From Eunapius fragilis (taxonomy: Eukaryota; Porifera; Demospongiae; Spongillida; Spongillidae): a stretch of 64,000 nucleotides of DNA. Made by a program: the position numbers and the translations under genes. Below the pieces are notes generated by a model, which saw only the letters and a program-made list of their open reading frames with translations, had not been told where the DNA came from and made no database searches. Location: the NCBI GenBank assembly GCA_963681505.1, contig OY811979.1, positions 4,627,473 to 4,691,472 on the forward strand. Reading direction: 5' to 3'. Positions 1-64,000 of the stretch are shown here, one piece after another; the stretch's first letter is position 1, and each line of letters opens with the position of its first letter.

Positions 1-13
1 TTGCCTTGCCCCC

Positions 14-44
<31 letters not shown>
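1..44. repeat. poly-C tract followed by (CA)n
   Basis: A run of about 20 C residues is followed by a short CA microsatellite. It is the first of more than a dozen long homopolymeric G/C runs in the window. Confidence 0.9.
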
Positions 45-1655
45 GCACTCTTCCAAGCAACAATAAATCTCATCCCCTCACCACAGATGACAAAGGGGAT
101 TGTGGGGGTATTAAAAAGGTTACATTCGAGATGGGTATGAGGAGTAGAGTAGGATCGTTTGAAACCAATCAAATTTTTAAAAGACTTTTAAGCAGTAGTG
201 GTTGCATGCTAAAACTTTTATACACATTCAAGAAGGGAACAACACACTCTTGTCAACGGTAATAAAAGCTGGACAGAGCAGGCAAGTGGTAGTACTCAAC
301 GATCAAGAAACAGACTATTCTCGCGAGGCTGTGGGCGCTCGCCGTTCTTTTGCGATTAAATTCACATTCCTTTCGAAAAAATGCAGGTTGTCAACCAAAC
401 GTGTGGTGCACGTCACTATACTTGAACGCTAAAATGTAAGGAATGTGCTACAAGCCAGTATATAAAAGTTTTATAGTACTAGCTTGCATAGCAATGACTA
501 CACTGTCCCACAAGATTTGCATATTCGATATGTTATACGGGTGGTTCTGAGCGCGTTATTGGCAAAACAAGAATGGCACGCTACAAAACAAGAAATTATG
601 GCACGCTACAATACAACCATTTTTAAGTTGGGGTAATGGATTGCAGAAAGAATCACTCGTCGATTCACTAGATACTGTCCCACCAAAAAGAGCGCACCCA
701 ACATTGGAAATTTTCGCTAAACTTGGGCAAAAATAAAATCACGCGGAGAACTCTCGATCCTGTAAAACTTGTTAAAATACACATATACAATAACCTGCAG
801 CTGCTTGCGTACTACAGTGAAACGTGCTTATCCATCTTTGTTCCAAAACGCCAGCGAATTTTCGTGCCCCTTTCACACTTCTATGTACGTGTGATTCACA
901 GCAGGTCGGATGGCACACATAAAATTGCAAATATCTATGGTCACGTGGCGCGTTGCCAATCCCTTTATATATTATCTCTGTACTGATCAATATTGCCGAC
1001 GAGCAAGACTCATTCATTCATTGTACTCACTTTGGCACAGCTGCCCGAGAATGCTGCTTTGAAGTACTGTAAAGGTCCACAGGGGAAGTATTGCGCTTGA
1101 TTTCATTTTCATCGTGGCACCAAGGATTATTAACTATTACTAGTATGGATATAATGGCACCATCCTCGTACGCAGACCGGACCAGTGACAGTTTTTTGTT
1201 GTAAGTTTCTGTTATGTTGTGTTTTGTTGCAATGCATCTACACTATAAATTTAAAATGGTTCTATTAGGCTTCACCAGTAACCGCTAATGTGTGATCAAA
1301 AACTCCGAGGACAAAAGGGGGGCGGAATAACGCGGGAAACTACATAATTTATCGTCGGCTTGCACGGCCTTTGTGTCTGGCTACCTCGCTTCGCATACGT
1401 ACTAGTAGTAGAGCTTCTGTCCGACTGAATTTCTACAGAGCGCACCAATGCCCACTGGGAGATGTACTTTTGCAGAAAGGACTAGCAAGCTTTCGTGACC
1501 TATCGCACGTAAGCGTAAATTTAAGTGGTGTGGTTGTGTCAGGCGTTAGCTGCATTTCCTTACACATCTAGCTTTATAAAATAATACTGTACATTCATGA
1601 ATCGTTTCTTCACTGGGAGATTATGTTTTGGACTGTTTTTGATATACATTTTTCC
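45..1655. other. no recognised gene
   Basis: AT-moderate sequence with only short, non-conserved open frames in all six frames (for example 202-432 and 723-986). I saw no domain, no credible splice chain and no RNA gene. The motif actgtccca occurs twice (about 502 and 676), matching part of the terminal repeat of the element at 38.7 kb, but with no further similarity that I could see. Confidence 0.6.
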
Positions 1656-1656
1656 G

Positions 1657-1683
1657 TAGCGGCGTAGGAAGGAGTTTAAAAAT

Positions 1684-1737
<54 letters not shown>

Positions 1738-1979
1738 GGGGGGGATGGTCATCATGGCGGGAGAGCGGTGCCCTCCCCCAGCCAGCTAGGGGAGTGCTGT
1801 AAGCTTCGGCATTGGGGTCTGGGGATGTGCCCCAGAAGCCAACGCTATTTGCATCTAACGACGTTACAAAACTACACTAGAATCAATGCAATTCATTACA
1901 AATTACGCATTTATCTGTAGTATCGCTGGTGTAAAAGTGGGGGGGCAATTGCCCCGCCCCCTCTATTCCTACGCCACTG
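1657..1979. mobile_element. MITE-like repeat with short inverted ends and an internal poly-G tract
   Basis: The left end reads gtagcggcgtaggaa (1656-1670) and the right end ttcctacgccactg (1966-1979), which is its inverted complement with one mismatch. Between them lies an uninterrupted G run of about 53 nt (1684-1736) and a second short G-rich stretch. The phrase cagtggcgtag recurs near 61618 beside another poly-G tract, so this is a dispersed family. No coding capacity is seen. The superfamily is unassigned because no clear target-site duplication is visible. Confidence 0.5.
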
Positions 1980-2224
1980 TTATGAAATTAGTAAACGTTA
2001 CATTTATTTTTAAAATTAGCTATAGAGAGATAAATGTTGTAAGTAAAAAAGAGCAGGCGCCGTTTCCACGATCATCGCAAGAATAAGTTTAGGAGAACTT
2101 CAAAAGGGTGTTTCTTGGATGAATTGCGTAAAGATATAAAAAGCTATCCTACATCAATCAATGTTGGATGGGTAGCTAATACGGATATCCAGCTATCTTA
2201 TTTGTGCTCTGGAGGTCTCATACA

Positions 2225-2512
2225 CCATTCGTAAGGATTATTCCCGTTGCAAAGATCATTCCCGTTGCATTACTTTTATTCCCGTCGCAATGCACTATTC
2301 ACGACGGAAATGATCTTTTGCGACGGGAATAATCGATTGCGACGGGAAGAGTGCATTGCGACGGGAATAATCTCTTGCAACGGCAATGACCCTTTGCGAT
2401 GGGAATGATCTATTGCGACGGGAATAATTCATTGCGACGGGCAGAGTGCATTGCAACGGGAATAATCTCTTGCGACGGGAATGACTCTTTGCGACGGGAA
2501 TGATGAATGGGA
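2225..2512. repeat. GCGACGGGAAT minisatellite, block 1
   Basis: Tandem imperfect units of about 17-19 bp built on ttgcgacgggaatgatc. The first few units are on the opposite strand (attcccgtcgcaa) and the array flips orientation near 2300, making a short internal palindrome. No conserved coding function is implied. Confidence 0.85.
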
Positions 2513-2884
2513 ATGATGGTCCAAACACAGGAGAAGAATTTTGAGTGTTCTGAATGTGGGAAGGTTTTTGGACAAAGGGGATATCTGTGTCGGATGTGTA
2601 ATTGTCATTTTTACCAGCAGGGACACCAGGTGGGGGCCGAGCTAAGGGGGCCAAGCCAGCATGAGAACCTCTGATGGGGGTGGACGGACGTCGTACCAAG
2701 TCCTACGGAGTGACACATGGACAGGCAGCAGAGTTGCCTGTCCTGGGGCCCTGGCATCGGGGGACAGTTCCATACCATCATAAGCATATGAAAAGATTTG
2801 CACTATACTTAATTCTATTTAATTTCAATACTACCAAAATAAAAGTTGTGCTTGCTGTAAATCATTACCAAAAGTATAATGTTA

Positions 2885-3200
2885 AACAGTTGCGACGGGA
2901 AGGGTGCATTGTAAAAGTAATGCGACGGGAATGTGGGTATAATCCATTGCGACGGAAATGAAAGTAACGGGAATGATCTGTTGCGACGGGACAAATCAAT
3001 TGCGACGGGATGTGTACATTGCAACGGGTATAAAAGTAATGCAACGGGAATGATCCTGTGCGACGGGAATGATCCATTGCGACGAGAATAATCCGTTGCG
3101 ACGAGAATGATCTATTGCAACGGGAATGATCCTTTGCAACGGAAATGATCTATTGCGACGGGAATGATCTATTGCAACGGGAATTATACGTTGCGATGGA
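2885..3200. repeat. GCGACGGGAAT minisatellite, block 2
   Basis: Same unit as at 2225-2512, in one orientation, about 15 imperfect copies. It is separated from block 1 by about 370 bp of unrelated sequence, so the array was probably split by an insertion or grew independently. Confidence 0.85.
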
Positions 3201-3320
3201 AATACACTTAAACGGGGGCGAAACGGGGCCGTATCGGGAGTCCTCTTTGTCCATTCCACAACTGTCAGTTCCTCTTTGTCCAGCCCACCACAGAGAGGTC
3301 CTCTGTTTCCACCCCACTAC

Positions 3321-3560
3321 TGTCAGGTCCTCAATGTCAGGTCCTCTTTCATGCTTATGACAGTAATTTAATATTATTAATCACTTGCTGTTGTTTAATA
3401 TCTAATATCAACCAAAAAAAAATGGTAATGTTTGTACATGTTTTTTTTTTTTTTTTTGGTTGATATTAGATATTAAACAACAGCAAGTGATTAATAATAA
3501 CACTGTCTATTAAATTACTGTCATAAGCATGAAAGAGGACCTGACATTGAGGACCTGACA
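3321..3560. repeat. long near-perfect inverted repeat (hairpin)
   Basis: The left arm (3321-3420) is the reverse complement of the right arm (about 3441-3560) over about 100 bp, with one 9-10 nt indel and an A-rich/T-rich centre. The loop is only about 20-30 bp. The arms begin with tgtcaggtcc and end with ggacctgaca. This is either a fold-back element or an inverted duplication made at replication or during assembly. Confidence 0.85.
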
Positions 3561-3655
3561 AAAATGCTCTTAATTTGTCCCCAAAAGAGAAGTGTTGAAC
3601 GGCAATTGCATGTAGTTCTAAATCAGCATTTTTACATATTAGGCACACGTCTTGC

Positions 3656-4090
3656 TTGGAGAACCTCTCGAAAAATGGGTTAACAAAGTTAACGAAGTTA
3701 ACAAAGAAAGGGAGGTGTATTGATAAAACAGGTGTACGAAACAGTTTTGCTACAATTTTGGAGCCAGTTGGAAGGGTTGTTGGAAGTATTGCGATTCGTT
3801 TTTTGTTGGATGCAAAGGAAGAAGTGCTGGAAGGACTTATAGCTACAGTTACAGTACAAGAAGGTCAGGTCCTTCAGCAACCTGGAGGACTTGGAGAGCT
3901 GGCTACGTGGGGTCTACACTCTGCTGTGCCTGGAGCCCAGTGCCCTGTCGCCATGGCACCAACCCCCCCCCCCCCCCCCCCAGGGGGGGGGGGTCTTTGT
4001 ACGAGCCCCCCTCGGCGCTCAGCCAGCCGTCTGACGACAGCCTGTTTGAGGACACAGACGTGTCCCCCGCAGTGGGTGCGGTTTTGGACA
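3656..4090 (+). other. possible exon(s) of an unrecognised gene
   Basis: An open frame of about 145 codons runs through 3656-4099. A second frame has an exon-like segment from a C15-AG polypyrimidine acceptor (about 3987) to a donor gtcagtga at 4091, reading EPPSALSQPSDDSLFEDTDV, acidic and serine-rich. I recognise no domain. The poly-C tract makes both readings sensitive to sequencing length errors. Confidence 0.25.
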
Positions 4091-4620
4091 GGTCAGTGAA
4101 CCCATCTAGTGAGGGTGGTGTGGTGTGGAGTGAGGTGGTGTTATGTGTACATGTACACATGTGTATTTAAGGTCAAGGCTGCGTTGAGGTGAAGGGAGTA
4201 GGGACCAGTGGAGGTGTCCCTGTGCGTGCAAAATACAAGACAGGCCTGTTGCAAGGGAACGGGTGGTTATAAAAATGTGTGCCCAGTTGACAGGCCTGTT
4301 GCAGGGTGGTTTGAAAAATGTGTGAGTGCTTCCCAGGGTGTGAATGATGTGTGTGTACATCAGCACTGGTGTGTGGGTTTAATTCTTGGGACCAGTGGAG
4401 GTGTACCTGTGCGTGCACATGTGGAGGATGTGAGTACAGTATCACCCATCCCACCCTATCTAACGAGCGTCGTTCACTTGACCATCACTAGCTACTGCAT
4501 GAATTTTAAACCAATTGAACGCAAGTTTCAAATTAACAAGAGAATCACACCGACCGAGTTGCACACACACGAGTACATGTACACGTATAACGAGTACAAC
4601 CTTGTATGGGTGTACTACTA

Positions 4621-4831
4621 CTCCATCCATCCATCCATCCATCCATCCATCCATCCATCCATCCATCCATCCATCCATCCATCCATCCATCCATCCATCC
4701 ATCCATCCATCCATCCATCCATCCATCCATCCATCCATCCATCCATCCACCCACCCACCCACCCACCCACCCACCCACCCACCCACCCACCCACCCACCC
4801 ACCCACCCACCCACCCACCCACCCACCCACC
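4621..4831. repeat. (CCAT)n passing into (CCAC)n microsatellite
   Basis: About 32 CCAT tetramers (4621-4748) change abruptly to about 21 CCAC tetramers (4749-4831). Open frames across it, repeating IHPS/THPP or GWMD/GWVG, are repeat artefacts. Confidence 0.95.
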
Positions 4832-4834
4832 ACC

Positions 4835-4943
4835 CAGGTCTCCTCCACACATCCCATGGCACCAGGTCTCCTCCACACACCCCACGACACCAGGTCTCCA
4901 CACACCCCATGGCACCAGGTCTCCTCCACACACCCCCATGGCA
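4835..4943. repeat. CACCAGGTCTCCTCCACACA minisatellite, four units
   Basis: Four imperfect 21-28 bp units of caccaggtctcctccacaca plus ccccatgg. The same unit appears in the opposite orientation at 12412-12630, 7.6 kb away, so the two arrays share an origin. Confidence 0.85.
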
Positions 4944-5280
4944 ACATGCATGTTTTGAAGTGTTAGAGTCAGTGAGCTTAGGGTCGATCGAGTACAAAAC
5001 TTAAACCACTTAATAACATCGAGCGACAAATAATGAACAACGAATGAGAATCGTCAATATGATAACGGCGGGCCATGCATGTAAATGTACAACTACATGA
5101 CGCGGGGCGCGGAATTCAACAGCAGCGTGACGGGATTGTGTCAGGTAAATGGATCCCTGTCCTCCCCTGCCTCTCCTCTTGTCACTTCCACGTACATGTA
5201 CATGCACATGCACTCAGTGTGGTAGGGTGTGCATTATATATGAGACAAACGTATATGCGCATAATGACACACTGACGGTT

Positions 5281-5312
<32 letters not shown>

Positions 5313-5327
5313 TGCAGGTTTGCAAAT

Positions 5328-6323
5328 ATGTCGTGGTTTCTTCCGTTCTCTCTGTCTCCGGCCGTGAACAAACTCCTGGAGTGGCGACAGGATGAAGAAG
5401 ATGGCAAGTGGGCTGAGAAGGCCATCAACCTCCTCATCAGAAAGCTAAGTTCCAGGTTACATTCAATAGAAGAGCTCCAACGCGTCTTAGAAAATCCATC
5501 ATATCCCTCCGAATGTGTCACAATACCCCAGACGTTAGATGGAAGACTTCAGGTGGCGAATCGGAAAACCCTACCACATGTGATTTACTGCCGCATATGG
5601 CGCTGGCCCGACCTGCAGAGCCAATACGAACTGAGGGCGACCGATTCGTGCGCGACTGGCTACAGCAAAGACAACAAAGAAGTCTGCGTCAATCCCTACC
5701 ACTACCGTCGGGTGGAAGCACCCGGTAAGATAAGACATCAGCACTTGATTGTGCGGAGTCGATCCCCTTCACGTTCCTTGTATAATGCGGGATGATTACT
5801 AGATAAGGGCGCTGCAGCCACGTCGACGTTTATCCAGGACATAGTAGAGATTTATTAAATCCAATGCCCCAAGGTTAATAACTGGTCAAATCCCCACCCC
5901 CCTCCTTGACCTAATTCTAAAATACATCCCACTAGTGAGATGGTGGCCATTGATACCTTTTTGTTCGTCACCACTATGTTCTTGCATCTCTAAATTGAGC
6001 ATGCACTGAAGTTATTCTTCAAAAGCGTTGAGTTCATTCGTGGACACCCTCCTGCCAACATGTACTGACCCCATATGCAGGTCAACACTGCGCTTCAGAC
6101 TGGTAATAACTCAGAAATAAAGAAATATTGTACAGTCCACTATTGTAATTGGACGTTGTCATTCTTTAGTATTAATGCCCAAATGGTTTGCTGCCTTTCT
6201 TTGCTCTTCCAGTTCTACCCCCTGTCATGGTGCAGCGAAAACCTGCTTATCAATGCGGTATGATGTTGTCCCAAGCTATGTTAAGTCACTCAAGGCTGCA
6301 ATTCATAGTATATGTGTGTGTGT

Positions 6324-6354
<31 letters not shown>

Positions 6355-8702
6355 CACTTGCAATTTATAATTATTAATAACTGCATGGCATCTTAGTAAC
6401 TATCTCTGTATTGTAAAGACTATCTAAGAATGCTGTAATATCCCAATCCCAACACCCACAGTGCAATCACTTAAAGGCGTGCATACTGGGCACTAAATAA
6501 TGAAATATATGTGCAGAAAATGTATATGCATCATTATGTACAGTCAAGTCAATGATGGAGTCAGTACATTGTTGTAGTGAGTTCTTTTTCACAGGTATTG
6601 GATAATTGAAGGGGAGGGAAGCAAGGCTTAACCCTCACACCGTTTAGTGATCACCATGATATGTGTGTGAAGTGGCTGGCTACACTTTTTACTTTGCACT
6701 AATTTCTGGAGATGTAGGTCACTTAACACTAATACTTTTATGGTACTTTTATGATACCTTTGCTAGTCACTGAGATCAGATAAGCTGTAAAGAAGCAAAT
6801 GCAGAATGTGTATGTGTGGCGGGAGGGACCTTTTGAAGACCAATTAAGTAGCAAATGTCCAATACTTCATTATAAATACATGTGTAATCCTTAGAGGACA
6901 ATGATAGCCTTGTATGAACAAAGCTACTAACCTAATACATGTTGAATATAACCATGAATCTTTAGCACTGTACTGCAATTTGATCATTTGATGCTTAGTA
7001 ACATTTTTCTCTAAATACACTTAATTTTGTAATACTGATCCTATATGTTTGTCATACTGATGGATATTAAATCATGCATGAAAATTAACCCTGTTCACCT
7101 GATATTTTGTCCGTATATCATTGATGTATAAGGGACAAGTGTGATTCACTTGATATTTCTATAGTAATCATGATTGTGTGAAATCATTAATATTTATCTG
7201 TCAGTTTTAAAGTGTGGCTTGCAGGCAATTATATCCTTTGTTATTTACTACAGCGTCTTCCCGAATTTGGAACCCATTTTTTATGAGATTTTCACGATGT
7301 TTGATCATTAATAACTTCTGAACAGAAAAATTATATCTATGTAGAGTGCAATCATCAAGCTTTCAGAAAATATCAATTTTATGTACTAACAGTCATGAAA
7401 ATCTGGTACAAAACGGGTTCAAATTTCAGCAAGACGCTGTAGTAAATAACAAAGGATATATTTACCTGCAAGCCACACTTTTATAACTGACAGATAAATA
7501 TTAATGATTTCACACAATTAAAATAAAACATAAGTAGTGATAAAGCATAGATAGTTTCATTTCTGGCGTATTTTCTTTTGTTTTTTTAATTCATTCATAA
7601 TGATATATTCATATTACAGATCAAACAACTCAATTCCAGAAATTAACTCCTAAAACTGTGAACTCTTTGCTTGTCCCTTATATGCCCTTCATGAACTTAT
7701 GCAAGACATCAGGTTAAAAGTGTTTTGTGTTTGGGTTTACCTTTGGCACACAAAGAAGCTGTTTATGAATGAAAACAAAAATAACACTTTACAGGCTGAA
7801 CCTAATCCCATTGGATGAAATGTACTAACATGCAACTCTTTTGCAGTTGATTCAAATCTCCAATTGGTTGAAAACAATGATGTTTTTGACCAGGTTTGCA
7901 ACAACAGAAAGCATCTCTGGTACATAGCTTTCCTCCTACCTGCAAAGCATACCTTAAGACTGTCATTGATAATTGTACATCTACTGTTCCCTGAGAATAT
8001 ATTTATATATATTGTACCTGGCACGATAAATACTTCAGTTGTGTAATAATTCCACTGTTATTCTGCCTCTGGTTTATAGGTTGTCAACCTGTGCAAGTAC
8101 ATTTTGAAGAGGTGAATCATTGGTGCACCATCCAGTACTACGAGCTCAACCAGCAGGTTGGGGCACAGTTCAAACCCACTGCCATACAAGCATACGTCAA
8201 TGGCTACACAGACACCGTGATGAAAAACCACATGTGCCTGGGCTCTTTCACCAGCACAAGTCGTAACGATAAAACGGAATCAGTCCGCAAGCACATAGGA
8301 CACGGCGTCCAGCTCACCTATACTGGTGGTGAACTGTTTGTTGACTGCCTTAGTGAGTATGCCATTTTCATTCAAAGCAACACTATGGCCAGGTCACAGT
8401 GCTTACCAACCTCGTCTGTGATGAAGCTCCCACCCGGTGGTAGCACAAAGGTATTCAGCAATATGGAGTTTGCCAAGCTCTTTCATGAGACTGTGGACAA
8501 AGGGTACAGTGCCACTTTCAACCTCACCAAGGCTTGCTGTGTGTACTTGAGCTTCATTAAGGGCTGGGGACCAGAATACCATCGACAGGCCATCAACAGC
8601 ACACCGTGCTGGCTTGAGATCCAAATACACGGGCCGCTGGTGTGGCTTGACAGGGTCCTCAGCCAGCTGAGCCCCACCACCATGGTCAGCTCTAAATCTT
8701 AG
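5328..8702 (+). CDS. receptor-regulated Smad (R-Smad), 354 aa, three exons
   Basis: A TGF-beta/BMP signal transducer: activated receptors phosphorylate its C-terminal tail and it moves to the nucleus as a transcription factor. Exons: 5328-5724, 6213-6257, 8080-8702, with matching phases. A T-rich tract and AG at 5317 suggest a 5'UTR intron before the ATG. MH1 (residues about 1-132) has the DNA-binding hairpin region [11 protein letters not shown], the motif [13 protein letters not shown] and the zinc ligands in ECVTI, DSCAT and [10 protein letters not shown]2 (about 150-345) has the L3 loop region [10 protein letters not shown] and ends in SSKS, fitting the SSXS receptor-phosphorylation tail. 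The histidine in EYHRQ resembles BMP-type Smads, but the usual following Asp is Ala. The linker is only about 20 residues, without a PPxY motif. Total length is short for the family (usually 425-470). A piggyBac element begins just after the stop. Confidence 0.9.
6302..6354. repeat. (TG)n microsatellite in Smad intron 2
   Basis: Interrupted TG dinucleotide run inside the 1.8-kb second intron of the Smad gene. Confidence 0.9.
7173..7518. mobile_element. 346-bp MITE-like element with about 90-bp inverted arms, in Smad intron 2
   Basis: Left arm 7173-7265 and right arm about 7428-7518 are reverse complements with few mismatches. Both ends start attgtgtgaaatcattaat. The middle holds no open frame. 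It lies in the intron that separates the Smad linker exon from the MH2 exon, and largely explains why this intron is long. No unambiguous target duplication is seen. Confidence 0.75.
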
Positions 8703-8708
8703 CCTTAT

Positions 8709-8712
8709 TTAA
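8709..8712. other. TTAA target-site duplication, left copy
   Basis: TTAA directly before the CCCTCGAACAGCG terminus. The matching copy is at 12077-12080. TTAA duplication is diagnostic of piggyBac insertion. Confidence 0.93.
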
Positions 8713-8919
8713 CCCTCGAACAGCGACGGGCCACTATAGTGACCATACGCTAGCGCCTGCGCATTGCGGAAGGCCACTTTAGTGGCCAAGCGGGATGGCA
8801 TAATGTAAACGCGTAGCGCGGGCGTGTGTAAACAATTGCAGCTGCGCGCGGTTTGTTTACACAATAAAAACTGAATTCTACGCGTAGTGTGGCTTCCATT
8901 TGGGTGCATAGTTGCGGCG

Positions 8920-10833
8920 ATGAATAGAAGCAGGTCCCTTCCTTCGGACCCCGAATTCCTCCTCCAATACATGGAGGACATTGATAGTGACTGTAGCGAT
9001 GATGAATTCGATGGCTATGTTGATGATGATGTCATCAAGGCGCTCCCTGGAGAGATGAATGATGGTGGTGCAGCAATGGAGATGATGGATATGATAATGA
9101 ACGGGTGCAACATAGCTGCTGAAGAAGATGTAGTAATGGAAGGTGAAGAGGGTGGTGTGTTTGTGGATGAAGGAGATGAGGGTGTGGGAGCAGAGGGTGG
9201 TACAGTGCTTGTGTGTGAAGGAGATGAGGGTGTGGGAGCAGAGGGTGGTGCGTTTGTGGGTGAAGAAGATGAGGTGCATGCAGTGGAAAGTGACAATAGT
9301 GTGTCAAATGGAGCAGGTGATCCGCCAAGCAACAGAGGTGGTGGTAGCATCCCTGATTTCAATCAGCACAGTGGTGCAGTGAAGAACTTGGGCAGAATGG
9401 AGCCACTTGACTGCTTCTTTGAACTATTTCCTGAGGACCTAATAGAATACATAGTCATGGAGTCAAATAGGTATGGAAATCAGTACATCGTCAGCCATGC
9501 AGCACACCTGAGAAATCACCCCAAAGCCAGGGCACACCAATTTACACGGAACATGTTCACTCACCATGACTTGCAAAAGGTACTGGGCCTCATCATTTGT
9601 ATGGGTATTGTGAACATGCCAAGTGTTGAGCACTACTGGAGTACAAGATGGCCATTCAGCTCCAACAATTTTCGCTCAATTATGAGCCGGGATAGGTTCT
9701 TACTGGTGATGAAGTTTTTGCATTTGGCGGACAATTCAAGAATGATCCCAAGGGGGCAGCCAGGTCACAGCAAAATCTTCAAGGTTGAGCATGTAGTGAA
9801 GTCACTGGTACAGAATTACAAGTCCAGCTACATTATGAAGAAAGAAGTAAGTGTGGATGAGAGTATGATTGCATACAAAGGCAGACTTTCATTTCTGCAA
9901 TACATGCCCAAGAAGCCTCACAAGTGGGGTATAAAGGCTTGGGTACTGTCAGAGGCACACACAGGTTACACTTGGAACTTCCAGTTGTATACTGGAAAAG
10001 ACGAAACTAGGAAAGATGACACTCCTCTCAGTACCCATGTGGTAACCGAGCTCACAAAGGAACTAGAAGGGAAGGGTTACCATGTTTACATGGACAACTT
10101 TTATGCCAGTCCTATGTTATGCAAGTACCTTTATTCAAAGGGCTTTGGCAGTTGTGGAACTGTTCGATTGGACAGAAAGGGTATCCCACATTGGTTTAAA
10201 ACAGCAACTGTCAAGAAAGGGGAGATTGTAACATACAATGACCCTCCTGTTCTGGGACTAAAGTGGCACGACAAACGTGTAGTTGCACTCCTTACCACCA
10301 TACATGATGACAGCTTGATCTCCAAATCCCGATGGAAGAAAGGTGGTGGTGGCCAGCAAGCTGTACAAAAGCCAAGCTGCATTGAACAATATAACAGCCA
10401 TATGGGAGGTGTTGACAAGGCTGGTCAACTGCTACAATATTACGGCTGCACCATTGTGTCAAAGAAGTGGTGGAAGCGTGTGTTTTTTCACATGCTGGAT
10501 GTGACACTAGTGAATGCGTACATCTTATATTACACATCAGCAGTAGGCAAGCCAATGTCCCACCTTGACTTCAGGATTTCTGTTGCCAGAGGTCTGGTCA
10601 CTGCAGGAGAAGCGGAGATACCCGATTCTGCCTCATCTGTTCTAGGCTGCCCTATGCGATTGCTGGGGCGCAACCATTTCCCAGAACCAGCTGGAGGAAT
10701 GCCTGACTGTGTTGTATGCAGCAACAGACAGAATGGTAATAGAAAAAGGTCCAGCTACAGATGCAGCAGCTGCAAAGTTGCTCTGTGCGTGCACCCATGC
10801 TTTGGGAAGTACCATACTTTGAAAAACTATTAG
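8920..10833 (+). CDS. piggyBac transposase (PGBD4-like)
   Basis: A 637-aa cut-and-paste transposase that acts on TTAA sites. I chose the ATG at 8920 (MNRSRSLPSDPEF); the frame is open 33 nt further upstream but without another ATG. Residues 1-160 are acidic and low complexity, with a repeated GDEGVGAEGG segment. The DDE_Tnp_1_7-type core follows: the Asp of SVDESMIAYKGR, the Asp of VYMDNFYASP and the Asp of HMGGVDKAGQ correspond to the conserved catalytic aspartates, with YMPKKPHKWGIKAW between the first two. The last 50 residues form a cysteine-rich zinc-binding domain (CVVCSN, YRCSSCKVALCVHPCF) that in this family binds the terminal repeats. No stop or frameshift is present. Confidence 0.93.
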   Translation: MNRSRSLPSDPEFLLQYMEDIDSDCSDDEFDGYVDDDVIKALPGEMNDGGAAMEMMDMIMNGCNIAAEEDVVMEGEEGGVFVDEGDEGVGAEGGTVLVCEGDEGVGAEGGAFVGEEDEVHAVESDNSVSNGAGDPPSNRGGGSIPDFNQHSGAVKNLGRMEPLDCFFELFPEDLIEYIVMESNRYGNQYIVSHAAHLRNHPKARAHQFTRNMFTHHDLQKVLGLIICMGIVNMPSVEHYWSTRWPFSSNNFRSIMSRDRFLLVMKFLHLADNSRMIPRGQPGHSKIFKVEHVVKSLVQNYKSSYIMKKEVSVDESMIAYKGRLSFLQYMPKKPHKWGIKAWVLSEAHTGYTWNFQLYTGKDETRKDDTPLSTHVVTELTKELEGKGYHVYMDNFYASPMLCKYLYSKGFGSCGTVRLDRKGIPHWFKTATVKKGEIVTYNDPPVLGLKWHDKRVVALLTTIHDDSLISKSRWKKGGGGQQAVQKPSCIEQYNSHMGGVDKAGQLLQYYGCTIVSKKWWKRVFFHMLDVTLVNAYILYYTSAVGKPMSHLDFRISVARGLVTAGEAEIPDSASSVLGCPMRLLGRNHFPEPAGGMPDCVVCSNRQNGNRKRSSYRCSSCKVALCVHPCFGKYHTLKNY

Positions 10834-11088
10834 TTCTTAGTCATAACAGTCACATAACTATTGCATTTGCATACACTGGGTGGAAAGAAATTTTGCTGTG
10901 TGAAACATAAATGTGGCACAAGGTGTTGGTGTAAAATTAAACAACCATAGTTTCATCCTAATACAAAAACCATTTTACACATCAACCATGTTTCCTCCTA
11001 CTTACTACTCAACCCTACACCACAACCAATTTACACCTCAACCATGATCCATCCTTACACATCCACCATGCTTCATCTTACACTTCAA

Positions 11089-11306
11089 TCATGTTTCAGC
11101 CTTACACCTCAACCATGTTTCAGCCTTACACCTCAACCATGTTTCATCCTCACACCTCAACCATGTTTCATCCTCACACCTCAACCATGTTTCATCCATC
11201 ACACCTCAACCATGTTTCATCCTCACACCTCAACCATGTTTCATCCTCACACCTCAACCATGTTTCATCCTCACACCTCAACCATGTTTCATCCTCACAC
11301 CTAAAC
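11089..11306. repeat. minisatellite inside the piggyBac element
   Basis: About nine units of about 24 bp (cacctcaaccatgtttcatc plus a few bases) in the non-coding 3' part of the element. Flanking diverged units extend the pattern to about 10970. Open frames here are artefacts of the repeat. Confidence 0.85.
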
Positions 11307-12249
11307 CATAATCTATTGCAGAATGACAACATGCTCCATCCATCATGCTCCATCCATCAGGCCCTCCTTCCTTCATCAACACCATAATCTATCCAAACAG
11401 GACAACCATGCTCCATCTCTCACAAGAACCACACGAATCCCAACACCACAACCACACTTATTATACCACAAATATGCTCCATCCAAAACACTACAACAAT
11501 GTAAGATCCTTACATTACAACCATTTCCATCCACACATAACAACCTCACTACACACAACCCTTACCGTTTCGCGTGAAGTTGAAAGAGAAATAAAGTGAC
11601 GCCCAACGTTGACCGTTTCATATCGTATTGGTATCACGGAAGTCACGAGGACCTGTTGAACATCTCGTCAGCTGGTGTTCAATCGACGCGGTGAGCAAAA
11701 AAAAACACCTGAACGGCTGAAAGCGCTGAAATAAGACGAAAAGAAGGATTAGAGATACAAATCATGAATTCTAATAACACTTACCCAACGCACAGAGATG
11801 ACTTGCCTTCTACTAAAAAGACGGTACCTCTAGACCTTTTAATTGACGCGCACTAGACAGAGTTCGTATGTGAAAAAATACACGGATAGCGTCCTAATGA
11901 CATAAATTCGAAAGTAAAACCACTTCTTCACCTTCGTTGATAAAATCACCATAATCCGACGCGTTTCTAAGGAGATACACGCAAGAGCGCTACAACACTA
12001 CAATTTGAAATTTCTATTTTAAAAACCCTCCGCGTAACGTAATGCATCATGAATATTAATTAGCGCTGGTCGAGGGTTAAAGAGCACTGTGGTTATGCTG
12101 CAATGCATTGATTGTTTCGGCTGACCAATATCACTTGTACAAGTGCACAATTTTTTTTATTTATGCTGTAGGTGGCAGATTTTTTGGGTTGGAAAGATAA
12201 TTTATAATGTCTGTAATGTTCTATTCTGTACTAATGTGAGGATATCTAG

Positions 12250-12410
12250 GAGGATGGGGCAGGCACTGATGTCTTGGAGGCAGGAGAATGGGGCACTGAT
12301 GTCTAGGAGGCAGGGGGATGGGGCACTGATGTCTAGGAGGCAGGAGAATGGAGCACTGATGTCTATGAGGCAGAGGGATGGGGCACTGATGTCTAGGAGG
12401 CAGGAGGATG
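12250..12410. repeat. 30-bp minisatellite (gtctaggaggcagg unit)
   Basis: Five to six units of about 30 bp containing ggggcactgatgtctaggag. It is directly followed by a different minisatellite at 12412. Confidence 0.85.
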
Positions 12411-12411
12411 T

Positions 12412-12630
12412 AGGAGACCTGGTGCCATGGGGGTGTGTGGAGGAGACCTGGTGCCATGGGGGGTGTGTAGGAGACCTGGTGCCATGGGGTGTGTGGAGGA
12501 GACCTGGTGCCATGGAGTGTGTGGAGGAGACCTGGTGCCATGGGGTGTGTGGAGGAGACCTGGTGCCATGGGGTGTGTGGAGACCTGGTGCCATGGGGTG
12601 TGTGGTGACCTGGTGCCATGGGGTCTGATT
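12412..12630. repeat. 26-bp minisatellite (ggagacctggtgccatgggg unit)
   Basis: Eight units of about 21-27 bp. It is the reverse complement of the array at 4835-4943. Its left edge abuts the 30-bp array and its right edge a retroelement fragment. Confidence 0.85.
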
Positions 12631-12634
12631 CGAC

Positions 12635-13010
12635 CCAGCTCCTCCTTGAACAAGACTGCATGTTTGTCCAATAATGATTGAAGGCTGCCATCAACACTAG
12701 ACCTGAGCACAGAAAAGTTAGGCTGTAACACACTTATCCAATCCCTTCCCATCAAAGAGGGACCATTTCCCACCACTACCAGTAAATTCAATTTAGCCTT
12801 TTTGTCCCGAAACTGCACATCCACCTTAATTTCCCCACGAATGTTCAGTCTTTCCCCTGAGTAGGTACGAAGCAGCACATTAGTGGTCAAAAGGGAGGGG
12901 CGTGCCTCCCCGACCCACGCATTTTTATACGTTTTTTCGCTAATAACTACGGTGGCCCTGGAGGTCGCGAGCGAACACTGTACACTTGTGCTTTTCACGT
13001 CTGCGGTTTT
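12635..13010 (-). pseudogene. Ty3/Gypsy-like retrotransposon fragment (protease-to-RT linker region)
   Basis: On the minus strand an open stretch of about 120 codons contains LLTTNVLLRTYSGERL, then GPSLMGRDWI and LLDKHAVLFKEELG. This order is typical of the region between the aspartic protease and the reverse transcriptase in K02A2.6-like Gypsy elements of invertebrates. The protease active site and the reverse transcriptase itself are absent, and the frame runs straight into the minisatellite at 12630. It is a truncated remnant; I see no LTRs. Confidence 0.6.
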
Positions 13011-13013
13011 GTG

Positions 13014-13270
13014 GTTTAAACAAATAACAAAAGGCGGTTTGCGTGTCCGGACATAACGCATGCTTACACAAAACATCGGACACAGAAACATCGGACGTTT
13101 AAACAAATAACAAAAAGCGGTTTGCGTGTCCGGACATAACGCATGCTTACACAAAACATCGGACACAGAAACATCGGACGTTTAAACAAATAACAAAAAG
13201 CGGTTTGCGTGTCCGGACATAACGCATGCTTACACAAAACATCGGATAAAACATCGGACGTAAGACGTTT
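13014..13270. repeat. about 83-bp tandem repeat, three copies
   Basis: Units start with gtttaaacaaataac at 13014, 13098 and about 13181, each with gcggtttgcgtgtccggac and acacaaaacatcgga. The third is shortened and degenerates into gtaagacgtttaataac. The copies are nearly identical, so they are recent. Confidence 0.9.
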
Positions 13271-13438
13271 AATAACAATTCGCGTAAGACGTTTCATAAC
13301 ATTTTAAACACAAACTTTGATCGACGAGTTACTAAAGTTTACGCTAAGTGAGGGAGGAACGTGCAAACGTGTCGGGCTGGAGGAATGCACCGAGAAGACC
13401 GTGCAGTTGAAGGTACGTACCGACACTGCGTGTTCACT

Positions 13439-14852
13439 ATGACGCCAAGTAACCAATCTCCATACAGGGCTTATTTTAAAATACTGGAGACAGCACAAGA
13501 ATATAGGCGTGATTTTGACGTATCTGCGCACAGTCCATCATGTTGCAGTCGGGTATGACATAGGCCTACATTATGTGCTTGTGGGTGTGTGTGTGTGTGT
13601 GTGTGTGTTTGTGAGTGTATGTTGTGCAAGTGACACATACACAGAGGGAGATTTGTATGTCTGTATCAATGCATTTCTGTCTGCATTGGGAGTGGTGTTG
13701 AAAAATGTATATCTGCATGTGTATACAATGTATGTATTTGGTGTACTTAGTGTACTTGTTGCAGGCTGACATGGTTGAAACAGAAACTTGCAACAATGGG
13801 TCTAAAACGGCGGAATGTGTGTGAAACACAGCTGTCGGTTGTGTACGACGCAATAAGGGTAGGTTGCCTGTTACCATTAGTTTATGACTATTTTAATATT
13901 TCAGCATGAGCTAAAGACATCTAACTGTTTGTTGGGTTATCGAGCCATGTGGAGACTACTGCAAACGAAATATGGTTATAAAACGAAACGGTCTGGGGTG
14001 CATTGTTGCTGGTGTGCACATGTGACTATACTGATACCTTGTTATAGGGCTACAGTAATGATGCTCCTTGCCGTAATGGACCCTGCTGGGTCACGTCAGC
14101 GTAGGATGCGAAGGCTCCAAAGAAGACGGTATTGGAACCAGGTTAGTGCTAGCTTAATGAATCTTAACTGTATAAATCACCTTTGGAACATTTTAGGGTC
14201 CAAATTGGTGCTGGCATATTGATGGCTATGATAAGCTCAAACCATATGGGTTTCCTATACATGCTTGCATTGATGGGTGCGTAAAGTTATGTAGTATTTT
14301 GTTCGTAGTTCATTGCAACTGCTGTGTACAGATTTTCAAGAAAAATCATCTGGCTTGAGTTGACCAGCACAAATAATGATCCTCAAGTGGTTGCTTCATT
14401 TTACTTGGATGCACTGCTTAAGCTAAAAGGTTAGCAAATATTCTTTTCAGTACCTACCATTTTGCAAAATGGCCATCTTACCCGTTTCACAATGGATTCT
14501 TCAGCACTATGACTCTTCCCACCATTTTCCACACTCTTTCCCACATGCACTCTCACCCTTCCTATGAATCTATGTCTATCTCTTCCAGGTCTCTACATCC
14601 TTCACATGTCTATACTGATTGCTCTCTTGCATCTCCCTTCCTTTGTCCAATTTCCATCCTCTTATATATCCCAATCATCGATTCATATTACTATACCATG
14701 TCCCATCACTCTATAGCCCCTCTTCCCACATGACCATCTTGACTGCAGGTTGATATAGTGTTAATCTGGCCTATAATGTGCATGGTGTTATTCAATAGGG
14801 AGGGTGATGGATTGTTATCACTGTACACATGCATACACATGCACACACACAT

Positions 14853-14900
<48 letters not shown>

Positions 14901-15653
14901 CCCAAATGCCATCATTATAAATCAGGATGTCCCTCACGAATGCGAAGTGACCATGGAACAGAGAACACTATTATAGCCTTGTGTCAGATGGCACTACGAC
15001 ATAATCATATTGATCATCATGCTGGATGCAATAGTTTTGTGTTTGGGAGCTCTGTCAGAAATACGGTGGGTTATGTTTCCAAGTAAACAGTTTTTGCTAA
15101 TAAACATTGACACCCCACAGCGTATTGAAAGCTGGTGGTCTAGACTCAGGGCTTTCAAAACCTCATGGTGGATTGATCTTTTCAAGGTACAATGCACCTA
15201 TTTAGTAATTATCTTGCCTTTATGCATAGTGGTCATTGCCAGTCACTAGTTGAGGATGGTTTCTATGACCCTACCATCACACTTCAAAGGTGAGTCTGAG
15301 TTTTTGTATGCTTGTAGCATTCTAATAACTCTAAAATCATCACAGGCACATTGCAGCATATGTATTTGAACCTTTGCTGAGAAAGGAGTCGCATGAATTT
15401 AAGATGAGGTGGAACCAACACAGGATTCGGTACAATAGACGTGCTGTGTGTCCCGGAGGTGTTCCTGATGACCTTTACACACTTTCAGGTCAGTTGTGTT
15501 TATGCTTCATATAAGTATAGTACTACCTTCCTTCACCTAGACGATTGCAAACAGGACATTGATCCTGTTCTTCTGGCATTCTTGCTTGTAAAGTATGGAT
15601 GTGATGCTCCAGGTTTTAATCTGGTGCCTTGGCTAGTCACTTTCTTGCTATAA
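13439..15653 (+). CDS. spliced DDE integrase-core (rve-like) gene, N-terminus uncertain
   Basis: A transposase/integrase-type catalytic protein. Confident exons: 13765-13858, 13905-13990, 14048-14141, 14197-14276, 14332-14429, 14926-15065, 15121-15186, 15243-15289, 15346-15488, 15541-15653, all phase-compatible (319 codons). They encode CLLGYRAMWRLLQTKYGY, then WHIDGYDKLKPYGFPIHACI, SDHGTEN and RIESWWSRLR. D, D and E lie in the expected order, with 40 residues between the last two. The motif set matches a family of intron-containing integrase-core proteins common in cnidarian, sponge and fish genomes. A possible first exon, 13439-13552 (MTPSNQSPYRAYFKIL), does not join in phase to 13765, so an exon is missing or wrongly called. 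I see no internal stop. Whether it is a domesticated gene or part of a transposon cannot be told here. Confidence 0.75.
13581..13612. repeat. (TG)n microsatellite
   Basis: TG dinucleotide run in the presumed first intron of the integrase-like gene. Confidence 0.9.
14826..14895. repeat. (CA)n microsatellite
   Basis: CA run inside the intron 14430-14925 of the integrase-like gene. Confidence 0.9.
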
Positions 15654-15834
15654 AAAAACTTACACAGGATGAGATCACACCCACTAACTGTAGGGACATT
15701 TACTGCTATTTACTCGGCATGCTTTCTTCCATTCTACCTGCATAAATAATGACTCTTGATTATTGCATTGGGGGTGAGAGGGGAGTGTAAACATTTTTCA
15801 TAATTATACATTACTGAATTATTCACCGTCATCG

Positions 15835-15975
15835 ATCGTGTTCACATGAGACATGGACAGTACTAGCAGGAGAGACAAAAGTCACGAAGATAAGTCGAGA
15901 TCATCGTTTACACCCCAGGTCCGTGCTGCGGTGCGTCGCATTATAAATGAGGTGGATCGGCGAATGGTTGTGCAC
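15835..15975 (+). pseudogene. partial duplicate of the first exon of the 16.19-kb gene
   Basis: Starts with an ATG at 15854 and reads MDSTSRRDKSHEDKS, then SSFTPQVRAAVRRIINEVDR. It parallels SSFTPQVRAAMRSFLNEVDR of the downstream gene, including the 5' flank tcgtcgatcgtgttc. Similarity ends after gtggatcgg and no continuation is seen, so this looks like an abandoned tandem copy about 335 bp upstream of the intact one. Confidence 0.6.
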
Positions 15976-16187
15976 TTATTCCTCCCCCTGCTTAGATGGG
16001 GCATGGGAAAGATTGTAGTGTGTTTAAAAGGAGCTTTGTCAAAGGTTTGTAGGTCAAGCCTGCCTCTCTGTCTGCAACATCCCCCCTCTAAACAACTTAT
16101 TCTAATTACATTGTCTTTTGTCTGGTTCCAGGTATTGTATAAATTGTTGAGGAATTGTTTAGTTCGTCGATCGTGTTCGCATATGTC

Positions 16188-17181
16188 ATGGAAAGTAGTA
16201 GCGAGAGAGAGAAATGTCCCAATGAGTCTTCGTCGAAATCATCATTTACACCCCAAGTCCGTGCCGCAATGCGTAGCTTTTTAAATGAGGTGGATCGGAA
16301 GGATAGTCACGAAATGGCTGAAAGCCTCAAGAAAATCAACACCATGGACGACCTGTGTAGCAAATACAAGGAGCATGTGAAGGAGAAGAGATCTGGTGAA
16401 CAATCTGGCTCAAAAGCTGCAAAGAGGGGCAAACATGAAAACGAGGATGCCAAAATGTTTGGAGTAAGACATGCATGCACACCTCCCATAGAACAGTTTT
16501 AACTACATGTAGGCCTACTTGTATTGCGTGATTGAATACGATAGCAACGTATGAATTCATGCTTGCGCGCCAGTTATCAATACCAATGCAAATGCATGTA
16601 AGTTAAATACCGTTATGCCGCTCACATGTTGTGCAAGGCTTTTTGGGCCTGCCATTGCACGCCATGCATTGCCAGTTCCATGAAAACTATCAGCACCTAC
16701 TGATTCTGCACTGGTTGGCTTCTCTGACAGTTTAATGGCATTAGCGTAATTTTTTTTCATGCAGATGAATGTATGTAGAATGAAGAAAACCAAGTCAGAT
16801 GGATTTAAAAGACATGGCCAACTGTACAGGGTGTCGGGATTGACGTATGAAGATGACTATTTGACAACGGTGCGAAAGGCTACAGCACCTCTGTTGGACA
16901 AACGTATACGCTATAACATGTGTAGCCTTGCTATTTGAGTCTGCATTTGGCTGCTTGCCTTAATTCAGTTTTTTCTATCAGGGAAAAGGGTATGGGGCGA
17001 TTTGGATGCATGTCAGATCACATGTAAGATTGTTGGATCGAGAGAAGATGAGCCCCAGTCACCCTCTTGTGCAGACGTTGCTGAAGAACACAGAGAAATC
17101 TGTGTTAGCAGTACGGCTTTAGATTCATCTAAAAGACCATCTGCACTGGAGCTGTTGGAGTATTTCAATAAGCAAATATGA
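16188..17181 (+). CDS. unrecognised three-exon gene, 210 aa
   Basis: Exons 16188-16463, 16765-16921 and 16982-17181 join in phase with GT-AG introns (16464 gtaaga, 16922 gtagcc) and give 210 residues. The N-terminus is Ser-rich and then charged (FTPQVRAAMRSFLNEVDRKD), followed by a basic patch (KAAKRGKHE), a central LYRVSGLTYEDDYLTTV segment and a C-terminal ALELLEYFNKQI. I do not recognise a domain. It lies on the same strand 0.5 kb behind the integrase-like gene and could be its accessory second gene, or an independent host gene. The only support is the clean splice chain and the start-codon context duplicated upstream. Confidence 0.5.
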
Positions 17182-17514
17182 GGTCTATGTATGTATGCTG
17201 TATGTATGTATGTATGTATATGTATGTATGCATGTTATGCATGTATGTGAAAAGTGATAACAATGATTCTTAAAGAAAGTTTACAATATGCATGGGAAAT
17301 GCTGTTGCCACACACGCACACACAACATGCAGCCTACAAATATTGCGCACGTGCTAATGTGCCCATGAATATTGTGTGCATAAACACAACACATGTGCAC
17401 ATACAGCTAAATAAACACATTTTAAAGCAACAGAACCTTAACCCAACATGCAACATGTTGCCTAGCTTACAAAAATACGCATATGCTAATATGCTCTGGT
17501 ACACACACTGTGAC

Positions 17515-17610
17515 ACGTCGTTGCGTCGTGCAGAACCGACAACTGAATTTCACACACGTTTCGCCGTTTTAGCTAGACCCATCGCTACCGTGTGGAAGTT
17601 AGCCCCACAT
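17515..17610 (-). pseudogene. inverted degenerate copy of an integrase-gene exon
   Basis: The minus strand here resembles 13790-13858 (the exon encoding MGLKRRNVCE): both share gacccat, aaaacggcg and cgtgtgtgaaa or its close variant, and accgac. A small insertion shifts the frame. It is a decayed second copy, facing the functional one across the 210-aa gene. Confidence 0.55.
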
Positions 17611-17762
17611 TCCTCAGCACCACATTTAAGCATGAATAAGTTTAACATTCCTCAAGCGGCGGGCGTCCGAAACGAGCGCTTCTTAATATAGATCACGTTA
17701 TGAACGTAAGCAAACACTATGCAACGTGTTATATGAAGATGCTGTGAGCTAGTACTGTTGCC

Positions 17763-20700
17763 ACAGGGTAGATGTGTACCTGTGCCAACCATGGACTCAA
17801 GGTCACGTGCCGATCCTGAACACTGGACTAGCTTGGATCCAGAACACTGGACCAGCTGGGGTTACAAGCTGTTCCATGTACCCACAGGGTAGGTGAGTAC
17901 CTAAGCCAACCAGGGACCCAACGTCACGCGCAGATTCCGAACACTGGGGTGTGTGACCACAACTAATAAGTTCTTTCAAGCTGACCTGTGGAGACGGGTG
18001 CCATTCTTGTGAGTTGCAAAGCACACTGAATCTGACTCTGAGGTGTTTCATGTACCCACAGGGTAGGTGTGTACCTGTGCCAACCAGGAACCCAACGTCA
18101 CACGCGGATTTTGAACACTGGGGGTGTGACCACAACTAATAAGTTCTTTCAAGCTGACCTGTGGAGATGGGTGCCATTCTTGTGAGTTGCAAAGCACACT
18201 GAATCTGACTCTGAGGTGTTTCATGTACCCACAGGGTAGGTGTGTACCTGTGCCAACCAGGAACCCAACGTCACGCGCGGATTTTGAACACTGGGGGTGT
18301 GACCACAACTAATAAGTTCTTTCAAGCTGACCTGTGGAGATGGGTGCCATTCTTGTGAGTTGCAAAGCACACTGAATCTGACTCTGAGGTGTTTCATGTA
18401 CACACAGGGTAGGTGTGTACCTGTGCCAACCAGGAACCCAACGTCACGCGCGGATTTTGAACACTGGGGGTGTGACCACAACTAATATGCTCTTTCAAGC
18501 TGACCTGTGGAGATGGGTGCCATTCTTGTGAGTTGCAAAGCACACTGAATCTGACTCTGAGGTGTTTCATGTACCTACAGGGTAGTTGTGTCCCTGTGCC
18601 AACCAGGGACCCAACGTCACGAGTGGATTTTGAACACTGGGGGAGTGACCACAACTAATAAGTTCTTTCAAGCTGACCTGTGGAGACGGGTGCCATTCTT
18701 GTGAGTTGCAAAGCACACTGAATCTGACTCTGAGGTGTTTCATGTACCCACAGGGTAGGTGTGTACCTGTGCCAACCAGGAACCCAACGTCACGCGCGGA
18801 TTTTGAACACTGGGGGTGTGACCACAACTAATAAGTTCTTTCAAGCTGACCTGTGGAGATGGGTGCCATTCTTGTGAGTTGCAAAGCACACTGAATCTGA
18901 CTCTGAGGTGTTTCATGTACCCACGGGGTAGGTGTGTACCTGTGCCAACCAGGAACCCAACGTCACGCGCGGATTTTGAACACTGGGGGAGTGACCACAA
19001 CTAATAAGTCTATTCAAGCTGACCTGTGGAGATGGGTGCCATTCTTGTGAGTTGCAAAGCACACTGAATCTGACTCTGAGGTGTTTCATGTACACACAGG
19101 GTAGGTGTGTACCTGTGCCAACCAGGAACCCAACGTCACGCGCGGATTTTGAACACTGGGGGTGTGACCACAACTAATAAGTTCTTTCAAGCTGACCTGT
19201 GGAGATGGGTGCCATTCTTGAGAGTTGCAAAGCACACTGAATCTGACTCTGAGGTGTTTCATGTACCCACAGGGTAGGTGTGTACCTGTGCCAACCAGGA
19301 ACCCAACGTCACGCGCGGATTTTGAACACTGGGGGAGTGACCACAACTAATAAGTTCTTTCAAGCTGACCTGTGGAGATGGGTGCCATTCTTGTGAGTTG
19401 CAAAGCACACTGAATCTGACTCTGAGGTGTTTCATGTACACACAGGGTAGGTGTGTACCTGTGCCAACCAGGAACCCAACGTCACGCGCGGATTTTGAAC
19501 ACTGGGGGTGTGACCACAACTAATACGTTCTTTCAAGCTGACCTGTGGAGATGGGTGCAATTCTTGTGAGTTGCAAAGCACACTGAATCTGACTCTGAGG
19601 TGTTTCATGTACCCACAGGGTAGGTGTGTACCTGTGCCAACCAGGAACCCAACGTCACGCGCGGATTTTGAACACTGGGGGTGTGACCACAACTAATAAG
19701 TTCTTTCAAGCTGACCTGTGGAGATGGGTGCCATTCTTGTGAGTTGCAAAGCACACTGAATCTGACTCTGAGGTGTTTCATGTACCCTGTGTACCTGTGC
19801 CAACCAGGAACCCAACGTCACGCGCGGATTTTGAACACTGGGGGTGTGACCACAACTAATAAGTTCTTTCAAGCTGACCTGTGGAGATGGGTGCCATTCT
19901 TGTGAGTTGAAAAGCACACTGAATCTGACTCTGAGGTGTTTCATGTACACACAGGGTAGGTGTGTACCTGTGCCAACCAGGAACCCAACGTCACGCGCGG
20001 ATTTTGAACACTGGGGGTGTGACCACAACTAATATGTTCTTTCAAGCTGACCTGTGGAGATGGGTGCCATTCTTGTGAGTTGCAAAGCACACTGAATCTG
20101 ACTCTGAGGTGTTTCATGTACCTACAGGGTAGTTGTGTCCCTGTGCCAACCAGGGACCCAACGTCACGAGTGGATTTTGAACACTGGGGGAGTGACCACA
20201 ACTAATAAGTTCTTTCAAGCTGACCTGTGGAGATGGGTGCCATTCTTGTGAGTTGCAAAGCACACTGAATCTGACTCTGAGGTGTTTCATGTACCCACAG
20301 GGTAGGTGTGTACCTGTGCCAACCAGGAACCCAACGTCACGCGCGGATTTTGAACACTGGGGGTGTGACCACAACTAATAAGTCTATTCAAGCTGACCTG
20401 TGGAGATGGGTGCCATTCTTGTGAGTTGCAAAGCACACTGAATCTGACTCTGAGGTGTTTCATGTACACACAGGGTAGGTGTGTACCTGTGCCAACCAGG
20501 AACCCAACGTCACGCGCGGATTTTGAACACTGGGGGTGTGACCACAACTAATAAGTTCTGTGGAGATGGGTGCCATTCTTGTGAGTTGCAAAGCACACTG
20601 AATCTGACTCTGAGGTGTTTCATGTACCCACAGGGTAAGTGTGTACCTGTGCCAACCAGGAACCCAACGTCACGCGCGGATTTTGAACACTGGGGGTGTG

Positions 20701-21920
20701 ACCACAACTAATAAGTTCTTTCAAGCTGACCTGTAGAGATGGGTGCCATTCTTGTGAGTTGCAAAGCACACTGAATCTAACTCTGAGGTGTTTCATGTAC
20801 CCACAAGGTAGGTGTGTACCTGTGCCAACCAGGAACCCAACGTCACGCGCGGATTTTGAACACTGGGGGTGTGACCACAACTAATAAGTTCTTTCAAGCT
20901 GACCTGTGGAGATGGGTGCCATTCTTGTGAGTTGCAAAGCACACTGAATCTGACTCTGAGGTGTTTCATGTACCCACAGGGTAGGTGTGTACCTGTGCCA
21001 ACCAGGAACCCAACGTCACGCGCGGATTTTGAACACTGGGGGAGTGACCACAACTAATAAGTTCTTTCAAGCTGACCTGTGGAGATGGGTGCCATTCTTG
21101 TGAGTTGCAAAGCACACTGAATCTGACTCTGAGGTGTTTCATGTACACACAGGGTAGGTGTGTACCTGTGCCAACCAGGAACCCAACGTCACGCGCGGAT
21201 TTTGAACACTGGGGGAGTGACCACAACTAATAAGTTCTTTCAAGCTGACCTGTAGAGATGGGTGCCATTCTTGTGAGTTGCAAAGCACACTGAATCTGAC
21301 TCTGAGGTGTTTCATGTACCCACAGGGTAGGTGTGTACCTGTGCCAACCAGGAACCCAACGTCACGCGCGGATTTTGAACACTGGGGGTGTGACCACAAC
21401 TAATAAGTCTATTCAAGCTGACCTGTGGAGATGGGTGCCATTCTTGTGAGTTGCAAAGCACACTGAATCTGACTCTGAGGTGTTTCATGTACACACAGGG
21501 TAGGTGTGTACCTGTGCCAACCAGGAACCCAACGTCACGCGCGGATTTTGAACACTGGGGGTGTGACCACAACTAATACGTTCTTTCAAGCTGACCTGTG
21601 GAGATGGGTGCAATTCTTGTGAGTTGCAAAGCACACTGAATCTGACTCTGAGGTGTTTCATGTACCCACAGGGTAGGTGTGTACCTGTGCCAACCAGGAA
21701 CCCAACGTCACGCGCGGATTTTGAACACTGGGGGAGTGACCACAACTAATAAGTTCTTTCAAGCTGACCTGTGGAGATGGGTGCCATTCTTGTGAGTTGC
21801 AAAGCACACTGAATCTGACTCTGAGGTGTTTCATGTACACACAGGGTAGGTGTGTACCTGTGCCAACCAGGAACCCAACGTCACGCACGGATCCGGAACA
21901 CTGGACCAGTTGAGGGTGTG
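17763..21920. repeat. 173-bp satellite array, about 23 units
   Basis: Monomers of 173 bp recur at constant spacing (gtgaccacaactaata at about 17951, 18126, 18299, 18472 and on to 21737). Each contains ctcttgtgagttgcaaag-like sequence, gaggtgtttcatgtac, cagggtaggtgtgtacctg and aacgtcacgcgcgg. The first two and the last monomers are diverged; two internal ones are shortened (about 19785 and 20555). Because 173 is not a multiple of three, each monomer gives an 86-codon minus-strand open frame that is interrupted in the next. I treat these as non-coding. Variant monomers recur at fixed distances, see findings. Confidence 0.95.
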
Positions 21921-22357
21921 ACAACAACTGCTCAGTTGAACAGCTCATCATACAATACGACCTCCTGTCATGGACCTGCTCAACTTATCTTTTTTGTTAT
22001 GTTTCTGGTTTCCAAACTGCCTTTTTTAGTGTGAATAATATTTTTCGTTACGTTGGTTGATCCAGGGGACGTTTGTGTGACCTGATATGAATGTTGTTGT
22101 GTGTGAGTGTGTATGGGTGTGAGACTGCGTGATTATATTATGGCATATGTAATGTTACATACATCTGAGGTGTGGCTTAAACTGATAGTTCTACTTTGTG
22201 ACCTTATTTGGATGCATGAACAATGAGCTGTGCTATTGTTAATGTAAGCAAAGCTTTGAGGAGTGGTCTTCCCATCCACTGTGTACATTTTCCCTCCATG
22301 CTATATCCCAGGATATGAAAACTATGGTGGGTGGAGCCTGTGTTTGGTCCTATATAA
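21921..22357. other. spacer between satellite and the giant gene
   Basis: Unique-looking sequence without a convincing exon. A TATATAAA at 22351-22358 lies directly before the first possible ATG of the next gene, and could be its core promoter or simply AT-rich leader. Confidence 0.4.
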
Positions 22358-25300
22358 ATGCATAGACTTCTACATAGTCCCATTGCGTTTGTGCTTTTTG
22401 CAAGTTACTTTGTGATGGTAAGTTAACTTCAGCTTAAGTTTTGTTATTTTATTACTTTCATAGCCACCTATTAGACGAAAGCATAATTTTGAACCTGGTG
22501 CTCTTGTAAAGTACATTGCTGACACAGGGGAGACACCTCCAAAAGATGCATCATGCAATGGACCAAGTGGTTACTGGTACTTAGCTGCACAAGTTTTGTC
22601 TGGAAAATCAAATCCATCCTTCAAGTTTGTGGCAGCAGTTGCTTCATACTGGTACCACAAACGATCTGATTTATGTGTGCAAAAACAAATTGGTACAAGC
22701 CATCCCTGTCAGGTATATAAATTTACTTTTACAGTGTTAATGTATTAATGATGTTACAAAATTACTGATGAAAAACATGCAAAGCTATAATGTGGGTGTG
22801 TACACATGTTGTAATGAATATACATGTAGACCTGCACTAGAGACCAAGCAGGAAAACCAGTTCTGGTTACAGATGGAAAAGGGGCTGATCATGTACAAGA
22901 AGAGACCAGTAGTCATATGGATGAAGAGATTAACGAGAGTAAGGAGGAAGGAGCTAATGATGTAGAGACTGTGGATGAAGGACGAAGTGATGGTGTGGAC
23001 CAAGGATCTAGTAATGGTATGGACCAAGGACCTAGTGATGGTGTGGACCAAGGGCCTAGTGATGGTGTGGACCAAGGACCTAGTGATGGTGTGGACCAAG
23101 GACCTAGTGATGGTGTGGACCAAGGACCTAGTGATGGTGTGGACCAAGGGCCTAGTGATGGTGTGGATCAAGGACCTAGTGATGGTGAGGACCAAGACAA
23201 TGATGAACCTCATCCTGACCATATTGAGGACAACGACGATCATGAAGAGAATGCTGCTAACATCTACTGCGTGTGTGAAACACACTATGATCCTTCAAGG
23301 TTCGTTTTTGTTATTGTAATGAATACTATATAGTTTTCATAACACTTGCACTGAATGATTAGATTTATGATTGCTTGTGATTATTGTGGAGGCTGGTATC
23401 ACGGAGATTGTGTTGGAGTTACTGAAGACACAGCTTCTCACATAGAGACTTATAAATGTCCTGCATGTACGGCTGCTGGTGTTCTGAGACCCTTCTATAC
23501 AGATGGTTAGCACAGATATGAAGCATGATAGATAGATATACATGAATTTGTTTCTTACAGGGGCAATACAAAATCAAGACACACATCTTGATCTCATTCC
23601 GGTATATATGTAATGTATTGTAATGTAATGTAATGTAATCTATGTATGTATGTATGTATGTATGTATGTATGTATGTATGTATGTATGTATGTATGTATG
23701 TATGTATGTATGTATGTATGTATGTATGTATGTATGTATGTATGTATGTATGTATGTATGTATGTATGTATGTATGTATGTATGTATGTATGTATGTATG
23801 TATGTATGTATGTATGTATGTATGTATGTATGTATGTATGTATGTATGTATGTATGTATGTATGTATGTATGTATGTATGTATGTATGTATGTATGTATG
23901 TATGTATGTATGTATGTATGTATGTATGTATGTATGTATGTATGTATGTATGTATGTATGTATGTATGTATGTATGTATGTATGTATGTATGTATGTATG
24001 TATGTATGCATGTATGCATGGATGCATGGATGCATGGATGCATGGATGCATGCATGCATGCATGCATGCAGTGAAACACATCCTTGTTTAAGATAAATGA
24101 ATGTAGGTAATTAATAACTACAGGTTGATCCAGCTATCTCAAGAACGACTGCAGGCTGTCTTGCTCGATCTTCACATTTGCCTAATAGTAGCTCATTTAC
24201 TAAAATCAGTCTACAAGCAGGGTCCTTTAAAATTTCAAAATTGCAATGGGATGACACATTTGTCGGAGACAGTATAAAGCCATCATGGGTACATACCCTA
24301 GCTGATGGATTATTGCAACTGAACAAGTGCTGTTCATTTGCTTTCAAAAAGCACTGGAGAAAGAAATCAAATTCTCGCAAACAGTCGCTTGCAATTTTCA
24401 GGGCAACTGCATATTGCACATTTTCTACCTGTAATGTGATTGCTATACTTTCAGTCTCTAGTGAGGAAATCAATCCTGATAATGTGACAGTACGTGTAGA
24501 ATTTTCGGGAAATGTAGATCATCAGGTTGGTGAAACCCATGCTCGTCATTTCAGCAGTACCAATAGAAGCAAACTTCACCAGTGGTTTCAGAATACACAA
24601 GTCGCTCCATCTAAAGAGTACCTGAGCCGATTGATGAACCTAGAAACTGAGCAATATGCTGCAGGAAATAGAGATGGTGTGGGATGTTCGAAAGCAGTAA
24701 TTAGAAAAATTTCATCAGAGACCAGATTGCTGCAGCAAGATGATCGAGACTTGATCACATCCCTTATGATTTTACAACGCAAATTAATCAATGAAGATAC
24801 TGTGAGCTCTTCTAAATTTGGACTTCATCGCCCTGACTCACCAATTCCAGGTTATATTCAGTACATACAAGCTTCTCCATTTGGAGTTATATGTTTCAAT
24901 GAAACTGGTGTGAGACTCTACCATGAAGTTGCAAAATACTCTCCAGTTTTCTGTGATGCCACAGGTACAATAGTTACTGTTCCAAAGGATGTGGGCACAA
25001 AGCCTTCTGTGTGCTACTACTACAGTCTTGTAGTTAAGCATCCTGTTAGTGGCAAACCTCCTATTCCAGTTGCAGAATATATATCTTGTGACCAAACAGT
25101 ACTGGCAGTCAGTTCTTTTTTACAAAGTTTTAGACGGGCCGAAAGCTTATTGTTTGGCTCTGGTGCATCCATAAAACCCATAAGGGTCATAATTGATCGC
25201 AGCATTGTGCTACTTATCAGCTTTTTACATGTTTTTAACATGGAGACAGTTAATGATTACCTGTTACGAACATTTAGAATTGTTAGTGGTGCAGGACAAT

Positions 25301-28300
25301 GTAAGGATTTTGAAAAGATACTACCTCATGCCTGTACAAGTCACGTGATGAATTCGGCTAAAAAGGATTGCAAGAAATGGTAGGTTTAATGAATAATGTT
25401 TAAAAGCGTAATAATATTCACACTTATATGGAAGAGGTGTCTATGTCATGTCATTAATAATCACATTGCATCTATCATCATTTACTCAGGTTTAAGAATG
25501 AAGAATACTCTTTTTCCATGTTTTGCTTTTCAATTCTTGTTAACTCTACTACCTTAAAAGATTTGGTGATGCGACTTGGTCTGCTAAAATGTCTTTACTA
25601 CTCAAAGAAGGTGTCCATCAATATGAAATCTGCATATAACAGAATTGTTGATATTATTAATGATCTCAATAAGAAGCCACTTTTCCCTGATATTGTGAAT
25701 GATGATACACTCAGTGAATCAAATGAAGACTCGGAGCAGTTTAATAGTTTTTCTCATGATGAAATGTCACTTAAGTTGCAACCATTTAGCATGTACTTCA
25801 ATAGAAAAATGGAGGAAGTACATGTACATGATGATGATGATGATAATGGAGAGAAGGAGAATAGGAACTATAATCCTGACTATTTTAATGAACTTTTAAC
25901 GAAGTGGCTTCCAATGGCACCATTCTGGACATGTATGTTGCTTGGTAAGTGTTTAAAGTTTACAATGTAACCCACTTGTTAACTTTGCACATAAATAGGA
26001 AACCTTGATAGACACAAGGTGGAGAAACCATTGCCAATTACAACTATTGTAAGCTTTTATACAAGAATGCATTGTCTGCTGTTTATTGCCCTATTTAGCA
26101 TACAGAGTTAAGCAGAACTGCTGGGACTATAGAAGCATGGAATTTTATTCTAAAGAAGATTGACCATCCTCAGAAGCATTTAAGACCAGATGTTTTTTTG
26201 AGACAGCATTATCCCATCATCATTGCAAGACAGAGGCAGTTTTATGATGATATGCAGGATAAGCTACGAAAGCATGTAAAGGTATTGTGTGTTTTGACAT
26301 TAATGACAGTTAAATGAGTTTATCACATTTTTAGTTATCTCTTAAGACCAAACCTTCTCGCCCTTTGAAAGAGAAGTGGTCTAAACGGCCATTGAAGACA
26401 TCAAGAATTCATGGCCATTTCCAAAAGCCGTCAAAACCACTCACCCATATGTAAGCAAATGTAGTTTCTGTTGGACATTTGTCACATCTACATTGCAGAT
26501 GTCACACTGTAGAAAATGATACCCTAACAGCAGAGTTAAACACCACGAGTCTGACAGCTAAAAACGACCCCCCAACTAAAGAACTATGCAATGCAAGTGC
26601 AACACTAGAAAACATCACTACAGCTCCAGATCAACCAAATGAGTATGTGTGAACATTGTTAAATTCTATTCATTTTTTATCATTATAAGCAGCAAAGAAA
26701 TTGTTATGAACAAGACCAAAGAAGATGCCGATTTTCAGCATGTGTAAGCTGAAACAGACAATTGATGTAGTGACATACATCTTTGCATTACATGCATCAG
26801 AGTTGAAATTTCTTCCACCATGGAAAAGAAAACTGCTCATCAAACACAGTATGTTATAGGATAAGGTTTGATTGAAAAAGTATCTATGCTATGCTATGCC
26901 ATACTAATTGATGTATCTCTTTTCAAAACCGTTGGGCAAATTGTATTCATGTAGATAATTAAATTGGTGTCTAGTTAGAAATAATACTACAGCTCTTTCA
27001 TCATTACTCCACCTACAGATTTGCTGAAGACCAAGAGATTATGGTCGGTTTAATTTGAAAGTTAGCAGTGTTATTATGTATGTTATTCTGCACCCCTAGC
27101 CCCTTTGCATAGAATTGGACATTTCCAGAAGAGTGAACAAGGGACTGCATAATACAACATATACGTGTTGGATGAATGCTGCATTACAGGCTCTTGCTGC
27201 AACTCCATTGTATTTGATGATGAAGGGTAAGCCACCCATTTAAAACGAGATTCTGCTCCCTCTTACAAATAATCACATGGCATGCATGTAGCAATGGATG
27301 TGCAGTGCTTCAATTCTGTTCAGAAGGAATTTGTGAGTGTTATGGATGAACTTGAAACAAGTTCAGTTCACCCTTGCAATGCCTCAAAATTAGTTGTAAG
27401 TAAAATGAATTTTGTAGTGAATGATACTTTAGTAGCCAAATATAGCGTGCACTACAAAAGGAGAAAGCATACTCCCTCAACTGTGGATTGCAAAATGACT
27501 GTGTCGATGGAATAACAGCACTGCTTGAAGTACTGTTATCAGGATCAGAGGTATTTCATTACAATACATCCTTGTAAAGCATTAGTTTAAGATTAGTATT
27601 ATGTCAGATAGCAAACAACTTTAAGAAAGAATTCACAACAACAGTCAACAAAATGGCTACATGCTGTTCACAGGTGAAAAACCCTGTGTTTTATATATCA
27701 TTTATAATACATTATAAACCAGATAGTGCATGATTCTTCAAGTTGGACTGTGATTCCATTCAGCGCTGAAGGTCAACCAGAGGATATTAGTATGATGGAT
27801 ATACTGACCACCTGGCTTGATGCTTTGTTGGATAATTTGTGTACCCAAAAGTAGGTCTACAGGAATATGACTATGAATGCTGATATGTTTATCATATCAT
27901 GTGCAGGTTTTGTGATGTCTGTCACAAGCAATTAGCTGTTCAGGAGAAACACGTTTCATTTCCAAGCATATTGATTTTGAACTGCAGTAGGGTAAGTTGC
28001 AGTGTTCCAGCCAGAAAACTGAAAAACAGAATTAAAGTTCCAAGGTTTAATAATTGTTTTATGTGTGCTGTATTTAATAAATGATACACTATCCAGGGCT
28101 TGCAATCTTGCACACTCAAGTTCCCAAGAGAGCCATTTCTATCAGTTATGTGCAATCCTGGTTAGTAAAAATCAGCAAGTAGTTTGTTATTCCCCTTCAT
28201 ATCCACACATACAGGTGCACCATGGAAAAGACATTGCAGAGGGCCACTGTAAATGAATAAGAATATCTTTCATTTAATTTCATCCCATTGAATCAATTTT

Positions 28301-30121
28301 ACAGATACATGCTACGTGAAAAACAGAAAGGAGTGGATTCACTATGATGATTCATTGATATGTATAAAAACTACTACTGATTTTCATTCCTCAAGAATAG
28401 TTGAGGTTGTAGTGTTAAAATCATAACAGTCTTACAATGTAGCCTTTACATTTTTAGGAGAATGTATGTCTTGCAGTTTACACCACATCAATGTCAAAGG
28501 TAAGGGGGAAATGTGCAAGCAACACAAGATAGTAATAATACTTCTGCAGACATTTCTTCAAAGAGAGTTTACTATTCATCCTCCAAATGGAAAACTTGTG
28601 AGTTAGAATGCATGCATGCATTGAACATGAATATCCTTGAATGCCTAAACCAGATTTACAGCGGCCTACCATCAAGTATTGAAGCTGAGGTACTTAGGAA
28701 AATGCTTTTCAGATTTACATGCACCACGACTGTTTTCAAAAAGTTATACAACAAAGTTCCAGTACCAAACAAAGTGTTCCAACTTGAAAAGAATGCCTTA
28801 CAACAACTACTGTTTGACGATCAACTTGACTCAAAGGTATGGTATTAACCTCATCAGAAAAATTCTATGAAAACCCATGTAGATCATTTCTGCATACATG
28901 GAACTATTGCAAGAGGCTGCTACTAAGGTTTGCTTAATCATATTATTAAAGTTACATCTTATCATTCTTACAACAGAATGGGAAAAGAATTAAGGTCTTT
29001 GACCCAACATTTATTCCCCTGCTCAAAGCGCGAGGCTACCTATCAGTCAGAAGGCACTCAAAAGTGAATCACATGCATGAAACTACAATATGGCTTATGA
29101 GAATGCATTTTTGACTCTAGGGTGAGGATGTATGCAGCTACCAGAAACTGTTCTTTCCTGTACACAAACCAAATCATTGGAGTCTACTGGTAAACTTCAG
29201 TTTGTACCAGAGTTCAAAAGGTGATAAAACCTGATGATAAAATACTAGGTAGTCCATCCACAAGCTCAATTCATTCAAAGCTTTGATTCAATGCACTGTT
29301 CTGATGATGATGCTGTAAACTGGATTTGGTAAGCTAGTGGCACAAAATTCTTAATGTACAAGTCAGTAAAACATTTCTATGCTATATAGGCTGTACCTTT
29401 GCAATGAAATGCAACATAGAACGAAGTTACACCTCAGTCATTTAGACTGGAAGTATTCTGATTCAATAGTATTCAGTGCCTTGCATGGAGTTGTAATGTA
29501 CTCTAATAAGGGATTTTCCAATGATGTAGGCCAGCAATTCACCAAGGCAAACCAATTCATATGACTGTGGAGTTTGTGTGTGTCTTGTAAGTTTTGATTT
29601 CAACACTCTATGAAAGCATTCTTAACCATGCATAATATTATACAGGCAGCAAGATTGCAAGTGGAAAGCCAGGACTGCGTATTCACACAAGTAGGATATA
29701 AAACACTAAGCACTAGGCATAATAGAAGCTTATCCACAGAAAATGATGAGTTGCTTCAGAAAACAGATTGCATTTGAATTGTCCGTTGGTGCACTTTATC
29801 CACTGCAGAAAGCAGATGATGATGCACTTCAAGGTGAAACACACCCAGTTGTGTCGTGTAAATACATGTGTATAGTTGTAAACTTTTTCAGGAGTGACTG
29901 AATGTCATAGTGTGAATGAAGTAGATGGTGATGACGATGATGATGACATCGAAATTGGAAGCCCTATATCTTTGAATTCTGATATTCATTCTGATGACTT
30001 TTTGGTTCCTGACTTCGAAAATCCTGGTCCTGACCCTGATGACCTTACTGCCCTGAAGTGGGGACGAGACCACTATATCAGAAGTTTCCCACATCATCTT
30101 CTGAAGAGGAAAGAAAGGTAA
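22358..30121 (+). CDS. giant multidomain gene: PHD finger, MULE/NOF-like transposase, USP (C19) protease, Ulp1-like (C48) protease
   Basis: About 33 exons join in one phase to about 1,740-1,760 residues without a stop. Exons begin at 22464 (perhaps 22358), 22830, 23363, 23561, 24124, 25490, 25999, 26099, 26335, 26499, 26690, 26801, 27019, 27113, 27292, 27446, 27608, 27723, 27907, 28097, 28215, 28305, 28458, 28564, 28883, 28977, 29121, 29249, 29390, 29530, 29646, 29740, 29892. Order: acidic DQGPSDGV repeats; PHD finger (YCVCETHYD, CDYCGGWYHGDC, KCPAC); DDE core with FCDATGTIV, VIIDRSIVLL, CTSH and RTAGTIEAW, as in MULE/NOF transposases; USP with Cys box TYTCWMNAALQ, LQNDCVDG, His box AEGHYTCYV and HYDDSLI; Ulp1 with NHWSLL, SFDSM and QTNSYDCGVCVCL; acidic tail. 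Likely roles: DNA transposition plus ubiquitin and SUMO deconjugation in the nucleus. Splice sites are by eye. A split into two genes near 28.5 kb is the main alternative. Confidence 0.8.
22990..23195. repeat. coding 24-bp minisatellite
   Basis: About eight to nine copies of a 24-bp unit (ggtgtggaccaaggacctag plus tgat) in frame within the second main exon of the giant gene, giving the octapeptide DQGPSDGV. Unit length divisible by three keeps the frame when copy number changes. Confidence 0.9.
23637..24070. repeat. (TATG)n microsatellite in an intron
   Basis: About 90 tetramers of TATG, ending in GCATG/GATGCATG variants, inside intron 23602-24123 of the giant gene. Open frames over it (MYVC or IHTY repeats) are artefacts. 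Confidence 0.97.
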
Positions 30122-30349
30122 TGAGAAAATGTGTGCAATTGTTTCTTAGCTTTAGCTCCAATACTCATCACAAATGAAGTGAATCACCATTTACACACAG
30201 CAAATAAAGAAAAGTGCATGTCACTAGATAAACTTAGTTGTCACTCGAAATAAAACTAGTGACAATAGTAATGAGTGACATACACTTGTAATTGTGTACC
30301 GCAAAAACAAAATGATGCATGACACTAGAAGAAACATACCGTAAATGTA

Positions 30350-30735
30350 TATTTTATACATGGCGCAGGTAAAATTTTAATCGGTTTGCTCATTTTGTAT
30401 TCATGCGCTTACCGTATATATATATATACGCAGGTAAAATTAAAATAGGTTAGTCATTCTGTATTCATACGCATACCGTAAATGTCAATGCAGGTAAAAT
30501 TAAAATCGGTTAGTTCATTCTGTATTCATACGCATACCGTAAATGTCAATGCAGGTAAAATTAAAATCGGCTAGTTCATTCTGTATTCATACGCATACCG
30601 TAAATGTCAATGCAGGTAAAATTTAAATCGGTTTGTTCTTTCTGTATTCATACGCATACCGTAAATGTCAATGCAGGTAAAATTTAAATCGGTTTGTTCT
30701 TTCTGTATTCATACGCAAACCGTAAATATTTGGAG
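30350..30735. repeat. 61-bp tandem repeat downstream of the giant gene
   Basis: Six imperfect units of about 61 bp with gcaggtaaaattaaaatcgg, tctgtattcatacgcat and accgtaaatgtcaatgc. The array starts about 230 bp after the stop codon. Subterminal repeats of this kind are common in large DNA transposons, but I see no matching array on the 5' side. Confidence 0.9.
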
Positions 30736-31440
30736 GTAAAAAGCAGTGAGTTCGTACGTAATATTAAAGCCGTCGCCATTTTTTTGGTCAGTACACGAGC
30801 CTGAACCCCTCCCCCTCTCCCCCACAAAGTTAAGTTTGGACACGCCCCCTTATGGCATTACTGTCCTGACTAACCGACTCCGTCTGATACTAGTTCGGTA
30901 GCTCTATTGAACATTGAACTTAAAACCATCCGCTGATCGCCCCAACAATAGCGGACAGCTCTTACATAAACCTCGTAGCCGCGTATCGGGCACCAAACAG
31001 GGGCGCCGCCCGCGAGTTAGAAGTACAACGTTTCTTATACGGGCCTGCGTAATAATAATAGCACTATTCACTGCGTTTGTATATACTCTCTTCGCAATCA
31101 TCTCAGTAACCGGTTCACGTACAAATGTAACTCCAGCCTCCTAGTAATTATGACCGTCTGGCTTGCTAGTCCGCCCCCCGCCCGGCCCCCCCCCCCCCCC
31201 CCCCCCCCCCCTGCAAGTCTCATACCCAGACCCAAAAATTCACAGCTGCAAATATTAGAACACGAGCCATCCACATCTGGGGTCTGAGTATCTTGTAATA
31301 CGATCGGTGAATACTGTCATTTGAATTTGTTGTACCATCATTCAAGACCGTAACACTTGAATTTGTACCAATCATTTCAAGCTTACACTCACATCTCTTA
31401 TTGGGTCAGGACCACATGCACACACCCCTTACTCCATTTA
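30736..31440. other. no gene; contains a poly-C tract
   Basis: Contains a C run of about 25 (31186-31210). No domain or splice chain seen. Sequences such as cacgccccctta (30842) resemble pieces of other dispersed repeats in the window. Confidence 0.6.
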
Positions 31441-32024
31441 AAAGCATGCAGCTCCAAGTCCCCACTTTCAACCTTAAAGCCTTTGGGAGTCTCCACTTCA
31501 CCCGACTCCCACGAATGCACAAATTTGTAGCACAAAGGATAGCAAACATCAGCCTTGCCTGCACATAACCCTCACTTCACTGTTTGATTTATGCCAAGTT
31601 GCAGCAATTTTTTCTGATAGGAGGTGCATGAATGCCTTTCCTTCAACACCCAGAGCCCCATCTGCAGTCACAACAAAAGGTGTAAACAAAGCATGTACAC
31701 ATTCAGCTGCTTGTGAGTATTTCTGTTTCTTAATGTGCTCGATAGAAGAAAGCACCGCATTTACATCCAATTGTACATAGGAGCTGGCATCTGTGTCGAC
31801 TACTCTTTAATCAAAAAAGTAGTAGTTCGAACAGAAAGGTCAGCAACTAAAGCTGGAACATTTTTCTGGACATTCGGTTTTCTTATCACTGGTTCTCTCA
31901 AAACTTCTTTATAGGCAATTGAAGCCAAGTCACCAAGGGCATCTCTTATCTCATTGTGTCTTTGAATTACTAAACCTCCCTTTCTACAGTCGAGGGCATG
32001 TCCAGTGGTGAATTGGCTACACAA
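31440..32024 (-). pseudogene. retroelement C-terminal fragment, family A
   Basis: Minus-strand reading: TTGHALDCRKGGLVIQRHNE, then after a stop/frame break DVNAVLSSIEHIKKQKYSQA, FTPFVVTADGALG and LCIRGSRVKW in a third frame. This is the carboxy-terminal part, with a zinc-type His/Cys motif and a putative nuclease-like tail, of reverse-transcriptase elements common in cnidarian and sponge genomes. The frame is broken at least twice. It lies head to head with the plus-strand copy that follows. Confidence 0.55.
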
Positions 32025-32025
32025 C

Positions 32026-32830
32026 CATCACACAATGCTGGCAATCGTAGTAATGGTCTGTGACCTCTTCTCCTGCTAACAAGGCACGTCTTCTTTCTTC
32101 TTCTGCTGCTCATGCTAGCTCTTGGTTGTCAGTTGTTCCTTCTGTTGGCCTTGGATTGCATCTTGACTCTTCTGAATTCCATACAGCAGTGAAATAGTGG
32201 CTTGGCATGAACTCTACTGCTAGATCCTCTTGCCCTTTCTGTCCAGACATTGCTTTGGACCCACTTGGCCATCATGCGGTTTCGTGCAGACATGGGGGTG
32301 ATGTGGTCATTAGACACAACCGCCTGCGAAACATCATTGCTGACTTTTGCCGTCGTGCCCACTTATCTGTACGAATTGAGGTTGGTAGAGGGCTCTTGGG
32401 AACACACAATTATACACGACCTGCTGATGTGCTGGTTGATGGATGGGATAGGGCTAAGCCAGCTGCCTTTGACGTCACTGTTACCTCTCCTCTTACCCTG
32501 GTCACCCTGAATGAGGCCAGCATCAATGAAGGAGCAGCAGCCTTGGCTGCTGAGACCAGGAAGCATGCAGCTAATGATGCTAGGTGCCAAGCACTCGGAT
32601 GGTCGTGCATTCCTCTTGCAGTGGAAACATTTGGCAATTGGGGAAGAGAGGCACAAGGCGTTTTTTCTCGCTTGGCCACTTTGCTGGCCCTGCATCAGGG
32701 TCGATCGAAGTCTAGTGTTGTCAGAGACATTTATGGTCACCTCAGCATCTCTCTGGTAAGGTCAGTGGCTAGGTCCATTATGGGGCGAGAGATAGTTAAT
32801 TGACACTTTTGTAGGTAGGCTAGGTGTTTA
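32026..32830 (+). pseudogene. retroelement C-terminal fragment, family B, plus copy
   Basis: An open frame of 198 codons (32207-32803) holds CPFCPDIALDPLGHHAVSC (zinc-type C-C-H-C), GGDVVIRHNRLR, RPADVLVDGW, AFDVTVTSPL and LGWSCIPLAVE. The reverse transcriptase that should precede it is missing, so this is a 5'-truncated retroelement. The PAD...AFD arrangement recalls a PD-(D/E)XK nuclease, an inference only. The 3' flank taacttttttctttgtgatc recurs at 36401. Confidence 0.65.
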
Positions 32831-33105
32831 ACTTTTTTCTTTGTGATCAGTGTATGTTCATGTATTCATTATAACATGTGTTATTATTTAATAATTATTG
32901 ACAACAGAAGAAAATATGAATGATTTTTTTTTTTAATTATTGAAATAGTTATATATGCAAATTAGAATAGCATACAAACATGTATGATCATACATAGATG
33001 GACATCCTCCTCATATAGCAGGACCTTTGAACATCGTTACAAGAATAAAATGATCACATTGTGCACACCAAGAGACCCAGCAAGGTTGCTCCAGAGACCA
33101 TGCAA
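32831..33105. other. AT-rich spacer and CPEB 3' flank
   Basis: No gene seen. It contains ttttttttttaattattgaa and, on the minus strand, the presumed 3' untranslated region of the CPEB gene. Confidence 0.5.
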
Positions 33106-34127
33106 TCAGGAGAGGGTGCGGGTCTGATGGTCAGGGTAGAAGTTGATTGCCCTCGGACGGTCTCCATTCTCCTTGACAAAGCACCTGTGAGTCTGGGTAC
33201 CAGGTGCCGAATGTACACTGGCCCAACAGTGCTCGCAGTAGTATCTGAGGCAGTGGATGTTTCCGCAGAAGTACGGGGCCAGTCTACCCCCGCATTGTAC
33301 ACCGTGACATTCATCACACATCTGGTCATCTAAAACGTACGGCTTTACTTCCACCTTCTTGTCAATATCTCCATACGTCACCTGGAAGAACCGACATGAC
33401 ACAGCACTCATGAAGCTGACCCGTGAGGAGAATGTGACACGCCCAGCACCTTTGGGATACTTCAGCTCTGGGTCAACGTCAATGCCTGCATAGCAGACGT
33501 TGCCGTATCTCGAGTTGAAGATGTCTGCCAACTCGTGGGCCTTGAGGGGGCGTGGTACACCCCCGATGATGATGGTCTTTCGGGGATCAATGGGTTGGGA
33601 ATGGTCCATGATGAAATCGCTGTCTGTTATCTTCCATGGACGAATCTGCACCTTCTTGTTGATCTGAGTGACGCTGGATACAAAGAGGTACAGTTTACCT
33701 TCCTCACTGGCACAGCTCTTGACAAGCCGCTGGACAGATGACTCCTCTCTGAAGAGAAGAAATGCATACCCTTTGGGTGGAAAATACGCTTTGGACTGAG
33801 CCTTGTGCGGCCAATCCACTGTGAGGTGACCGTACCGCACGAAGTGCTCTTTGATTTCATCTTGGTCAATATCAGGCGGGAGACCTCCCACGAATACTTT
33901 CCTCGAATACATTTCGTGTGCCGGTGGATGCGATCCGGACGGTGTGTTAATGGTAGTAGCGAAGGGACTCGGTGTTCGTGAACCACTGGAAATACTGCGT
34001 TCGTCTTGCGAGCGTGCCGGGTGGTCGAACCAGCAGTAGTCAAGGGCCGCACCTAGCCTGCATCTGTTCAACATTTCACTTAGGGGGCTTGTGTTTGGAA
34101 AAATTAGCGTCATTGTGACGTTAACAT

Positions 34128-34165
<38 letters not shown>

Positions 34166-34513
34166 ACCCCTAAGCGTCATAGCGTTTTTAGTAGCATGAA
34201 ACATTACTCAATGTGCAGTGTAGTCTGAATAGACGTAACTGCTGCCACTGGAGTTAACGCTGCCGCTAACTAGATGTTCCGTATTATAAAACAATACTTG
34301 TGGACAATAAAATTTTTCTTAACGTCACAGCCTCCCCCCCCCCCCCCCCCCCCTAACGTCACAATGACGCTAATTTTTCCTAACGTAGTTTGGACAAGCC
34401 CCCTTAGAAGCCTCTCGCTGCTGGAAGGCTGCCACGGTTTCATGGTATCCAGGGCGCAGGTGAACGAACTGCCAAGCGACATGGCCGATGGTCCCCAAAC
34501 GCCAAATGGGTCC
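33106..34513 (-). CDS. CPEB2-4-like RNA-binding protein, terminal coding exon interrupted by a MITE
   Basis: CPEB proteins bind U-rich elements in mRNA 3' UTRs and control cytoplasmic polyadenylation and translation. The downstream part (33106-34113) has RRM1 (KVFVGGLPPDIDQDEIKEHF, KGYAFLLFREESSVQ), RRM2 (KTIIIGGVPRPLKAHELA, GAGRVTFSSRVSF) and the cysteine-rich ZZ-type domain (DDQMCDECHGVQCGG, YYCEHCWASVHS), ending LVKEN-like and a TGA. Upstream, 34404-34513 follows a long pyrimidine tract and AG on the minus strand (a good acceptor) and encodes GVWGPSAMSLGSSFTCALDT. A 321-bp MITE (34083-34403) lies between. Removing it with one TTA joins SSSERLL to SEMLNRC in frame. A start inside the MITE (MTLIFPNTSPL) would give a 335-aa product. 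Earlier 5' exons are not found in this window. Confidence 0.85.
34083..34403. mobile_element. 321-bp PIF/Harbinger-like MITE inside the CPEB exon
   Basis: Perfect 10-bp terminal repeats GGGGGCTTGT / ACAAGCCCCC are flanked by TTA on both sides (34080-34082 and 34404-34406). The similarity extends inward: aaaattagcgtcattgtgac on the left matches the complement of the right arm. A poly-C run sits inside each arm. A 3-bp TTA duplication fits the TWA preference of Harbinger elements. Confidence 0.8.
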
Positions 34514-34619
34514 CTGTTGTGTATCATGGAAAAAAGAAAAAAAAAAAGGAGCAGTGAAAATATGAATGATTACAATTTGAAGAAATAGTTATAATATTAT
34601 TGGTTGTTCATACACAGTT

Positions 34620-35664
34620 ATAACAAAAATAATACATTACACACTATGAAGTATATCAATAGTTTAAGACAGGACACATCTGGTGAGGATGATATGGCTG
34701 TTACAACATTACAGCAATGACACACACAAACAACGTCAAGTCTCTAGATCTTAGGGTTAGGGTGCTCCATTGCCAGGATGGCTCTGGCAATGGATTTAGC
34801 CAAAGTGATATTCAACCTGCTGTAAATGTCTGCCAAGATGGAAGGTTTGGGAGAGGACATGCTGATGGCAAGGTGGGGTGCCAACCTAGAGAACGTGAGG
34901 TGAGCCTCCTTACCCCAGTTGCAGAAGGTCTCCACCGCTAAGGGAATGCAAGTCCACCCTAATTCCTGACATTTGGGGCCATTGCTGAGTAGCTTACGGG
35001 TCTCCGCTGCTGTAGAAGCTGCACCAGACATTCGACATGAATCCCTCAGTATGGCAGGGCAGAGAGGTGACGTTACTGTGACGTCAAACGCTGCAGGCTT
35101 TCCTCTGTCCCCCCCCCCCCCCCCCCTGCAATGAGCACATCAGCAGGTCTGGTGTGGTTGTGGTCCCTGGTAAGACCATGGCCCTTCTCCACGGTCACAC
35201 TTAGATGAGCTCGCCGGAGCACTTGGAAGGGACCACTGACAGCCATGAAGGTGAATGAGGGGCTGATATAGACAGCAGTCAGGCTTTGTTGGCTGGGGAG
35301 GATGCTTCTAATAAAGATTTGAATTGCTCCTCATCAATCTTGCTGCAAAGCTCTCTCTGAGGAATGGGCTCAACCGTGATTGTGTTATGAGAGGCGACTT
35401 TGGAGTTATAGGCCGTAACTGCCTGCTGAAGATGGAGATTGTGCAATTTGCCCAGGCTGATGAAGAAAGTGAGGAAATGAAGGCAGCAGCAGCATGGCAT
35501 GAGAGAGAACAAAGGCCTAAGCCCCAAACCTCAGACTAAGCCGAGCCTGTTTCCAGGCCGTATCTGAGACTTCAATAGCTGAGCTGAGCACAAAGCTTTG
35601 CCTCACATCTTCATCGAAGGACACTAGGGCATCTGAAGCCAAACTAAGAGGAGAGACCCTGGTT
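34620..35664 (-). pseudogene. retroelement fragment, family B, minus copy C
   Basis: Minus strand: SDTAWKQARLSLRFG, then LLEASSPANKARLLS (end of the RT region), a deletion, then RPADVLIAG, AFDVTVTSPL, LGWTCIPLAVE and a tail SIARAILAMEHPNPK. The zinc-type motif present in the other copies is missing, and a poly-C/poly-G tract breaks the nuclease-like part at about 35110. It is a decayed copy. Confidence 0.6.
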
Positions 35665-36400
35665 ATTATTATTTTTTTTTTTTTTTTGGCGTAGTCAATA
35701 AATCATACTGACAGAGATACACGAATATACAGCAGTAAGGTAATTAAATGCACCCTACTATAGGTACTAGACAGGGACAAAACATCTGGAGAGGATGGCT
35801 GTGGCATTGGCTCTAACTAAGTTCAGCCTCCCATATAAGGCAGCTAGGACCTCAGCCTTAGCCCTGTTGGAGCTAGTTGCAAGGCAAGAAGCCAGAAGAG
35901 AAAAAGACTCCATTGCTTCTGTCCCCCAAGCACCATATGCCTCAACCACCATGGGGACACAAACCCACCCTAGTTCCTTGCATTTGGCATCATTTTCTTC
36001 ATGCTTCCTTTCCTCGGTAGCTCTGGCAGCCTGACCTTCTCCGAATCCCGCTTCAAGTATAATATTGGAGTTAAGCGGTGATGTCACAGACAAGTCAAAG
36101 GCTGCTGGCTTACCCAAAGACCAGTTGGGTATTAGGATGTCTGCAGGGCGAGTGTGGCTATGGTCATTGGAGAGGTTACTTCCTGCCTCCACCTTAACAC
36201 TCAGGTGAGCCCTGCGACAGGTCTCAGCAAGGGTATCATGTAGTTTATTGTGGCGGGTTACTACATCTCCACCACGCTTGCAGGTGAGTGCATGATGGCC
36301 AAGGGGATCAAGTACTTTCCCAGGACACAGAGGACAAATTGAGCCACATGAGGTGTCTAGGCCCAGCCACCACTTAATGGCCACCTGGAACTCTGAATGT
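35664..36400 (-). pseudogene. retroelement fragment, family B, minus copy D
   Basis: A 205-codon minus-strand frame (35767-36384) with AIKWWLGLDTS, CPLCPGKVLDPLGHHALTC, GGDVVTRHN, RPADILIPNW, AFDLSVTSPL and LGWVCVPMVVE. A T-rich run at 35669-35687 is the probable poly-A tail on the minus strand, as expected for target-primed insertion. The element is 5'-truncated just before WWLGLD, next to a plus-strand 3' flank fragment at 36401. Confidence 0.65.
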
Positions 36401-37595
36401 ATAACTTTTTTCTTTGTGATCAGTGTATGTTCATGTATAATTATATGAATGAGTTGTGTTAATAATAATTAAATCCTGTGTGTGCATTTATTACCATTTG
36501 TGTATTCTCTTGTAGCTTCAACCATAATAACTTTAAAGCAAATTATGGTCTTAAATGTTTTTTATTGAACTTAGTAACTTGAAATCAGTGCTGTTCCACT
36601 GCATATTCAGATCTTGCGTTACACATTATTAGTTATTAAAATCAATATCTCTAACCGTAATCTTGAATAACGTTGACAACAGAGGGCTTTGAATATTGTG
36701 ATTCTAAAACAATTACTTATCTGCTTACAATAATTATCTGCCTAACTACTCCAATATATATTAAAGAAATCAAGCAGTTAATCAATTTCAATCCTGAGTG
36801 TGATGGCATGTATGTAATGACCTCCCCAAATCAGTGAGATGGTGTGCAAGTTTTAATCATAACCATATCAATGTTAACCTTTAATCATCCTATGTCATAG
36901 GACCTGGTCCAATAAAGTCATTATAAATAGAAATGCAGGATTTTGGCTTCCATTTCTCTACTGTTGTTTGATGTGGCTATTACCAATTGTCAATGTAAAT
37001 TAAACGTCATGCAAAAAAAAACAGATGCAGTTCTTATAAATGTAAAAGGTCCGACAAGAATAACTTTTTTAAAACTATTTTTTGAAGCATGATGTGTGTG
37101 CTACATAATATATTCAATGTCAGTGTTTTAACTCTAATTGGTTTTGCCATTTTTACCACAAACATACTGTACATTGTCCATTCACTTGGCTATTACAGCA
37201 GCATGCGACTGACAAATACCTATTGTTCATACGCTTGTGAAGCTAGCAAATTCCTTTGCTTAGTGGCAAAGACCTGTCTAACTACCCCCTTCTTTTAACA
37301 TGTCATTCTGATCTTCCCAACATTACTTGTTGGTACTTGAAGTTGCTTTGCGGTTTACTGAAAATACATTTTTTAACAATGCAGTATTGACTGTATTTGA
37401 TAATCTTTGAAGAATTGCTAGGAAGTACCAATATTTTCTGAATTGCTAACTATTTGTACAATACAATGCATTTTTGGTTTGTTCTCTGATCATGAGATTT
37501 TGCTAAAAATTAATTTTAACTTGCGTCCTGCGCATAGGGCTATAATCCAAACAAAACCACACACATGTATCACATACATGTATACACCTTAGGAT
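36400..37595. other. AT-rich region without recognisable genes
   Basis: About 1.2 kb of AT-rich sequence. The first 40 bp (taacttttttctttgtgatc and following) copy the 3' flank of the plus-strand retroelement at 32830. Nothing else is supported. Confidence 0.6.
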
Positions 37596-37619
37596 TCCCA
37601 GATATGCACATGTATAATG

Positions 37620-37675
37620 TACTTGTTCTCTCCCGGGGATGGTGGTATAAATGCCAGTCCCAAGGGGAGTTTAGA

Positions 37676-37723
<48 letters not shown>

Positions 37724-37869
37724 ATGTGAGTGTTGTGTGTATGTGTGTTGTGTATGTGTTGTGTGTGTGTACATGTATGTGTGTGTGTGTGTGTGTGCGT
37801 GTGTATTTGGAAATATGTCCAGAAGATGGTGGCATAAATGCCTGTCCCAAGGGGGGTTTAGCAGGTGGC

Positions 37870-37919
<50 letters not shown>

Positions 37920-38095
37920 ATGTGCGTGCATGCGTATGTGTTGTCTGTATGTGTGTGTGTTATGTGTGTGTATGTGTGTGTGTGTCACTGTATGTGTGTA
38001 TGTGTGTGTGTGTGTGTGTATGTGTGTGTTGTATGTCCAGGGGATGGTGGTATAAATGCCTGTCCCAAGGAGGGTTTAGCAGGTATAACATAGGG
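37620..38095. repeat. three-copy tandem duplication with (TG)n expansions
   Basis: The segment gatggtggtataaatgcc-tgtcccaagg-gggtttagcagg occurs at about 37640, 37827 and 38044, each followed (first two) by long TG runs. Unit length is about 190-215 bp. It could derive from one short exon plus intron, but no gene is recognised. Confidence 0.8.
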
Positions 38096-38436
38096 AGGTG
38101 TAAAGCTCGTCCAGGGGGTATTTTAAAAATATGTTCTGTGGTGGTTGGGTGGGGTTACGTTTGTCCCATGCATCTGTAAGGATGTATGGTATAGCCCAGT
38201 TGGTTATCGATCCCCTCCCCTCCCTGCCTCCTACGGTCCTACCTTTCGCGGGTTCTCCTGTGTCTGCATAGTTCCTCTGACTTGCAGATGTGTTGCAACA
38301 TAGATTATAGAGTATAATCTATGGTTCATAGGGCCTAGTACTTTAGCCGACTGAAATTAGAATCCCTGATATATGAACGAGTAGCGTTAAACGTACCTCA
38401 AGATATAAGTAGATAACTCGATCGATAGTTTGACAG

Positions 38437-38525
38437 GGGCACGGCAGCTTTGTACGTTGCAGGGCACGGCAGCTTTGTACGTTGCAGGGCACGGCAACCT
38501 TGTAGGTTGTACGGCACGGCAGATT
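38437..38525. repeat. 25-bp minisatellite (gggcacggcagctttgtacg)
   Basis: Three to four units of about 25 bp, the last one diverged. Confidence 0.85.
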
Positions 38526-38708
38526 TAGGGACTGATCTCACGATGTATACACTATTCTATTCTAATAGATGCACACTAAGATGAAGGGAAAATATATATG
38601 TATTATATTAATTATATTAATAAGTTTTTTAAATGAATATTTCAGACGGCAACGGCGTTCCATAATATAGCTGGACACTGTCCCATAATGATATATATAT
38701 TTATATAA

Positions 38709-39427
38709 GGGACAGTGTCCAGCTAAATCACCCTTATGGTACTTTTTCAAAATTTCCAGAACAAGCAAAAGAAAAGTAACGTTCGCATAGAGGAGTTGCA
38801 TGTGACGTCACGAGCGTCTTACATCACTGTGTATGTTGCTATAAATTAGACGCGTGGGTACGAGATAAACAATAACCGGACGGGCACGAACGACGGAGGA
38901 AAGAATGCGGTGTCACACGCTCACGTGGTTCATATTTATAGCATGTCGTGACATAAATAAATTAGCAACATACATGTGACGTAAGTTACGCAACTAAACA
39001 ATGCAAGACGCGCGTGACGTCAATGCAAGAGTTGCATGTGACGTCACGAGCGTCTTACATCACTGTGTATGAATATAGACGCGTGGGTACGAGATAAACA
39101 ATAACCGGACGGGCACGAACGACGGAGGAAAGAATGCGGTGTCACACGCTCACGTGGTTCATATTTATAGCATGTCGTGTACATAAATAGCAACATACAT
39201 GTGACGTAAGTTACGCAACTAAACAATGCAAGACGCGCGTGACGTCAATGCAACTTCTCTTATGGCTAATTATAAATTCAGTGCCTAATAACTTTGTGAT
39301 GGATAGTCCGATTTAGGATGCGTAAGGACCATTTGACAGAAGTATATGGGTGTTCAATGAAAATCTAAAAATTTGAAAACTTGAAAATAGTACTAGCCAG
39401 AAGGGTGATTCTGCTGGACACTGTCCC
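38709..39427. mobile_element. 719-bp non-coding element with about 28-bp terminal inverted repeats
   Basis: The left end GGGACAGTGTCCAGC, followed by taaatcaccctt, is mirrored on the right by aagggtgatt, then ctgctggacactgtccc. The first 12 bp are themselves palindromic (GGGACAGTGTCC). A third, isolated terminus (ggacactgtccc, 38673-38684) lies just outside on the left, suggesting nested insertion. Most of the interior is a two-copy tandem duplication (next entry). No open frame is supported. Confidence 0.75.
38794..39253. repeat. about 235-bp tandem duplication rich in TGACGTCA motifs
   Basis: Copies start at 38794 and 39029 (agttgcatgtgacgtcacga). Each has two TGACGTCA palindromes, a TGACGTAAG and a gctcacgtgg E-box-like site. 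TGACGTCA is the consensus CRE/ATF site, but function is only inferred. Confidence 0.8.
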
Positions 39428-39539
39428 ATATATGTTTAATTATTATTTTTTAAATTTATTTTTTAAATTTATATATACACGAATGGGAATAAATGCACAT
39501 ACAGGATTATTATTTACTACGTACAACTAAACTACTAAT

Positions 39540-40183
39540 GGCAAGTTAGGAGGGTGGAAGTTCCCTGGCCAGGATGGCTCTAGCAATGGACCGAACCAGG
39601 ACCACATTCAACCAGCCATAAATTTCAGCCACAACTACTGCCTTGGGGGAGGTCTGGTGAATGGCTAGGAAGGATGCCAGCCTGGAGAAGGTATCATGTG
39701 CCTGCTTGCCCCAATTGCCATAAGTCTCCACTGCCAATGGGATGCAGGACCAGCCCAACTCTTGGCACTTGGGTCCATTGGAGTGGAGCTTGCGGGTCTC
39801 AGCTGCCAGGGCTGCCACACCAGCCTGGTGACATGATTCACCTAAGATGACAGAGCATAGTGGTGAGGTAATGGTCAGGTCTAGTGCCACAGGTTTGCCT
39901 TTGTCCCAGCCAGCAATGAGGATGTCAGCAGGTCTGGTGTGGGAAAGGTCTCTGGTAAGGCCATGACCTCTCTCCACACTCACACTTAGGTGGGCACAAT
40001 GACAAAGGTCAAATACCTCATCTTGTAGAGATTATGGTGTGCGACCACATCCCCCCCATGCCTGCAGGTCACAGCATGGTGACCAAGAGGATCAAGAGCA
40101 GTATCGGGGCAGAATGGGCACACGGACCGACCAGAAGTATCTAACCCCACACTGCAAATAAGTTGGTTGCAATGGTAAACCAA
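39540..40183 (-). pseudogene. retroelement fragment, family B, minus copy E (frameshifted)
   Basis: Minus strand: GLDTSGRSVCPFCPDTALDP, GHHAVTCRHGGDVV in one frame, then after a frame change near 39985 VERGHGLTRD, RPADILIAGW, ALDLTITSPL, LGWSCIPLAVE. It is about 70% like copy C and lacks the RT part. Confidence 0.65.
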
Positions 40184-40194
40184 GAAAAATTAAA

Positions 40195-40335
40195 CCAGTG
40201 GTTTAAATTTTAAGTGGTTTCACGATTAAACCACAATGTCAAACCAATTTTGTGGTTTAATCCTTAAACGTAGCAATTTGGTTTAATCCTTAAACGTAGC
40301 AATTTGGTTTAATTTTGCCTTGGTTTACACTTTAA
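40195..40335. repeat. ggtttaa-rich tandem repeats
   Basis: The heptamer ggtttaa/ttaaacc occurs about nine times in both orientations, including a 26-bp exact tandem duplication (aatttggtttaatcctt plus aaacgtagc). It looks like a small palindromic repeat element. Confidence 0.7.
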
Positions 40336-40339
40336 ACCA

Positions 40340-41700
40340 ATCGTATTTATCATTACAAATATAAATTTTGAATTCATAGTTGCTTATTTAAAGTGTAATA
40401 TATATCATGTTCTTATGCACAAGTAGTAACGGTGAGTGAGGGGTGGGGAGGGGGGGTTGTTCTGGGTGCATGAGTAATTCCTGATAGCTACGTATGAGTC
40501 GTGCATGCATGTCTGGTCGTACCACTATCAAGCTTGAAGTGCAGAGGTGGTTGGAAGACTTCGTGATCAGTTAATAATAATCTTAACAACCATCAGCGTC
40601 GCAAGTGGTATTATTATATACAAGTAAAGAAAAACATTCTCTGGTGCATGTGCATGATATAGGAATTGGAGGAGGCTAGCAGATCTAAGGTATAGCCTAT
40701 AGCTCATATGAGTGCATGCCCATGCATGCATGCATTCTATATCGTAGTGAATATATGGTAGTGAATCACTTATAAAATTCCAGCACATCTGCATCTCAGG
40801 AGATAGTTTTAACATAAGGAGAGCTAGTGTGCATGTGCTATATGGTGATTCGTCATTTATAATGAGGGATATAAAATACCTCCTCCTCTTCCATGCACTC
40901 CTTTCTACTGTAATCCCTCTCGTCCATGCAGTACTCCACAACCTATTCACTTTTTGTTCCCATACACACACATGATGCACACACTCATACACACTGTACT
41001 CACACACACAAGGATTAAGAATCATGTTACTATATCTAGCTCCCAATGGAGTTGTTTTTTGTCAAGCCCCTTATGCAGAAAGGGTGCATGGTGCCTTGTT
41101 AAGCTAGTGGGTGTAATCTCAGTGTATGACCTTGTGTAATACGCGTACCTTACCTATATATAGCTGTGTAATGTATCTGATTCAGACTGCTCCATCCTCT
41201 GTCACCACATGCCCCTTACTCCTTCCTCACCACACCCCTAGCTTAATTCCTCCATCCTCCTCCCTCACCGCACCCTTTTCTCCATCCTCCCTTATACCTC
41301 ATCACACTAATTATAACGATGATTATACATTAATCACAAGTCAAAAAAATAAGAGTCTGCAATAAACATAGTTTGGACAATAAACACTTAATATAAGAAA
41401 AGATCATGTACTTACTATAATGAAATTTGTAAATCACCATGCATGTATCTGAAATAAATAAACAGTAAGCTTTATACTGGATATCATATGGGTCAAATTA
41501 AGGCTAACTTCAATTTCAGCCATCACTGGAAATAGGTTGAGTGCAGTCTGATGGGTGCAGGGTGTGGTCTGGGTGCCAGGTGTGGTTTTTGTTTTAGTCA
41601 GCGAGTGTCCTCATCCTATCTCAAAGAAGCACAGAAGAGCTCAAAATGGGGCAAGCAAATGGAGATCACACAATAAATGAGGCACAAAAGACCCCCACAC
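40340..41700. other. no recognised gene
   Basis: AT-rich sequence with simple repeats and pyrimidine-rich stretches; no domain or splice chain was found. Confidence 0.55.
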
Positions 41701-41710
41701 ACCACCCACA

Positions 41711-42310
41711 TCAATCCACTTTGGACCTGCAAAATAAAAGACCCATCAAGTACACATTGAAAAAGTGAAGCAGTACGAGATCACAGAAAAATGTGTTTTA
41801 AAACATGACATCATACAAAATGCATATGGTCATAAGTCACGAAAACACTCCTACCATGGATTAAATTTCGTGGCTTCGCACCTGAAGTGAAAGAAGTAAT
41901 GATCTTCATCCAATACATGCATCCAGTGACATTTCAACCCAAATATGCATGCAATTAACGTATGGTCGAAACTTACATTCAATCTCTGTTTTTTTGGGGG
42001 GGTCTAATAGATAAATATTTCTTCGTAAGTAAACATTGCTTTAAAAGGTATCATGCAAACTCACCTGCTGCTCGTATTCAAATTCTGGGACAATAAAATA
42101 ACTATTTGTATTACAATATATTGAATTGCACAAGTTGTAATACCTTTTATTTCCACAATAGGGTTCCAGTGTACGGATTTCTACGAGCGAAAAGAAACGA
42201 CACTACACACAGTTGATAACACTAGAGTTATGTTGCACCTGTGCTGGAGTGGTTGTCTGCTGCTCAGATTGTTTCTGAACCTCGTTCTGAACGGTGCAGC
42301 AATTGCCCAT
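41711..42310 (-). CDS. possible small four-exon gene, 44 aa, N-myristoylation-like start
   Basis: Minus-strand exons 42310-42239, 42084-42065, 41881-41855 and 41726-41711 have GT-AG junctions and join in phase to 44 codons and a TGA. The start MGNCCTVQNEVQKQ fits an N-myristoylation signal followed by palmitoylatable cysteines, as in membrane-anchored signalling adaptors. The body is polar (EQQTTTPAQ) and the end reads KFNPWSKVD. I recognise no family. Tiny exons make chance agreement possible; transcript data would be needed. Confidence 0.35.
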
Positions 42311-42949
42311 CGCGTATTCTAATTAATCGAGTATACAGTGAAATACTCTAATACCGAATATTGTAAAAGTTAGCAAGGTTGTGTATATGTGTGATTGTGT
42401 ATGTGTGCGTGCTATCGAATAGTATCGACCGACCGTAAAGATAATGTGGTACCGAGAATGTAACAGTTAAAGTGTCAAGTGTGCGTTCGATTAAATATCC
42501 CAATTAGTGCGCCGCTGTTTTCATCACAATTTGTCAGGAACTTATTTCTTTTCACTCATTTCCAGGTGTGTCACTAAGAAATTTCTTGCGCGGACTTTTG
42601 TACGTGTGAAAAACTATACGTGGTAGGTTACAGTAATGTCAACCACCGGGCATGCTAGCCTGATGGTAGGGTGACATCTAGGGAGTCTGGGGGAGCCCTG
42701 TAAGCTTCCTCAGTGGGCAAAGCCGCAGCCCTGCTTTTCTTACATTAGCGTTTATTTAGCATGAAAACACACATATACTTTTGACAGATATCAAAACAGC
42801 TTAACGCTTTGTTAACGTAAACACAGGGACACATCAACTGCATATATCAGGTTTGGTATGTGTGTCTATGTGTTACAGAACGAGAGGGAGGGTGTGGTAT
42901 GGGTCAATCTTGTGTAATACATTTAAATAGTATTTAACATGAACATGAA

Positions 42950-43035
42950 GGGGCAGGAATGGGGGTGGAGGGGAGGAGGAGTGGAAGGGGTGCATGGAGG
43001 GGAGAGGTGGATGGAGGAGGGGAGGGGGGTATGGT
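42950..43035. repeat. GGGGA-rich purine tract
   Basis: Irregular G/A-rich sequence (gggtggaggggaggaggagt) without a stable unit. Confidence 0.7.
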
Positions 43036-43251
43036 GTTCAAAATTTCCCCACAAATCTGTCACACAACAAGTCTATTATGGCATGTCTACCCCTGCCAAT
43101 CAGGGATTTATCTGACTTTTATGTATGATGGGTGGGTTACATGTATGTGTGTGCCCATGTGTGTGGAATGAATGGTTGCTTCCTGGTGCATCTGTGTATA
43201 TCCCTGTGTGTGTGCTCATGAGTGTGGATGTATGGGTACCTCCTGGTGCAG

Positions 43252-44168
43252 GTTTATGACTACCACAAAAAGGCTCAGAGGAACCCCACTAACCTGAAGC
43301 TGTCGGATATTGCGCTCATTGCTGTGATACAGAGGGTCACTACCACTGTGAGCGCTCCTTTTCTGGCCAATGTTTTGGTAAGGCTGTGTGCTCTCGTCGT
43401 CGTTAATGTGTTGGACATATGTGTACTGTTACTGGTACATGTGTGTGCATTTACGTCATTGTAACGGCATAGTTAGGGGGTTTATGGAGCTGGAGAGTAC
43501 TCCCGCACCAAGTTTTTTTTGTTAGTCCCTCCCCCCCTCCACCCCCCTCCCAATTTAAAGTTACTGTATTGGGTTGATTTACATTGCACTAAAATAATTT
43601 TCATCTGCTTAGTTGCAATATGCCTCAGACTGTGTGCACGCACCTCAAAGTGTGTGTACCTCAAAGTGTGTGTACACATGGCTGCTAAGGCGACCACAAC
43701 CACTGCAACAACTACGGTAGATCACTGTGCTAACTTGACACCCACGCTTGTCTATGTATTAGTATGGTGCTGTGGGGCATTGTGTAGTGCTGTATGGTGC
43801 TATGGAGTGCTGTATGGGGCTATATGGCACTGTGCTGCATAATGTTGTGGGGTGCCAACTGGTGCTGTATGATAGTGCTGGGTATGGCCTACTATGTGCT
43901 GGGCATGGTCTACTATGTGCTGTGAATTATTCCTAGGCTGAAGCCATCAGGGAGAGTGCCGTTCGCATAAGACTGGACGTCACACTTCATGCACCACTTC
44001 TGAAGATACCTTACAAGACACGACACGGCGAGGGAAGCATTATGGCTGACCTTGGAGAATTCAGGCTTACTAACTCCTTTGTCAGTGGGGCAGACACCAT
44101 GAAAGTCAACCAACAATGATGCCAAGGCTATCTTGGACAAGATGGTGATACAGTCAACAGCTATTGAG
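43252..44168 (+). pseudogene. VPS13-like exons with a frameshift
   Basis: Exon 43252-43377 (VYDYHKKAQRNPTNLKLSDI, then ALIAVIQRVTTTVSAPFL) joins in phase to 43937-44168. The latter reads RIRLDVTLHAPLLKIPYKT, MADLGEFRLTNSFV, resembling the part of VPS13 lipid-transfer proteins where LDIxLxAPxxxIP is followed by ADLGxxxxxNxF. At 44117 an in-frame TGA occurs; a one-base shift (about 44110) would restore NNDAKAILDKMVIQSTAIE up to the donor gtacgt. Flanking VPS13 exons were not found. It is either a decayed copy or carries a sequencing error. Confidence 0.45.
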
Positions 44169-44209
44169 GTACGTGTGAGTTCACTCATTTCGAACCTCCT
44201 CTTCCATCG

Positions 44210-44435
44210 AGGGAGGAAGGAAGAGGAGGAGGTATGGGTATGGAGGGAGAGAGGGATGAGAGGAGGGAGAGGTATGGAGTGGAGGGAGAGGGAAGTATGG
44301 AAGGGAGAGGAGGGAGAGGTATGGACGAGTGGAGGGAGAGGGAGGAGAGGAGGGAGGAGGGAGAGGTATAGAGGAGTGGAGGGAGAGAGAAGTAGGAAGG
44401 GAGAGGTATGGAGGTGTGGAGGGAGAGGGATCTAT
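44210..44435. repeat. gggagaggtatggagg purine minisatellite
   Basis: About ten irregular units of 20-30 bp of G/A-rich sequence, in the presumed intron behind the VPS13-like exon. Confidence 0.8.
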
Positions 44436-44572
44436 GGAGTATGGAAGTATGTACATGTAGTGTGCAGTTTGATACAAGCTTTTAGCTTAATAAAAGTACT
44501 TCATACATGTAGCTGATTTTGTAGGCTAGACGTATATGAAGTACATGTCATACTAAATGTGTACATATGTGT

Positions 44573-44672
44573 ACATGTCATGAATTATGTACATTGTAGC
44601 CATGTGTACGTGTACATGGTAGCCATGTGTACATGTACATTGTAGCCATGTGTACGTGTACATGGTAGCCAT
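44573..44672. repeat. about 32-bp tandem repeat (gtagccatgtgtacgtgtac)
   Basis: Three to four units alternating gtgtacatgtacattgtagcc and gtgtacgtgtacatggtagcc. Confidence 0.85.
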
Positions 44673-44866
44673 GTGACCTCCAGAGTATCCAAATCAACGA
44701 AAAGCCAATTCAATGTTGCAATATCACCTGTTATTGCTATATGATCATACAAGCTGTGCATTTGGTTGGTGCAATGCAGTCAACCAATTGGGCTTGAGAT
44801 TATCATATAGATGTAGTCCCCTCCCAGTGTACAGGCAGTATACCCATCACTGTACGTCACATACAG

Positions 44867-45010
44867 TCCATCATACGTGTGGCTGAGGCCCATGCGCACA
44901 TACACCTCAGGGAGTACGTGCTGGAAGATGACGTCAACATGACCATCAGGGTTCTCCTCAAGAGCTTCATTGACACACAGAAGTTTGCCGTCATGAGAAA
45001 CATGCGAAAG
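44867..45010 (+). CDS. MCM2-like exon (replicative helicase subunit)
   Basis: Exon between acceptor acatacag and a donor gttgtg encodes 48 codons: [16 protein letters not shown], then [20 protein letters not shown] and FAVMRNMRK. This matches the segment after the AAA+ core of MCM2, where AEAHARIHLR and FIDTQKFSVMR are characteristic. Neither upstream nor downstream MCM2 exons could be found in the following 1.9 kb, so it may be an isolated exon of a decayed or translocated copy, or part of a gene with long introns. Confidence 0.6.
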
Positions 45011-45011
45011 G

Positions 45012-45014
<3 letters not shown>

Positions 45015-45047
<33 letters not shown>

Positions 45048-45075
45048 GCATGTGTGTTTGTGTGTGTGTGTGTAT
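45015..45075. repeat. (TG)n microsatellite
   Basis: Interrupted TG run immediately after the MCM2-like exon. Confidence 0.9.
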
Positions 45076-45159
45076 GTGCATGAGTGTGTATGTACATGTA
45101 TATGTGTACTTGTGTGCCTTGTGTGCACATGTATGTCCACACATCACATGCACTGTATG

Positions 45160-45455
45160 GGGTGGGGTAATGTGATTGTGTGTCCTTATGATGGTAAGGG
45201 GATGATGGAGGGAGAGGGGTAATGTGATTGTGTGTCCTTATGATGGTAGGGGATGATGGAGGGAGAGGGGTAATGTGATTGTGTGTCCTTATGATGGTAA
45301 GGGGATGATGGAGGGAGAGGGTAAGGGGGGGAGAGGGGAGGGGAGGGAGAGGGATGATGGAGGGAGAGGGAGGGGAGGGGTGATGGAGGGAGAGGGTCGA
45401 GAAAGCGGGGAAGGAATGATGGAGGGAGAGGGGAAGGGATGATGGAGGGAGATCT
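45160..45455. repeat. about 57-bp tandem repeat passing into gggagagg repeats
   Basis: Three units with gtaatgtgattgtgtgtcct and tatgatggtaaggggatgat, then shorter gatggagggagagg units. Confidence 0.85.
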
Positions 45456-45880
45456 TTTTACCTCTCAACAACTCAACAAAGTGTGTTTCAGACGTAGCTT
45501 GAAATGCAAAACCAGATATAAGCGTTTCTCACCAAAAAGAAAAGGTGTTATCCAATTAAGTATTGACCACCTGCAGCCAATCCCCAAGATCTCTTTGGTA
45601 GAAATGTTTATCTGATGTATGATGGGTGGGTTATGTCAACCATGGAAGTTGTATCCCCTCCCTCCTCCTCCTCTCCCTCCTCCTCCTCTCCCACCTCCTC
45701 CTCTCCCTATAAGACCTATTCCACACACGTACACACCCCTACACTGACTCCACCCCCTGATCATTCTGAACAATGATTGTTCTTTTCTTTTGTATGGACA
45801 ACCATGTGTCTTTTAAGGCCTCCAGGGTATCCAAATGACCTCCCACATTCTGAACACTGGCCTTTGTATGAGTGACCATG

Positions 45881-45952
<72 letters not shown>

Positions 45953-46420
45953 TGTCTGTAGTTATGCGTGTGTATGCATGTGTGTGTATGTTTGCTTATG
46001 CTTGTGCTTGTGTGAGTACATGATATGGACCTTTAACCCCTAGAGGATGGTCCTGAGTCCCTTCCAGTGGTTCCGCACACTGTGCCTGAGAAACTCACCT
46101 CTTCCCACACCCCACCCAAGCCACGAAGGCCGTCACAAAGTACACCAGCAGCATGTAGACTCTCTCTGCAGCCCTGTCATTTATACCCCACACTTCTAAC
46201 ATCATTTTGTATTCAATTATATATTTATACACCTTTGCAGTTAAAATAAATAGTAGGACTTTATCACGCGCGCATAGGCTAGCTTTTATTTTTATGTCGA
46301 GGAGTTATCTCTGAGGGTATGAAGAAGTGAGGACAGAGATAATATATATCAATATATTTTCTCTGGTGACTCAGGATGAAGACCTAGAAATAAAAATAGA
46401 ATTTATTATAGAATTTATTA
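45456..46420. other. region with dispersed duplicated fragments, no gene
   Basis: Contains (TG)n at 45883-45955, a stretch (45885-46100) duplicated in inverse at 57350-57545, and cccaagatctctttggtaga (45587), whose complement is at about 50805. An exon-like acidic segment EDGPESLPVVPHT near 46043 is unassigned. Confidence 0.5.
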
Positions 46421-46424
46421 AACA

Positions 46425-46505
46425 TCCACTAGACGGAGAGAAAATATTACAACATTACAGCAATGACACATGGGCTTGTAGAAGTCTTGGGATCTAGAGT
46501 CTATC
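46425..46505 (-). pseudogene. retroelement 3'-end fragment (family B-like)
   Basis: acaacattacagcaatgaca and the following gatctagagtct parallel the 3' end of copy C at 34699-34755. Only the non-coding tail remains. Confidence 0.45.
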
Positions 46506-46899
46506 ACCATGGCAACCTCTTCCTCTGATACCACACCCACCACTCACCATGCACCGATGATGCCCCTCCCACAACCGCTCCTCCTCCCCATGCACCACTG
46601 ATGTCCCGTCCACCCACCACCATCCTGTCCTCCCCCTGCAGTTCCTGTCACAAGAGGGCAGGTAGCTTTAATCTAACCCTTCAGAACTGCCACAGCGTTC
46701 AAGACCTCATGCAAGTGCGTGTCTTGTTCTTATGATTATTTTATGATTAGCAGGCCTTTTTTGGAGACCATTTATTAAGAAGCACACACATGTGTATAGA
46801 CAACTGTAGCTTTTAACATACTTACACACTTGTATTAACACCTTTTCGTCATCTAGAACTTCCGCCATTTTTTAGATATATCAACATCTGTTTAATAGC

Positions 46900-48554
46900 A
46901 TGGCTCTATCCGAAGGACCGCCCGAAAAGAAAAGGAAGATCAATCATGGAGAGTCCGGCTCATGTACGGACCCCAGATTGCAACAGAATGATTTTACGTG
47001 GTACGTATGTTTTCCCATAAGCGACTAGTTGGTTGTCAGTAAAACTTACAGGGTAAAGTCCTTTGTTAAGAAGTTATGTATCTCCAGTTGGCAGCCCCGG
47101 ATCCAGGATTTGGCTAAGGGGGGGGGGGGGGGGGGGGGGGGGGGCGGCACATTGACAATGAATGAATGCGAAGCCAGGGGCAGATACGAAAAGCGGGGGG
47201 GGGGGGGGGGGGGGGGGGGTGCTGTCCGTTTTAGGCCCGATACGAAAAGCGGGGGGGGGGGGCGACTGCTTGCCGTACGATGATTTATATCTTGGTTTGT
47301 GCACGCACGCGTGATAGTGCGTGGGGAATGGAGCGGGGGGGGGGGGGGGGGAGGGGGGGGGGCGGCAATTGGTCCCAGAGGGCGGCATTTCGTATGAATG
47401 GGGGGGGGGGCGGCCGCCCCCACCGAGCCTATGCTGGATCCGGGGCGGGGCTGCCAGTTGGTAGAGGGTAGCAGCGTAATAGTAAGCAAATGTGATTATT
47501 CTTATATCTTATTATTAGTCCCATCTGCAATGCAATCTTAAGTGAAGTCTACGTTACTGTGTGTGGCCACAGTTTCTGGTTAGTTATCCAAGTATCTGTA
47601 TCCATGTGTTATCAAATCTTTTTATCTAAGGATGGAACGTTGCCTACACATGTATGGGCTTTGCATAATAATTGTTTGAAATTATGTGCAGCATGGCGGT
47701 ATGCATGTATATGTATATGTGTGCATGCATGTATGTGCATGTGTATTTGCTTTTTTATAATGCACGTGTGCTTGTGTGTAATGCTGTATTTGAACCAATT
47801 TAGTTTCAAGTGTATTAGCAAAGTCTTGGGAGAAGTTTCCGAATGCCCAGTGTGCAAGACTTCATTGCGTGTTCAAAGTCCTATTCATCCCAACTTCCAA
47901 TGTGAGCATGCACCTTTTGGTGGGGGGGGGGGGGGGCAATCACATGATATGCACATGATTCCTTCTGTCTTTAGTGAATGACATTGTGACCAAATACAGA
48001 CAGCAGTTCATCCAGTCCATCTCAAGTGAAGGGATACAGAAGGTTAGTTATGAGAGGAGGCTCATGTGTGTTGGCAACTGACTTGGACCCACAGACCCCT
48101 GATGTCCGGGAGATCCGGGAGATGATTAGTCAAATAAACGATGGTGGTATGTTAACCAGTCACTCTCGTGTTCTCAGTGAGGGTGTACTGTTGCCATAGA
48201 AACACTAAGGAAGCTCTGTAGTAACCTGATAGAACAGGTTCAATGCAGAAACAAGGTTAGGAGTGTGTGTGCATGGGTCGGCCTATTGTGTGATGACTGT
48301 GACAGGAATGTTTTTTGCTTAAATCCACATGTAATCAAATCTTCAAATCACATTTTTATTAACGTTATCTAACTATATGATCATTGTTTCAATGCAAACC
48401 AAGCTGTCACCTTAACCTTATAACCACTTGTATGCACCCACCCTGTTGCAGCAAGAGGAATATATATGTAGTGCAACTATGTTGCATTTCCTCCAGAGAA
48501 CTGTACAGGTTACAGTGATGGTAGGTACTGTATAGGTCTACTGGCCACTAACCC

Positions 48555-48604
<50 letters not shown>

Positions 48605-50752
48605 GTGTGTGTGGTTCCCATAGGAGGCTGAAAAACTGCAGAGTAGACTGGTTGTTGTGGAGAAAGACATTGCAGAGTTTAAGGTACTGTCATTGTCGTC
48701 TTTTTAAAAATCCTTCTTGCACCTGTTAAACCTCAAACAGAAACAGACACAAATTGTCCCAGAATCCAATGTGACACTTCTGTCCACCATCCTTAGTATG
48801 CGCAACATGCGTGTTGAGGCTAACATCACTGATCTTAGCCGTGACTATTTTGAAACACGGATGCCTGTTATGGACGCAAGTATGTGTATGCCATTTGATC
48901 CATGCGGTCTTGTAGATATTTCCTTACCTTTAGCAGAGGGTTCTGATGACACACTACACCAGTTCTGTGATGGCCTGTATCGTTTCACGCGATACAGTAC
49001 CTTCAGAGAACTCTCAGGGCTGGTTTATTCCGATTCTAATGGGAATTCAAGCGCTTCAAGCATAGAATTTGACAAAGATGGTGATTTCTTTGCAGTTGCA
49101 GGTTTATCCAAGAGGATAAAGGTATGAAAATGCGTGAATGTATATATGGGTGAGACCTGTGTATGGCTTACCTCATAGATCTTCAACTACTACTCTGTAA
49201 TAAAAGCCATGGGATTCACCAACCATTTTCCAGAACAGGAGATGACCTGTACAGGCAAACTTAGGTGAGGATGGGATATGTGGGTGGTTAAGCCCAGGAG
49301 GATGGGCATGATGGGAATAGCATAACCCTACTCCATTGAATCAAGCTTTCTCCACACCAATCCACTCAGCTCATTATGCTACAACCCGTACCACAAGGCA
49401 CGGCTTGTGTCCAGTAACTATGATGGTGCTGTATGTGTGTGGGACACCAGTACTGGCACACGCCTTGTGAAGTTCCAGGTAAGGAAGGCACTCTTGGAAG
49501 ATGACTATGTGACTCTTGGATCTTGTAGGAGCATGAGAAGAGGGTGTGGTCAGTGGTATATAACCCAACAGAACCCAATCTTTTTGCCTCTGGGTCAGAG
49601 GATTGCACAGGTGATTATAATTGATATTGTGGTCAGAGGGTTAAAAATGAATTACTTCCTCCCCCAAGTGAAACTGTGGTCTTCCAATCGTCCGCAGAGT
49701 TGCTACTCGTTCCCAACAAAGGATAATGTATGTTGTGTTCAGTTCCACCCTACAAATTGTTACAACCTTGCCTATGGATCAGCTGGTTAGCTTCATAGCA
49801 GTGGGTGCATGTGTGTTTGTGTAAATGGAAATCCCGTAATGCTTCTTTGCTCTTAGGTGGTTCTTGGGTTAGTGTCTGCAATAGTATGTATAAATTCCTA
49901 CCCCCATATTATCAGTGATGTCTTTGCTGCTTTCAAACAGATAACATAGTGCACTACATGGACTTGAGGAAACCTTCAGAACCTGTGGCAGAGTTCAAAG
50001 GTCACCGGAAAGCTGTATCGTATGTCCATTTTATTAATTCGCAGGAGCTCGTATCAGCGTAAGTGCCATCCAATAACACGCACACAGTTTAGTGCGCATA
50101 CCTTTCTTGCAGGTCAACTGATAGTGAACTTAAACTCTGGGACCTCAATAAGGGCATTGTGAGGACATACAAGGGACATGTCAACGAAAAAAAATTTGTA
50201 GGTCTCAGTGTTACCCCACACTTTATTGCATGTGGTGAGTTCCTGCAAAAAAAAAGGTAGTGCCTCATGAACAGCATTGTTCTGCAGGCAGCGAGAACAA
50301 TTCCTTCTACGTGTATTGCAAGCAAGTCTCCAACCACATGCTCAAGTACACGTTCAACGTAGGACACAATATGCTGGTGAGTATCAACACATACTCCTGA
50401 GAAGGTAGAGGGGATCAGCACATACTGGGTAGTCTAGGCAATTATGAATTAGGTTAGGTACTCCACTTATGTGACATCAGCTAGCTCTCTTACAATGTAC
50501 TGCAGCCCGACACAAGCAGTACTCCCGTAGGTGGCAAGGACCTTAATAACTTTGTCAGTTCCGTGCGATGGAGAAAGGTATGTTTTTTTTACCTCTAAAC
50601 TTAAATATTGCATAGGATGGTTTTCCGTTTTTCAGGACTCCAATATAATCATCGCTTCTAACAGCCTAGGATGTATCAAGGTGCGCATTAATTGAAGATG
50701 GTACACTTGTTATGTCTCTCCTTCTCCATATAAGGTGTTGGAGATGTGTTGA
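46900..50752 (+). CDS. COP1: COP1-type E3 ubiquitin ligase (RING, coiled coil, WD40), 600 aa, 19 exons
   Basis: COP1 (RFWD2) ubiquitinates transcription factors such as JUN and ETS proteins in animals, usually in CUL4 complexes. Nineteen exons join in phase: 46900-47000, 47519-47578, 47804-47901, 47975-48042, 48095-48146, 48200-48255, 48452-48520, 48624-48683, 48741-49121, 49179-49264, 49370-49478, 49529-49610, 49669-49785, 49941-50058, 50113-50234, 50288-50376, 50506-50577, 50636-50680, 50735-50752. Near the N-terminus PPEKKRKIN is a possible nuclear signal. The RING finger reads FTCPICNAIL, CGHSFCFKCI and CPVCKTSL (residues about 33-75); a coiled coil follows ([20 protein letters not shown]). 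WD40 repeats run from [15 protein letters not shown] to the end (VWDTSTG, LWDLNKG). The terminal exon gives CIKVLEMC, like the usual KVLEL end; reading through the last donor would give KVRIN instead. It is intact. Confidence 0.95.
47095..47460. mobile_element. dispersed poly-G repeat in COP1 intron 1
   Basis: Four G runs of about 10-28 nt separated by the phrase gatacgaaaagcgggg (twice) and bordered by ccggatccaggatttggcta on the left and ctggatccggggcggggctgcc on the right. The same phrases occur, complementary, at 61690-61905. It is an unclassified repeat family with variable G-tract lengths. Confidence 0.7.
48560..48603. repeat. (TG)n microsatellite in COP1 intron 7
   Basis: TG run of about 20 units between exons ending at 48520 and starting at 48624. 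Confidence 0.9.
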
Positions 50753-51335
50753 GCTGATGATCAAACGTTTGTAGTCATTTTATTGTGTTCATCAGAAAAA
50801 CATTTCTACCAAAGAGATCTTGGGAAGGGATGTGTGAGAGAACCTCCTGGTCACGTGGCAGTTGTGTAGTGTGCTGGTACTGCCCCCACCACTAGCAGTA
50901 GCAGCAGCAACACTGCCCCCAGAAGCAGCACTTGTTTAGTTTATTGCACTAAGAGATAAGCATCTACATCCTCCACCTACCCACACACCCACCCAAGATC
51001 TGGCTGTCGTTGCTTTGTCATGCTTATTGCCATCTGCTCTTTTGACTGTTAATACCCTACCCCGGGAAGCCTTTTTAAAACTCTCTAGCCACTGGTCATC
51101 GTAATGCCTGGGTGTACACAATACACACTATTGCTGTTGCATCGTAGAATCAGTTGGACTTTAGTAGCGAGCGTATTTGTAATACATTAATATTTCTAAG
51201 CTACAGATGTGAGGCAGGCACTAGGTGAGGTATGTGACATACCCTCCACACACCGTACCCCTCACACTGTTATTTTTATTAATATTATTGTGATTACAAG
51301 ATCCAATTATATGACATACAAAAACATGACCAAAA
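50753..51335. other. COP1 3' flank, no gene
   Basis: Contains catcagaaaaacatttctac (50796), the inverse of a fragment at 45587-45618, and short pyrimidine runs. No gene is supported. Confidence 0.5.
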
Positions 51336-51339
51336 CTTA

Positions 51340-51480
51340 ATAACACTTCAGAAGTAATCTTGAGGGCAATATCTGGACATTATAGCCCTCACATTAGCCC
51401 TTACTAGGTTCAGATTGAGTCGGCCATACAGCTCTGGTAGAACAGCAGATTTGGGCCTTGATGACTAGGTTGGTTACTAG
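51340..51480 (-). pseudogene. retroelement 3'-end fragment, family B
   Basis: On the minus strand it reads ELYGRLNLNLVRANVRAIM and SRYCPQDY, the extreme C-terminus seen in copy D (YGRLNLVRANATAILSR). Only about 40 codons remain. Confidence 0.55.
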
Positions 51481-51794
51481 GTCTTCATCCTGAGTGACTC
51501 GAGCTCCTTACCCTAAGAGGGAACTCCTCAACATAAAAAAAAGGTCCATTAATCTTTTCCCTCTGGCTTACCCAGACTCCTCACCTTACCTTGAACTCCT
51601 GTACGTTCCATACCCTTACCATCTCCCTCCATTGTCCACTCCCGCTCTGTCAATATCTGGATCAACACCTTCCAATGTGCATGTGTATGGTTGACCTTGC
51701 ATGCTCACAAATATCTGATGGGAATGGATCAGCCCACCCCACAGATCTGATTGTCAAAATGAGATGTTTATTTTATAAAGACAGATGTGGCAGC

Positions 51795-54700
51795 TCAAGG
51801 AACATAAACATATCTAACACGAACAAAACGTTTCTCATGGACGGTACGATCAAAGCAAACGTTGACAACCAGAGGTTGATGATCGAGAAAGGCTTCTTGT
51901 TGGCAAATAATTGATGCTGAACCCTGTTGAACCTCATATGCGTGGTAATGACTGTCATATGTGACTGTCACCAACTCTTGTAGTAAGAAGTAAATTTGTT
52001 TTGGGTTGTCCTCAAAGTGTAGCATGTACTGTATTGTACCAAACTTTGGAACTACATCGTTGCAAACCAATGGGACAACATCCTGAACATTGTACTCGGT
52101 TCCTTTCATTGCAACTTTTTTCATTCTGGAAAAAAGAAGTGCATTAACTTTTTATGATTGCATGATTAATTAATTTACCTATACACATTTGTTTGTGGAT
52201 TTACACCAAAGCAGTCACTTATTGTCTCGGCCTCCTTGAATTCACAAACTTTCATTTGCACAGCTGTAATATTTGTAATCAATTTTAATAATGTATAATT
52301 GTATATAGTGCTTACCTCTCCCGGATTCAACCTGATTACAAAGGAATTTCTCAGGTTTCATTAGCTGGTAGCACATGAATTGAGCGTGCCTCTTTGCGAG
52401 TGTTTTGGCGATGTTTTTAAAGTTGCCAATGACTTTAGCTAATTGTTTCATATACTGATGCTTGGCTTCAAATCGCATGCTCCACATATTTGACAATGGA
52501 CCGCACCTATACAACAGGTTTTAAATTATAAAATTATATATATATACACTAGGGCTTACTTTTTTATCCAGCTTGGCAGATGTACTAAATAGTGCATCTT
52601 TGGGGTTAAACGTTTACGGTACAGCCTTCGATAGGTATCAAGGTATGAATGGATCATGTCTGGCATTTCATCAAGCATTGCCTGCATAAAAAAAAACACA
52701 CATAGTAAAAACTGTCACAATAAAATATACCAAACATGCCTTCGTTATCTTTGGAGCAAATATATAATCCATGATGGACAGAAGTTGGGTGAAATTATTC
52801 CATCTCTCATCACCAATTGGGATTCGATCCCCAATGATAAGTGGCATTGCTCTCATTAGACACCACATTTGAGCAGCTAAATGATAAAGTTACATAGTGT
52901 AATCATTATGGCTGGATGCAAAAAAAAAAAACAAAGCATACCTGATTGTGACAATGAATTATCCTTGTATATGGCTTCTCTACTTATTGGTGTTGGAATA
53001 TTAGCCATATCACAATACCCAAATGCAAATATTGACAACCGTATGTTGAATTCTTCAACTGTTATAACATTCAATGTTATGATGCAGTGCCTTAAGATTA
53101 ACTTGACTTCAATCGGACAAACTCCTTCAAACAGCACATGCATCGCATCTTGGACAAGTTGTTCCGAAGAGTGAAAATACATCAGCGTATTCAAGACAGA
53201 ATCACTCCTTAAACCGTATACCCGAGCATAGTGCCGTGATAGAACACTGTCTAGATCAATGCAATTTGCACTGTGCGAGCTTTTGCTTCTCAGTTGAAAC
53301 TCGACTTCAAAGAACTGTAAACAAGTATGAATAAGTTGGTGCATGTATTGGGAAATATTATGAATAATATACAGGCAAACCCAACCTTGTACCTATAACT
53401 GGAAATGCGGTTCTAGGTTTTTGGTTGTCCTCTATACTCACTCCTCAAATGTCCTCACATTCCATCATCACTTTCTATCTTCTCCTGCCTAAACTATTCC
53501 TCCCTTTTGATGGTTAATGGATGAATTTGACTATAAACTCTATGCATGAGCTGCTGGTATGCTGATTGGTCAAGCTGTTGATAAGTGTTGATTGCATAGC
53601 ATAGTGTCAACTAGTCAGGAGCTTTGTCAGTTCACGCCCCCTTCTGCTCTCAACTCAACACAACTATGTGATCCCATACTAGACAAACAGACAAGGTGCA
53701 TCCAACCTGACATCATGCCAGCATCAGTGCTAAGTCAGAAGCACTGAACAATAAAAATTATTATGTGTCTTACATTGTCTTGCATAGTGGCTTTAGTAGC
53801 ATAGCAATCACGGCATACTCGGGTAGCAGAATGAAGGCCGATGTAGCCACCAATCTATTTGAATTAGATTGCGCTGATGCCAGTTCAATACGTCATGGCA
53901 GTATAACCAGCTTACCAATTGCGAGGACAAGTTATCTGCTGTGATAACTGAGATTGTTCCGTAAAGTGTTTCTTGTTTACCATGTATGTAGAAGTTGACA
54001 CCCTGAAACCAAAAATCTTAATAGTTGAACACTACAATGTGAATTATGTAGTGTATTAAATTTACCTTTTCAAGTTTTTTGACATCTTCAATGAAGGGTT
54101 GGAGGATAACATCAATTCCGTATTTCTTAATAAAAGAATACTTGCACACACATAGCAACTGAATGCTACACTGTTTTGATCGCAAGACTGGGGGTAAGTT
54201 ATCCAACGTATAATAGAACATTCCTGAGATAAAAAAAAAACAGTAAAACGTGTAACTTAACACAAAACTTGTGATGGGTATACCAAGCTTGTGCTTTCCT
54301 TTATGTGATCCAATAGGGTTGCAAACCTTAAACATAACAACATTAATGCATATAAGGAGAGTGAGTTAACAAATTTGAGATAATATACCTCCACTTCATC
54401 ATAGAATAAATGAATTTGCAATCCATTAGGGTGCACATGAAATAAAGCATTAGACATGAATGAGCTACCATCACAGAAGTCTGCAAGACACTGATCATTT
54501 GGGTGTGGGTTGAGAATCTAAAGAAGGGTATATAAATAAATACAGATATATATCTACACACAATTGAACACTTACGTAATTCGATATGACTGGAGATTTC
54601 AGTAAGCATTTGATGGACTCTATTAGTGGTACATCGTAGCACTTATCCCATGTTTCTGTCAAGTTTTGTCGGATATTCGCAATTGCCACTGGAGAGAGTT

Positions 54701-55411
54701 TCCGTTCGATTGGATCCTACATTTAAAAGCAATTGTATATCTATATCATCCTTATGTAATACAACTGTGCACAAATTGACGTACCATAAAATCAAAATGG
54801 TCTTTGAAGAATTTGTGCCGTTGGTATTCTGTGTGAAGGCCTTTGAACGGCTGTACAATATCCATGGAAAGAAAGTGACGTAGGTCATCTCTGCGAGAAT
54901 CGGGCGATCGCGAGTTTGCCACAGCAGATTCACAGCAAGCTATCGAGCATCGTTCAATCTCTTCTAATGCCATCTGCCATATCTCTTCGAGGTCTTTGAT
55001 GATACCATTCATTGCTGTTTGCGTGATCTTTCGCTCTTCTAAAGTTCTTATCACAAACTCCGCAACGGCGATCTTGAAACTACTAGTGCTATGCGAAGGA
55101 CTTGCAGCTGCTTCGTAGCCGACGTTGAGATCATCACTGACAATGTTGTCGTCGTCTCGTAGCACTGGAATATCACTGTCAAGTGGTGTTGCCGGTCCAG
55201 AATAATCTCCATGGTCATGGCGCGAGTATACATGTGCCCTATACGCATCAGAGTGGTCCGATGTATACTGTCTATCACATAGCCCGCAAGGAAAACTTAT
55301 AAGTGGCCCAAACTTGTGAGAGGCACATATGTGATTTGCAATGCCGGTTGGACGTAGATCTGCATATAAATGACAGAGGCTGCATACAAACTTATCGCCT
55401 TTCTTCTCCAT
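51795..55411 (-). CDS. intact 13-exon transposase-like gene, 832 aa (CACTA/Plavaka-like DDE family)
   Basis: Minus-strand exons 55411-54785, 54716-54576, 54517-54389, 54326-54284, 54223-54066, 54002-53916, 53854-53774, 53314-52942, 52876-52740, 52681-52560, 52506-52316, 52263-52185, 52125-51795 join in one phase to 832 codons with no stop. The N-terminus has two C2H2/BED-like fingers (FVCSLCHLYAD...H, CGLCDRQYTS...H). The core reads MFYYTLDNLPPVLRSKQCSI, YGIDVILQPFIEDVKKLE, VITADNLSSQ, CRDCYATKA, QDAMHVLFEGVCPIEVKL and LTPKMHYLVHLPSWIKK, then MWSMRFEAKHQYMKQL. These match a widespread uncharacterised animal family that resembles CACTA/Plavaka transposases; D (TADN), D/E (QDAMH..FEG) and E (RFEAKH) are candidate catalytic residues. 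The intron 52739-52682 starts with GC. Terminal repeats were not found, so it may be a transposon or a domesticated gene. Confidence 0.8.
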
Positions 55412-56215
55412 TTTTCTGATCGTTTTCCGATTGTACTATACAAGTTATAATTATTTGTTGGCAGTTTTTATATGGGACCTGTTCATAAATTACGTCACGC
55501 AATTTTTATGCCATTATGTCACTCCATTATGGACCTCTCCACCCCTCGTCACACATTATCCCATACTGATGTATTGCTTTATGTATACATCGTCACACTG
55601 CCCCCCCCCCCCCTCCCCCCTCTGCATGACATATTTATGAACTGCCCCTATACAGCTCTAGCTAGAGTTAACCACCATTAATACACACTATAATTTTGTT
55701 TGTCGGATTTTATGGTGTAGTGCTTAAAGGTCTCCTTCAATGCAGGTATTGTTCCCAATGCACGAGAGATGTAGTAGCTCAAGTCACCTGACGGGAAGGT
55801 GAGGGGAGGAGTGGGACTATGTGGATGTGATGGAAGGTGGGATGGTTAGGATTAGAGTTTTCACACTGCACTTTTTATGCCCTATGGATTTTTATTGTAC
55901 TTGTCATAGATGTGGATGTTTAAAATGAGACATCCAACATCCATCAATCTATACATTAGACTAGCCACCCTTACAGACTGGCAGTGGCATTTACAAGCAC
56001 ATAGCTAACTGCTTATGTCAGTGAGAGCCCTGTCATTCCCTCTGTGGTGTTAACTGATGACCTGAGAGAACACACAATCAGATGGACTGACCCAATTATC
56101 AAGTCGAGCAAGCATTTTTAACACTTCACACGGTTATTCATGTGTTGAAAGAAGTAGAAAGAAGTGATTGGTTGGATCAAGAACAATTACGTAAATAATA
56201 ATTAATTTTACATTC

Positions 56216-56269
<54 letters not shown>

Positions 56270-56480
56270 TGTGCTGCATACCTATGTTTTTGTTCCTAAG
56301 AGATTGCAGATATCCTCTATCTCTGTCCCTCCATGTCACATTTCACATGGGTAATATGTTAATGACCTTGTGTAGAGATGCCCCCCCTCCCCTTGTATTT
56401 ATATATAGACTTCACATAAATAACTTATCATAATCAGTGGTGAATCAGATGAATACAACACATTCACTTTATTGAATAAA
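55412..56480. other. spacer with poly-C and (TG)n, no gene
   Basis: Contains a C-rich run (55602-55622) and a TG microsatellite (56219-56266). No exon chain is supported. Confidence 0.6.
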
Positions 56481-56512
56481 CTACAGGTCAGTGGGCATCA
56501 AGTGGGTGAGCA

Positions 56513-57083
56513 TTAAAAGGAACCAGAAAGGAACCAGCTGGGCCCTTGGTCCCTTTCAAATGGACAGTTTAGCGCTTGATCCAGCATGTACTTGACCAGG
56601 AAGAAGGAATATCTGCTGAGGAGGTAGGGGAGGGGGAGATTAAGGTGTTCCCTGCAAACCACACCCCTCCTCCTCCTCCTCTCCCCAGTAACACACCATG
56701 GTCTTCTTGCTGCTGCAAAGAACTTCTTGAACAGTTCAAACTTGGCTGCATATGCATCAGTCATGACAAATGCCCTCAGAATGCAGTTCTGAAGGAGGGC
56801 AACACTGATATGTGTGTTCAGGGTGACCAGAACGACTGCCTCTTTTCGAGAGGGCAGGGGCGAGGGAGGGGAGAGGAGGGGTGGGATGATGTTACTCTCA
56901 CTTGAATATCGTGTCCAAACTTTCTCATGTGCATGACTTAATTACATGGTTACCAGTCGTATACCCTCTCATAGCCACACCCACTTGATCACTTACCTGA
57001 ACAGCCAGCAGGATTGGGGACAACAGCTAGCATCTTAGCATAGTCATCTGCTAAGGGTAGCCTTTTGGAGTCATAGACCATAC
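56513..57083 (-). CDS. unrecognised three-exon 3' gene end
   Basis: Minus-strand exons 57083-56997, 56835-56697 and 56615-56513 join in phase and end in TAA. They read MVYDSKRLPLADDYAKML, then VVLVTLNTHISVALLQNCIL and MTDAYAAKFELFKKFFAAAR, then FFLVKYMLDQALNC and a C-terminus WFLSGSF. The segments look helical and soluble. I do not recognise the family. The first exon begins mid-codon, so upstream exons are missing or lie further right. Confidence 0.4.
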
Positions 57084-57287
57084 CTGCCTCCATGTAGTTC
57101 CTTCATGGAGAAGGAAGGCATGGGAGGACGTAGCAAGAGTGAAAGATTGGGGAGGAGAGGAAGGGGAGTGAGGAGAGGGAGGGAAAGGGAGGAGTGAGGA
57201 GGAGGGAGAGGTAATACACCTACATGAAACTTAGAATGACCAAAACATCCTACATGAAACATACCAAAACACCTACTTGAAATGTGG

Positions 57288-57289
<2 letters not shown>

Positions 57290-57340
<51 letters not shown>
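57290..57340. repeat. (CA)n microsatellite
   Basis: CA run of about 23 units. Confidence 0.92.
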
Positions 57341-57349
57341 TTACACCAT

Positions 57350-57484
57350 GTTTCTCAGCGTATGCGGAACCACTGGAAGGGACTCAGGACCATCCTCTAG
57401 GGGTTAAAGGTCCATATCATGTACTCACACAAGCACAAGCATAAGCAAACATACACACACATGCATACACACGCATAACTACAG

Positions 57485-57528
<44 letters not shown>

Positions 57529-57545
57529 GCACGCACACAAACCAC
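57350..57545. repeat. inverted duplicate of 45885-46100
   Basis: ggaaccactggaagggactc, ctaggggttaaaggtccata and the complex CA-rich tail (acacaagcacaagcataagc) are the reverse complement of 45885-46100, nearly identical over about 190 bp and lying 11.4 kb apart. Confidence 0.9.
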
Positions 57546-57547
57546 CA

Positions 57548-57720
57548 CTAATCCATCTCGGCATCCACACTGTCCTGCTGCCATGACAACAGGCGGGCAG
57601 CCACACGTTCCAGGTGGAGGTTCCGCCTCTTGTTCTGCATGTTACAGGGGCACTTCTGGATCTGCTCCAGGAGAGTGTAGTTGATGAGTGAGGGCAAACA
57701 TGGCCTCCTGATAGTGGGGC
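57548..57720 (-). CDS. unrecognised C-terminal exon
   Basis: Minus strand reads SLINYTLLEQIQKCPCNMQN, KRRNLHLERVAARLLSWQQD and ends SVDAEMD with a stop. Composition is exon-like (charged, helical). No family recognised and the upstream exon is not located; it ends at the edge of the inverted duplicate. Confidence 0.35.
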
Positions 57721-57889
57721 ATGAATCATCATTTCATGCGTACACACATTACGCATGAAATGATGTATGCTAGCAACTGGTAGGCAATTGATGGGTAGGG
57801 AGATAGGAGGATGGGGGAGAGGGATACAGGGGAGGGGATGTGCCATACTCACCCTGAGTGTGTCCCCAACTGGATCAGGTACAAAGTCC

Positions 57890-58412
57890 ACCATCTACTG
57901 CCGCTTGCTTTTTTGCCCTTCAAGCCCTGGATGTATGCCCCAAGGCTCTTCTGCACAGAGTCTTGCATCACAAAGCTCACAAACTTGTCCATGTCCTAGG
58001 CCCTCGACTGCACAAACTTGTCGATCAGGTCCCCCCTGAGGGATAGCTTCATGGTCGCCCGCGAGGGCTGGGAGATGGCCAGGTAAGGAAGGAGGGTACT
58101 CAAAACCTTCTCAGAGAGACACTCAGCCTTGCACACCTTGTACACAAGGCCCACCCTCACGGCCTCCTTGGGACTGAACAGGTGGCCCTGCTGCAGGGCT
58201 GCCGCTGACCCATAAAGTGGGTGTGCATTAAAGAGAACCAGCCGGGCGCGATGACGCCCACCTTGGCAGCGGTGACCCCAACTCCCTAGTCTCCCTCCGC
58301 GGCAACGTGATAGTCGCTGGACGATGGTGCCGGCGGCCAGGCAGTGATCGTTGATGGCCGCCACCGTAGGCACTGTGGACGAGTACAAACACAATCACAG
58401 GTATTGCACATG
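57890..58412 (-). pseudogene. enoyl-CoA delta-isomerase-like (ECI1-type) pseudogene
   Basis: Fatty-acid beta-oxidation isomerase of the crotonase fold. After a minus-strand acceptor (ccacag, about 58384) it reads VPTVAAINDHCLAAGTIV, shifts frame through DYHVAAEGD-stop and VTAAKVGVIAPGW, shifts back to YGSAAALQQGHLFSPKEAV, RVGLVYKVCKAECLSEK, ISQPSRATMKLSLRGDLIDK, and meets a TAG in FVQSRA-stop-DMDKFVSFV before MQDSVQKSLGAYIQGLKGKK. Two frame changes and two stops in about 170 codons indicate a non-functional copy, unless base quality is poor here. Earlier exons (mitochondrial targeting part) are not found. Confidence 0.65.
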
Positions 58413-58653
58413 CTTTCAGCAAGTGTTCTTCAGTTACACCGTGCAGCTGCGTGGTGTTTGTGTCGGAAGTCATGTCTGGAGCTTCATCTGAATAAGTTTT
58501 TTTTTTTATTATTACAATTTAAACTGCACGTGACAGCGCACCCCGGTCTCTGGCGGGAAAGCCGTACCGGTTTAAAACGCTCGCACTTGGCAGTTGCGTT
58601 CAGTTTTTCTGTTCAAACAAAAGTTGCGAAACAAACGTACCGGTAGGCAAAAA

Positions 58654-58800
58654 ATGTCACACACCGACTTCCTCAACGCCCTTGCCGCGGTGTGCGAGAC
58701 AGCAGAGCGGATACCCGTACCAAGGAAAGGAGGTCCACCTGACGACCCACACTATCTCCACTCTTCGGAGTGCCCTCCTCACGCCTCAGGGTACTACTCC
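58654..58800 (+). CDS. first exon of an unrecognised gene, cut by the assembly gap
   Basis: ATG at 58654 opens MSHTDFLNALAAVCETAERI, PVPRKGGPPDDPHYLHSSEC and runs into the N stretch still open (49 codons). It lies about 240 bp from the pseudogene on the opposite strand. No family recognised. Confidence 0.4.
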
Positions 58801-59000
58801 NNNNNNNNNNNNNNNNNNNNNNNNNNNNNNNNNNNNNNNNNNNNNNNNNNNNNNNNNNNNNNNNNNNNNNNNNNNNNNNNNNNNNNNNNNNNNNNNNNNN
58901 NNNNNNNNNNNNNNNNNNNNNNNNNNNNNNNNNNNNNNNNNNNNNNNNNNNNNNNNNNNNNNNNNNNNNNNNNNNNNNNNNNNNNNNNNNNNNNNNNNNN
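58801..59000. other. assembly gap (200 N)
   Basis: Exactly 200 unknown bases; the true distance is not known. Sequence on both sides is unrelated in content (exon start on the left, hAT fragment on the right). Confidence 0.99.
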
Positions 59001-59345
59001 AGAAACACTAACAAGGTTTTGGAGTAAATGGCTTAATCTATTCAGTCATTGCCAAAAAGATATTCAATCAGGTAACTGGAATGAGTTTTAATACTCGATG
59101 GTGGTCAAAGTGCGAATGTTTTGAGCAACTGATGAGAGTGTGGGGTGATGTGATTAAGATATTGAAAGTAGCCAGCATTAATGAGGCTGGTTCAGCTGTT
59201 GAAGCTTATCAGATGCTCACAGTGCCCAAGTTAAGGGTGGAGTTAGCAGCCGTAGTGGATGGAGCACAGTCATTTCTAAAAGCCTGCTATAGTTTCAAAG
59301 GTGATGGCCCACTAGCTTTTGAGGTACATGTATATAATGAGATTT
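59001..59345 (+). pseudogene. hAT-like transposase fragment
   Basis: Starts in the gap with ETLTRFWSKWLNLFSHCQKD, then needs a one-base frame change near 59070 to continue as TGMSFNTRWWSKCECFEQLM, VWGDVIKIL, VPKLRVELAAVVDGAQSFLK and YSFKGDGPLAFE. TRWWSKWE and ELAxxVDxGxxFxxATYxLEGDGPL are hallmarks of a hAT-related animal transposase family. The frame ends in stops after 59350. Confidence 0.7.
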
Positions 59346-61610
59346 TTAAAATGTGAACACTTCATTGCAAACCCACAATCTTTTACTTATTTGTGCTGGT
59401 GGAACACAGGCACAACAGAATATCTAAAGTTGTATCACCTTGGGGAGGATTGTGTGAGACCAGGATTTGAGTATTTTACGGCAACCAATCATGGGAAAGC
59501 TTAGACCTCAATTAGACCTATTTAAGGCAGCAAGATTAGATATTTAGTGCGATGCAGAGCAGTAGAGTTAGGTTTGAATACTATCCTGTTGGATGAATTG
59601 AAGATACTGAAGGTTACTCAAAGAGGAAAAATTTCCATTCATAGTCTGGTTCAAAATCTACCCCAGTATCTGACAGCGTGTGATGGTATTTCACTATCAG
59701 TAAATGTGATGATCTTTTGGAACGAAAGTGCTTCTCTCCATATGGCACTAAACTCTGGGGGAGGGGGGTGAACAAAATGTTGGCTACACTGAACAAGTGC
59801 TGGACATGTGTATTAATTGTGCAAAATCCATATGTTTTCACCCCTGCTACAACCAAACAAACTCTGCTGAATGCCTCACAAGTCAGCAGCATTAAATGCT
59901 CCTCTTGTGCTGCAGCAATATAGTAATTATAGCACTGGCCAAACATTGGACCAGACCAATGTATTTCAGGTACTATTTATAATAAACTGGTCTTAAACAA
60001 CACCAACAGAATATACTAACTACAGTTGTATAGCATTCAGTTATGTGCTGACCTTGTCTACTTTGAGCCGCAGTGTGCTACAATAGTCCAGTCACTGGAG
60101 AACAAATAAAATGAAGTAATTAATAGCACATGGAAATCTGACTCACTATACCACCATATAAGAACACCCACACATGCACATATTCACACACATATATAGA
60201 TAACACACACACACATATATCATCTCCCCCCCCCCCCCCCCCTCCCCCCCCCGGCCCATGTGAGATTAAAATTAGGCGCATGCGATAAAGAATAATAACT
60301 ATGCAGCTATCTAATGAACTATGCTGGGTCCAGGGATCGCCAAATACAGTACTTTCGTGTGAGCCTTGAAACATTTCCACCACATCAAACCGTCATCTTT
60401 ACGTTCTAAGTGGTGCATGGAGCTAGTGATGAACTCCAGTAGCTCACGGAACTTTGCACTATCCGCAAGAGCGGGTGTAGCAGATTGGCTGTACATGTCC
60501 AGCAATAGCGGACATGAATAATTGAATACCCGCGTCACGCGATAAAAATTAATTGAACGGGAAGTGTATGGAGAGATGTGTAAAAACACTCACGGTTCTT
60601 GTACATTAGCTACAATACAACATTACGTAACGGTTTATGATAGGGATACTGATGAATCATCTTTTCTATATTCTGGTCTCTGTAGAAAAGTGTTCAGTAC
60701 TAATTCCATAGGCATTTTTGTGCTACTACGTACATTTGTACGTGAAACATGATATTGTCATGTTTCTTCAACTTTTTTTCCTATCACTCCGCCATAAATC
60801 TCAAGTCTACGTCCTGGAATATGAAGGCTGAACTACTGAGTCATTAGTCGGAGCAAGTGGTGTATTTTAAACCCTTACACACAACATTCCCTAGGCACTT
60901 TTATGAACCGCACTTCAAAATCTGGGACAAATATATGAAATTATTAATTGTCATCCGACGTCACATGAGCTAATTATCGGTGCTTGGTAGAGCCGACCGT
61001 GCCTAGCCTAATAGTCTTCATATATACCATAGCCTTATCTGGCATAGTTCCGTACTCGCAAAATGGGTGTTCGATATGAAATAAGGGATATGTTATTGTA
61101 CCAGTTTTGCAAGCGAACGCATTCTGTCTCTGGTAGGCCTACGTGGATGCATGTAGTTATAACTTCTATCGGCGGGGTTTTTTAAATTTAAGTGGAGCTT
61201 GTGCGTACACCATAAACTAACATACTTATAACGACGTACATTCTCGACTGGCGTTGGATCTGAATACCAAAGCCATGTGGTTAGTGACCGTGCAGTAGGG
61301 CAGTATGTTAGCGAACACGAGCGCACTTTGCTGTGTCATGTGTATAATGACTGTTAGTACCCTACTGTATATATCTGCAAGAGGCAAACTTTACTGCGGG
61401 GGTGAGTGTTACTGTTAAGCCGACCTCGGTTGGCAGGGCCCTGCAGGCCCTTAAGGTACCGTAACAGAGACAGTGGCAGGTGCGGATACAGGGGGTGGGC
61501 AACTGAGTTTCGTCCCCGGTAACTGTAAGTCACGATCGATGATGTTAATATGAACAATAAGCGATCGCGAACGCAACGAACACGTGAATTGATAACTGTA
61601 ATGAGCGGCT
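59346..61610. other. no recognised gene; poly-C tract at 60229
   Basis: Possible decayed continuation of the hAT-like fragment up to about 59,900. A minus-strand open stretch at 60311-60589 contains FRELLEFITSSMHHLERKDD but has no recognisable domain. C runs (60229-60253) are broken by two T residues. Nothing else is supported. Confidence 0.5.
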
Positions 61611-61615
61611 GCTTG

Positions 61616-61910
61616 GGGCAGTGGCGTAGCGAGGGGGGTTTAAGGGGTGGCCAAAATAGAAGAGAGGTTATTAATTGTCGCCCCAGCGCGATCGAACCCA
61701 TGAACGCATTTTGTATCGGGCCAGAAGCAGACAGCACCCTTCCTCCCCCCCTCCCCACCTACTATTCGCGAACTGAAAATCCTGTATCCGCCTCTGCCCC
61801 CCTCCCCCATTTCGTATCGGGCCTGAAGCGTACAGAACCCCCCCCCCCCCCGCTTTTCGTATCGTGGGTTTCAACCCCCCAATTTGGAAAATCCTGTATC
61901 CGCCCCTGTA
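61616..61910. mobile_element. dispersed poly-C repeat (same family as in COP1 intron 1)
   Basis: Begins cagtggcgtagcgagggggg and contains cgtatcgggccagaagcaga, cgtatcgggcctgaagcgta and aaaatcctgtatccgcc twice, with several C runs. The phrases are complementary to those at 47170-47280. Confidence 0.7.
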
Positions 61911-62059
61911 TAGCTCCTCCGCTTTTACGAGGTAGCCACGCCCAAAGCATGAGTGTTTTAAGCCCCTCCTCTTTGCCCCCTCGCAAAATAGTGGCGTGTT
62001 ATAGTGAGAGGTGTGGCAGTAAATTACACTCCCCCAGTTATTTAGATTTATTAATTAGG

Positions 62060-63180
62060 GCTATAGATAGTAATTGAGCTTATGCGTATGATGCTTAACC
62101 CCTGATCCCTGACACACTGTCCCTTTAGCAAATACATCCCCACCCCCACCCACACCCACACCCAGGAGTCCCTCCCCCCCCCCCCCCCCCCCCCCCCCAA
62201 TACATGTATGCATGCTATAGTATCACCAGTTCTTATCCATGTCAGATTATTCACTGTCCATTGTCAGGTAATAGCAATTTTAAGTTACACAAGGCATGTA
62301 CCCCCCACCCCCCCCCCCCCCTCCTCCCCTAATGCATATTGCCATGCTACCTAAACATTTCCACCAATTCATATGGAACCATGGCAATATGTGGCAGGGG
62401 AGGGGGAGGGGGCGTGGGTACATGTCACTGACTTTTATGTAACTTAAACTGACTAGCAATGAACAGTGCAATTTTCCAGGAACAGCCTCTGATATTTAGA
62501 TAGAATGGCAATATATACCGGAAGAGGAGGGGGAAGGGGTACATGCCTTGTGTACATAAAATTGCTATTACCTGCCTCTAGAAATGAACAGTGAACCACT
62601 ACTCAGAGACATTGCGGGTAATTGCGATTTAAAGTTTACACAAATGTCTGTTGGCATGAACCCCCCCCCTCCCCCCCCCCAAACCCACCTCCTCGTCCAT
62701 ATATTGCCATGCTATCTAACCATCCGAGACTGTTCTATCCATGTTCCTGACTAAGGGGAAATATTAATTGTCCATCACTTGAGTCAGCATGCAGCTAATA
62801 GCAATTACACAAGTGTCAGGTGGCATGCACCCTCCCCCCCCCCCCCTCCCCAGCATAATTAAATTGCATCAGAGAGTGTTCTATCCATGTTCCTGCAGGG
62901 TAGGGGGAAATATTAACTGTCTTTTTGTCCATTACTGGAGTCAGGTAATAGCAATTGTAGGTTACACAAGGGTCAGTTGGCATGCACCTCAACCTCCCCC
63001 CTCCCCCCTCCATACCACATGACCTATGCTGCCTAAACATCAGATAATGTCCCACAGTAGGTGAAACCATTCACTGTCCATGGTTGAAATAAATTTTCAG
63101 TAACACATGTACAGTTGTGTGCCCCACCCCCTACAGCCAACACTAGATATGGGTTGGAGTATAGTTAATTCTTAATGGTA
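62060..63180. repeat. about 165-190-bp repeat array with mixed orientation and poly-C
   Basis: Five to six degenerate units, each with a gtcaggtaatagcaatt-like core, ttacacaagg, a run of C residues and tgccatgctacctaa. One or two units (about 62395-62580) are inverted, with the G/C tract on the opposite strand. Open frames over it are artefacts. Confidence 0.8.
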
Positions 63181-63571
63181 CAGTTGTTAGTTGGTATGTG
63201 CCACAACCCCGAAGGCTGTTCTGATATGACATTGCCAAAAACAACAGAGTCACTGAGGGTGCCAGAAAAGTTCTGCCTGTGTCATGCCTCTATGGCATTG
63301 TAACTTATCAGTAGGTGTGCCTTTAAGATATCAATAACAACTTTAATCAATAACCATACAAATGTATAAATAAATGTGTTAGCAAGGCAATAAGAATGGA
63401 GGTACAGTTTCACAATGAAAACGTTCCTATAATGACAGCTGCACAGGATTTCTCATTTCTTCATTGCCATAGTGGACGATAATCTATTTAATGAGAAGAG
63501 GGTAAATCGAATGGCTGGGCATATAACATGCGCATTGTCAATGGTTGGTTCCGAGTGGCAGGGCAATATGT

Positions 63572-63572
<1 letters not shown>

Positions 63573-63611
<39 letters not shown>

Positions 63612-63630
63612 CACACACACACACCACACA

Positions 63631-63662
<32 letters not shown>

Positions 63663-63678
63663 CACACACACACCACAC

Positions 63679-63711
<33 letters not shown>

Positions 63712-63712
63712 G
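63573..63712. repeat. compound (CA)n microsatellite
   Basis: Two near-identical copies of a complex CA repeat with tatcacac and tatcac-like interruptions (accacacaacac), suggesting an internal duplication of about 52 bp. Confidence 0.92.
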
Positions 63713-64000
63713 GCAACCCCAAGTTGGTCCAGTACAAACCAATGTATCATGCTGGAATGCATATTCTTCCTGTCAGTGCAGAGTACTAATAGGCAAGTAT
63801 TGGACTGGGGGGTCAACAAGATTGCAAAATGGTCACTGCTCTTCCCTTGCGGGGCTAAAGGGTTGGGGAGAAGGTTGGCGTAAGTAGGAAAACGGGTGTG
63901 TGTGTGTGTGTGCGCGGACATCTGGGAGAAGGTAAAATAATGGTGATGTGTATAGTGCAGAATGGACTCTCTTTTAGGTCCTACATGTATGCATATTCAC
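63713..64000. other. window end, no recognised gene
   Basis: Short (TG)n at 63896-63912; otherwise nothing supported. Confidence 0.5.

Follow-up and report, generated by a model that had tools for sequence, protein, structure and literature searches.

The analysed window, 64,000 nt of the Eunapius fragilis assembly GCA_963681505.1 (contig OY811979.1, positions 4,627,473–4,691,472, forward strand), held a 35-exon gene. Its predicted protein carried, in this order, a PHD finger, a DDE transposase, a USP peptidase (C19) and an Ulp1/SENP peptidase (C48). The gene was preceded by a minisatellite and a terminal inverted repeat (TIR) (Table 1).

Table 1 Features of the element and its gene, in window positions.
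Feature	Position	Strand	Basis or detail
5' TIR, left element end, starts ACCGTGTGGAAGTTAGC	17587..17626	+	C4-copy homology begins at 17587
Subterminal minisatellite before the gene, 173-bp unit x 23.5, ~4 kb	17870..21904	.	TRF
TATATAA motif ahead of the start codon	22351..22357	+	Read from the sequence; putative
Gene, 35 exons, 1726-aa PHD-transposase-USP-Ulp1 protein	22415..30121	+	Splice model, stop-free inside
Exon 2, conserved N-terminal region	22464..22712	+	tblastn, 33% identity in C5a, 42% in C12
Coding minisatellite, 24-bp unit x 9.5, GVDQGPSD repeats	22970..23196	+	TRF
PHD finger, aa 230-276, split by intron 23300-23362	23265..23468	+	Pfam PF00628, 2.7e-7
DDE transposase, exons 6-9	24124..26281	+	Catalytic columns; predicted RNase-H-like core
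Transposase catalytic codons D580, D660, E901	24955-24957, 25195-25197, 26132-26134	+	
Transposase CxxH insert, C706/H709	25333-25344	+	
USP (peptidase C19), exons 15-24, aa 1093-1357	27100..28499	+	Pfam UCH, 1.9e-26
USP catalytic residues C1101, H1333, D1348	27166-27168, 28245-28247, 28346-28348	+	
Ulp1/SENP peptidase (C48), exons 26-34, aa 1454-1632	28654..29833	+	Pfam Peptidase_C48, 3e-17
C48 catalytic residues H1521, D1538, Q1592, C1598	29175-29177, 29285-29287, 29548-29550, 29566-29568	+	
Exon 35, acidic PDPDD...KWGRDHY tail	29892..30121	+	Tail kept in P0001, C5a, C12
Truncation point, C4/C18 homology stops	30195..30196	.	3' minisatellite and 3' TIR missing in the window copy

The splice chain

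In the splice model the joined coding sequence was 5181 nt long, without internal stops, and all 34 introns were GT-AG. Thirty-three introns measured 40–170 nt and one, with a GTAT microsatellite inside, 522 nt. The sequence-only reading had described about 33 exons in one phase over 5.2 kb. The stop-free phase and the coding length agreed with this, the exon number was corrected to 35, and the premature stops that it had named as a refutation were absent from the window chain. From its range of 22358–30121 the end was retained. The start was not, as the ATG at 22358 overlaps the TATATAA motif and 22415 appears to be the better start; the element as a whole begins at 17587.

The borders of the exons with the USP His box and the C48 Cys box were placed by hand, guided by the motifs. 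With some USP/C48 borders wrong, a draft product had a Pfam UCH E-value of 9.6e-14, which improved to that in Table 1 on the final product. We consider the hand-set borders credible because two diverged elements (C5a and C12, whose splice models were themselves guided by the window protein) have equal exon sizes, and because two near-identical copies (C4 and C18) are collinear. In these copies all 35 exons were collinear with the window copy and, exon 3 aside, 98.4–100% identical to it, and indels in exons (24 and 96 bp) were confined to the coding minisatellite, so that the splice chain is not a product of chance. One donor was altered in the C4 copy, and the C18 copy had two in-frame stops.

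Exon 2 was near-identical in the Ephydatia protein model P0004. The N-terminal exon of C12 was visible by tblastn and absent from the C12 spliced model. At the other end, the stop of the window copy (TAA, 30119–30121) sits just after a donor, AAAG/GTAATG. In longer copies the coding sequence goes on past this stop, and the window copy lost those last exons at 30195.

Element ends, copies and relatives

Allowing up to 3 mismatches, the inner 34 bases of the TIR were found at 113 places genome-wide, and the reversed-pattern control at none. Within the window no TIR pair flanking the gene was found, because the 3' TIR has been lost; it was the other copies that revealed the TIRs. The DNA beyond 30195 was other repeated sequence. 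In the C4 copy a second minisatellite (153-bp unit x 8.3) lies ahead of the 3' TIR, and the 173-bp repeat also precedes the gene in P0004 and in the C18, C1 and C4 copies.

Among 30 fetched of the 113 TIR places there were 12 end pairs, all with TIRs of 41–52 bp and at most 4 mismatches. Eight of the 12 had an exact 9-bp target site duplication (TSD), one matched at 8 of 9 bases, one had an 8-bp repeat recognized by eye, and two had none. Inspection of the end pairs found no TSD for the C4 and C3:2304127 copies. Exon 6 was present in 8 copies at 97–100% identity, the window copy counted, and near-identical copies were spread over six contigs. The element is a recently mobile DNA transposon, and its window copy is 3'-truncated.

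TIR pairs around transposase copies were found with 100 of the 113 TIR places and the best 44 of 105 transposase matches. Among the same-strand neighbours of these best 44, a PHD finger was found upstream of at least 39, a USP downstream of at least 39 and a C48 peptidase downstream of at least 21, with none in the strand-flipped control. The counts are lower bounds, mostly from one match per locus, in a set that left out 61 weaker or fragmentary matches. The genome search for further copies with equal domain order, proposed by the sequence-only reading, found the PHD and USP linkage in most of these best copies and the C48 linkage in at least 21, with C4 and C18 collinear.

The chain and all four domains were retained in C5a and C12, at ~50% amino acid identity, as were the peptidase active sites. 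The pN/pS was 0.41–0.53, from protein-guided alignments with a bias toward conserved positions, and the gene appears to be under purifying selection. Joined proteins had also been predicted in E. muelleri (P0001) and Actinia (P0002). Pfam, the near-identical copies, the diverged elements and the genome-wide linkage agree on the PHD, USP and C48 domains, their order and the single phase. When the peptidase half served as the homology query, nothing was found at E ≤ 1e-5 and P0001 was missed as well, due either to fast divergence of this half or to the word filter.

Domains and kinship with Mutator

The PHD, UCH and Peptidase_C48 scores, obtained on the joined product as the sequence-only reading had advised, all exceeded the curated Pfam cut-offs. 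For the PHD finger the closest solved structures were BPTF, PHF2, CXXC1 and PHF8. Aligned with the BPTF cage positions, it kept Y, Y and W and had M at the third position, as in PHF2. With the residues of the aromatic cage at the BPTF/PHF2 positions, the finger is of the H3K4me3 type, and binding is predicted. USP36 was the nearest solved structure to the USP domain (1.3e-9), and SENP2 (2.8e-20) and SENP1 were nearest to the C48 domain, whose active-site residues aligned to SENP2. The catalytic C/H/D and H/D/Q/C sets that had been read from the sequence were all present, and both peptidases are likely to be active.

In the transposase alignment (38 rows, P0003 and P0004 excluded) the first D was conserved in 36 of the 37 rows with a residue at the site, the second in 34 of 34, and the CxxH insert in 29 of 30. 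The catalytic E was present in the window copy, P0002, C5a and C12. Pfam transposase families gave no match up to E 5 on the final product, a sequence-profile search of solved structures gave no meaningful match, and the Foldseek list alone held nothing at E ≤ 0.001. The predicted RNase-H core was nearest to ISCth4, at 10% identity over 103 residues. ISCth4 is a bacterial transposase of the IS256 type and is not known to have extra domains. IS256 is related to Mutator, and a CxxH between the second D and the E marks Mutator-like elements (MULEs). We therefore regard the element as Mutator-like by its TSD, TIR, and DDE with CxxH, with the MULE profile unmatched and membership not proven by sequence. 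The earlier label, MULE/NOF-like, is backed by the 9-bp TSDs and the CxxH insert, and perhaps by the predicted core.

Known elements and possible role

By description, the closest known group is Rehavkus, a Repbase group beside Mutator from arthropods and annelids (PMC6446971). Shared features are the 9-bp TSD, TIRs (26–400 bp in Rehavkus), a PHD finger with the transposase, and a minisatellite before the 3' TIR, whereas the table row for Rehavkus (PMC6446971) lists no peptidase and the sponge element has USP and Ulp1. Ulp1 in MULEs was already known, as the sequence-only reading had stated for plants: elements from hydra, lancelet and plants, including KAONASHI/KIU, likewise combine the Mutator superfamily with C48, but the passages on them do not mention a USP (PMC2836005, PMC13317346). 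Unlike in the sponge fusion, KIU is described there as a gene apart from the transposase, in an element with three genes (PMC13317346, PMC2836005). In Ginger1 (Ginger1-9_HM), Ulp1 and PHD lie in the C-terminal part of the transposase protein (PMC2836005, Table 1); its transposase, however, is of the Gypsy-integrase type, and no USP is mentioned in that account (PMC2836005). A Ginger1-like ORF (integrase end, Ulp1, PHD) is present elsewhere in the sponge genome. In Trichomonas vaginalis XP_001314237.1 a peptidase C19 is joined to a transposase, but this is a protist protein of the transposase_11 family, for which the source text mentions neither PHD nor Ulp1 (PMC2836005). In the open-access literature searched we found no report of PHD, transposase, USP and Ulp1 in one element, in agreement with the earlier impression, and a text search of PMC12062965 for these domains gave none. 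What appears new is all four domains together; Ulp1 in MULEs and Ulp1 with PHD in Ginger1 are known.

Very probably the transposon encodes all four domains within one gene, presumably read as a single transcript. Internal promoters or alternative ends might instead split the locus into PHD-transposase and USP-Ulp1 proteins, as the short linker exons 11–14 with their weak donor scores would allow, and two TSD-flanked elements had peptidase matches with no exon-6 match among the matches listed. We consider this unlikely, given one phase continuous through three elements and the joined predictions P0001 and P0002. Mutator elements tend to pick up host gene fragments (PMC6446971), and USP and SENP pieces could have been captured as non-functional passengers, Pack-MULE-like. 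This was rejected as highly improbable on the domain linkage (USP beside at least 39 and C48 beside at least 21 of the best 44 of 105 transposase copies), the active sites kept at ~50% identity and the pN/pS. A long multi-exon gene under apparent purifying selection might also be a domesticated host gene with an old transposase inside; the dispersed near-identical copies, the TIR pairs around copies and the exact TSDs contradict this, leaving it the least credible reading.

On balance we favor the reading of a truncated Mutator-/Rehavkus-like copy with one four-domain protein that would combine tethering and counter-silencing. The transposase would cut at the TIRs and insert with a 9-bp stagger, and the PHD finger may hold the complex at active promoters, on chromatin marked by H3K4me3. 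Proteins at the element or at its target site could lose their ubiquitin and SUMO to the USP and SENP-like domains, and this tag removal might counter SUMO-dependent silencing and transposase degradation. Protection of the transposase and loosening of SUMO- and ubiquitin-based silencing, as earlier suggested, are both plausible. Counter-silencing as the main role of the peptidases has a somewhat less than even chance. More tentative is a self-protecting element, whose PHD finger would dock at H3K4me3 promoters while its peptidases strip host silencing or quality-control marks from the element or the transposase. The peptidases may instead mainly serve the transposase itself or break repair, a minority possibility in our view: a domain in cis would naturally act on its own chain, and a repair role was proposed by Bao et al. 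for transposon Ulp1 and OTU domains (PMC2836005), but this alone leaves the H3K4me3-type finger unexplained.

Under the four-domain reading, Rehavkus-like elements would also occur outside the two groups, arthropods and annelids, from which PMC6446971 reports them. As a multi-copy element under apparent purifying selection, with two peptidases and a predicted histone-reading finger, it offers a natural test of why transposons keep such proteases. Transposons that are unrelated to one another repeatedly carry ubiquitin-like proteases, Ulp1 and OTU among them. The element hints at how transposons may act on the host silencing machinery and, if this holds true, self-protecting Mutator-like elements would exist in early-branching animals.

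Gene model and domains

The splice model, refined by hand, comprised 35 exons. All 34 introns were GT-AG, and 33 of them spanned 40–170 nt; intron 5, by far the longest, contained a GTAT array. The sequence-only reading had proposed a single splice chain of about 33 exons starting at 22358. The single open frame held, with 35 exons and a start at 22415, and its 1726-aa product was free of the premature stops named in that reading as a refuting sign. From the four domain families it had listed, Pfam recognized UCH (the USP domain, 1.9e-26), Peptidase_C48 (3e-17) and PHD (2.7e-7) in the joined product, while the transposase part matched no Pfam family.

The predicted catalytic residues were all present: D580, D660 and E901, with CxxH at 706–709, in the transposase; C1101, H1333 and D1348 in the USP; and H1521, D1538, Q1592 and C1598 in the C48 domain. 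In an alignment of 38 relatives (from 40 found, the protein models P0003 and P0004 excluded), the rows having a residue there kept the first aspartate in 36/37, the second in 34/34 and CxxH in 29/30.

Features of the window and of related loci
Feature	Position	Strand	Remarks
Smad-like gene, MH1 and MH2 exons	5268–5795, 7995–8702		3.9e-34, 2.1e-53
piggyBac-type ORF, 651 aa	8875–10833	as MH2 ORF	DDE_Tnp_1_7 2.4e-92; begins 173 bp past MH2 ORF
Transposon gene	22415–30121		ATG to TAA (30119–30121)
GTAT array, 467 bp	23602–24068		intron 5
CPEB C-terminal part, single-exon ORF	33106–34128	minus	RRM_7 and CEBP_ZZ
Inverted repeat pair, 31 bp	34093–34384		230 bp apart; near CPEB ORF
Diverged element C5a	C5:1166407–1178982		TSD-flanked
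USP and C48 loci	C2:16607276–16615485, C4:9450211–9458102		TSD-flanked
Short TIR pairs (examples)	C1:7187858–7189028, C3:7595542–7596912		inverted, 1.2–1.4 kb apart
648-aa ORF in L072 (C1:7240300–7245300)	1373–3319	minus	integrase end, Ulp1, PHD

Copies and termini of the element

The four-domain gene belongs to a transposon. In the genome (219 Mb, 24 contigs; window at C9:4627473–4691472), exon 6, from the transposase part, had eight copies of 97–100% identity on six contigs, the window copy counted, and many further copies at 50–64%. Homology between the window and the C4 copy started at 17587 and stopped at 30195. At the opposite end of the C4, C18 and C1 copies, the 40-base stretch that starts at 17587 was present again in inverted orientation, with three mismatches. 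This terminal inverted repeat (TIR), as a pattern of 34 places with up to three mismatches, occurred at 113 genomic places, the reversed pattern at none. Thirty of these places were fetched and yielded 12 end pairs. Identical 9-bp flanks, as target-site duplications (TSDs), were found in eight pairs; one pair agreed at 8 of 9 bases, one showed a repeat of 8 bp as judged by eye, and two had none. The three pairs of the window's own subfamily were the one with the 8-bp repeat and the two lacking a repeat. Among 132 mismatched control pairs, the highest agreement was 6 of 9. Short TIR pairs elsewhere are likely non-autonomous relatives moved in trans.

Among the first 44 of 105 transposase matches, at least 16 were enclosed by an inverted TIR pair within 16 kb. 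A PHD match lay upstream in at least 39, USP exons downstream in at least 39, C48 exons downstream in at least 21, and an acidic tail accompanied at least 31. Strand flipping gave 0 for each of these four, and with shifted positions no mean exceeded 0.045. In the copies on C4 and C18 all 35 exons were collinear, at 98.4–100% identity apart from exon 3; the only exon indels (24 and 96 bp) were in a coding minisatellite. The joined frame was open in C4, with one donor altered, and had two in-frame stops in C18. Two TSD-flanked loci matched USP and C48, with exon 6 absent among the matches listed, and are likely deletion derivatives retaining the peptidase half.

Beyond exon 35, the C4 and C18 copies both carried further coding sequence, which matched residues 1193–1269 of P0001, a related protein model. 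In C4 this extension was followed by a 153-bp minisatellite and the 3′ TIR; the window copy diverged at 30195 into other repeated DNA. The window copy could be expressed, and is probably unable to move itself.

Diverged elements and known systems

Spliced models of two diverged elements, C5a (1602 aa) and C12 (1462 aa), were identical to the window protein at 771/1566 and 726/1428 aligned residues, respectively. Both kept the four domains and all catalytic positions, save D1348 of the USP, which was N in both. Exon lengths of 138-64-34-101 and 45-87-69-80 nt were common to all three. Further copies with the same domain order, which the sequence-only reading had suggested looking for, exist in C4, C18, C5a and C12, besides the linkage among the 44. 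Between the window and C5a, synonymous sites were saturated (pS about 0.8), with pN of 0.23–0.42 over the domains and pN/pS of 0.27 (PHD), 0.35 (transposase), 0.53 (USP) and 0.43 (C48).

The freshwater sponge Ephydatia muelleri supplied three of the four matches in the first protein search, and one of these was a near-identical match to residues 1–70 of the window protein; the window is therefore probably from a freshwater sponge as well. The P0004 record names this species, and we take the "Em" models P0001 and P0003 to come from it too. P0001 carried the transposase, UCH (2.4e-5) and C48 (1.2e-18); P0002, from Actinia tenebrosa, had the transposase and, after it, the beginning of a UCH domain (2.6e-4, narrowly missing the cut-off). 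Judged by their predicted domains, P0001 and P0002, made by others, agree with the joined arrangement.

According to PMC2836005, Ulp1 occurs in hydra, lancelet and plant Mutator elements, Ginger1 has Ulp1 with PHD, and one Trichomonas transposase has a C19 domain. The combination had been called unfamiliar, and in the text covered, from one open-access library, we likewise saw no account that joins both USP and Ulp1 to a transposase. The 648-aa ORF on C1, which reads as a Gypsy-type integrase end followed by Ulp1 and PHD, resembles Ginger1-9_HM in domain order; with the Mutator-like element counted, Ulp1 and PHD thus accompany two unrelated transposases in one genome. At six further loci (C2, C4, C5, C6 and twice on C20), PHD and C48 matches of equal score occurred together.

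Proposed role of the reader and peptidases

The nearest solved relatives were BPTF, PHF2, CXXC1 and PHF8 for the PHD finger, USP36 for the USP, and SENP2 and SENP1 for the C48 domain. The positions that we assume to form the PHD cage were occupied by Y, Y, M and W. The finger would guide the complex to H3K4me3 chromatin. The peptidases may act on silencing factors, histones or the transposase, clearing them of SUMO and ubiquitin. Outside support comes from Drosophila, where transposon repression requires SUMO (PMC7676866). The main rival explanation is that the peptidases act in stability or repair. Under either reading, the mobile element conserves two peptidases of the ubiquitin and SUMO families and a histone reader alongside its predicted DNA-cutting core.
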